Under the pieces are notes generated by a model. That model did no database searches. It saw nothing but the letters and a program-made list of their open reading frames with translations, and was not told the origin of the DNA. A program made the translations under genes and the position numbers. A DNA stretch of 32,669 nt from Candidatus Saccharibacteria bacterium (lineage in GTDB: Bacteria > Patescibacteriota > Saccharimonadia > CAILAD01 > BJGX01). The stretch is from NCBI GenBank assembly GCA_016191105.1, contig JACPPH010000006.1:1-32669 (forward strand). The letters are read 5' to 3'. Of the stretch, positions 1-32,669 are shown piece after piece. Every line of letters starts with the position of its first letter. The stretch's first letter is position 1.

Positions 1-66
1 GAGTTGATGTACCACCAGCTCAACACACTCCTGGTTATCCTGAGGTAAATTTAGTAATGTATACAT
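1..66 (-). CDS. Start of an unidentified minus-strand gene (partial)
   Basis: A minus-strand ATG at 66-64 opens 22 codons (MYTLLNLPQDNQECVELVVH...) that run off the window edge. AAAGGA lies 8 bases upstream of the ATG on that strand, which is why I prefer it over the plus-strand reading of 3-110, which is also open. An inverted repeat, CTTGTTCC at 115-122 and GGAACAAG at 67-74, lies in the putative 5' leader, and its second arm sits between the ribosome binding site and the start. Too little protein is present to name a family. Confidence 0.35.
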   Translation of the reverse strand, partial: MYTLLNLPQDNQECVELVVHQL

Positions 67-190
67 GGAACAAGTCCTTTCGTTAAGTTGTTAGTTTGCA
101 ACCTAATTGTAAGGCTTGTTCCGTTTTAGTTTAAAGAACCCGGCAACCAGATGGTCGACAAACCGGGGTCAGATAAGCTACAATGATAAT

Positions 191-196
191 TATAAT
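191..196 (+). promoter_or_regulatory. Probable -10 box of the foldase gene
   Basis: TATAAT at 191-196 lies 26 bases before the ATG at 223. No good -35 is seen at the right distance. GGAG at 207-210 and AAGG just before the ATG are the available ribosome binding sequences. Confidence 0.4.
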
Positions 197-222
197 AATT
201 CAGTATGGAGTGAACCAAGGAA

Positions 223-1272
223 ATGCCCAAGGATCCCGATATAAAAGGTAAAAACACTAAATCTACAAACAAAAAAGTCCAAAGCACAAAAGTTAGTAAG
301 ACCAGCAAGGCTAGCGGTAAAGCCAACCTAAACTTTCAACAAAAACTGCAAAAGTTTGGTATAAAACATGGCCGCAACAAAAAAACCATTACCATGGTTA
401 TTGTGGGTGTGGTACTGGCAATTATTTTGCTGCTTACGACCTTTGGAATTTTAATTTACAAGTACAAGTCGAGTGCCCGTGCAGTTAAGATTATTAGTAA
501 GGTTATTCCATACCCCGTAGCTAGTGTGAACGGCAACATCCTTTGGAACACGGCTACTTATAACCAGTATCTGTTCGAATTAGCCTCGATTCAAAAATTC
601 TATCAGTCACAGGGCCAGAACTTAAATGATCCTGCCAGCAAAGAAAAGCTCAAACAGCTCGAAAACGAGATTATTGGCCAACTCGAAGACAATTTGATTA
701 TCCAGCAAGCTGCTGCTAAGTATAAGGTTTCGGTTAGCAGCAAAGAGTTGACCGATCAGTTCAATCAGTTGGTTCAAAACGCCGGCGGCATCGATAAGGT
801 TAAGCAAACCTTAAATAGTCTGTATGGCTGGTCGATCGACGACTTTAAGGCCAAGATCAAAGATAGCTTGCTGCAAAAGAAACTAGCCGATAAAATTCTG
901 AACGACCCTAGCTTGAACGCTCCAGCTCAGGCTCAAGCTCAAGATATACTCAAACAGGCTCAAGGTGGTGCCGACTTTGCCGAACTGGCCAAAAAATACA
1001 GCCAAGATGGTAGCGCCGCCAATGGTGGTGACTTAGGCTTCTTTGGCAAAGGTCAGATGGACCCAGAATTTGAAAAAGCCGCCTTTTCTCTAGAAAAAGA
1101 CCAAGTGAGTGGGGTGGTGAAAACCCAATACGGCTACCACATTATCAAAGTTACCGACAAGAATGGTGATCAAGTGCGAGCCAGCAATATCTTGATTAAG
1201 GGGGTTGATCTTAACTCCTGGTTGCAGGATCAGCGCAACAAGGCTAACATACGCCAGTACTTTCAGCCGTAG
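223..1272 (+). CDS. Membrane-anchored peptidyl-prolyl isomerase (parvulin, PrsA/SurA-like)
   Basis: A 349-residue protein predicted to help secreted proteins fold outside the membrane. Seen: a very basic Lys/Ser/Thr-rich cytoplasmic tail (residues 1-57), one membrane segment (about 58-79), a SurA-N-like helical region (about 95-225), and a C-terminal PpiC rotamase domain (about 230-315) with the family signatures [21 protein letters not shown], here shown only in part as [19 protein letters not shown], and GYHIIKVTD. No lipobox Cys is present, so anchoring is by the membrane helix rather than by lipid, as is common in CPR bacteria. It is monocistronic, followed directly by a structured non-coding region and a terminator. 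The fold assignment is firm; the substrates are unknown. Confidence 0.9.
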
Positions 1273-1592
1273 CGAGTAGTGCTTTCTCCGGCATTCGAAA
1301 ATCAGAAAACAAAGTTGGCTGAACGCTTCTGTTCGAGCACGAGTGCCGTCTCTGCCGCAGAACAGAAAGTGAAGACAGCTTTGTGATTATAGATTTGAGC
1401 CTGTGACGGAAGCTTTGGCAACTTTCCGCTACAAAGAAGTGCCGGCTGCTGTTGCTGTGCGGTCTGCCTAGCTTCGGCAGATTCTCGCAATACGAGCCCA
1501 TTTTGGTATTGTGCTTGCCGATCTTGCAACGGCTGGTTGTAATAGTTTTAGTTAAAACCAAAAGCCCCTCGGTAAAGTAAGAGGGGCTTTTG
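1273..1592 (+). ncRNA. Structured non-coding element, copy A
   Basis: This gap between genes holds copy A of an element also found at 10531-10880 (minus strand) and 21570-22030 (plus). Block 1332-1368 (TTCGAGCACGAGTGCCG...GCAGAACAGAAA) is nearly identical to 21639-21676. Block 1446-1533 matches the reverse complement of 10611-10693, including TTGCCGATCTTGCAACGGC against TTGCTGATCTTGCAACGGC. The hairpin TCTGCC/GGCAGA (1463-1468 with 1476-1481) is replaced in the other copy by TTCGCT/AGCGAA at the same place, which is compensatory change. An 8-bp stem TTCTGTTC/GAACAGAA closes the first block. The short ORFs across it are not conserved between copies. I cannot name an RNA family. Confidence 0.6.
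1560..1592 (+). terminator. Intrinsic terminator ending copy A
   Basis: Perfect 11-bp hairpin AAAAGCCCCTC/GAGGGGCTTTT with a T-rich 3' arm. It ends the element copy and any transcript from the foldase gene. It lies 27 bases after the conserved GATCTTGCAACGGC block. Confidence 0.85.
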
Positions 1593-1737
1593 TTGATAAT
1601 TCGGGGGTGCCACTTGGTCTGTCTCGGATATCTCCAAGGCATCTTTGGTGGCGCCACCCGGGCTTTTAAGACTCGGGCGGGTACTGCTGGGGCTACTGTG
1701 AGATCAAGAGACCCTCGGGCTTGTCGTCGTCGGGGGC

Positions 1738-1761
1738 GGTGAAACCCTGTGGGCTTTCACC
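1738..1761 (-). terminator. Hairpin downstream of the small membrane protein gene
   Basis: GGTGAAA...TTTCACC inverted repeat placed 24 bases after the stop of the minus-strand gene at 1786-1989. There is no T-run, so it may protect or structure the 3' end rather than terminate. Confidence 0.3.
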
Positions 1762-1785
1762 AGATCTCTGGGTCGCCAACGTCGT

Positions 1786-1989
1786 TCACTCTGCTTGTCG
1801 CGAAAACTCCCGACGATGTACCTGAGTGGCCTTGGCCTGTTGGCGAAGAGCTCTCTGAGCATGGAATTCCCTTCTTCTCCTGCGATCTCGCAGGCTCGTT
1901 CGGATTGTCAGCGGAAGACCGATGGCGACTAATACAGCCAACGCTGCCATACACAAGACATAACCGTCCCGCAGATGGTCAATATCCAA
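1786..1989 (-). CDS. Small single-pass membrane protein, unknown
   Basis: 67 residues from a TTG start at 1989-1987, chosen because GAGGAG lies exactly 6 bases upstream (1996-2001) and a consensus promoter sits further up (2050-2079). One membrane segment near residues 9-30 (YVLCMAALAVLVAIGLPLTI) is followed by a strongly basic, Arg-rich tail, so the C-terminus is likely cytoplasmic. No family is recognised. It is a stand-alone minus-strand unit with its own promoter, part of the GC-rich accessory patch around tRNA-Asp. An earlier in-frame TTG at 2010 would lie upstream of the ribosome binding site. Confidence 0.55.
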   Translation of the reverse strand: MDIDHLRDGYVLCMAALAVLVAIGLPLTIRTSLRDRRRRREFHAQRALRQQAKATQVHRREFSRQAE

Positions 1990-2049
1990 CTTGGTCTCCT
2001 CGAAATTCAAGACTACGTTATCTGGCCCAGCGCCAGAGTAGCGAGATTA

Positions 2050-2079
2050 ACTATACAGCATTTAGCGCTTTGCTGTCAA
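2050..2079 (-). promoter_or_regulatory. Sigma-70-type promoter for the small membrane protein
   Basis: On the minus strand TTGACA (2079-2074), an 18-base spacer, then TATAGT (2055-2050). Both boxes are near consensus and point at the gene ending at 1786. Confidence 0.75.
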
Positions 2080-2110
2080 TATTAATTGTTATGCTAATTT
2101 TGCCCTATAA

Positions 2111-2141
2111 ACGAGAAACGCCCCCGAAGGGGCGCTCTCGT
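2111..2141 (-). terminator. Terminator of the alpha/beta-hydrolase gene
   Basis: ACGAGA + CGCCCC pairs with GGGGCG + TCTCGT, a GC-rich hairpin followed on the minus strand by TTTATAG. It lies 30 bases after the stop of the minus-strand gene at 2171-2800. Its 5' arm carries one copy of a 13-base direct repeat (2110-2122, 2868-2880). Confidence 0.7.
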
Positions 2142-2170
2142 TAGGTAAACGAAAACGATTCGGGGACGGC

Positions 2171-2800
2171 TTACGTTTTTGGTAGTACCCAGGGGATCCT
2201 GAGTGCACCTAGGACTATTCCGGGCACATGGTAGACAATGGGCGCAATGAACATTGCAACACCGCTGATTCCCATGGTGCACAGAGGGACGGCTTCGTCG
2301 AAGAACAGCGGCCGGAAGGTTATGGCGCGCTGCTTGTCTGCGGCTGTAAGTAGCGGCAGAACTTCTTCGTTGCAGTGCCTTACTGAGTCGATGAAGGCTA
2401 CGCTCGGCTTCTTGCCAGGACGGTGGAGGGCTGTGGCCACCAGATCGTCTAGGTTGCCAACGTGTAAGCGACCACTAAGGCTTACTGCTCGAACGTCTGC
2501 TTCGGGGTACTTCCTGCGCAACTGCGCGAAAACACCCATTGCCAGGCTCCCGCCGGCACTAGCACCGATCAGCACTAGTTGCCCGTGCCGAAGCAGCATG
2601 CCTTCTGCCCGGTTGGTGGCTTCATCTAGCAATTCTTGGAACGACCGGCCGGAATGCCAATCTACCGAGAAATACGCAAGGACAATGCCCCAAAGCCTGT
2701 AGTACCAGGTGAGTACCCGCTCGGGTACGCCTGTGTGAGTCCGCTCTAAACCGTTGAAGTAAAGAGCGTATCGGATTGAACTTTCTGCTCTTTGCCTCAT
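2171..2800 (-). CDS. Alpha/beta-hydrolase fold protein
   Basis: 209 residues. The nucleophile elbow GASAGGS (about residues 78-84) and a downstream acidic position in FFDEAVP (about 167-173) fit an alpha/beta hydrolase; the catalytic His is uncertain (YHVPG near 190 is the best candidate). Substrate unknown. The start ATG (2800-2798) has AAAGGAG a few bases upstream, and an extended -10 promoter lies at 2835-2863. The gene is GC-rich compared with its AT-richer neighbours, minus-strand, with its own promoter and terminator, and is flanked by the 13-base repeat AACGAGAAACGCC. This suggests a laterally acquired single-gene unit. Family confidence is good; function is not known. Confidence 0.7.
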   Translation of the reverse strand: MRQRAESSIRYALYFNGLERTHTGVPERVLTWYYRLWGIVLAYFSVDWHSGRSFQELLDEATNRAEGMLLRHGQLVLIGASAGGSLAMGVFAQLRRKYPEADVRAVSLSGRLHVGNLDDLVATALHRPGKKPSVAFIDSVRHCNEEVLPLLTAADKQRAITFRPLFFDEAVPLCTMGISGVAMFIAPIVYHVPGIVLGALRIPWVLPKT

Positions 2801-2834
2801 GGCTCTCCTTTAGTGTCGAGGATCGATGACGACT

Positions 2835-2863
2835 AGAATACCAGCTAAACGAACAAAAATCAA
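2835..2863 (-). promoter_or_regulatory. Extended -10 promoter for the alpha/beta hydrolase
   Basis: Minus strand TTGATT (2863-2858), 17-base spacer, TATTCT (2840-2835), with TG one base before the -10 hexamer. Confidence 0.7.
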
Positions 2864-2902
2864 GCATAACGAGAAACGCCAGAGTTAAGGCCAAGGCGGG
2901 AA

Positions 2903-2931
2903 TTGATCGATTTAGGGTTTTCTGTTAAAAT
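2903..2931 (+). promoter_or_regulatory. Promoter of tRNA-Asp
   Basis: TTGATC (2903-2908), 17-base spacer, TAAAAT (2926-2931), placing the transcript start a few bases before the tRNA. Confidence 0.65.
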
Positions 2932-2942
2932 TATCAGGTTCA

Positions 2943-3018
2943 GGGCCCGTGGTGTAGTGGTTAACATGCCTCCCTGTCACGGAGGAGATCGCCGGTTCGA
3001 TCCCGGTCGGGCCCGCCA
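2943..3018 (+). tRNA. tRNA-Asp (GUC)
   Basis: Acceptor GGGCCCG (2943-2949) pairs with CGGGCCC (3008-3014). The anticodon loop CTGTCAC gives anticodon GTC. The T-arm reads GGTTCGATCCC. The CCA end is encoded (3016-3018). Its last 18 bases recur at 3171-3188. Confidence 0.95.
3001..3018 (+). repeat. tRNA-Asp 3' end, first copy of an att-like direct repeat
   Basis: TCCCGGTCGGGCCCGCCA is repeated exactly at 3171-3188. A direct repeat of a tRNA 3' end is the usual trace of site-specific integration at a tRNA gene (established knowledge). No integrase gene is in the window. Confidence 0.6.
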
Positions 3019-3025
3019 TGAATAG

Positions 3026-3053
3026 TGAGTCACCACCAAAGTGGCTCATTTTT
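3026..3053 (+). terminator. Terminator after tRNA-Asp
   Basis: TGAGTCAC pairs with GTGGCTCA (one G-U), then five T. It lies 7 bases after the encoded CCA. Confidence 0.75.
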
Positions 3054-3170
3054 CATAGTTTGGCTTGATTGGTTGAGAAGCCGCAGGTTTGGTGGAGCAA
3101 GGCGCACGGAACAAATAGCAAGCTTGTTGGTGCATTTGTCGAGCACTTTGCGGAGAAGGCGTTAGCCGCC

Positions 3171-3188
3171 TCCCGGTCGGGCCCGCCA
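3171..3188 (+). repeat. Second copy of the tRNA-Asp 3' end (att-like)
   Basis: Exact 18-base copy of 3001-3018, without the rest of a tRNA. The 152 bases between the copies hold the tRNA terminator and no convincing gene. Just downstream begins the foreign-looking gene unit 3239-3672. Confidence 0.6.
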
Positions 3189-3199
3189 GGAATTGTTCG

Positions 3200-3223
3200 A
3201 AGACCCCAGGCAGGGTCTTTTTT
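3200..3223 (+). terminator. Intrinsic terminator
   Basis: AAGACCC...GGGTCTT hairpin followed by a T-run, directly after the second copy of the tRNA end. It resembles a tRNA operon terminator and may once have ended the transcript before the intervening segment was added. Confidence 0.7.
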
Positions 3224-3238
3224 AGTCCTATAAAAGTA

Positions 3239-3257
3239 TGGGCCCCGGAGGGGCCCA
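3239..3257 (-). terminator. Terminator of the 94-residue minus-strand gene
   Basis: Perfect 8-bp stem TGGGCCCC/GGGGCCCA with a 3-base loop; on the minus strand it is followed by TACTTTTATAG. It lies 78 bases beyond the stop of the gene at 3336-3620. Confidence 0.6.
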
Positions 3258-3335
3258 CACACGCGTTTGCGGATGTAGACGTCACGGGGACAGTTTTGAG
3301 CGGTGATGCGACCCTTTGAGGGCCAACTTCTTGGG

Positions 3336-3620
3336 CTACTGCAGAAGCAAAGCCTCCGCCAACGGCTTTGGCAGGGCCTTTACAACCACGCCTTGCTCAA
3401 GTGTGGTGAGCATGCCCTCATGGCCGTCGCAACGGAGCTTGGGCTTGCCGCCCTGTCGAGGGGCATCTGGCACCAGCACCAGGGAGGTGGCTGGTTCGGT
3501 GCAAACCCAGCTATCGTCGGTGCTGACCCAGTAGCGCGAGAAGTTGCAGCGCGCCTTCAGGTCTTTGATCTGGACTTCCTCTTCTCCCCGAGGAATGGTG
3601 TGTTTTACTCCACCCATCAT
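3336..3620 (-). CDS. Unknown 94-residue protein
   Basis: The ATG at 3620-3618 (a second ATG follows at once) is preceded by AAAGGAG at good spacing, and TATAAT on the minus strand at 3672-3667 could be its -10 box. The protein is soluble, with no membrane segment, Cys residues at three places and a Leu-rich C-terminus; I recognise no family. Base composition is clearly GC-richer than the surrounding genes. It is a single-gene minus-strand unit with terminator (3239-3257), like the units at 1786-1989 and 2171-2800, just downstream of the att-like repeat. The good ribosome binding site is the main support; the plus-strand ORF across the same bases has none. Confidence 0.5.
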   Translation of the reverse strand: MMGGVKHTIPRGEEEVQIKDLKARCNFSRYWVSTDDSWVCTEPATSLVLVPDAPRQGGKPKLRCDGHEGMLTTLEQGVVVKALPKPLAEALLLQ

Positions 3621-3706
3621 GCGCTCCTTTCAAGAGCAATCGGCCTTCGGTCGAAGGATCTGGGAAATTATACTATATTTATGGCTTACTAGCTAGCATA
3701 AGCTTG

Positions 3707-3735
3707 TTGACATTGTTTGACAGGCTTGGTATACT
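3707..3735 (+). promoter_or_regulatory. Strong promoter of the 80-residue basic protein
   Basis: TTGACA (3707-3712), 17-base spacer, TATACT (3730-3735). A second TTGACA lies at 3717-3722 but at the wrong distance. The start site would be near 3742, giving a leader of about 135 bases that contains an imperfect hairpin with arms GTGGTTT and AAACCAC just before the AGGAGG ribosome binding site. Confidence 0.75.
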
Positions 3736-3876
3736 AATGGGCGTCTTTTTTGTGAGGGTGGAGTACCTAGCAAAAGACAACGGAAGGGCACTCTTAGGCA
3801 ACTTAAGGGTGGTTTTTCTTTTTGTCTCTTTGGCAAAAACAAACCACAAAAACAAACAGGAGGACATGAACAATTA

Positions 3877-4119
3877 ATGTACTCAAACGCACGTATGCTA
3901 ACACATTATCAGGTTACAAGACCAAGAAAAATTAAAGTTAGGGTTGTTAAACCACACGCCCATGTGCGGTTTTTAAACACGCCCAATGTAGTTGATACTC
4001 GCCAACCAGCCAAACGGGGCTTTGGCCGAGCCTTCTTTTTGAGTTTGAACGAAAAAGAAGCCAGTGAGCACGATGCTTGGCACAAACTCGAAAAACGCTT
4101 GCGCAAACGAATTAGTTAA
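3877..4119 (+). CDS. Small basic hypothetical protein
   Basis: 80 residues, rich in Arg, Lys and His, with no membrane segment and no domain I recognise. The ATG at 3877 overlaps the stop of an upstream reading frame: ATG AAC AAT TAA at 3866-3877 ends in TAATG. AGGAGG lies just before that first ATG, 13 bases from 3877. A reading frame running from an ATG at about 3738 also ends at this TAA, so translation may be coupled to a leader peptide. The strong promoter at 3707 and a good terminator at 4146 show a highly expressed monocistronic unit. A nucleic-acid-binding role would fit the charge but is only a guess. Confidence 0.55.
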   Translation: MYSNARMLTHYQVTRPRKIKVRVVKPHAHVRFLNTPNVVDTRQPAKRGFGRAFFLSLNEKEASEHDAWHKLEKRLRKRIS

Positions 4120-4145
4120 TTCTACATCTGTAAATATGCTAAAAT

Positions 4146-4172
4146 ATAAAACGCCGATTGCTGGCGTTTTAT
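4146..4172 (+). terminator. Bidirectional terminator
   Basis: Perfect 10-bp hairpin ATAAAACGCC/GGCGTTTTAT between the small basic protein and tRNA-Gly. Confidence 0.8.
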
Positions 4173-4179
4173 AGCTTAA

Positions 4180-4253
<74 letters not shown>

Positions 4254-4356
4254 CGTTGTTTTTAGGTTCCAGCCTTTGTACCCAAGCACCAGTTTGTTGC
4301 TTCGACTTTCATCTAAAAACTCTATCGTCGATCAAAAACAGTAGCGTTTTTGATCG
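4254..4356 (+). repeat. Structured tRNA spacer, copy 1
   Basis: This spacer after tRNA-Gly is clearly homologous to 4457-4557 after tRNA-Thr. Both can fold as an outer stem TTTTTAG/CTAAAAA, an inner stem (AAGCA/TGCTT here, AAACA/TGTTT in copy 2, a compensatory change), then the palindrome CGATCAAAAAC/GTTTTTGATCG. The palindrome (4329-4356) is likely the terminator or processing hairpin for the tRNA. Confidence 0.65.
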
Positions 4357-4379
4357 CATAGCAAAGCAACAGTACATGT

Positions 4380-4456
4380 GCCGATGTAGCTCAGCTGGCC
4401 AGAGCACCGCTTTCGTAAAGCGGGGGTCGTGGGTTCGACTCCCACCATCGGCTCCA
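4380..4456 (+). tRNA. tRNA-Thr (CGU)
   Basis: Acceptor GCCGATG/CATCGGC, anticodon arm CCGCT-TTCGTAA-AGCGG giving anticodon CGT, T-arm GTGGGTTCGACTCCCAC, encoded CCA at 4454-4456. Confidence 0.95.
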
Positions 4457-4557
4457 CGTCGTTTTTAGATTTCGGCTTTCGCACCCAAACAAAGTTTGTT
4501 TACTTCAGCCTATGTCTAAAAATTCCTCTCGATCAAAAACAGTAGCGTTTTTGATCG
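4457..4557 (+). repeat. Structured tRNA spacer, copy 2
   Basis: Copy of the spacer at 4254-4356, starting at the first base after CCA. Outer stem TTTTTAGA/TCTAAAAA, GGCT/AGCC, AAACA/TGTTT, then the palindrome CGATCAAAAAC...GTTTTTGATCG at 4530-4557, identical to that of copy 1. Confidence 0.65.
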
Positions 4558-4630
4558 TAAAAATCCTAGTTTTTCCCTCTCGATTTGGCAAATAGAATTC
4601 CGCTCTCTTACCAAATCGTTTAGAGAACTA

Positions 4631-4657
4631 CATCAAAAAAAGTATCGTTTTTGATCG
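4631..4657 (+). repeat. Third, degenerate copy of the GATCAAAAAC palindrome
   Basis: CATCAAAAAAAGTATCGTTTTTGATCG, a mutated copy of the palindromes at 4329-4356 and 4530-4557, without the upstream part of the spacer. No tRNA precedes it. It may be the remains of a lost tRNA-spacer unit. Confidence 0.55.
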
Positions 4658-4683
4658 CATAAGAATATAATTAGAACAACAAA

Positions 4684-5070
4684 ATGAAAGCAATTACACG
4701 GTTAAAAGTTGAACTTGGTGGCAACAAGGTTTTTAAAGACGGCTGGTTACTAGCCATATTAGTCTTAAATGCTGTTTTTTTGGTTTTCTTGGTTGGCTGG
4801 TCGCTAACCCACATTCGTAGCACTGAGATCCAAGTACCCATACGCTTTAGCAGTCTTACTAATTTTGACCTGTTAGGTGACTGGTATCAGCTGTACGAGA
4901 TAACTGCTATCGGTGTGTTAATATTTGCAATCAATACCTTCTTTGCCTTTCTAATTCATAAACGTAACCGACTGATGAGCATATTCTTGAGCTTGGTTAG
5001 CCTAATGGCGTTGGTCTTGGCTTGCGCAATATTAATTGGTTTTACAGCAGTTAACTATGGCTCAAGCTAA
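4684..5070 (+). CDS. Three-helix integral membrane protein
   Basis: 128 residues with three predicted membrane segments (about 20-43, 75-92 and 98-120). No named family is recognised. The segment between the first two helices would be extracytoplasmic. TATAAT at 4666-4671 is a likely -10 box 12 bases before the ATG. The gene overlaps the following glycosyltransferase by 14 bases, so the two are translationally coupled and probably work together in envelope glycan synthesis. Confidence 0.75.
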   Translation: MKAITRLKVELGGNKVFKDGWLLAILVLNAVFLVFLVGWSLTHIRSTEIQVPIRFSSLTNFDLLGDWYQLYEITAIGVLIFAINTFFAFLIHKRNRLMSIFLSLVSLMALVLACAILIGFTAVNYGSS

Positions 5071-6751
5071 GACCAGTCAAAAACCTGCTGAGCTACACAG
5101 AGTCACTGACAGCCGTTGGTTTTATAGGCTGTGGGAGATTATCCCGGGCTTTGTGAGCTGGGCTGTAATTTTGAGTCCTATCTACCTGAGCCTGATTGCA
5201 CCAGTCGGGTTGGCCTATCTTATAATTGCCTTCGATATTATGTGGTTACTCAAATCGGTGCGTATGAGCTGGGCACTAATTCGTGGCTATAATCGATTGC
5301 AGTACATAACTGCTCAAGACTGGGAGGCTAACTTGCGGCAGCTCAAAGATGTTTCGGCGGCACTCCAAAAGACCGAGGCTGAGTATGCCGAGCTGGCACC
5401 AAAAAGCAACCAGCGAGTCAATCAAGTTCATTTAAACAAGAAAAAACGCTGGCTTAGAGGTGAGGTTGAGCGGCTGCGTTTGCTCGAGTCCCACGAGGCT
5501 ACAATTTTAAATCCCGACGATCTTTACCAAGTAATTATATTGGCCGCCTACAACGAACCACCCGAGATAATTGAGCCATCGGTAAATGCAATTTTAAATT
5601 CAGACTACGATATGTCACGGGTGATTTTTGTAATGGCCTATGAGCAGCGCGGTGGCGAGGCTATGGCCAAGACTGCTCGCGAGCTACAAAAAAAATATCA
5701 CAAACAATTTGCTGACTACTTGGCAGTCTGCCATCCCAGCGATATTGCGGGTGAGCTCAAAGGTGGGGGCAAGGGTCCCAATATTACCTATGCTGGCCGA
5801 GCCGTTAAGGACTACATTGAAAAGAAAGCTATTGATCCGGAGAAAGTACTAGTAACTACGGTCGATGCTGATAACCGTTTGCACAAACGGTATCTGAGCC
5901 GGCTCAGCTATGCTTATTGCATAAATCCCAATCGTTTGCACACATCGTTCCAGCCAATTGCCCTGTTTTTAAACAACATCTGGGATGTACCAGCGCCAAT
6001 TCGAGTCGTAGCCTGGGGCAACTCCATCTGGCCGATGATTGAAAGCATTCGAGCGCCACGCCTACGTAACTTTGCTACCCACGCCCAGAGCTTACAAACC
6101 CTAATCGATACTGACTTCTGGAGTGTTACCAGTCCAGTTGAGGACGGCCACCAGTTTTGGCGAACTTACTTTACCTACGATGGCGATCATGTAGCCGAAC
6201 CGCTATTTGTGCCGGTCTATCAAGATGCTGTTTTGGCTGCCAGGTACCACCGGACTTTCTTGGCTCAATACAAACAGCTGCGCCGCTGGGCCTATGGTGT
6301 TAGCGACGTACCTTATATGGTAAAAAACAGTATTCAAAACAAGCAGATCCCTTGGGGTAATAAGCTGGTTCAGTTTGGTCGCTTGTTTGAGGGCCATTTT
6401 AGTTGGGCCACGGTGCCAGTATTACTTACGTTTGCGGCCTGGGCGCCACTGTTTTTGAACCCTAGTTTTAATCAGCAGGTACTAGCACACCAGCTACCAG
6501 TTGTGGCTTCACGACTACTGACTTTTGCTACGGCCGGTATATTTATAACCATTTGGATAAGTTTCTTACTATTGCCAACCAAACCAGCGCGCTATCACCA
6601 CATTAAGTTTGTTAGTATGCTGCTGCAGTGGATACTGATGCCAGTAATCGGCATAGCCTTTGGCTCGTTTGCAGCCATCGATGCCCAGACCCGTCTTATG
6701 CTGGGTCGCTACCTAGGCTTTACTGTTACTGAGAAGGCGGTTAAGAAATGA
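5057..6751 (+). CDS. Membrane glycosyltransferase, GT2 family (processive-type motifs)
   Basis: 564 residues. Two N-terminal membrane helices (about 30-75) and a coiled stretch lead into a GT-A domain beginning VIILAAYNEPP, with the metal-binding VDADN near 275 and the acceptor-loop motif QLRRW near 413, followed by three to four C-terminal helices. D,D,D and (Q/R)xxRW motifs are those of processive GT2 synthases such as cellulose and hyaluronan synthases. The sugar donor cannot be told. I chose ATG 5057 because it overlaps the end of the upstream gene and has family-like length; an upstream in-frame start at 5036 lacks support. Its TGA overlaps the ATG of the next gene (ATGA), giving one operon. 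Confidence 0.85.
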   Translation: MAQAKTSQKPAELHRVTDSRWFYRLWEIIPGFVSWAVILSPIYLSLIAPVGLAYLIIAFDIMWLLKSVRMSWALIRGYNRLQYITAQDWEANLRQLKDVSAALQKTEAEYAELAPKSNQRVNQVHLNKKKRWLRGEVERLRLLESHEATILNPDDLYQVIILAAYNEPPEIIEPSVNAILNSDYDMSRVIFVMAYEQRGGEAMAKTARELQKKYHKQFADYLAVCHPSDIAGELKGGGKGPNITYAGRAVKDYIEKKAIDPEKVLVTTVDADNRLHKRYLSRLSYAYCINPNRLHTSFQPIALFLNNIWDVPAPIRVVAWGNSIWPMIESIRAPRLRNFATHAQSLQTLIDTDFWSVTSPVEDGHQFWRTYFTYDGDHVAEPLFVPVYQDAVLAARYHRTFLAQYKQLRRWAYGVSDVPYMVKNSIQNKQIPWGNKLVQFGRLFEGHFSWATVPVLLTFAAWAPLFLNPSFNQQVLAHQLPVVASRLLTFATAGIFITIWISFLLLPTKPARYHHIKFVSMLLQWILMPVIGIAFGSFAAIDAQTRLMLGRYLGFTVTEKAVKK

Positions 6752-7803
6752 CAGTCTTTTTTGTTGGCTTTGTGTCCAGTCTAATTTTGACGGCGCTGCT
6801 GGTACCATACGTTAAAAAGCTTGCTTTCAAGATTGGCGCGGTTGATAAACCGAGCCGCGAAAAGCGTAAAATTCATACTCGAACTATTGCCCGAGGTGGG
6901 GGCATATCCATCTATATAGCCTTTGTGGTTTTGAGTCTGGTGCTGCTAAAAGGGGTAAACTGGCAGTTTCTGGGTCTCTTGATAGCCTCCACCATGGTAC
7001 TTTTGATTGGCTTGGCCGACGACATTTGGCGGCTTAGCCCTTGGCTTAAACTGGCAGTCCAAACTCTGGCCGCCCTGGTGGCTACGGTTATGTTTGGCAT
7101 TGGCATCGATGCTATTACCAACCCCTTTGGCAACACCTTTGTACTCAATAACTTTGTGGTTCATGTTACGGTGTTGGCGCACACCTTCACCATCAACTAT
7201 GTTGCCAGTTTGCTGGCTATGGTTTGGCTGATTGCCATGACCAACACCATGAACTTTTTGGACGGCTTAGATGGCCTGTCGGGTGGGGTGGCGGCGATCG
7301 CGGCCTTTGTGATTTTTTTGGTCTCGATTAGTGCCAAGGTTAACCAACCCAATACCGGCTTGATGGCGCTGATTTTGGCCGGCGGCTGTCTGGGCTATTT
7401 GTTCTATAATTTTTACCCAGCCAAGATATTCAATGGCGACTCAGGCGCTTACTTTTTGGGCATGACGCTAGGAATACTGTCGATTATTTCGGGCGCTAAG
7501 TTGGCTACAGCCGCCCTGGTGCTGGGCCTGCCAATTCTCGATGCCCTGTGGGCCGTAACTCGACGCTTAATTCATGGCCAATCACCGTTTAGGGCTGACC
7601 GTGGGCATTTGCACTATTTACTCCTTGATGTCGGCTTAAGCCAGCGCCAGGCGGTGTTTATTATTTACAGCATCTGTGTGGTATTTGGCGGGGTGGCGGT
7701 GTTCGCCGGCACCACCGAGAAGCTTTTGGCCATTTTGGCGCTGGTAATAATCTTGGTTATTTTGCTGGTCACTTTGGCCTCCATTAAGGCCCGGCAAAAG
7801 TAG
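6748..7803 (+). CDS. MraY/WecA-type polyprenyl-phosphate sugar-1-phosphate transferase
   Basis: 351 residues, about ten to eleven membrane helices. It should move a HexNAc-1-phosphate from UDP-sugar to undecaprenyl phosphate, the first step of a lipid-linked glycan. Diagnostic motifs: RKIHTRTIARGGG near the N-terminus, GLADD near 90, NTMNFLDGLDGL near 165, NGDSGA near 230, and the cytoplasmic RADRGHLHYLL loop near 285 (the HxHH-like loop of WecA/TagO). The last loop favours the WecA/TagO branch over MraY. It overlaps the GT2 gene by 4 bases, so the pair probably makes one envelope polymer or glycolipid. Confidence 0.88.
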   Translation: MTVFFVGFVSSLILTALLVPYVKKLAFKIGAVDKPSREKRKIHTRTIARGGGISIYIAFVVLSLVLLKGVNWQFLGLLIASTMVLLIGLADDIWRLSPWLKLAVQTLAALVATVMFGIGIDAITNPFGNTFVLNNFVVHVTVLAHTFTINYVASLLAMVWLIAMTNTMNFLDGLDGLSGGVAAIAAFVIFLVSISAKVNQPNTGLMALILAGGCLGYLFYNFYPAKIFNGDSGAYFLGMTLGILSIISGAKLATAALVLGLPILDALWAVTRRLIHGQSPFRADRGHLHYLLLDVGLSQRQAVFIIYSICVVFGGVAVFAGTTEKLLAILALVIILVILLVTLASIKARQK

Positions 7804-7805
7804 CT

Positions 7806-8278
7806 ATGAAAAAAGAGATCACTGAGTTTTTAGACCCCAATATTAAGTATCGTTGGCTGGATCACCCGGCAGTGTTTACCGTCGCCGAATCAATGCGGCA
7901 TATCAAAGACAAAACCCCAGTTAAGAATCTACTTTTAAAAGAGAAAGGTAGCGATAGGAAGCTCTTAGTTATTATGTCTGGCGAGCAAAGGCTGGATATG
8001 AAAGCGCTAGCCGCCGAGATTGATACTAAAAATTGTACTTTGCAGACGAGCCCACCTTATCGGAGACGCTTGGTGTAACACCAGGCGCTGTATCGGTTTT
8101 TGGTTTGCTTCATGACGGTTCTGACAAAGTAGAAGTTATTATCGATAAGAGTTTACTAGCCGAAGACGAGCTTGGGGTTCACCCAAATGAAAACACCGCT
8201 ACTATTTTTATGTCTGCTTCGGCGCTAGAAAAAATCATCAAAAAAACCGGCCACAAATATACTCTAGTTGAGCTGTGA
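7806..8278 (+). pseudogene. YbaK/ProX-type aminoacyl-tRNA deacylase, frameshifted
   Basis: Two overlapping frames together make one YbaK/PrdX domain of about 157 residues: frame one runs from ATG 7806 (WLDHPAVFTVAESM... KNLLLKEK) to Lys-Asn, and the other continues LYFADEPTLSETLGVTPGAVS... to the stop at 8278. The break is at AAAAA (8029-8033); one extra A would restore DTKKLYFADEP. The family hydrolyses mischarged tRNA-Pro. Position right after the glycan genes, with 2 bases between, suggests the same transcript. Loss of one A may be a real mutation, an assembly error, or, less likely, programmed slippage, since the site is not a classical heptamer. Confidence 0.8.
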
Positions 8279-8300
8279 TTTATTCATGAGTTAAAACACA

Positions 8301-8329
8301 TTGACCAGAAGTAGTATAGGTGTTACAAT
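8301..8329 (+). promoter_or_regulatory. Promoter of the Zn-ribbon / L25 operon
   Basis: TTGACC (8301-8306), 17-base spacer, TACAAT (8324-8329). This puts the mRNA start near 8336 and excludes the upstream in-frame start codons at 8301 and 8328 of the next gene. Confidence 0.7.
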
Positions 8330-8351
8330 GGTGCGTGAAGAGGGCGTTTCA

Positions 8352-8723
8352 TTGAACAGCAAAAACCTACAAGAACTCATTAAAAATCTCCGCATATTTT
8401 ACAAATGTCCATCTTGTGGCGCGGCCTACCGCGGCGGCGATATTATTTTCTTGGGTAGGGTTGAAGAGCACTGCTTTATGCAGCTGACCTGTCACGACTG
8501 CAGCTTGCCAATATTGGCTACCATTCTAACCAATCTACAGGTCAACGCGGCTCAAACTAACACAGTTAGCAAGCCTAAGCAGCGGACCGATCTCAAACCC
8601 CGCGAAAAGCGCCTCTTGCTCGACCGCGACCACATAAGCTCAAGTGAAATCGCCGAGTTTTACAGCTACCTCAATCAGAGTAGCGGTGACTATCAGGCCC
8701 TCATACATAAACCAGCTAAGTAG
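8352..8723 (+). CDS. Zinc-ribbon protein, unknown
   Basis: 123 residues from a TTG start at 8352, chosen because the promoter at 8301-8329 excludes earlier starts and GAAGAGGG lies about 8 bases upstream. Cys pairs CPSC (near residue 20) and CHDC (near 48) form a likely zinc ribbon; the C-terminal half is basic then helical. It sits 9 bases before the L25 gene in one operon, so a role around the ribosome is possible but unproven. I do not recognise a named family. Confidence 0.65.
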   Translation: MNSKNLQELIKNLRIFYKCPSCGAAYRGGDIIFLGRVEEHCFMQLTCHDCSLPILATILTNLQVNAAQTNTVSKPKQRTDLKPREKRLLLDRDHISSSEIAEFYSYLNQSSGDYQALIHKPAK

Positions 8724-8732
8724 GAAAATTTA

Positions 8733-9470
8733 ATGAATCAACAGCAGATTACACTGCAAGCCAGCAGCCGTGAGGTTTTTGGCAAAAAAACCAAGAAGCT
8801 TCGTTTGGAAGGCAAAATTCCGGCGATTGTTTATGGCAACAGCCAAGACAACCAAGCTGTGGAACTCGATCACTATGCCTTCGAGCGAGTGTTTGCTAGT
8901 GCTGGTCAGAACACCATTATTGCTCTCAAACTCGACGATGCTCAGCCGTTGAATATTCTAATTCAAGATGTTGAGCGCGACCCGCTAACTGGCAACCTAA
9001 CCCATGCCGATCTTTATCGTGTGAACATGACTCAAGAGATCAAAGCCAATGTGCCGTTGCACTTTGTGGGCGAGGCTCCAGCCGTGTATCAGCAAGAAGG
9101 CGTGCTATTAACCAACCTCGAAGAAATTGAAATCGAGACCCTGCCAGGTAAGCTGCCGGCTAATATCGAGGTCGATATATCTGGTCTAGATGACTTCGAA
9201 AAGGCCATTCACGTGAGTGATCTTAACATTCCCGAAGGCGTCGAAGTTCTGGTAGACGGTGAGGAACTAGTTGCCAAGGTTGATCCACCTCGCAGCGAAG
9301 AAGAGCTCGAGGCTCTCGATGAAGATATTGTCGAAGAGTTGCCGGAAGAAGAAGGCGCTGAAGGCGAAGCTGCCGAGGGCGAAGAGGGCGGTGAAGCTAC
9401 TGCCGAAGGCGGTGGCGAGGCTAAGGCCGAAGCCAAAACAGATGAGGGCGGTAAAAAAGAAGACAAGTAA
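8733..9470 (+). CDS. rplY: 50S ribosomal protein L25 (general stress protein Ctc type)
   Basis: 245 residues. The N-terminal domain (about 1-92: LQASSREVFGKKTKKLR...IPAIVYG) binds 5S rRNA; the second beta domain (about 95-185: VPLHFVGEAPAV...GVLLTNLEEIEIETLPGKLP) is that of the two-domain Ctc form. A long tail from about residue 190 is almost all Glu, Ala, Gly and Lys, longer than usual. AGGAAAATTTA precedes the ATG. It is the last gene of its operon, followed by the terminator at 9494. Confidence 0.95.
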   Translation: MNQQQITLQASSREVFGKKTKKLRLEGKIPAIVYGNSQDNQAVELDHYAFERVFASAGQNTIIALKLDDAQPLNILIQDVERDPLTGNLTHADLYRVNMTQEIKANVPLHFVGEAPAVYQQEGVLLTNLEEIEIETLPGKLPANIEVDISGLDDFEKAIHVSDLNIPEGVEVLVDGEELVAKVDPPRSEEELEALDEDIVEELPEEEGAEGEAAEGEEGGEATAEGGGEAKAEAKTDEGGKKEDK

Positions 9471-9493
9471 ATTAGTTAGCTTAATAGCTAGAT

Positions 9494-9533
9494 AAAAAGA
9501 CCCTTCGCTATTCAGCGAAAATGGGTCTTTTTT
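9494..9533 (+). terminator. Intrinsic terminator after rplY
   Basis: AAAAAGACCC pairs with GGGTCTTTTTT, with an inner TTCGCT/AGCGAA stem. Its 3' T-run merges into the extended -10 promoter of the next gene. Confidence 0.9.
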
Positions 9534-9547
9534 GTTATAGTGTTGTA

Positions 9548-10084
9548 ATGGAATCAAAACCTATGCCTCCAGAAGATGAGCCTCGGATTGAAATAAAGCT
9601 ATGCACCGAAAACGATTTGGCCCTGCTTAATAAAGCTATTCCTGCTCCCGGGTATCATGAGAACCGATTTGAACAACAGAAGTTAGGTAAAAGCAGCTAT
9701 CTTATTGCGTGGCAAAATGGGGTACCAATGGGCCACTTGAACCTTAAATGGGAAGGTAGCGATCAACCAAGTGTGGAGCAATATTTAACAGACACCCCTG
9801 AATTAAACGCAATTGGTGTATGGCCACCGGAAAAACGCTCACTCGGTATTGGCCGTCAACTAATAGCACAAGCTGAAGCTATCGCAAAGGAAAGAGGATT
9901 TAAACAGGTAGCACTTGCAGTTGCTTTGGATAATCCGCGCGCCAAGACATTGTATGACAAGCTTGGTTACCACGACTGGGGGCATGGTGAATACATCGAT
10001 AGTTGGGTAGAAAAGGATAGTGATGGTAAGGAAATTCACCATAACGACCCTTGCCATTATCTGGTTAAGAATCTAGAAAAATAA
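9548..10084 (+). CDS. GNAT-family N-acetyltransferase
   Basis: 178 residues. The acetyl-CoA motif is seen as EKRSLGIGRQLI (about 100-111), after the strand ELNAIGVWPPE, and followed by the motif B region ALDNPRAKTLYDKLGY typical of GNAT enzymes. Substrate unknown. TGT-TATAGT at 9533-9541 is an extended -10 box ending 6 bases before ATG 9548, so the mRNA is probably leaderless. Monocistronic; converges with nrdR. Confidence 0.88.
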   Translation: MESKPMPPEDEPRIEIKLCTENDLALLNKAIPAPGYHENRFEQQKLGKSSYLIAWQNGVPMGHLNLKWEGSDQPSVEQYLTDTPELNAIGVWPPEKRSLGIGRQLIAQAEAIAKERGFKQVALAVALDNPRAKTLYDKLGYHDWGHGEYIDSWVEKDSDGKEIHHNDPCHYLVKNLEK

Positions 10085-10088
10085 TTAG

Positions 10089-10508
10089 CTAAACCATGTC
10101 TGGCAGGCTATCGGCGTGGTTGGCTACATAGCGCATGTAGGCGCGGGCGCTAACTGGCTTAATGCACTCCGAGGCTACTACTGCTACCTGTTTGCTGGGC
10201 ATTTCAGATTGCCCCAAGCTAATAAGTTTGATCTCAATCGTGTCTATCAGAGCGTCTAGATCAGTGCTGTAGTCTTGTTTGCCCTCAAAAGCTTCAAGTA
10301 TACTCCTGGTGAGTATAAAACGCTTGTACGGCCTCTCTGAACCCCTGGAAGGCATAATTGTTATGGTGGAGAGCTCAGGCTTCTCATAACTACTAAATAC
10401 CTGTTCGCAATCACCGCATTTATGCCTACGCCAGGTTTGGGTGCCTCCGCGGGTGCGGCGACTATTTACTATGCTGGTAGAGCCAAAGCCACAGTAAATA
10501 CACTTCAT
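10089..10508 (-). CDS. nrdR: NrdR-like transcriptional repressor
   Basis: 139 residues. Zinc ribbon at the N-terminus (MKCIYCGF...HKCGDCEQVF, four Cys) followed by an ATP-cone (residues about 47-130, KRFILTRSILEAFEGK). NrdR represses ribonucleotide reductase genes in response to dATP/ATP. It is divergent: the second half of the ribbon reads CGDCEQVFSSYE where most NrdR have CxxCxxRFTTYE, and the usual C-terminal VRFASVYRxF is only weakly kept (MRYVANHAD). A palindrome typical of NrdR boxes lies 3 bases before the start (10511-10520), suggesting autoregulation. No nrd gene is in the window. Confidence 0.8.
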   Translation of the reverse strand: MKCIYCGFGSTSIVNSRRTRGGTQTWRRHKCGDCEQVFSSYEKPELSTITIMPSRGSERPYKRFILTRSILEAFEGKQDYSTDLDALIDTIEIKLISLGQSEMPSKQVAVVASECIKPVSARAYMRYVANHADSLPDMV

Positions 10509-10510
10509 AT

Positions 10511-10520
10511 CAATATATTG
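10511..10520. promoter_or_regulatory. Possible NrdR-box core
   Basis: Perfect palindrome CAATATATTG, which matches the core of known NrdR boxes (ACACWATATWTTGTGT type), placed just in front of the nrdR start. The outer bases of the box are not conserved, so it is a partial match. Confidence 0.4.
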
Positions 10521-10530
10521 TCATACTACT

Positions 10531-10880
10531 AATAAAAAAGCCAGTGTATAACTCTAAAAAACAGTGGATTAACTTTTGGTGGGTAATTAATAGCGATTTG
10601 TAACCATTAGGCCGTTGCAAGATCAGCAAATGAGGCCATTAAACAACGCTCTTGTTGCGAGAATTCGCTGGCTAGCGAACCGCACAGCAACAGGAAGTTG
10701 CGACTGGCTAAGTACTGCTAGATCGCAGCACAGGCCAAACGGTTTTGCTATCTTTTACCAAGACAAAAGATAGTCACCCGAAAGGGTGAAACTTTTTAGG
10801 CTTTGGCTACAAAGAAGTCCCGCGCGGACAGCGCAACAAATTTAGCCTAGATCCCGGATAAAGTTCGGGATGATGCCGAC
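10531..10880 (-). ncRNA. Structured non-coding element, copy C
   Basis: The 420 bases between nrdR and the polymerase gene hold this copy, read on the minus strand. The hairpin CTATCTTTT/AAAAGATAG (10748-10773) matches CTACCTTTTG/CAAAAGGTAG of copy D (21797-21822) with paired changes. The adjoining CACCCTTTCGGGTG matches CACCCTTCGGGCG there. The block 10611-10693 matches copy A, with hairpin TTCGCT/AGCGAA (10664-10679) replacing TCTGCC/GGCAGA. The 5' part differs from A and D, lacking the TTCGAGCACGARTGCCG block. It ends, on the minus strand, at a hairpin CCACTGT/ACACTGG (one mismatch) followed by six T (10567-10533). Confidence 0.6.
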
Positions 10881-10931
10881 TCTGTTCGTGTGGTGTTTGC
10901 TTTTTATGGTTATGTTTGTTAATTTAATACT

Positions 10932-12197
10932 ATGTGGCCCGAAAAGATTCTTACTCAAAACAGAGATCCTTATAAGGTCTTGTATATCGACATGAACTCG
11001 TTCTTTGCATCTGTTGAGCAGTTTTACGACCCCAGACTTCGGGGTAGGCCAGTGGGGGTCTGTGCGGGGCTAAGTAGTGGGGCTACGGTGCTGGCGGCAT
11101 CGATCGAGGCCAAGCGGTTTGGGGTTAAAACGGGTACCAAAGTAGCTGAGGCGCAGGCCAAATGTCCCGAAATCGTGCTTATGAACGGCCACCACGGCGC
11201 CTATAAACACATTCACAACCAAATTATGGCCATTTTGCACGATACTCGCTGCTATGTTGGCGCCAAAAGCATTGATGAGGCCTTTATGATTCTGCCATCT
11301 TATATGCGTACTAAGAGTGCGGCTTTTGGCTTAGCTAAAGCAATAAAAGCCCAACTTTTAGAATGCTATAACGAGCACATTTTATGCTCTATAGGGCTGT
11401 CGGCCAACATTTGGCTTAGTAAAATGGGCTCTAACGCTCAAAAACCCAATGGTTTTACGCCAATTGGGCTTACAGAGCTCGAAAAGTTCTACAAAAACCT
11501 CAATTTAACAGATCTAACCGGCGTAGGTTGGCGTATGGCTCGCCAGTTTTACTCGAGAGGCATCGACACACCATTGCATCTTTATCGAGCTTCACACCGA
11601 ACACTCCAAAAACTCTATGGGGTGGTGGGCTCCAAGTGGTATTTACGCATGCGCGGCTACGAAGTGGATTTTGACATACCAAAACCACAGAAATCACTGA
11701 GCCACCAGGTTACAACCACGCCCAATCCACCAAGTACTGTGGCAGAGGTTACAACGTTTTGTATAAAAATAGCCACAACTCTTGGTTACAGACTTCGCAA
11801 TAAGCAGCTAAAGGCTCGGGGAATACTGTTACATTTATACTTTACCAACCATTTGGGCGATGGATTTACTCTTAAGAACCTACCAGCTTTTAATAGCGAT
11901 CACGACATAGCCCATTATATTTATGTGTTGTTAAAAAAACTTAAGGTGATTTGCCCTGTAAGAAAGATAACTATCACGCTTTTTGATTTGACCGAGCGCT
12001 ACCAAATAGAACTGCCGCTTAACCCGGAGAGTAGCCGATTTAGCAGGCTCTCATACGCCTTTGATATTATAAATAACCGCTTTGGCAAGGGTAGTGTGCA
12101 GATAGCCAGGGCAATGTTGGCCGATTCGGTTGATCTAAGCCGGGTAGGGTTCGCGGGTGATCAAATTAGAGAGTCGTATGAGCCGAATGTGTACTAA
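10932..12197 (+). CDS. Y-family DNA polymerase (ImpB/MucB/SamB, DinB-like)
   Basis: 421 residues. Palm and catalytic motifs are intact: YIDMNSFFASVEQ (about 18-30) and KSIDEAF (about 111-117), with a fingers segment between them carrying AASIEAKRFGVKTG. An HhH region (LTGVGWRMARQFYSRGI, about 195) and a little-finger domain follow. Such enzymes copy damaged DNA. No beta-clamp motif is obvious at the C-terminus and no UmuD or LexA partner is nearby. The ATG lies just after TAATACT; no ribosome binding site is seen. The gene stands alone behind the structured element copy C. Confidence 0.88.
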   Translation: MWPEKILTQNRDPYKVLYIDMNSFFASVEQFYDPRLRGRPVGVCAGLSSGATVLAASIEAKRFGVKTGTKVAEAQAKCPEIVLMNGHHGAYKHIHNQIMAILHDTRCYVGAKSIDEAFMILPSYMRTKSAAFGLAKAIKAQLLECYNEHILCSIGLSANIWLSKMGSNAQKPNGFTPIGLTELEKFYKNLNLTDLTGVGWRMARQFYSRGIDTPLHLYRASHRTLQKLYGVVGSKWYLRMRGYEVDFDIPKPQKSLSHQVTTTPNPPSTVAEVTTFCIKIATTLGYRLRNKQLKARGILLHLYFTNHLGDGFTLKNLPAFNSDHDIAHYIYVLLKKLKVICPVRKITITLFDLTERYQIELPLNPESSRFSRLSYAFDIINNRFGKGSVQIARAMLADSVDLSRVGFAGDQIRESYEPNVY

Positions 12198-12211
12198 AAA
12201 CACTCATTAGA

Positions 12212-12288
12212 TGGTGGGTCCTACAGGACTCGAACCTGTGACCTCTTCCACGTCAAGGAAACGCTCTAGCCAACTGAGCTAAGGACCC
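12212..12288 (-). tRNA. tRNA-Val (GAC)
   Basis: On the minus strand GGGTCCT/AGGACCC acceptor, D-arm TAGCTCAGTTGGCTAGAGC, anticodon loop TTGACGT giving GAC, T-arm CACAGGTTCGAGTCCTGT, encoded CCA at 12214-12212. Confidence 0.95.
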
Positions 12289-12375
12289 TAAAACACGAGT
12301 GTTGGAGGTAATTGTAGCTTATAAGCCAGGCATTTGCAATCTGTAAAAGCCACGCAAGAGGAGTATAATGAGGTT

Positions 12376-13110
12376 ATGATCCAATCTAAGCTTTTAAGCC
12401 AGTTTCCAGAGCTTGTGCAGGCGGTTACCGACAAATCGGATGGCAACTTTGCTTTCCGGTTCGAAGACAAGCAGAAGGTGATAGAAAACCGCCAGAGGTT
12501 ATTTCGTAAGCTAGATCTAGACCCAGAAAAAACAGTCGCTATCAAGTGTCAGCAATCAGACGACTATGAGATAGCTACAAGCGAGGATGCAGGCAGCTTC
12601 TATGATCCCCAATCAGGACTTGAGCTAGATGCCCTGATAACCACCGATAAGAACCTGACTCTAACCTTAACGATTGCTGATTGCCGGCCAATAATACTGT
12701 ACGACCCTGAGCACAAGGTGGTTGCTATGGTTCATGTGGGCAGAAATGGAGCCGAAAAGAAGCTTTTACAGAAGGTAGCACAAGCTTTAGTAGACAAATA
12801 TACAACAGATGTTAATAAACTAGTTATGTTTATGGGTCCGGGCATTTCTGCCAACTCATATGTGTTCGAAAATGTTGATACGCTCGACACCAAGGTATGG
12901 GGTAGTTACATCAGTAAGAGGGCCGATGGCTATCACTTGAACCCTAAAAACTTTGTGTTGTCTCAAGCACTACAAATTGGGTTAAGAGATGAGAATATTG
13001 AGGTTTCGGATATCGATACATATTCGGACCTAAACTATTACTCTAACTATCGATCTTATCACCAGGGTGACTCTGAAGGTCGAATTATAGCTGTTGTGTG
13101 CCTAAAATAA
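12376..13110 (+). CDS. YfiH/PgeF-family protein (laccase-domain, purine nucleoside phosphorylase type)
   Basis: 244 residues. Family signatures: TIADCRPIILYDP (about 110-122) with the metal-binding Cys, MVHVGRNG (about 129-136) with the His, FMGPGIS (about 167), and a C-terminal YYSNYRSYHQGDSEGR. Characterised members act on purine nucleosides or edit muropeptide side-chain amino acids. The usual HAGWRG motif is HVGRNG here, a divergence next to the metal site. TATAAT at 12364-12369 lies 6 bases before ATG 12376, so the mRNA is probably leaderless and the upstream in-frame start at 12334 is not used. It converges with the foreign unit behind it. Confidence 0.82.
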   Translation: MIQSKLLSQFPELVQAVTDKSDGNFAFRFEDKQKVIENRQRLFRKLDLDPEKTVAIKCQQSDDYEIATSEDAGSFYDPQSGLELDALITTDKNLTLTLTIADCRPIILYDPEHKVVAMVHVGRNGAEKKLLQKVAQALVDKYTTDVNKLVMFMGPGISANSYVFENVDTLDTKVWGSYISKRADGYHLNPKNFVLSQALQIGLRDENIEVSDIDTYSDLNYYSNYRSYHQGDSEGRIIAVVCLK

Positions 13111-13120
13111 CCCTGTAAAT

Positions 13121-13169
13121 AAAAAGAACCGCGGGGTTCCGCCCTCCCGGTTTGGGAGAGGGCGGAACC
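13121..13169. terminator. Terminator hairpins between pgeF-like gene and the GC-rich region
   Basis: GGTTCCGCCCTC/GAGGGCGGAACC (12 bp) and, overlapping it, GAACC/GGTTC followed on the minus strand by five T. Serves the minus-strand unit; for the plus-strand gene ending at 13110 the T-run is missing. Confidence 0.6.
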
Positions 13170-13509
13170 AGCGGCGCTGGTGGGGGCGTGACCCGCCAGC
13201 TTTAACCCCACCAACGAAGACGGGAGGTTTTCGTTGGCCGGGGAGGTGGAAGGCCGCGGGGCGTAGCGACGAATGCGACGGAATCGCAGCCTTCCGAGAG
13301 AACCGGCGGTGCCGACTGACTGGCACAAAGCCTGTCGGTGAGCGTTGCCACTCACAGTCAGCCGACACCGTTGCGGCGCTGGGTCCTCCATACTTCCCCG
13401 AAGGGTTCTCTGGTTAGTCCAGCAAGAACGCTTCGTTGGTGTCGCCTGGGGCCCGTGGGGACTCTCAGCGTCACTTCAGAAGCGCGACATGGCGCCGACG
13501 AGCGGAAGC
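13121..13509 (-). ncRNA. GC-rich, highly structured region behind the GRDP-like gene
   Basis: About 390 bases with no convincing gene, much GC-richer than the host genes. It holds nested inverted repeats: a 16-bp stem with two G-U pairs (13307-13322 with 13355-13370) around GTGAG/CTCAC (13338-13342, 13351-13355); a closing stem AGAGAACC/GGTTCTCT (13297-13304, 13404-13411); CCAACGAA/TTCGTTGG near 13207-13235; and a 12-bp stem (13135-13146 with 13158-13169). On the minus strand it ends GAACC-CCGC-GGTTC then five T (13139-13121), a terminator. It would therefore be the 3' part of the transcript starting near 13975, or an RNA processed from it. I know no matching family. Confidence 0.5.
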
Positions 13510-13935
13510 TCAGGAGCGCGGAAGCATGCGGCCCCAGCCGTTGTCGCAGGTCATCATGTCGGGTCCGTAGCTCTCCTGGAACTCGCGCTCCCAGATGGCC
13601 GAGGTCTCGTTCCACTGGCGGCGCCACTCCTCGACCTCGCCATCGGCGCGACCGAACCCGCCATCATGGTCCATGATCTGGCCGGCGATCTGGGTGCAGT
13701 CGTCGAAGTAGGCGACAGGACACAGCATGTGGACGTGCCACATCTCGTCGATCTCGCGAGTGGGGACGAGGTTGACGTCACGGTGGTCGCGTGCCAACGC
13801 CAGGAACTGGCGGTAGCGACGCTCGATGACCTTCAGGCTCTCCTCGTCCATGTCGGCAAGCGGACCGGTGGAACGCTTGGCCTTCTCGACGAGGTCCACG
13901 CTGAGCTCGGGCAGCTCGATTGTGTGGGTACTCAA
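13510..13935 (-). CDS. GRDP-like (glycine-rich-domain-containing-protein-like, DUF1399-type) protein
   Basis: 141 residues from a TTG start at 13935-13933, chosen because GGAG sits 5-8 bases upstream and a consensus promoter further up; the longer frame to 14010 overlaps that promoter. The motif PTREIDEMWHVHML followed by VAYFDDC (about 59-81) is the signature of the family, in which plant GRDPs and many bacterial proteins share a W-H-x-H core. No activity is known. Codon use is GC-rich, unlike thrS or pgeF beside it, so it is likely transferred, plausibly from an actinobacterium-like donor (inference). It has its own promoter and a long structured 3' region. Confidence 0.7.
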   Translation of the reverse strand: MSTHTIELPELSVDLVEKAKRSTGPLADMDEESLKVIERRYRQFLALARDHRDVNLVPTREIDEMWHVHMLCPVAYFDDCTQIAGQIMDHDGGFGRADGEVEEWRRQWNETSAIWEREFQESYGPDMMTCDNGWGRMLPRS

Positions 13936-13981
13936 GGATCTCTCCTTTTTATAGACCAGGTTCAATTCCTGGATTGACAGT

Positions 13982-14010
13982 AAGATACTCTTATATGATA
14001 AACATGTCAA
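13982..14010 (-). promoter_or_regulatory. Promoter of the GRDP-like gene
   Basis: Minus strand TTGACA (14010-14005), 17-base spacer, TATCTT (13987-13982). It lies back to back with the thrS promoter, 7 bases between their -35 boxes. Confidence 0.7.
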
Positions 14011-14017
14011 TGACTAG

Positions 14018-14046
14018 TTGAAATTTTTTAAAAATTTGGTTATTAT
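14018..14046 (+). promoter_or_regulatory. Promoter of thrS
   Basis: TTGAAA (14018-14023), 17-base spacer, TATTAT (14041-14046), which gives a leader of about 170 bases before thrS. Confidence 0.7.
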
Positions 14047-14052
14047 TTAACC

Positions 14053-14225
14053 AAGTAAAGAAGGAGTTAAGCCGGCCTCACCAACCGTGCATTCCTCGCT
14101 TTCGACGGGCGTTATCGTCGAGCCAGAGTGATCGCCCCAGAGCGATAAACCGAGTGGAACCTCCCAAATTAATTGGGACTTGGTAAATAAGGGGTGGTTT
14201 TTTATTTATTTCAAAAGGAGAATTT
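14053..14225 (+). promoter_or_regulatory. Structured thrS leader, possible T-box or attenuator
   Basis: The leader holds hairpins TCGACG/CGTCGA (about 14102-14121) and ATCGC/GCGAT (about 14131-14146), then GAGTGGAACC, which resembles the T-box core (GGGUGGNACC). AACC-CCC after it can pair with GGG-GGTT before a six-T run (up to about 14201), as a terminator overlapping the T-box should. A Thr codon ACC lies in the loop of CGG...CCG near 14073-14087 as a possible specifier. It is much shorter than classical T-boxes, so stem I would have to be reduced. AAAGGAG at 14215-14221 is the ribosome binding site. Confidence 0.4.
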
Positions 14226-16037
14226 ATGGCAGAACAAAAGTTAGAGGTAATTCGACATAGCCTAGCGCACATTATGGCCGCGGCGGTACAAAAACTGCAC
14301 CCCGAGGCTCAGTTCGGCGTTGGCCCGGTGGTAGAGAACGGTTTTTACTACGACATGAAGCTCAATTCGACCTTAAAACCCGAAGATCTTAAGGCCGTTG
14401 AGAAGGAGATGAGGGCAATTATTGGTTCTAAGGTCGATTTTGAGCGGGAAGACTGGGATATCGACAAAGCAATTGAGTATTTTGCTGATCACAAGCAACC
14501 TTTTAAGGTAGAACTGCTCAACGACCTCAAAACCAAGGGTTCTACGGCTGTAGCCGACGCTGGCGATAGTGATTTGGTAGATGTTGCTGCCAAAGTTACA
14601 ACAGTGAGTGTGTACAAGACTGGAAATTTTGTAGATTTATGTCGCGGGCCCCACGTAAAAAATACTGGCGACATCGATGCCAACGGCTTTAAACTTACCA
14701 AAATTAGCGGTGCCTACTGGCGAGGTAATGAAGATAACCCTCAGCTCCAACGAATTTATGGTGTGGCATTCGAAGATAAAGACCAGCTTCAAAAAAACCT
14801 GCAAATGCTCGAAGAAGCCGAAAAGCGCGACCATCGCAAACTAAGCGAACAACTAGGAATTTATATGCTTTCACCGGTTGTGGGTGCCGGTTTGCCCCTT
14901 ATGTTACCTCGGGGAGAAAAGATCAAAGCAATTCTTAAAGACTACATGCGCCAAAAAGAAGAATCACTGGGTTACAAGTATGTTTCTACGCCGGTTTTGG
15001 CCCACGAAGAACTTTATAAGCAATCAGGCCATGCTGATTATTATACCGATGATATGTTTAGTTTGACTGATAGTGAAGGGCAGAGATTTTATATAAAACC
15101 AATGAATTGCCCTCATCATCACCAGATTTACAAAAAACTTGTAACTAGTTATCGTGACTTGCCACTTAAGCTCGCCGAAGATGACGGTCTTTATAGACAT
15201 GAGCTATCCGGGACACTGACGGGACTAATTCGAGTTCGAGGCCCTATTACCCAAAACGATGCGCATATTTATGTTACTGAGCAGCAATGTGAAGAAGAAT
15301 TCGGTAAATTTATAGATTTATTTAAGGAGGTTTACAAGGAGGTAGGTATAAAAGATTACTGGTTCAGATTATCACTACCTGACTTTAAGAAAGATAAATT
15401 CGTAGGCAAAAAGAGTACATGGGAGAATGCAAGCAATATAATTCGCAAGGTTTTGAAAGACAAAAATGTTGATTTTGTAGAAGCCGAAGGAGAGGCCGCA
15501 TTTTATGGGCCTAAAGCCGACATTCAAGTAAAGAATGTGCTTGGCAAAGAAGATACGATCGCAACCTGTCAGGTGGATATTCTGGTGCCACATCGTATGG
15601 GCTTGAAATATGTCGATGAAGAAGGTGAAGAAAAAGCGCCTCTAATTATTCACCGGGCTATACTTGGTTCTTACGAACGCTTTATGGCTTTTATGATCGA
15701 GCAAACAGCTGGAGTGTTTCCATTATGGCTGGCACCAGAACAGGTGCGAGTGCTGCCGATCTCAGAGAAATTTGTTGATTATGCTCAAAGTATTTCCTCT
15801 AAGCTCAAAGAAAACGGCGTTCGACACCAGGTTGACGACTCCAGCGAGTCGCTAGGCAAGCGCATCCGCAACGCTGAGCTCATGAAGGTGCCATATGTAG
15901 TGGTGGTGGGCGAGAAAGAGCAAGAATCTAAGACTGTGGCGGTGCGCAAATACGGCCAGGGTGATCTGGGCAGCCAGTCCGTTGATGAGTTTGTTACAAC
16001 ATTATTGAAAAACACATCTGAACGCAGCTTAGACTAA
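14226..16037 (+). CDS. thrS: Threonine-tRNA ligase without the TGS domain
   Basis: 603 residues. It charges tRNA-Thr and clears Ser-tRNA-Thr. The protein starts directly in the N2 editing domain (HSLAH near residue 12 and the later CRGPH near 139), continues with the class II catalytic core (motif 2 region YRHELSGTLTGLIRVRG, zinc ligands in MNCPHH near 295 and the later HRA), and ends in the anticodon-binding domain (LAPEQVRVLPI from about 505). The roughly 60-residue N-terminal TGS domain of most bacterial ThrRS is missing; the strong AAAAGGAG and ATG show that this start is real. First gene of a thrS-miaA pair, 4 bases apart, under its own structured leader. Confidence 0.97.
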   Translation: MAEQKLEVIRHSLAHIMAAAVQKLHPEAQFGVGPVVENGFYYDMKLNSTLKPEDLKAVEKEMRAIIGSKVDFEREDWDIDKAIEYFADHKQPFKVELLNDLKTKGSTAVADAGDSDLVDVAAKVTTVSVYKTGNFVDLCRGPHVKNTGDIDANGFKLTKISGAYWRGNEDNPQLQRIYGVAFEDKDQLQKNLQMLEEAEKRDHRKLSEQLGIYMLSPVVGAGLPLMLPRGEKIKAILKDYMRQKEESLGYKYVSTPVLAHEELYKQSGHADYYTDDMFSLTDSEGQRFYIKPMNCPHHHQIYKKLVTSYRDLPLKLAEDDGLYRHELSGTLTGLIRVRGPITQNDAHIYVTEQQCEEEFGKFIDLFKEVYKEVGIKDYWFRLSLPDFKKDKFVGKKSTWENASNIIRKVLKDKNVDFVEAEGEAAFYGPKADIQVKNVLGKEDTIATCQVDILVPHRMGLKYVDEEGEEKAPLIIHRAILGSYERFMAFMIEQTAGVFPLWLAPEQVRVLPISEKFVDYAQSISSKLKENGVRHQVDDSSESLGKRIRNAELMKVPYVVVVGEKEQESKTVAVRKYGQGDLGSQSVDEFVTTLLKNTSERSLD

Positions 16038-16041
16038 GCAA

Positions 16042-16896
16042 ATGTCTAAAATGATTACAATCGTAGGACCCACTGGATCCGGTAAGTCGGCTATGGCCAT
16101 GAAGTTGGCCGAGGGATTCAATGGTCAGATAATCTGCGCTGACTCCAGAACCGTTTACAGAGGTATGGACATTGGTACGGCCAAGCCAAGTAAAGTTGAT
16201 CAGTCTAAAGTTAAGCATTACTTACTAGATATCGTTGATCCAGATGAAGTATTTAGTGTGGCTGAGTTCAAAGAGACGGCCTTAGAAGCAATTAAAGAGG
16301 TTAGTGAGTCTAAGCATTTGTCAATAATGGCAGGTGGCAGTGGTTTGTATATCGACTCGGTGCTGTTTGATTACAAATTTCGAGATCAGCCTAAGCCCAA
16401 ACAAGAACTATCTGGCTTAAGCGATGAAGAATTGGTAAGCCTAGCCACCGCTTTGCACCCAAATACTAAGTTGGAAAGCAAAAATCTCCGCCGCGTGAAG
16501 CAGTTAATAGCCCGTGGACCAGCTCAAGATGCTGATAGGCGAATGCAAAAAGTAGACTCGTTGGTCTTGGGTATTTATATAGAAAAGCTTATGCTAAAGC
16601 AGAATATAACTAATAGAGCAGAGCAGTTTTTGAACAACGGATTTGTACAGGAAGTTGAGGATCTAGTTAATAAATATGGTGCCGATGCTCCTGGCTTGCA
16701 AAGCACTGGCTATGCCGCAGTCGTTGAATATTTGAGTGGCAAGCTCAAAAAAGAAGAACTAAAAGAAAAGATAGTTGCCGACACCATGAAGCTAGCAAAG
16801 AAGCAGTTAACTTGGTTTAAGCGCAACCCCGATATTGTTTGGTTAAACGATTACGACCAGGCGAGGGGCTTTGTGCAGGAGTATTTGCAGAGTTAG
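16042..16896 (+). CDS. miaA: tRNA dimethylallyltransferase
   Basis: 284 residues. It adds the isopentenyl group to A37 of tRNAs reading UNN codons. P-loop GPTGSGKS near residue 9, the DSRTVYRGMDIGTAKP substrate loop near 33, AGGSGLYIDS near 94, and a C-terminal QLTWFKRNPDIVWLN. The insertion and C-terminal region are short, as is common in small genomes. It follows thrS by 4 bases and is presumably co-transcribed. The murT promoter and start lie just past its stop. Confidence 0.96.
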   Translation: MSKMITIVGPTGSGKSAMAMKLAEGFNGQIICADSRTVYRGMDIGTAKPSKVDQSKVKHYLLDIVDPDEVFSVAEFKETALEAIKEVSESKHLSIMAGGSGLYIDSVLFDYKFRDQPKPKQELSGLSDEELVSLATALHPNTKLESKNLRRVKQLIARGPAQDADRRMQKVDSLVLGIYIEKLMLKQNITNRAEQFLNNGFVQEVEDLVNKYGADAPGLQSTGYAAVVEYLSGKLKKEELKEKIVADTMKLAKKQLTWFKRNPDIVWLNDYDQARGFVQEYLQS

Positions 16897-16913
16897 TTTG
16901 GTACAATAAGCAC

Positions 16914-18290
16914 ATGAAGCATTCGGCTGCAATATTGATAGCAAAGACAATACTCCGGCTTAATCGTCTAACCGGCAGTGGCGGCACCGCCATGCCGGGC
17001 TTGGTGGCCAAGAAGCTTTATCCTGACATCCTCAAAGCCTTGGCAGAAATTAACTTTCCAGATGGCGTGATTGTAGTAACCGGCACCAACGGCAAGACCA
17101 CCACTTCCAAGATGATCTCGGATATACTAACTAAGGCTGGCATTAGCCACATTCACAATCGAGCTGGCTCGAACCTAGAGCGCGGCATAATTGCCACCAT
17201 ACTTGAGCACGCTGACTCCAAGGGTAGGTGTAAGGCTAGAATGGGTCTGTTTGAGGTCGACGAGGCCTATGTACCCTCGGTAAGTTCCCAGTTGCAACCA
17301 CGCTACATCGTAATTACTAATCTATTCAGAGACCAGCTCGACAGATATGGTGAGCTCGACAAAACAGCCACCAGACTCGGTGACGCCTTGCTCAAATTAA
17401 ACACCAAAGCCATCTTAAATGCCGACGACCCACTGGTAGCGAGCTTGGGCTTGAACTTGAAAGATGATAAGCGGGTGGTCTACTTCGGCATATCTGATTA
17501 CAAGGGCAATAAAACCGAACATGACTATGCGCTAGACAGTGTGTTCGATCCAAACACCGGCGACATGTTGAAGTATTCACAACGATATTTTGGTCATTTG
17601 GGTATTTATAGCGCCCCCAACTCTAGCTTTAAACGACCCAAACCATCTGTAGATCTGGTTAGTATGTTAAAAAACGATCAAGAGGGTAGCAAGTTTGAGG
17701 TTGAGAATGAAAAAACTAAGCTAAACCTACAACTACCCCTGGGCGGAACCTACAATATATACAATGCCCTGGCCGCTGTCGCACTGGCTATTACTATGGG
17801 GTTAGAACCCAAAGCTGTAGAATTGGCATTGGCGGAATCTTCGGCTGCATTTGGGCGCATGGAGACAATTGAGTACGATGAGCGCAAATTATTGTTGTTG
17901 CTAATCAAAAATCCGACCGGTTTTAACCAGATAATTCAGACTTATCTTAAATCAGATTTGCAGAAACCTCTTTGGTTAATCATTAATGACAAGCTTGCCG
18001 ATGGCCGAGACGTGTCGTGGCTGTGGGACAGCGCTTTGGAGGATATTAAGGACTATGCTGGTGCGATTGTGGTGAGCGGCACCCGAGCATATGACATGGC
18101 GCTACGGTTGAAATATGCTGGCATTGATAAGAATGTTTCGATTGAGCCTGAGCTAGAAGATGGGCTTAGGGCGGTTATTAATAAGGTTCAGGTGGGTGAA
18201 ACGGTGCATGTATTACCAACCTATACAGCTATGCTGGCGTTGCGAGAAAAGCTAGTAAAGGACACTAAGGGCAAAGAGTTTTGGCAGTGA
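16914..18290 (+). CDS. murT: Lipid II isoglutaminyl synthase, MurT subunit
   Basis: 458 residues. With GatD it amidates the D-Glu of lipid II, using ammonia from GatD and ATP here. Mur-ligase P-loop GTNGKTTTS near residue 58, DEAYVPS and NLFRDQLDRYGE in the central domain, and a C-terminal DUF1727 domain (about 320-458). The inserted Cys4 zinc ribbon of characterised MurT is present in outline (GDMLKYSQRYFGHLGIYS...KRPKP) but every Cys is gone. TACAAT at 16902-16907 lies 6 bases before ATG 16914, hence a leaderless start; an upstream frame from 16839 overlaps miaA and is rejected. It overlaps gatD by 4 bases. Confidence 0.93.
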   Translation: MKHSAAILIAKTILRLNRLTGSGGTAMPGLVAKKLYPDILKALAEINFPDGVIVVTGTNGKTTTSKMISDILTKAGISHIHNRAGSNLERGIIATILEHADSKGRCKARMGLFEVDEAYVPSVSSQLQPRYIVITNLFRDQLDRYGELDKTATRLGDALLKLNTKAILNADDPLVASLGLNLKDDKRVVYFGISDYKGNKTEHDYALDSVFDPNTGDMLKYSQRYFGHLGIYSAPNSSFKRPKPSVDLVSMLKNDQEGSKFEVENEKTKLNLQLPLGGTYNIYNALAAVALAITMGLEPKAVELALAESSAAFGRMETIEYDERKLLLLLIKNPTGFNQIIQTYLKSDLQKPLWLIINDKLADGRDVSWLWDSALEDIKDYAGAIVVSGTRAYDMALRLKYAGIDKNVSIEPELEDGLRAVINKVQVGETVHVLPTYTAMLALREKLVKDTKGKEFWQ

Positions 18291-19006
18291 AGACCAAGTT
18301 TACAATTGTGCACCTTTATCCTAAGCGTATGAACATTTATGGTGACTACGGCAATATAATCTGCCTGCGCAAGCGCTTACAATGGCGAGGTTTAGATTGT
18401 GAGGTGGCGGAAGTTGAGGCTGGTGAGGCGTTGCCGAAAAATTTTGACATGATTTTTATTGGCGGCGGTCAAGATAGGGGGCAAATTAGAGTGGCCGAAG
18501 ATCTGCAGCACAAAAAACATCAACTGGTTGAGGCCGTTGAAGACGGGCTACCGGCGCTGGCTATTTGTGGCGGCTATCAGTTGTTTGGTGATTACTTCTT
18601 GAGCTCTGATTATGGTCAGCTTCCAGGTATAGGTGTTTTCCCGGTGGTTACTAAGGCTACTCAGACCAGAATGATCGGCAATGTCGTGCTACAGAGTCAG
18701 GCTTTCGGAACCTTGGTGGGGTTTGAAAACCATTCTGGTGCCACCGAGCTCTATGACAATGCTAGGCCGCTTGGCAAAGTTAATAAGGGTTATGGCAATG
18801 ATCCCACAAAGAAATTTGAAGGCGTAATTTATAACAATGGCATTGGTACTTATTTACACGGCTCGTTCCTACCCAAGAACCCTCAGGTTGCTGATCACTT
18901 ATTGCAAATAGCAGCTACTCGCCGCTCAAATGATCTCGAGCTTAGTCCGCTAGATGACAGCCTAGCGAAAAAAGCTGCTCTTATTGCTCAAAAAAGACCT
19001 CAGTAA
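18287..19006 (+). CDS. gatD: Lipid II isoglutaminyl synthase, glutamine amidotransferase subunit GatD
   Basis: 239 residues, a CobB/CobQ-like class I glutaminase that feeds ammonia to MurT. The nucleophile Cys is in LAICGGYQLFG (about 90-100) and the catalytic His in GTYLHGSFLPKNP (about 187-199). YPKRMNIYGDYGNI at the N-terminus is typical of GatD. The GTG start at 18287 shares bases with the TGA of murT (GTGA), which suggests coupled synthesis of the two subunits; an in-frame TTG at 18281 is less likely. Confidence 0.95.
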   Translation: MKTKFTIVHLYPKRMNIYGDYGNIICLRKRLQWRGLDCEVAEVEAGEALPKNFDMIFIGGGQDRGQIRVAEDLQHKKHQLVEAVEDGLPALAICGGYQLFGDYFLSSDYGQLPGIGVFPVVTKATQTRMIGNVVLQSQAFGTLVGFENHSGATELYDNARPLGKVNKGYGNDPTKKFEGVIYNNGIGTYLHGSFLPKNPQVADHLLQIAATRRSNDLELSPLDDSLAKKAALIAQKRPQ

Positions 19007-19047
19007 AACTGCTACACAAAACCTATGGCTTCTTGAGCCTAGTGTGA

Positions 19048-19053
19048 TATAAT
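19048..19053 (+). promoter_or_regulatory. Extended -10 promoter of the HTH/permease operon
   Basis: TG-A-TATAAT at 19045-19053, with transcription expected near 19060, four bases before a 12-codon reading frame (19064-19102) that ends just before the ribosome binding site. Confidence 0.65.
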
Positions 19054-19073
19054 CAGATAGAAAATGAACAAAT

Positions 19074-19100
19074 ATCTGGTTTTTGTGCACAAAACCAGAT
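19074..19100 (+). promoter_or_regulatory. Perfect hairpin or operator in the leader of the HTH gene
   Basis: ATCTGGTTTT and AAAACCAGAT form a perfect 10-bp inverted repeat with a 7-base loop, lying between the promoter and the GGGGGGAG ribosome binding site. It may be the operator of the HTH protein encoded next, or an RNA hairpin. Confidence 0.5.
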
Positions 19101-19118
19101 AGCGGGGGGAGACATAAA

Positions 19119-19844
19119 ATGATTGAACAACTGTTTGGATCAAAAACTCGGGTTAAGCTTTTGAGCTTATTTTACAATAATCCCGAACGACCCTTTTACG
19201 TTCGTGAAATCACTCGTAAAATTGATGAGCAGATTAACTCGGTTCGTCGCGAACTTCAGAACTTACTGAATATTGGCGTGGTGCGATCGGTCAATCAAGG
19301 TAACCGTTTGTACTACGAGGTTAACCCCAAATATAAGTTTTTTCATGAATTCCAATCGATCTTTAGTCGTATTCCAGCTAAGTCCAAAGAGATTAAGCAA
19401 ACCAAAGAAGACGATCAAATATTAAAGCGCATTCAAAAAACTGGTAACGTTAAGGTGCTGTTTCTGACCGGTGCTTTTGTGCGCGGTAGCGACCAGGTGA
19501 TAGATATATTTATTGTTGGTGATGTTAATAAGGCTCGTTTGGCACAGATAATTTCGGAAATGGAGAAGGAATTGAGTCGAGAGCTTAATTACACTACTAT
19601 GCGTCTCGAAGACTTTGACTACCGTCGCAGCCTAAACGACCGTTTTTTAACCGACATTCTGGATGCCAAAAAAGTAGTTCTCATGGATCAACTAAACATC
19701 TTCAAGGTCGACGAAAACGACAATTCAACCGAGCAAGCAGTTGAAGCCGCTGTCGACAAGGAGCTAGTTAAGATCGATGTGTCGTCTGGCAACCCAGACA
19801 TTACCGTGGCCGAGGCTGGTAAATTAAGCAGAGAAGCTAAGTGA
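19119..19844 (+). CDS. Winged-helix (ArsR-like) regulator with a nucleotidyltransferase-like region
   Basis: 241 residues. The first ~75 residues form a winged helix (TRVKLLSLFYNNPERPFYV...INSVRRELQNLLNIGVV). The region about 90-190 (NVKVLFLTGAFVRGSDQVIDIFIVGD) has the layout of the minimal nucleotidyltransferase fold, where GSxxxxxD normally binds metal; here it reads GAFVRGSDQVIDIFIVG, so the site is degenerate. A Glu/Asp-rich tail ends the protein. The ATG at 19119 follows GGGGGGAG; the longer frame from 19083 runs into the hairpin. It overlaps the following permease by 4 bases and probably regulates this operon. Confidence 0.75.
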   Translation: MIEQLFGSKTRVKLLSLFYNNPERPFYVREITRKIDEQINSVRRELQNLLNIGVVRSVNQGNRLYYEVNPKYKFFHEFQSIFSRIPAKSKEIKQTKEDDQILKRIQKTGNVKVLFLTGAFVRGSDQVIDIFIVGDVNKARLAQIISEMEKELSRELNYTTMRLEDFDYRRSLNDRFLTDILDAKKVVLMDQLNIFKVDENDNSTEQAVEAAVDKELVKIDVSSGNPDITVAEAGKLSREAK

Positions 19845-20890
19845 GCCAACGTAGCGAACGACGAATCGTTGTAATATCACCACTGTCGTTTTTGTATTTA
19901 ATCATTGCGGGGGTCTTGGCCTGGGCAGTTTGGAACACACTGGGAATCATGGTTTCATTATTTGCAGCTGCGGTTTTTGCTACGGCTCTAAACCCTCTAG
20001 TGAACTACCTAGAAAGGAATCTAAAAATTCGCCGTGGCATAGCAGTAGTTGTGATTATGCTAGGCTTTGTATTAGCCCTTGGGCTTGTAGTCTATATTGT
20101 GGTGCCAGCTATTATTGGCCAGGTTCAATCTATCTCGGCTCACTGGAAAGAATACCGCGATCAAATGCAAACTGCTCTAAAGAGCCAGCCAATGCTTTTG
20201 AATGCTTTTAATCAATTTACTCAGAAACTGAGTCGCTCAGATCAAATTTCTAGCCAAATTAGTGGCTACCTAACTGGCGTGGTTGGCAGCTTCCTGGGGG
20301 CGCTTACATTCTTTGTGTTTCTAATTTATATGCTGGTTAGTGGCAAGCATTTTGCCAACTATGTAGCTGACTTGTTGCCAAATTCACAACACAAGAAGCG
20401 GTTTTTAACTATTGCCCACGATGTTTCGTATAGATTAGGCTACTGGCTGCGCGGTCAGGCGGTGCTTTGTTTAATAATTGCAGTTATGTCGTTTGTAGTT
20501 CTAACCATATTTGGCATACCCTATGCCTTGAGTTTGGCAATTCTTGCAGGGCTCTTCGAGGCTGTGCCTATGATTGGTGCTTACTTGGGCGCAATATTGC
20601 CAATAGTGGTGGCTTTTACTATATCGCCATGGCGAGCACTAATTATTCTGGTTGCCTTTATCATTATGCAGCAAGTAGAGGGTAACGTTTTTGTGCCGTT
20701 AGTAATGCGCAAGGCTCTGGGTATCCACCCGCTAGTAGTCTTGTTGGCGGCTCTAATAGGCGGTAGCCTGTTTGGCTTTGTGGGTGTACTGGTGGCTGTG
20801 CCAGTTACGGCAGCCGTATCGGTTATCTTGGGCTCTATCAACAAAGAAGCCGTGATTGAACGAGCTGTGGCCAGCACTAAGGGTAAGTAA
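19841..20890 (+). CDS. AI-2E family transporter (PerM/YdiK/TqsA type)
   Basis: 349 residues with about eight membrane helices: a pair or triple at the N-terminus, a soluble segment (about 95-140), then the C-terminal bundle with ALSLAILAGLFEAVPMIGAYLGA and the QQVEGNVFVPLVMRKALGIHPLVV signature of the family (about 285-310). Members export signalling molecules or ions; the substrate here cannot be inferred. GTG start overlapping the TGA of the HTH gene. Confidence 0.88.
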   Translation: MSQRSERRIVVISPLSFLYLIIAGVLAWAVWNTLGIMVSLFAAAVFATALNPLVNYLERNLKIRRGIAVVVIMLGFVLALGLVVYIVVPAIIGQVQSISAHWKEYRDQMQTALKSQPMLLNAFNQFTQKLSRSDQISSQISGYLTGVVGSFLGALTFFVFLIYMLVSGKHFANYVADLLPNSQHKKRFLTIAHDVSYRLGYWLRGQAVLCLIIAVMSFVVLTIFGIPYALSLAILAGLFEAVPMIGAYLGAILPIVVAFTISPWRALIILVAFIIMQQVEGNVFVPLVMRKALGIHPLVVLLAALIGGSLFGFVGVLVAVPVTAAVSVILGSINKEAVIERAVASTKGK

Positions 20891-21030
20891 TTATGGGCTT
20901 GTGTGGTTGGTACATTACGGTGTTGTTCGCTTAAGCTACTCCCTCGATGTGCCATTAAGCACCCCTTGGTTTGCTGCTCTTTAGTGCCTGGTACTGCAAT
21001 CACCCACATAATTCCTGTATAATTAAACAT

Positions 21031-21567
21031 ATGGATATAACCTACAGCAAAAAAGACGGGTTTAAGGTGGCGACTAAGCATTTTTCGGGCGTTTTGGATC
21101 CAACCGAAAACCCAAGCAAACTAAAAGATCTGGTTTTGTTGAGTACTGGGTTGGATCAAGCTAAGCCGGAGGGGACAGTCTTTGATAGTCCAGGCGAGTA
21201 CGAGGTGCAGGGCTGCATGATTGATGGCATAGATCTAGGAGACGGCAAAACCGGCTACGCTCTAGAGGTTGATGGCTTAAGAACCGGCTACATCCCGGCG
21301 GGTGTGGAGTCGCTCAACGACAAGCAGATTGAAGTTTACGACTCGCTAGACATACTGATACTGCCGGTAGTCGGCGAGAAGGCCGAGGCCACCAACAAGA
21401 TTATTGGCCAATTTGAACCGAGAGTTATCATTCCTTACGACTACGATTCGAAGCAGTTTGAACTGCTAGGTGCCGAATTTGGCGGCGAAGTTCAGAAAAC
21501 CGAGCGCTTCAAGGTTAACGCCAAGGATCTAGACGTCGAAAAGCAGGTGTTAGTAGCTATAAAATAG
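21031..21567 (+). CDS. Metallo-beta-lactamase-like fold protein (COG2220-like), degenerate
   Basis: 178 residues. The pattern of strands and FDSPGEYEVQGCMIDGI (about 50-66), LDILILPVVG (about 110) and EPRVIIPYDY (about 135) match small MBL-fold proteins common in CPR genomes. The HxHxDH metal motif of true hydrolases is absent, so catalysis is doubtful. TATAAT at 21018-21023 lies 7 bases before ATG 21031, giving a leaderless mRNA; the longer frame from 20971 crosses the promoter and is rejected. Monocistronic, followed by structured element copy D. Confidence 0.7.
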   Translation: MDITYSKKDGFKVATKHFSGVLDPTENPSKLKDLVLLSTGLDQAKPEGTVFDSPGEYEVQGCMIDGIDLGDGKTGYALEVDGLRTGYIPAGVESLNDKQIEVYDSLDILILPVVGEKAEATNKIIGQFEPRVIIPYDYDSKQFELLGAEFGGEVQKTERFKVNAKDLDVEKQVLVAIK

Positions 21568-21569
21568 TG

Positions 21570-22030
21570 TTTTACTATTTCAAGCGACTTTTCTGGCCGT
21601 CGAAAGATCAGAAAGCAAAAGCTGGTCGAGTGTTTATGTTCGAGCACGAATGCCGTCTCTGTCGCAGAACAGAAAACGAGACTAGCTTTTGTGTTTCTAG
21701 ATCTAAGTATAGGCCAGCAATTTTGCTTCTTTGATTGTGCAAAGAAGTGCCGGCCGCATAGGCCATAGATTTATAAGGGTTCCACCCTTCGGGCGACTAC
21801 CTTTTGTCTTGGCAAAAGGTAGAAAAACCGCTCGGCATGGACGCAATCAAGCAGTCTTCAGACAGACTTAACTCCGGGTTCTGCGGAACTCGTCTCGATG
21901 ATACCATCCGGACTCAAACAGTCCTCGAGCTCCAAGCATCAAATCTATCTTCACTTGCTGATTGCTTTAATGACGGAGAGAAAGCTCATATTCGGAATCA
22001 AAAAAAGAGGCCTTTTAAGCCTCTTTTTTT
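21570..22030 (+). ncRNA. Structured non-coding element, copy D
   Basis: The 450 bases between the MBL-like gene and rpmB. 21590-21755 aligns along its length with copy A (1282-1445), including the near-identical block 21639-21676. Its outer stem CAAAAGCTGGTC/GACTAGCTTTTG (around 21617-21691) has a diverged counterpart in A that still pairs. 21740s: CTTCTTTG/CAAAGAAG hairpin. 21783-21830 matches copy C (CACCC-GGG then CTACCTTTTG/CAAAAGGTAG). 21950-21980 keeps TTGCTGAT and ACGG of the 3' block. It ends at the terminator 22000-22030. TATAAA at 21552 could be a -10 box. Short ORFs across it are not conserved. Confidence 0.6.
22000..22030. terminator. Bidirectional terminator between copy D and rpmB
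   Basis: AAAAAAGAGGC/GCCTCTTTTTT, perfect 11 bp, with T-runs on both strands. It overlaps the last codons of rpmB. Confidence 0.9.
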
Positions 22031-22260
22031 GCTACTTTGGCGCTTCGCTGGCCAGCGGACTCGGTTTCGAGCTGACGCTCATACTTTTTGAGCGTGCGGA
22101 TCGTGCTAGCAGCTAACTTAAGACGAACCTTTTGGCCATCGATGACCAAGGTTTTAGTTTGCAAGTTGGGCTTCCAGGCGCGGTTAGTAGCCCGCATGGA
22201 GTGACTAACGTTGTGGCCATACATCTTGCCCTTACCTGTAATGTCGCATTTTTGAGCCAT
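22015..22260 (-). CDS. rpmB: 50S ribosomal protein L28
   Basis: 81 residues. [23 protein letters not shown]...FKPNLQ-type N-terminus (here [29 protein letters not shown]) is the L28 signature. The usual zinc Cys of some L28 are reduced to one. It is monocistronic, with its own promoter at 22270-22298, and its stop lies inside the terminator hairpin. The extension after residue 62 is Lys/Glu/Ala-rich. Confidence 0.95.
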
Positions 22261-22269
22261 AATTTACCC

Positions 22270-22298
22270 AGTTTAACAGATTCAGTTAAAACTTTCAA
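22270..22298 (-). promoter_or_regulatory. Promoter of rpmB
   Basis: Minus strand TTGAAA (22298-22293), 17-base spacer, TAAACT (22275-22270), 10 bases before the ATG. Confidence 0.7.
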
Positions 22299-22304
22299 GC
22301 CCTA

Positions 22305-22334
22305 TTGTTGTACCCAACTAAAAAATAATATAAA
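22305..22334 (+). promoter_or_regulatory. Promoter of the first MPDP protein
   Basis: TTGTTG (22305-22310), 18-base spacer, TATAAA (22329-22334). Just downstream is AAACATAACAATAA, nearly the same as AAACATAACAGTAA in front of the paralogue at 25975. Confidence 0.55.
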
Positions 22335-22370
22335 CTAAACATAACAATAAATAAATCAGGTTATTTAAGT

Positions 22371-23303
22371 ATGCCAGATCCATTTGAAGCACCAAAGCTA
22401 GGTACCGACAGCGCGGCGGAAGAACCCAAAACCAACACTGAGGGCGTATCGACATCCGATCCTACTCCCAATCATGACGCTTTTGATTCTGTCCATGATA
22501 AGCGTTGGGATCACAATAAGGCAGAAGACATAGCCTGGGCACTACACAAAGAGCAAAGGCCAATATGGGGGGGGAGGGGAGTTGGTAATCCACTCCAGGA
22601 GAGCCTAAAAAGTATTTCCAAAAATCAGGGCTATCTAAAATATGATGAAGAACGTGTAGCAGATTTCGCTTCTGGAAAAGTTCGGCACGGTTACGTAAAT
22701 CCTGAACATAAAGGCACCGATCGTTATGAACAGGAGGAGGAGAGGCTAAAACAGTTAGAAATCACTGAAGCCCAAAAGGAAGTCGACAAATCTCGTCAGC
22801 GGATTGAGCGTAGTGAGGACATGATAGCAGAGCGGGAAGAATCGGCCGAAACCATTTATGATATCAATCCAGATTATTTTGCCAGCATTGGCACCAGGGA
22901 ATTTGTCAAAGTAATCGAGCGGGTAGATGATCAAAGGCGAGAGATACGCGAAATTGAAGGAGTATATCATGAGGGGAAGGCTACGAAAGATTGGCTACGA
23001 GATTCTTGCATTGAAGAGAAACAGTTACCAGGCTTTCATGAACTTCAAACCAGAATAGCGGATATGGCACTTACACGTGAGGAACGAGTCTCACTTAGAC
23101 AAGCGGCAGTAGATGCAAACGAGCCGTATTACGAGAAGACACCCAAAGAAATCAATGAAAGCTATATGAGCATCATAGACGGCCAGTTGTCAAAGTTAGA
23201 AAAGACCGCCCAAGAGCAAGAGGCCAAGTTAGAGGCACTATTAGATAAATATCGAGCTAAAGGTAGCTCGGACGACGCACGTCTTGAGCACGAAGCAGAT
23301 TAG
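22371..23303 (+). CDS. MPDP-family coiled-coil protein, large paralogue
   Basis: 310 residues, highly charged, soluble, no signal peptide. An unstructured N-terminus (MPDPFEAPK...) leads to a conserved segment W-xx-KAE-x-IAWAL-xx-EQRP (about 44-63), then alternating Glu/Arg helices, the shared motif YDINPDYFASIGTREFVK (about 164-181), and a C-terminal coiled coil (about 265-300). The protein at 25975 has the same order of motifs, so the two are paralogues. I know no family for them. Ribosome binding is weak (AGG 14 bases upstream). Neighbours are rpmB (divergent) and the M50 protease, without clear functional link. Confidence 0.75.
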   Translation: MPDPFEAPKLGTDSAAEEPKTNTEGVSTSDPTPNHDAFDSVHDKRWDHNKAEDIAWALHKEQRPIWGGRGVGNPLQESLKSISKNQGYLKYDEERVADFASGKVRHGYVNPEHKGTDRYEQEEERLKQLEITEAQKEVDKSRQRIERSEDMIAEREESAETIYDINPDYFASIGTREFVKVIERVDDQRREIREIEGVYHEGKATKDWLRDSCIEEKQLPGFHELQTRIADMALTREERVSLRQAAVDANEPYYEKTPKEINESYMSIIDGQLSKLEKTAQEQEAKLEALLDKYRAKGSSDDARLEHEAD

Positions 23304-23335
23304 TACTCGCTAGAAAATTACGATATCATAGAGCT

Positions 23336-23971
23336 ATGGATTTGGCTTATACCATTATTGGCTATGTAATTATCTTGGTGGTGGTGATCACCGTGCACGA
23401 GTTTTGCCACGCTTGGGCCGGGCATATGCTAGGCGATGTTACGGCCAAGGCCCACGGACGGCTTACCCTTAACCCAATGGCTCACATCGATCCATTTATG
23501 ACTTTGATTCTACCAGTCGCCCTGATTCTACTGGGCAGCCCGGTGGTATTTGGGGCTGCCAAACCAGTGCCCTTTAACCCTTACGCTGTGCGACATGGCA
23601 AATGGGGGGCGGCACTGGTAGCTTTGGCTGGGCCTATGAGCAACCTAGCCATGGCTGCATTTGTAGCCCTGTATCTTAGAATTCTACCGATTCAGGGTAT
23701 TCCTGGTCAGTTTTTGCTGCAGTTTGTGCTGATTAACATAGCCTTCTTTATATTCAATATGATCCCGTTCCCACCGCTCGATGGCAGTAGGGTGCTGTAC
23801 GCAGTTTTGCCACCGGGGGCTACCGATGTCATGGACAAGATCGAGCAGTATGGTTTGATTGGGGTGTTTGTCTTTTTGTTGATATTTTACAGATTCTTGG
23901 CGCCGGTAATGGCCACTGCTGTATCTGGCATGGCTAGCTTTTTGCTGGGCCAGCCAGTTGTCCTAACTTAA
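23336..23971 (+). CDS. Site-2 protease family (M50) membrane peptidase
   Basis: 211 residues, about five to six membrane helices. Zinc motif VHEFCHAWAGH (HExxH, about residues 21-31) and the second metal ligand in NMIPFPPLDGSRVL (about 141-154, NxxPxPPLDG). The short form without a PDZ domain is the YwhC/Rip3-less group widespread in CPR. It may cleave membrane-bound regulators. TATCAT at 23324-23329 lies 6 bases before ATG 23336, so it is probably leaderless. Confidence 0.92.
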   Translation: MDLAYTIIGYVIILVVVITVHEFCHAWAGHMLGDVTAKAHGRLTLNPMAHIDPFMTLILPVALILLGSPVVFGAAKPVPFNPYAVRHGKWGAALVALAGPMSNLAMAAFVALYLRILPIQGIPGQFLLQFVLINIAFFIFNMIPFPPLDGSRVLYAVLPPGATDVMDKIEQYGLIGVFVFLLIFYRFLAPVMATAVSGMASFLLGQPVVLT

Positions 23972-23986
23972 GCTTAAGCCTATAAT
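23958..23986 (+). promoter_or_regulatory. Promoter reading into the 240-base gap before the asparaginase
   Basis: TTGTCC (23958-23963), 17-base spacer, TATAAT (23981-23986), located at the very end of the M50 gene. Confidence 0.65.
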
Positions 23987-23988
23987 AG

Positions 23989-24125
23989 TAGGTGAGCTCT
24001 ATGGCGCTCGGTGTGCCACGCAACTTTTTCTGGTTATATTTTCGCAATGGGAATTCAAGATTGTCTTTGGCAGAATGCCTTGGTACTGAGAATACCCACC
24101 TAATTTTTTGCGGGAAGAGTTGCGT
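23989..24125 (+). ncRNA. Possible small RNA or leader with two alternative folds
   Basis: Downstream of the promoter at 23958-23986. TAGGTG (23989-23994) can pair with CACCTA (24097-24102), followed by six T, like a small RNA with a terminator. ACGCAACT (24018-24025) is perfectly complementary to AGTTGCGT (24118-24125), beyond that T-run, so a second fold exists. No ORF covers it. The expected start near 23993 would remove part of the first stem, which lowers my confidence. Confidence 0.35.
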
Positions 24126-24174
24126 AAAATGGCTACCGGCGTTTGTGGAGTGAGATCATATACTGTTATTCGAT

Positions 24175-24199
24175 AATCCCGGACTTTGTCCGGGATTTT
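24175..24199 (+). terminator. Terminator before the asparaginase gene
   Basis: AATCCCGGAC/GTCCGGGATT with a 3-base loop and T-run. The T-run runs into the extended -10 (TGTTATAAT, 24199-24207) of the next gene. Confidence 0.85.
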
Positions 24200-24213
24200 G
24201 TTATAATAAAACT

Positions 24214-25296
24214 ATGAAAAAACGTGTAGAGATTATTCTTACCGGCGGCACGATTGCTGGCAATGTTGCCAAAAGGGAGAACTCGCTCAACACCAAGTCG
24301 GATCCGAATAGCTTCTTGGCAATTTTAGACAGTGCGTCTGAAATTGTTAGCAAAACCTGGCATGTCGAGATAGAGCGTTCAATTACAGAGCTTTTTAATA
24401 AGGACAGTTCTAATATTAATCCAAGTGATTGGGCTCGACTTGTTGATGCAGTAGTTGAAAAGTATGACCACGCAGACGCCTTTATAATTCTGCACGGCAC
24501 AAACACAATGGGCTACACCGCAGCAGCGCTGTCGTTCGCACTTGGCAACATCGATAAACCGGTAATATTTACTGGCGCACAGGTTCCACTGGGTTATTTG
24601 GGCAGTGATGCCACCACTAATATTGTTAATTCATTGCGCATGGCAGTCTGGGCCCACCACGATGTTAAAGGCGTTATGGCAGTATTTGGGAGTAAGATTA
24701 TCACGGGCACCAGAGTAAAGAAGGGTACTGACTTTGATTACGATCCATTTAGCTCGTTCCAATCAGGAACCCTAGGTCAGATTGGTCGCTTTATGAAGAT
24801 CGATGAGTCTTCTCTGCAAAAACACAACTCCTATCTGTCTAGGTACAAACCTCTGGCAGAAACTGCCAAGGATTTAGATATCAAGAAGGACTTTGATTGC
24901 AAAGATCTAATTTCGCTAACTGAGTTTCCTGGCATGTCGCCTGAATTTATAAAATCCCTCGCCGACTCAGGAGCTAAAGGCTTCGTGCTCCGCTCATTCG
25001 GCGCAGGCGATCCAAACGAGCATTTATTTGAAGGCTTTGAGTATCTAAAAGAAAAGCAAATCCCTATAGTAGTTACCACACAGGCGCCATGAGGACTATC
25101 TAACTTCCAGGTTAATGAGACCGGCCAATACATTAAGGAACACGACCTAGCAATTCCAGCACACGACATGAGCATAGAGGCTATGACCACCAAGCTAGCT
25201 TGGCTCTTGGGTCAAGGACTAGATTACGAAGCTGTTAAGTCGAAAATGGTTGAAGACCTGCACGGCGAGATTAGTGTTGGTAGCGAGTTAATTTAA
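24214..25296 (+). pseudogene. L-asparaginase / GatD-type amidohydrolase interrupted by an in-frame TGA
   Basis: The family hydrolyses L-asparagine or similar amides. Motifs: LTGGTIAG (about 9-16) with the first catalytic Thr, LHGTNTMGYTAAALSF (about 94-109) with the second, and TGAQVPLG (about 118). The frame reaches IVVTTQAP at residue 292, then TGA (25090-25092), and continues in frame with GLSNFQVNETGQYI... for 67 more codons to TAA at 25296, which completes the family's C-terminal domain. A single base change (from GGA, CGA or TGG) would explain it. Overlapping ATGA/GTGA gene ends elsewhere here show TGA is a normal stop. Leaderless start after TGTTATAAT. It may be a young pseudogene, an error, or read through. 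Confidence 0.85.
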
Positions 25297-25298
25297 AC

Positions 25299-25838
25299 TT
25301 ACAGCTTAAACAGCTTTTTATAAGCTGCTGACTCATCGAGCTGAGTTGCTACTATCAGGCGCAACTGATCTTTTTCGAGACAAAACTGTTTGCGCAGACC
25401 ATTTATTAGCTTAGTTGGATTGTAGGGTAGCAGCCACAGCCCCTTGGTGTAGTTAACAAAGCCAACCCGCTTTAAGGTGAGTATAAGCTGATTACGAGTA
25501 GCTTTTTCGTTTTCGGGTATATCGAAGGTTACTAAGTACCAGCGGCCATCCCAGCGACGGTTAATTGAATCTTGGGTTATCACATAGCTTTCAAGTCGCT
25601 TCTGACCCTTGGCGTTGATCTTATATACGTGCTCGCCATCGAGAACACCAACACTTACATAGCCCTGTTTGGCCAGCAGGGCGCAGGTGTCAATCAGCCG
25701 GCGACGAGCATTGGTGCTGCCAACTGAAAATAGCTCCAGCAATGCTTTGGAGCTAGTAATTTCAGATTGTACTGCGACCTTTCGGGTCGAGATAAACCTT
25801 AGTACCTCACGGGTTTTATTGAGTTGCCTTGCACACAT
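25299..25838 (-). CDS. PaaX-like regulator with Cas2-like C-terminal domain
   Basis: 179 residues. N-terminal winged helix (about 5-70) and a C-terminal ferredoxin-like domain from RWDGRWYLVTFDIPENEKATRNQL (about 92 onward) to GLWLLPYN. The VTFDIPE strand resembles Cas2, and such proteins are often annotated Cas2, but no cas1, other cas gene or CRISPR array is here, so I read it as a PaaX-type DNA-binding protein. It converges with the asparaginase gene with 2 bases between the stops, and is divergent from the small MPDP paralogue. Targets unknown. Confidence 0.75.
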   Translation of the reverse strand: MCARQLNKTREVLRFISTRKVAVQSEITSSKALLELFSVGSTNARRRLIDTCALLAKQGYVSVGVLDGEHVYKINAKGQKRLESYVITQDSINRRWDGRWYLVTFDIPENEKATRNQLILTLKRVGFVNYTKGLWLLPYNPTKLINGLRKQFCLEKDQLRLIVATQLDESAAYKKLFKL

Positions 25839-25916
25839 AAATTACTTAACTATTGTGTCATAGCACCAACATTAAGTAAATAGCTTATGCTAACTTTTTT
25901 GCAGAATCATTTAAAT

Positions 25917-25945
25917 TTGACGAATTCCTCCGAGTAAAATAAGAT
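25917..25945 (+). promoter_or_regulatory. Promoter of the small MPDP paralogue
   Basis: TTGACG (25917-25922), 17-base spacer, TAAGAT (25940-25945), giving a leader of about 23 bases with GAGGA as ribosome binding site. Confidence 0.65.
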
Positions 25946-25974
25946 AAACATAACAGTAATTTTGTGAGGAAACA

Positions 25975-26706
25975 GTGCCTGATCCATACGAAGTAAATAA
26001 ACCAAGCGATGCCAAACCCGCCGAAATCGGCAGCCCGCTTGATAGACCCGAAACGGCTACTCAATCATCTGAAGTGAAAGATGGTATTTCGACAGCCCCG
26101 CCACAAATAAAAGGTGAAGAGGGTCTTTGGAGTCCTGGTAAGGCCGAAACTATTGCCGGAGTTTTGTCTGTAGAAGACAAGAGGCCACATTCACCGCGTC
26201 CACCAGAACGTAGCAACACTTATCTTAGAGTTTCTAAAATGGTTGATAGACGCGGCATCAAAGCTGGAGCCAAAGAGTGGGTTCAAGAGGTTGCTGATGA
26301 ACAGTCTAAGTTGCCCGAAGAACTATACGATTCCAACCCGGAGCTATTTGCCGTCATGAAAACAGCTGAATTTATGAAGAGCCTTAGACGGCTTAGATCG
26401 TTGGAACAGAGGATTTTAGAGATAGAGCTGGAGATTGAGAAACTGGAGGCAAAAAAGGCAGAGTGCCAAGAGGCACTAGATAGAGGTAGTTTATCGTTCA
26501 GGAATTTTAACAGGGTAGCGGGGATTGGCAAAGATCCTAGAGACCAGCTGGAAGATCTACCATTAGACGAACCTCCAAGAAAAACTTTAGAGAAGGTTAG
26601 AGACGACTATGATAACCGAATTGAAGCCAAGCGAGAAGGGGATCTAAAAAACGCAAGAGATGCAAAACAAGCCTTTCTTGATAAACAAAAAAATAGAACT
26701 GAATAG
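25975..26706 (+). CDS. MPDP-family coiled-coil protein, small paralogue
   Basis: 243 residues from a GTG start with GAGGA 6 bases upstream. It shares with the protein at 22371: the start MPDP(Y/F)E, W-SPG-KAE-x-IAxxL-x-E-xx-RP (about 45-65), and YDSNPELFAVMKTAEFMK (about 119-136), then a coiled coil (about 140-170) and a charged C-terminus. Soluble, very acidic and basic by turns, no signal sequence. Family and function unknown. The 14-base AAACATAACARTAA sequence in front is shared too, so the duplication included the promoter region. Confidence 0.75.
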   Translation: MPDPYEVNKPSDAKPAEIGSPLDRPETATQSSEVKDGISTAPPQIKGEEGLWSPGKAETIAGVLSVEDKRPHSPRPPERSNTYLRVSKMVDRRGIKAGAKEWVQEVADEQSKLPEELYDSNPELFAVMKTAEFMKSLRRLRSLEQRILEIELEIEKLEAKKAECQEALDRGSLSFRNFNRVAGIGKDPRDQLEDLPLDEPPRKTLEKVRDDYDNRIEAKREGDLKNARDAKQAFLDKQKNRTE

Positions 26707-26801
26707 GCTTTGTCTAGTTGGTGACAGGACAGCGCTCGAACTGCATTCGGGCTAACCTGCCCGCTGACTACGTCAGCTCTTTCGCAGGTTTAAAACTATC
26801 T

Positions 26802-26836
26802 CTAACCAGTCGAGAAAGCCCAATGGACTCTCTCGA
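26802..26836 (-). terminator. Hairpin downstream of tRNA-Pro
   Basis: CCAGTCGAGA/TCTCGACTGG, a perfect 10-bp stem, begins at the encoded CCA end on the minus strand. No T-run follows, so it may act in 3' processing. A further inverted repeat, AACCTGC/GCAGGTT, lies at about 26753-26793. Confidence 0.5.
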
Positions 26837-26837
26837 C

Positions 26838-26913
26838 TGGTCGGGGTGACAGGACTTGAACCTGCGACCTCACGGCCCCCAGCCGTACGCGCTACCAACT
26901 GCGCCACACCCCG
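26838..26913 (-). tRNA. tRNA-Pro (GGG)
   Basis: Minus strand acceptor CGGGGTG/CACCCCG, D-arm GGCGCAGTTGGTAGCGC, anticodon arm ACGGC-TGGGGGC-CGT giving GGG, T-arm GCAGGTTCAAGTCCTGT, encoded CCA at 26840-26838. Confidence 0.93.
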
Positions 26914-27071
26914 GCGTCAAGCAATTACTACTGTTGACATGTATTGTAGGCAAATACATTGTAACATCCGTAAGCTGTTTTCCTCTTCGGCCAAAACCAT
27001 TCCCACTTTTGGCCGTAATGTTGGTGATTATATCAAATAGAGCGACTGTCGTCATGGCAATTCCCTCATGC

Positions 27072-27100
27072 TTTACATTGGGCGACGTAGACTCTAAGTT
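27072..27100 (+). promoter_or_regulatory. Promoter of the 51-residue membrane protein
   Basis: TTTACA (27072-27077), 17-base spacer, TAAGTT (27095-27100), 7 bases before ATG 27108. Confidence 0.5.
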
Positions 27101-27107
27101 GGTAGCA

Positions 27108-27263
27108 ATGAGTAATAAGGCGAAGTTTGGGATATTAGCAATTATTTTGGGTGGCTACGTTTGGTATTTGGGCACTATGAACACGATCGTTAGCAACCAA
27201 CTATTGCAGCTGCGAAACGTATATGGCAACATAGACAAAATTGCCGCTCAGACAGTTAAATAG
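27108..27263 (+). CDS. Small single-pass membrane protein
   Basis: 51 residues: MSNKAKFG, then one membrane helix (about 7-25, ILAIILGGYVWYLGTM), then a polar tail with NQLLQLRNVYGNIDKIAAQ. A longer frame from 26856 runs through tRNA-Pro, so I use the ATG at 27108, which sits 7 bases after a promoter -10 box and would be leaderless. It lies 30 bases before the HIT gene, which has its own promoter. Function unknown. Confidence 0.5.
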   Translation: MSNKAKFGILAIILGGYVWYLGTMNTIVSNQLLQLRNVYGNIDKIAAQTVK

Positions 27264-27293
27264 TTGAAAGCCAAAATGCTATACTAGTTGAAT

Positions 27294-27710
27294 ATGGCCG
27301 AGTCGGTATACACCAAGGTTAGAAAAGGCGAGTTGCCAGGCGAGATTATCTATCAAGATGAGATTTGTTTTGCAATTTTGTCGATCCAGCCCAATAATCC
27401 GGGGCATACGCTTGTAATTCCAACCGAAGAAGTTGAACAGTGGATACTCTTGGATAAACCTACGCTTAATCATTGCGTCGATGTGGCTCAAGCCATAGCC
27501 AAGGTTCAGGCAAGAGTCTATAAACCGGTACGGGTTGTGCTAACTATTGCCGGGTTAGATGTCGATCATGCACATATTCACATCTTCCCGGTCTATAAAC
27601 CTGGCGAGGCCGACCACTCGGCTGCTAAAGACACCAGTCCACAAGAGATGGCTGTCGAGGCCGATAAGCTAAGAGCAGTAATTGCAAAACAAGGCGGTCT
27701 TAAGCTGTGA
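27294..27710 (+). CDS. HIT-family protein (histidine-triad nucleotide hydrolase)
   Basis: 138 residues. The histidine triad appears as HAHIHIFPV (about 90-98, HxHxHxx), and the N-terminal ..VRKGELPGEIIYQDE...NPGHTLVIP is typical of the Hint/HIT group, which hydrolyses AMP- or other nucleoside phosphoramidates. TATACT at 27280-27285 lies 8 bases before ATG 27294, so I prefer this over the in-frame TTG at 27288. Its TGA overlaps the GTG start of uppP. Confidence 0.92.
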   Translation: MAESVYTKVRKGELPGEIIYQDEICFAILSIQPNNPGHTLVIPTEEVEQWILLDKPTLNHCVDVAQAIAKVQARVYKPVRVVLTIAGLDVDHAHIHIFPVYKPGEADHSAAKDTSPQEMAVEADKLRAVIAKQGGLKL

Positions 27711-28498
27711 ATCTGCTTATTGTAATTGTGCTCTCGGTGACCCAGGGCGTAACGGAGTTTTTGCCAATCAGCAGCTCGGCCCACTTGTTGCTCTTGCCCT
27801 GGCTGCTTAATTGGCCCGATCCGGGCCTGGCCTTTGATGCCGCCACCCATATTGGTACAGCTCTAGCACTGATAGTCTTCTTTTACAAAGATTTTTGGCG
27901 GCTATACAAAGAAAAGCAGCCGTTACTGTGGTACATACTGATTGCCTCAGTGCCAGCAGCAATCCTGGGTTTTATTGGTAGCGATCTGATTGATAAATAT
28001 CTTCATAAAAGCGCGGCCGCGCCCTTGATTGTGGGTATTGGTTTGATGTTTTTTGGTCTAGTGCTGTATGTCATAGACAAAACCGCAAAACTCGAAAAGA
28101 ATTTAGAAAAAATGAAACTCTCAGATAGCTTGATAATTGGCTTTGCCCAGGCTCTGGCGCTTATACCCGGCACCTCTCGCTCTGGCGTAACCATATCAGC
28201 TGGGTTGCTGTTGGGCTATTCGCGTGAAGAAGCCGCCAGATTTAGTTTCTTACTAGCAACTCCAATTTCTCTCGGAGCTGGGGCATATTCGTTACTAAGT
28301 ATTATCAAAGATCCAGCCGCTACTAGGAGTGAATCAATAACCCTAACCGTAGTCGGTATTGTAGTCTCATTTATGGTTGGTTTAGCTGTGATTAAGTGGC
28401 TGCTTGATTACCTACGCAAACACTCTATGCTAGTATTTGTAGTTTATCGGGTAATTATTGGCTTGGGAGTGGTAGTCATCTGGTTGGTGCGACGATGA
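27707..28498 (+). CDS. uppP: Undecaprenyl-diphosphatase
   Basis: 263 residues, about eight membrane helices. It recycles undecaprenyl pyrophosphate to the monophosphate carrier used for peptidoglycan and glycan export. BacA/UppP motifs: QGVTEFLPISSSAHLLL (about 10-26) and IPGTSRSGVTISAGLLLG (about 150-167). GTG start shares bases with the HIT stop; the stop TGA overlaps the rnhA ATG. The carrier links it to the WecA-like and sugar-phosphate transferase genes in this window. Confidence 0.96.
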   Translation: MNLLIVIVLSVTQGVTEFLPISSSAHLLLLPWLLNWPDPGLAFDAATHIGTALALIVFFYKDFWRLYKEKQPLLWYILIASVPAAILGFIGSDLIDKYLHKSAAAPLIVGIGLMFFGLVLYVIDKTAKLEKNLEKMKLSDSLIIGFAQALALIPGTSRSGVTISAGLLLGYSREEAARFSFLLATPISLGAGAYSLLSIIKDPAATRSESITLTVVGIVVSFMVGLAVIKWLLDYLRKHSMLVFVVYRVIIGLGVVVIWLVRR

Positions 28499-28926
28499 AG
28501 TACGATTTATTGAATGTTTACTGCGATGGCGGCTCTAGGGGTAATCCCGGTCCCGCTGCAGCAGGCGTTGTATTTACTACACCAAAAGGTGAAGTAATAG
28601 CTAGCTATAATCTGTTCTTGGGTGAAAAAACTAATAATTTTGCTGAATATTCGGCGGTCTTGCTAGCTCTCGACAAACTAGGTGAAAACCCAGCTAAAAA
28701 GTATGATTTCTACCTCGACAGTGAACTCGTTACCAAGCAGCTAAACGGTCAATACAGAGTAAAACATGCTGATATGAAAGAACTGTTTGAACGGGTACAG
28801 ATTGAGCTCAAAGATGTTAATGCTAGTTTTACTCACGTGCTCAGAGCCAAGAATAAATTAGCCGATGAGCAGGTTAACATTTGTCTAGACGAACAGGATT
28901 TGGGTTGGGGCGCAGGGAACAAATAA
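28495..28926 (+). CDS. rnhA: Ribonuclease HI-family protein
   Basis: 143 residues. RNase H fold with YCDGGSRGNPGPAAAG (about 9-24), the first catalytic Asp; Glu in NNFAEYSAVLLAL (near 52); and DSELVTKQLNGQYRVK (near 76) with the third Asp. The last catalytic Asp would be that in KNKLADEQVN (near 124), as NKxAD. It lacks a basic protrusion, like the archaeal/Gram-positive short type. Overlaps uppP by 4 bases, last gene of the HIT-uppP-rnhA run. Confidence 0.93.
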   Translation: MKYDLLNVYCDGGSRGNPGPAAAGVVFTTPKGEVIASYNLFLGEKTNNFAEYSAVLLALDKLGENPAKKYDFYLDSELVTKQLNGQYRVKHADMKELFERVQIELKDVNASFTHVLRAKNKLADEQVNICLDEQDLGWGAGNK

Positions 28927-28973
28927 ACACGCCTGTAAGTAATGTCAACAGTCTTTGAATAAGTTGTAAGTTC

Positions 28974-29009
28974 TGCAAGGATTACCCTTGTGCAAGGGTA
29001 ATCCTTGCA
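28974..29009. repeat. Perfect 36-bp palindrome
   Basis: TGCAAGGATTACCCTTG is followed, after TG, by its exact reverse complement. No T-run follows on either strand, so it is not an ordinary terminator. It lies between rnhA and the RNase P RNA gene. Confidence 0.8.
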
Positions 29010-29056
29010 AGCTCTCTCACAACGCAACGTGCGTAGACTTTATGGTGCTTTTATAG

Positions 29057-29062
29057 TATAAT
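29057..29062 (+). promoter_or_regulatory. -10 box of the RNase P RNA gene
   Basis: TATAAT at 29057-29062, 4 bases before the P1 stem begins. The -35 is weak (TAGACT at 29034-29039). Confidence 0.6.
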
Positions 29063-29066
29063 TAGA

Positions 29067-29541
29067 GTCTCATAAGTAAGTGGGTAGCCGCTCTGGGCTT
29101 AGGCTCAGAGAGGAAAGTCCGAACAGCGCAGAGCGCGGTGGTTGCTAACGGCAACCGGAGGCGACTCTAGGGAAAGTGCCACAGAGACTATACCGCCCAG
29201 CCCTATTTATTTGAAGCTATTAAATAATATAGGAGCTAGGTAAGGGTGAAAAGAGTGCGGTAAGAGCGCACAGTGCCACTAGGTGACTAGCGGCAAGGGT
29301 AAACCCCACCGGCTGCAAGGCTATGGGCCCTTCCTGGTTCATCCAGGAGAAGCTGCTCGCTTCAACTTACGGGTTTGTCGCACCATTCATTTACGAAGGT
29401 TTGTTGGATTTTTTCAACGAAAGATAGATGGCTACCGCCCAGCTCCTATTTGTGAGTATTGAGTGCATATCTGATTTTGTACTAGATATCTACAAATAGG
29501 AGCTGGGATACAGAATTCGGCTTATAGCTTACTTATGAGAC
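29067..29541 (+). ncRNA. rnpB: RNase P RNA (bacterial type A)
   Basis: About 475 nt. The ribozyme trims 5' leaders of tRNA precursors. P1 is a 14-bp stem GTCTCATAAGTAAG (29067-29080) with CTTACTTATGAGAC (29528-29541). Conserved regions are clear: GAGAGGAAAGTCCGAACA (about 29109), AGGGTGAAA near 29245, the GTAAACCCCACC segment near 29298, and ACAGAATTCGGCTTAT near 29511 (CR V). A 16-bp perfect hairpin CCCAGCTCCTATTTGT/ACAAATAGGAGCTGGG (29438-29453, 29492-29507) enlarges the 3' region. TACCGCCCAGC occurs twice (29191 and 29433), in two similar stems. Confidence 0.95.
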
Positions 29542-29546
29542 CAAAG

Positions 29547-29573
29547 ACGATCCTTCAAGTAGGGTCGTTTTTT
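29547..29573 (+). terminator. Terminator after RNase P RNA
   Basis: ACGATCC/GGGTCGT stem followed by six T. Confidence 0.85.
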
Positions 29574-29598
29574 GTGTGGTAAAATAAGATAGCAGAGC

Positions 29599-31014
29599 AT
29601 GAAAAAGCGCAGCGAATTATTCTTTAGTTTTATATTAGTACCTATAGACTACTTAATGTTGGTTGTGGGCTTTGTATTGGCATTTTTTTGGCGCGAGGCT
29701 CAGAACAAGCCGTTTGCTTACTTAGTATCTGGTCACAGCTACTTAAATAACATGTTGTGGCTTATTCCTATTTGGATATTGATTTTTGCTATTGTGGGCT
29801 TATATGCTCTCACCTCGGTTAGAAGCCGCTGGCACGAGCTGGGTCGCATTATTGCTGCAACTCTGGCAGGTACCATGATTTTGATCATTATTGATTTCTT
29901 TTGGCCCAATCCAGTTTTCCCATCTAAGAGCATACCAGTCTATGCATTTATTTTTGGTACCCTTCTTGTTCTAGCCGGTAGGGTGATTATAAGGTTAATA
30001 CAGAGATTCTTGTTTCGGTATGGCGTAGGCGTGTACAAGGTGGCAATACTTGGTGGCGGCTCAACTGCCCGCCAACTTAGCCAGTATTTAACAAGATCCG
30101 ACCGAGGCTATAAAATAATCAACAACGATATAGACCCCAAATCTAACCTAAATGGCCACCTAGAAGATCTATATGCAAAAGGATTAGATGAAATAATTGT
30201 GGTTGATCCGCAAATACCAGATAAAAACCTGGTAGATATTATAAACTATTGTGAAAATAACCACATTATCTACAAATTTGTTCCGAGTATAGCCGGGCTT
30301 TATACTTCAAGGTTGCAAAGTATTCAGTACCGCGATCTTACACTTTTGGAGGTAGTACCAACACCCCTGGAGGGTTGGGGCAGGATTGTAAAGCGGCTAT
30401 TTGATCTGTTGTTTTCCCTCTTGGCGGTTATCGTGCTTTCACCCATTATGTTGGTTTTGGTAATTATAATGAAGTTGACTGACTCTGGCCCAATAATCTA
30501 TAAGCATCAACGCTTAACTAGAGCTGGCAAGCCTCTCTGGGTTTATAAATTCAGAAGCATGAAGCAAGCTTACTGCACTGGCGGCCAGTTCGACGGTAAG
30601 ACCGACCTGGAGGTGTTGGCCAGTTTTAACAACCCCCGGCTTATTGAGGAATGGAAGAAAGATCAAAAATTAAGAAATGACCCACGAGTAAGCAAGATTG
30701 GTAAATTTATGCGTAAAACTAGTCTCGATGAGTTGCCCCAGCTATTTAATATCATCAAGGGTGAACTTAGCATGGTTGGCCCCCGGCCCATAGTTGAAGA
30801 TGAGCTAAAGCGTTATGGCAAGGTTTCGAATCTATTTCTTAAGATTAAGCCGGGTTTAACAGGCTTGTGGCAAGTTTCAGGGCGGAGCGATATTGATTAT
30901 GAGGAAAGGGTAAAGCTAGATATCTATTATATTGAGAACTGGAGTCTATGGTTGGATCTTATAATTCTAATCAAGACTGTTAGTGTGGTTTTGCGAGGAC
31001 GAGGTGGCTATTAG
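29599..31014 (+). CDS. Polyprenyl glycosylphosphotransferase (WbaP/EPS-type sugar transferase)
   Basis: 471 residues. It transfers a sugar-1-phosphate from a UDP-sugar to undecaprenyl phosphate and starts a repeat-unit polysaccharide. Four to five N-terminal helices (about 8-130), a CoA-binding-like Rossmann region (about 145-240), one helix (about 272-293), then the catalytic bacterial sugar transferase domain with YKFRSM (about 315), RKTSLDELPQLFNIIKGELS and MVGPRP (about 373-398), KPGLTGLWQVSGRS (about 418). First gene of an operon with GT4 and DUF4012. A possible -10, TAAGAT, lies at 29585. The N-terminal architecture matches the WbaP/CpsE group. Confidence 0.93.
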   Translation: MKKRSELFFSFILVPIDYLMLVVGFVLAFFWREAQNKPFAYLVSGHSYLNNMLWLIPIWILIFAIVGLYALTSVRSRWHELGRIIAATLAGTMILIIIDFFWPNPVFPSKSIPVYAFIFGTLLVLAGRVIIRLIQRFLFRYGVGVYKVAILGGGSTARQLSQYLTRSDRGYKIINNDIDPKSNLNGHLEDLYAKGLDEIIVVDPQIPDKNLVDIINYCENNHIIYKFVPSIAGLYTSRLQSIQYRDLTLLEVVPTPLEGWGRIVKRLFDLLFSLLAVIVLSPIMLVLVIIMKLTDSGPIIYKHQRLTRAGKPLWVYKFRSMKQAYCTGGQFDGKTDLEVLASFNNPRLIEEWKKDQKLRNDPRVSKIGKFMRKTSLDELPQLFNIIKGELSMVGPRPIVEDELKRYGKVSNLFLKIKPGLTGLWQVSGRSDIDYEERVKLDIYYIENWSLWLDLIILIKTVSVVLRGRGGY

Positions 31015-32137
31015 TGCTCCAAAGGTAGCGATCGTACATGACTGGCTAACTAATCTGGGTGGTGCCGAACGAGTGGTAGAGGCTATGCACCAAGCTTTTC
31101 CAGAAGCACCCATATATACCAGCGTGTATAATCCTGAAAAATTAAAGATACTATCTGACGCCAAAGTAAAGACCTCTTATTTGCAACACTGGCCGCTGGC
31201 AAAGCACAAACATCAGCTGTATCCGGCTTTGCGGGCTCAGGCTTTTGAGTCGTTTGACCTTTCTGAATACGAGGTTGTGATTTCCAGCAGCAGCGCCGAA
31301 GCCAAGGGCGTGGTTACACCAACCGAGACTCTTCACATTAGCTACATTCACACACCCACCCGCTATTATTGGAGTGGATACGAGCAATATTTAGCTGAAC
31401 CAGGCTACGGCCTGCTTAATCCGGTAGCCCGGGTTGGCTTAAAGCACTTGGTTCGCAAGATGAGACGCTGGGACTATGCTGCTGCTCAACGACCAGATAT
31501 TCTGCTGGCTAACTCCAAGACTGTTCAGGTTAGAATCGAGGAGTATTATAAGCGTAAAAGTGGAGTCTTGTATCCGCCGGTCAATCTAGAAAGGTTTGAA
31601 AACATTCGGTCACAAGAAGACGGTTATTATCTGGTTGTTTCGCGGCTGGTGCCATACAAAAAGGTTGAGCTAGCAGTTGAAGCCTGTATGCGGTTAAGGC
31701 GACGACTGGTTGTAGTGGGAGATGGGCCAGAGCTTAAAAGGCTTCGTAAGATAGCTGGATCAACCATTGAATTTAGGGGGTTTTTGAGTGATGAACAAAC
31801 TGAACAATTGCTTTGTGGTTGCAAGGCCTTTGTTTTTGCGGCCGAAGAAGACTTTGGGATCACACCGCTTGAAGCAATGGCCTGCGGCAAGCCAGTTATA
31901 TTCTTTAACCGCGGCGGAGCCTCTGAAACAGTAATTGATGGCAAAACTGGAGTTGGTTTCTTGAGTCAAAATGCCAACTCACTGATTGCTGCCATCAAGA
32001 GTTTTGAGAAGCTAAAAATCGATCCAAGAGACTGCGTGGCTCAAGCTCATAAGTTTGGCGGTAACCAGCGGTTTGTTGGGCAACTGCGTGACTTTGTGGA
32101 GGGTAAATTGCGTGAAAAAGGCCAGACTGCAACATAG
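31004..32137 (+). CDS. Glycosyltransferase, GT4 family
   Basis: 377 residues, GT-B fold, retaining. N-terminal IVHDWLTNLGGAERVVEAM (about 9-27) is the acceptor-side glycine loop; the donor site signature EDFGITPLEAMACGKPVI (about 284-301) carries the E-x7-E motif. It resembles WbaZ/mannosyltransferase-like enzymes, but donor and acceptor cannot be read from sequence. I chose GTG 31004, which has GAGG 5 bases upstream and overlaps the sugar transferase by 11 bases; a GTG at 30983 is possible. It overlaps the next gene by 26 bases. Confidence 0.9.
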   Translation: MAISAPKVAIVHDWLTNLGGAERVVEAMHQAFPEAPIYTSVYNPEKLKILSDAKVKTSYLQHWPLAKHKHQLYPALRAQAFESFDLSEYEVVISSSSAEAKGVVTPTETLHISYIHTPTRYYWSGYEQYLAEPGYGLLNPVARVGLKHLVRKMRRWDYAAAQRPDILLANSKTVQVRIEEYYKRKSGVLYPPVNLERFENIRSQEDGYYLVVSRLVPYKKVELAVEACMRLRRRLVVVGDGPELKRLRKIAGSTIEFRGFLSDEQTEQLLCGCKAFVFAAEEDFGITPLEAMACGKPVIFFNRGGASETVIDGKTGVGFLSQNANSLIAAIKSFEKLKIDPRDCVAQAHKFGGNQRFVGQLRDFVEGKLREKGQTAT

Positions 32138-32669
32138 ATCATATTTTCGACGGTCTGTAGCCATAGCGCTGGTGATTTTCGGCATCTACCTAGCAGCACT
32201 GGCTATTTGGAGAGCTATAGATACTTGGTCTAATCAGGCCAAACAACCCCCGGTTGTCCAGCTTATTGATCAAATGCTGGTGCAAAAGACCGATACTCGG
32301 GTTTTGGTATTGCTGCTAAATAGCTCTGAAGCTAGAATCGGGGGTGGTTTTTCTGGCTCAGTAACAACCCTTACCAAAGATCGTGGCAAATTTAGTGTTG
32401 AGCCAGTTCAAAGTGTTTATTATTTCGATGATATGGGAGTGGCTCGGTTTAATGCCGATGCTGCAGCTGGTCGAAAACCGCCAGTTGAACAGCCGTTCTT
32501 GCGCGACAGCAATCAAAACATCGAGTGGAGCACAAATGCCAAGATAATGGCTGATCGTTATGAGTATGCTACCGGCAAACGTATAGACTCGGTGATTGCG
32601 CTAACCCCAGACGTACTCAAGAGCTTGCTGAGCTATACTGGGCCCATCACTCTAAGCCAGTATGGTAAA
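32112..32669 (+). CDS. DUF4012-family membrane-anchored protein (partial, runs off the window)
   Basis: The first 186 codons. A basic start (MKKARLQHRSYFRR) and one membrane helix (about 17-35, VAIALVIFGIYLAALAIW) anchor an extracellular domain with RVLVLLLNSSEARIGGGF (about 73-90), the DUF4012 signature seen next to polysaccharide genes in Actinobacteria and CPR. The start GTG has GGAGG 9 bases upstream and lies inside the end of the GT4 gene. Function is not established; the position suggests assembly or attachment of the surface polymer. Confidence 0.8.
   Translation, partial: MKKARLQHRSYFRRSVAIALVIFGIYLAALAIWRAIDTWSNQAKQPPVVQLIDQMLVQKTDTRVLVLLLNSSEARIGGGFSGSVTTLTKDRGKFSVEPVQSVYYFDDMGVARFNADAAAGRKPPVEQPFLRDSNQNIEWSTNAKIMADRYEYATGKRIDSVIALTPDVLKSLLSYTGPITLSQYGK

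Follow-up and report, generated by a model that had tools for sequence, protein, structure and literature searches.

A repeated intergenic hairpin sequence as one copy of a dispersed, probably mobile family of palindromic DNA

Introduction

The window, by which we mean the whole stretch of 32,669 nucleotides analyzed here, comprises positions 1-32669 of contig C6 in a nearly complete genome of 928 kb in 10 contigs. Close to its start lies an intergenic, hairpin-rich sequence that is repeated further along, and an earlier note on this DNA took it for the first of three copies of a structured element, either a paralogous RNA or an RNA-like mobile element. This raises the question of whether the sequence is kept as an RNA or spreads as DNA. 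Our analysis indicates that it is likely one copy of a dispersed, non-autonomous family of palindromic mobile DNA, which in its working resembles REP/BIME repeats and the Rickettsia palindromic elements (RPE). Jumping DNA is more likely than a new RNA gene, since the core of the element was found across phyla and sometimes in frame inside genes.

Modules of the three copies in the window

The stretches at 1285-1536, 10608-10836 and 21589-21978 (copies 1, 2, and 3) were confirmed to be related sequence, present on both strands. Copies 1 and 3 shared a 72-nt match of 79% identity (E = 2e-18 in the whole-genome search), and the match of copy 2 to copy 1 was confined to one module, termed C (E = 1.4e-4 in that search). 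The copies had been described as collinear. They are not simply so, as copy 1 consists of an A module and a truncated C module, copy 2 of a C module and remnants, and copy 3 of an A and an A' module. All module boundaries given here are accurate to a few bases.

Copy 1 begins with an A-type T module (1285..1409, + strand), a long imperfect hairpin running from TCTCCGGCATTCGAAAATCAG to GAGCCTGTGACGG with the reduced core CGAG...CCGCAG, which was assigned from a full-length match to the A seed and from the nine-member alignment A2. It is followed by a sub-terminal b hairpin (GAAGCTTTGGCAACTTTCCGCTACAAAGAAGTGCCGGC; 1409..1449, + strand), found as a blast match to the b seed, and by a truncated C-type T module (1449..1536, - strand) matched both by blast and by a covariance model. 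This C module retains its loop hairpin TCTGCC/GGCAGA and its outer end GATCTTGCAACGG, while the inner half-arm and the b hairpin are gone. In copy 2 the C-type T module is complete (10608..10736, + strand; alignment A1), carries the loop hairpin TTCGCT/AGCGAA and scored 134 bits with model R1, which included copy 2 when it was built. A b' hairpin (CTATCTTTTACCAAGACAAAAGATAG; 10737..10773, + strand; blast match to the b2 seed) and a remnant of the opposite half, made up of a b hairpin arm and the GCGCGGACAGCGC linker (10801..10836, + strand), come next; the second T module is no longer present. Copy 3 contains an A-type T module (21589..21717, + strand), a b hairpin (21722..21757, + strand), a b' hairpin (CTACCTTTTGTCTTGGCAAAAGGTAG; 21797..21828, - strand) and an A'-type T module (21833..21978, - strand). 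The latter holds the core that is shared across phyla, an exact pattern match to GAGGACTGTTTGAG, a hairpin and GAGTTCCGCA at 21882..21926 (- strand).

The stems TCTGCC/GGCAGA (1.4 kb copy) and TTCGCT/AGCGAA (10.6 kb copy), which the earlier note had compared, both form the loop hairpin of a C module and are equivalent. The GATCTTGCAACGG block, said to be common to all copies, was found in copies 1 and 2 only and is the outer end of the C module. A terminator had been placed at the end of every copy. Terminator-like hairpins do follow copies 1 (1562-1592) and 3 (21997-22029), whereas copy 2 has none; both are located outside the module boundaries as features separate from the element.

Some other features of the window were recorded. 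Positions 1-150 match the end of contig C2, and their minus strand gives the first codons of a transposase-like open reading frame (MYTLLNLPQ...), so that the window probably starts at an assembly break at an insertion sequence. At 3001-3017 lies the 3' terminus of a tRNA gene (TCCCGGTCGGGCCCGCC), and this sequence recurs 170 bp downstream at 3171-3187, like an attachment-site duplication. Around tRNA genes a 29-nt palindrome (TCGATCAAAAACAGTAGCGTTTTTGATCG) is found at 4328-4356, 4529-4557, and 4629-4657, two of these being identical and one 86%. A 6S RNA candidate at 23993-24155 (E = 3.9e-4) scored 36.7 bits, the Rfam gathering score being 46.4.

Distribution and architecture in the genome

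The element proved to be far more numerous than the three copies first described. Three genome searches gave approximately 26 loci with element modules across the 928 kb, several of them close to contig ends, and about 37 T modules of about 125-170 nt each were extracted. These fall into the types A (CCGACATTCGAAAATCAGAAAG...CTAGATTTGAGCCCATGTCGG), A' (CCGGCATTAAAGCAATCAGCAAG...TTGTGTCCATGCCGG), and C (GGCCGTTGC.GATCAGCAAG...TAGATCGCAGCACAGGCC). Each T module folds into a single long, imperfect hairpin. From its closing stem and a box close to the base, this hairpin continues through a stem of variable sequence and an internal loop (CGAG / CCGCA) to a loop hairpin that is likewise variable. 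A short hairpin (b or b') is located behind each T module. The unit of the family is a long imperfect hairpin, the T module, together with a short sub-terminal hairpin, and it also occurs as single, truncated, and mosaic units. The intact element has the order T-b-linker-b'-T', two units facing each other in an inverted composite of about 300-430 bp.

Such T-b...b'-T' pairs were present at about half of the loci, an opposed-pair and mosaic arrangement as in REP/BIME, and halves, truncations and mosaics were common. Mosaic exchange is shown by the loop variant CGAGAACTTGCTTG..ATAGCAGCGCAGAAC, which was found within three different outer arms (G000:C1:9610, C2:214032, C8:201976). The A and C types of this genome contain a reduced core only, and we infer their kinship with the core-bearing A' form from the shared architecture, the shared loop residues and the mosaics. 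At the 24 loci where both neighboring genes were called, by simple open reading frame calls, 10 copies were located between convergent, 11 between co-directional and three between divergent genes, the 10.6 kb copy being among the divergent cases. Many copies begin 0-50 nt from a stop codon.

A core shared with other genomes

When 61 genomes were searched at the DNA level, the element was found in its own genome only. The covariance-model search identified two diverged but architecturally complete elements (L092 and L094) in a second genus of the same family, both of them flanked by convergent genes. Comparison of these two gave a core of GAGGACTGTYTGAG, a hairpin and GAGTTCCGCA. When one genome per species was scanned for this core, at least 120 stretches were found in other genomes, and among the matches listed were Lachnospiraceae, many groups of Patescibacteria and one Deltaproteobacterium. 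In a sample of the phylum Patescibacteria it was present in eight of 380 genomes, with none for the reversed-pattern control. Viral contigs, phages, plasmids, and E. coli, each searched with one or two queries, gave no matches.

In the hairpins examined, the core is central in a long palindrome whose arms vary between copies yet stay paired. Three loci of the Deltaproteobacterium (G063; L115, L172, L178) share their inner arms, while their outer arms are unrelated but paired over 10-17 bp, as if the copies had been inserted into different palindromes or terminators. In genome G359 all eight cores are on one strand of contig C3, between 309 and 1217 kb. Within the Lachnospiraceae, four orthologous locus pairs had both flanks matching between two genomes, and the hairpin was kept at the orthologous sites L119/L149 and L108/L112. 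Placed side by side, the L119 and L149 hairpins showed compensated changes in their arms. With the flanks matching, this indicates that some copies are old and stable.

The earlier suggestion of a dispersed, structured and apparently unnamed family with compensatory changes, reaching other phyla, is thereby supported. The link to other phyla runs through the GAGGAC...GAGTTCCGCA core, however, and the CTTTTGTCTTGG hairpin mentioned in the earlier note is not its basis. The core sequence was absent from the open-licence papers searched, and topic searches of the same open-licence literature gave no description of the palindromic family. Its novelty is accordingly provisional.

Insertion within genes and signs of recent copying

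Although no open reading frame is common to the window copies, as had been stated, relatives elsewhere are translated in frame inside genes. In G050, another genome of the Patescibacteria, the recJ gene contains 264 nt in frame, comprising a palindrome and some flank, which are missing from recJ of the same-genus G045 and G047 and also of G055. The recJ gene of G397, also of the Patescibacteria, contains two in-frame palindromes, and none are present in the same-genus G196. Since same-genus orthologues lack them, these whole palindromes, with both arms and the core, are insertions. The demonstration concerns the core-bearing type in G050 and G397 rather than the window loci. That the arms arose from the target by inverted duplication is not supported in recJ, as the gene of the relatives has neither arm. 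An ABC-F gene of G050 also contains a palindrome, judged from a gap in the profile match, and another is enclosed by an open reading frame of G337 (L256).

Two copies of 307 bp in the window genome agree at 301/307 positions (98%) and have flanks that are unrelated. Another pair was 99% identical over 147 nt. Both pairs point to recent copying. Inspected by eye, the one recent pair examined showed no target-site duplication.

Pairing and strand preference

The pairing was indeed kept while the stems changed. Among the 14 genome copies of the C module, 12 of 34 pairs had changes on both sides. Compensated cells numbered 35, compared to 13.6 for shuffled alignments and 1-8 with a slid partner. 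The slide control leans toward the structure, which was derived from the same alignment, while the excess over the shuffles is large. The compensatory changes are real.

They speak for a family of structured non-coding RNAs in which each copy would be transcribed and function as RNA, a reading raised in the earlier note. Folding energies agree with this, with z-scores of -5.4 for the 10.6 kb copy, -5.3 for the 21.6 kb copy and -2.8 for the 1.3 kb copy, and the GAGGAC strand is the better-folding one both in the A' modules and over 114 hairpins with the core, almost all of which come from other genomes; these 114 are related sequences and not independent tests. We used the number of G-U pairs per strand to distinguish RNA from DNA, a G-U pair on one strand being an A-C mismatch on the other. 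The G-U/A-C counts of the window genome were 32/35 for A, 61/32 for A', and 50/74 for C, i.e., a bias absent in A and opposite in C. The Lachnospiraceae copies favored the GAGGAC strand (78/36), but the other Patescibacteria and the Deltaproteobacterium together did not (83/73). As no strand was consistently preferred, selection on pairing at the RNA level is not established, and a strand preference in some lineages could also come from single-stranded DNA. For the Lachnospiraceae, a useful RNA would also fit the retention at orthologous sites, the compensated arms and the G-U bias.

For the family as a whole the RNA reading is unlikely. No Rfam family was matched by the loci tested (Rfam 15, relaxed thresholds), the halves are inverted, the copies occur in any gene orientation and whole palindromes are found within coding sequence, in frame in recJ. 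Of the two readings in the earlier note, the RNA-like mobile element was half right, and the paralogous RNA ending at a terminator is not supported.

Other explanations

The copies could instead be large intrinsic terminators or 3'-end stabilizers of mRNA, kept in place between genes and having a putative protein-binding core in common. The proximity of many copies to stop codons, the 10 of 24 loci between convergent genes, the terminator-like stems with T runs that end some Lachnospiraceae hairpins and the orthologous retention are consistent with such a role. We nevertheless consider it improbable, given that copies occur between divergent genes, as at 10.6 kb, and within the recJ and ABC-F genes, and given same-genus recJ orthologues that lack the copy and terminators in the window that are features of their own. 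Finally, it is very unlikely that the copies are ordinary MITEs of an insertion sequence with a DDE transposase: a dispersed inverted composite of this size with recent near-identical copies would suit them, and an insertion sequence seems present in the genome from the transposase-like fragment at the window start, but the termini differ between A/A' and C and between lineages, conservation being confined to the internal core. Moreover, recJ shows palindromes inserted singly, and target-site duplication was not seen by eye.

Search for a mobilizing enzyme

The window genome has two Y1 (RAYT-like) genes. These genes adjoin perfect palindromes of their own with arms of 17-25 bp, unlike the T modules (L089:1252-1287 and 1983-2036; L090:1264-1302). 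Y1_Tnp was present in 11 of 20 element-positive genomes and in four of 16 element-negative genomes chosen for comparison (p = 0.096, Fisher test), and genomes with eight and seven copies were without it. No core was found in 91 kb of sequence around Y1 genes. RAYT was therefore rejected as the mobilizer, considering the different palindromes of the Y1 genes, the nine of 20 positive genomes without Y1 and the absence of the core near Y1. Reverse transcriptase, found in seven of 20 positive and two of 16 negative genomes, was rejected as well, as it is missing from 13 of the 20. Neither Y1 nor reverse transcriptase is required for the element. A gene of approximately 490 amino acids that recurred beside the core turned out to be an artefact of the 1.5-kb locus ends.

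Discussion

If the element is mobile palindromic DNA, the unit would move as DNA via a hairpin or cruciform, and its conserved internal core would be recognized by an enzyme supplied in trans. The complementarity of the arms would then be kept at the DNA level, through a need for folding or through arm-to-arm correction. Copies would persist chiefly at intergenic positions, which tolerate insertion, and any hairpins arising in read-through mRNA would be incidental.

A further proposal, which we make tentatively, is that these palindromes may form a new class of mobile element that is shared horizontally by Patescibacteria, Lachnospiraceae, and Deltaproteobacteria. In this class only an internal core of about 23 nt would be fixed and the arms would be free to change but fully paired, and its members would be moved by a putative hairpin-recognizing enzyme and be able to add peptides to host proteins. 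As one short core occurs across phyla, including the culturable Pseudobutyrivibrio (Lachnospiraceae), the question of how palindromes spread can be tested via a core-binding protein. The family also serves as a warning that RNA is not a necessary conclusion when bacterial hairpins show compensatory change, and that some of the inserted loops in proteins of Patescibacteria derive from mobile palindromes.

Comparison with known palindromic elements

Like the MITEs ERIC, RUP, and BOX, the element is non-autonomous, intergenic and hairpin-forming, with a length of a few hundred bp. Unlike these, it has no terminal inverted repeat in common across lineages, no target duplication was seen, and no parent insertion sequence was found in a transposase search that covered Y1. 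The attC site of integrons is also a variable hairpin; no pair of ends of the form RYYYAAC...GTTRRRY stood out in consensus A1.

REPs occur as opposed palindrome pairs and mosaics, mostly between convergent or co-directional genes and sometimes inside DNA-repair genes (PMC3733652). The present element resembles REP/BIME in its opposed pairs and mosaics, in its preference for convergent and co-directional gaps, in its insertions into DNA-repair genes and in the presence of Y1/RAYT-like genes in the genome. However, GTAG- and CGTC-tagged REPs are 20-40 bp long with a terminal unpaired tag, whereas T modules are 125-170 nt, and longer elsewhere. GTAG was found in the outer 15 nt of four and one of the 37 modules and CGTC in one and one, with about 1.7 expected by chance. 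The element is not a GTAG or CGTC REP, and unlike the REPs that accompany a RAYT, it does not flank the RAYT-like genes, which have different, short palindromes beside them.

Long near-perfect inverted repeats inside genes, with pairing kept as the sequence changes, have been described in the mitochondria of Nematomorpha (PMC6649704). The likeness lies in inverted repeats within genes whose pairing outlasts sequence change. In Nematomorpha, conserved residues of the host are encoded by the arms themselves and an inserted core is not part of the description, whereas the palindrome found here is an insertion.

To our knowledge, the spread of palindromic elements such as RPE has been an open question since 2000, and we know of no mobilizer for RPE. 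Three inserted peptides had no match up to E = 10 to any model of NCBIfam, which we take to include an RPE1 model, the kinship with RPE being compared via protein models only. RPEs are dispersed palindromes of a bacterium with a small genome; they occupy intergenic sites and also interrupt unrelated genes in frame (PMC10969869, PMC3733652). The present family agrees with RPE in being inserted both between genes and in frame within them, the latter in recJ of G050 and G397 and not seen in the window genome. It differs from RPE in the conserved internal core of its long hairpins, which is common to several phyla.
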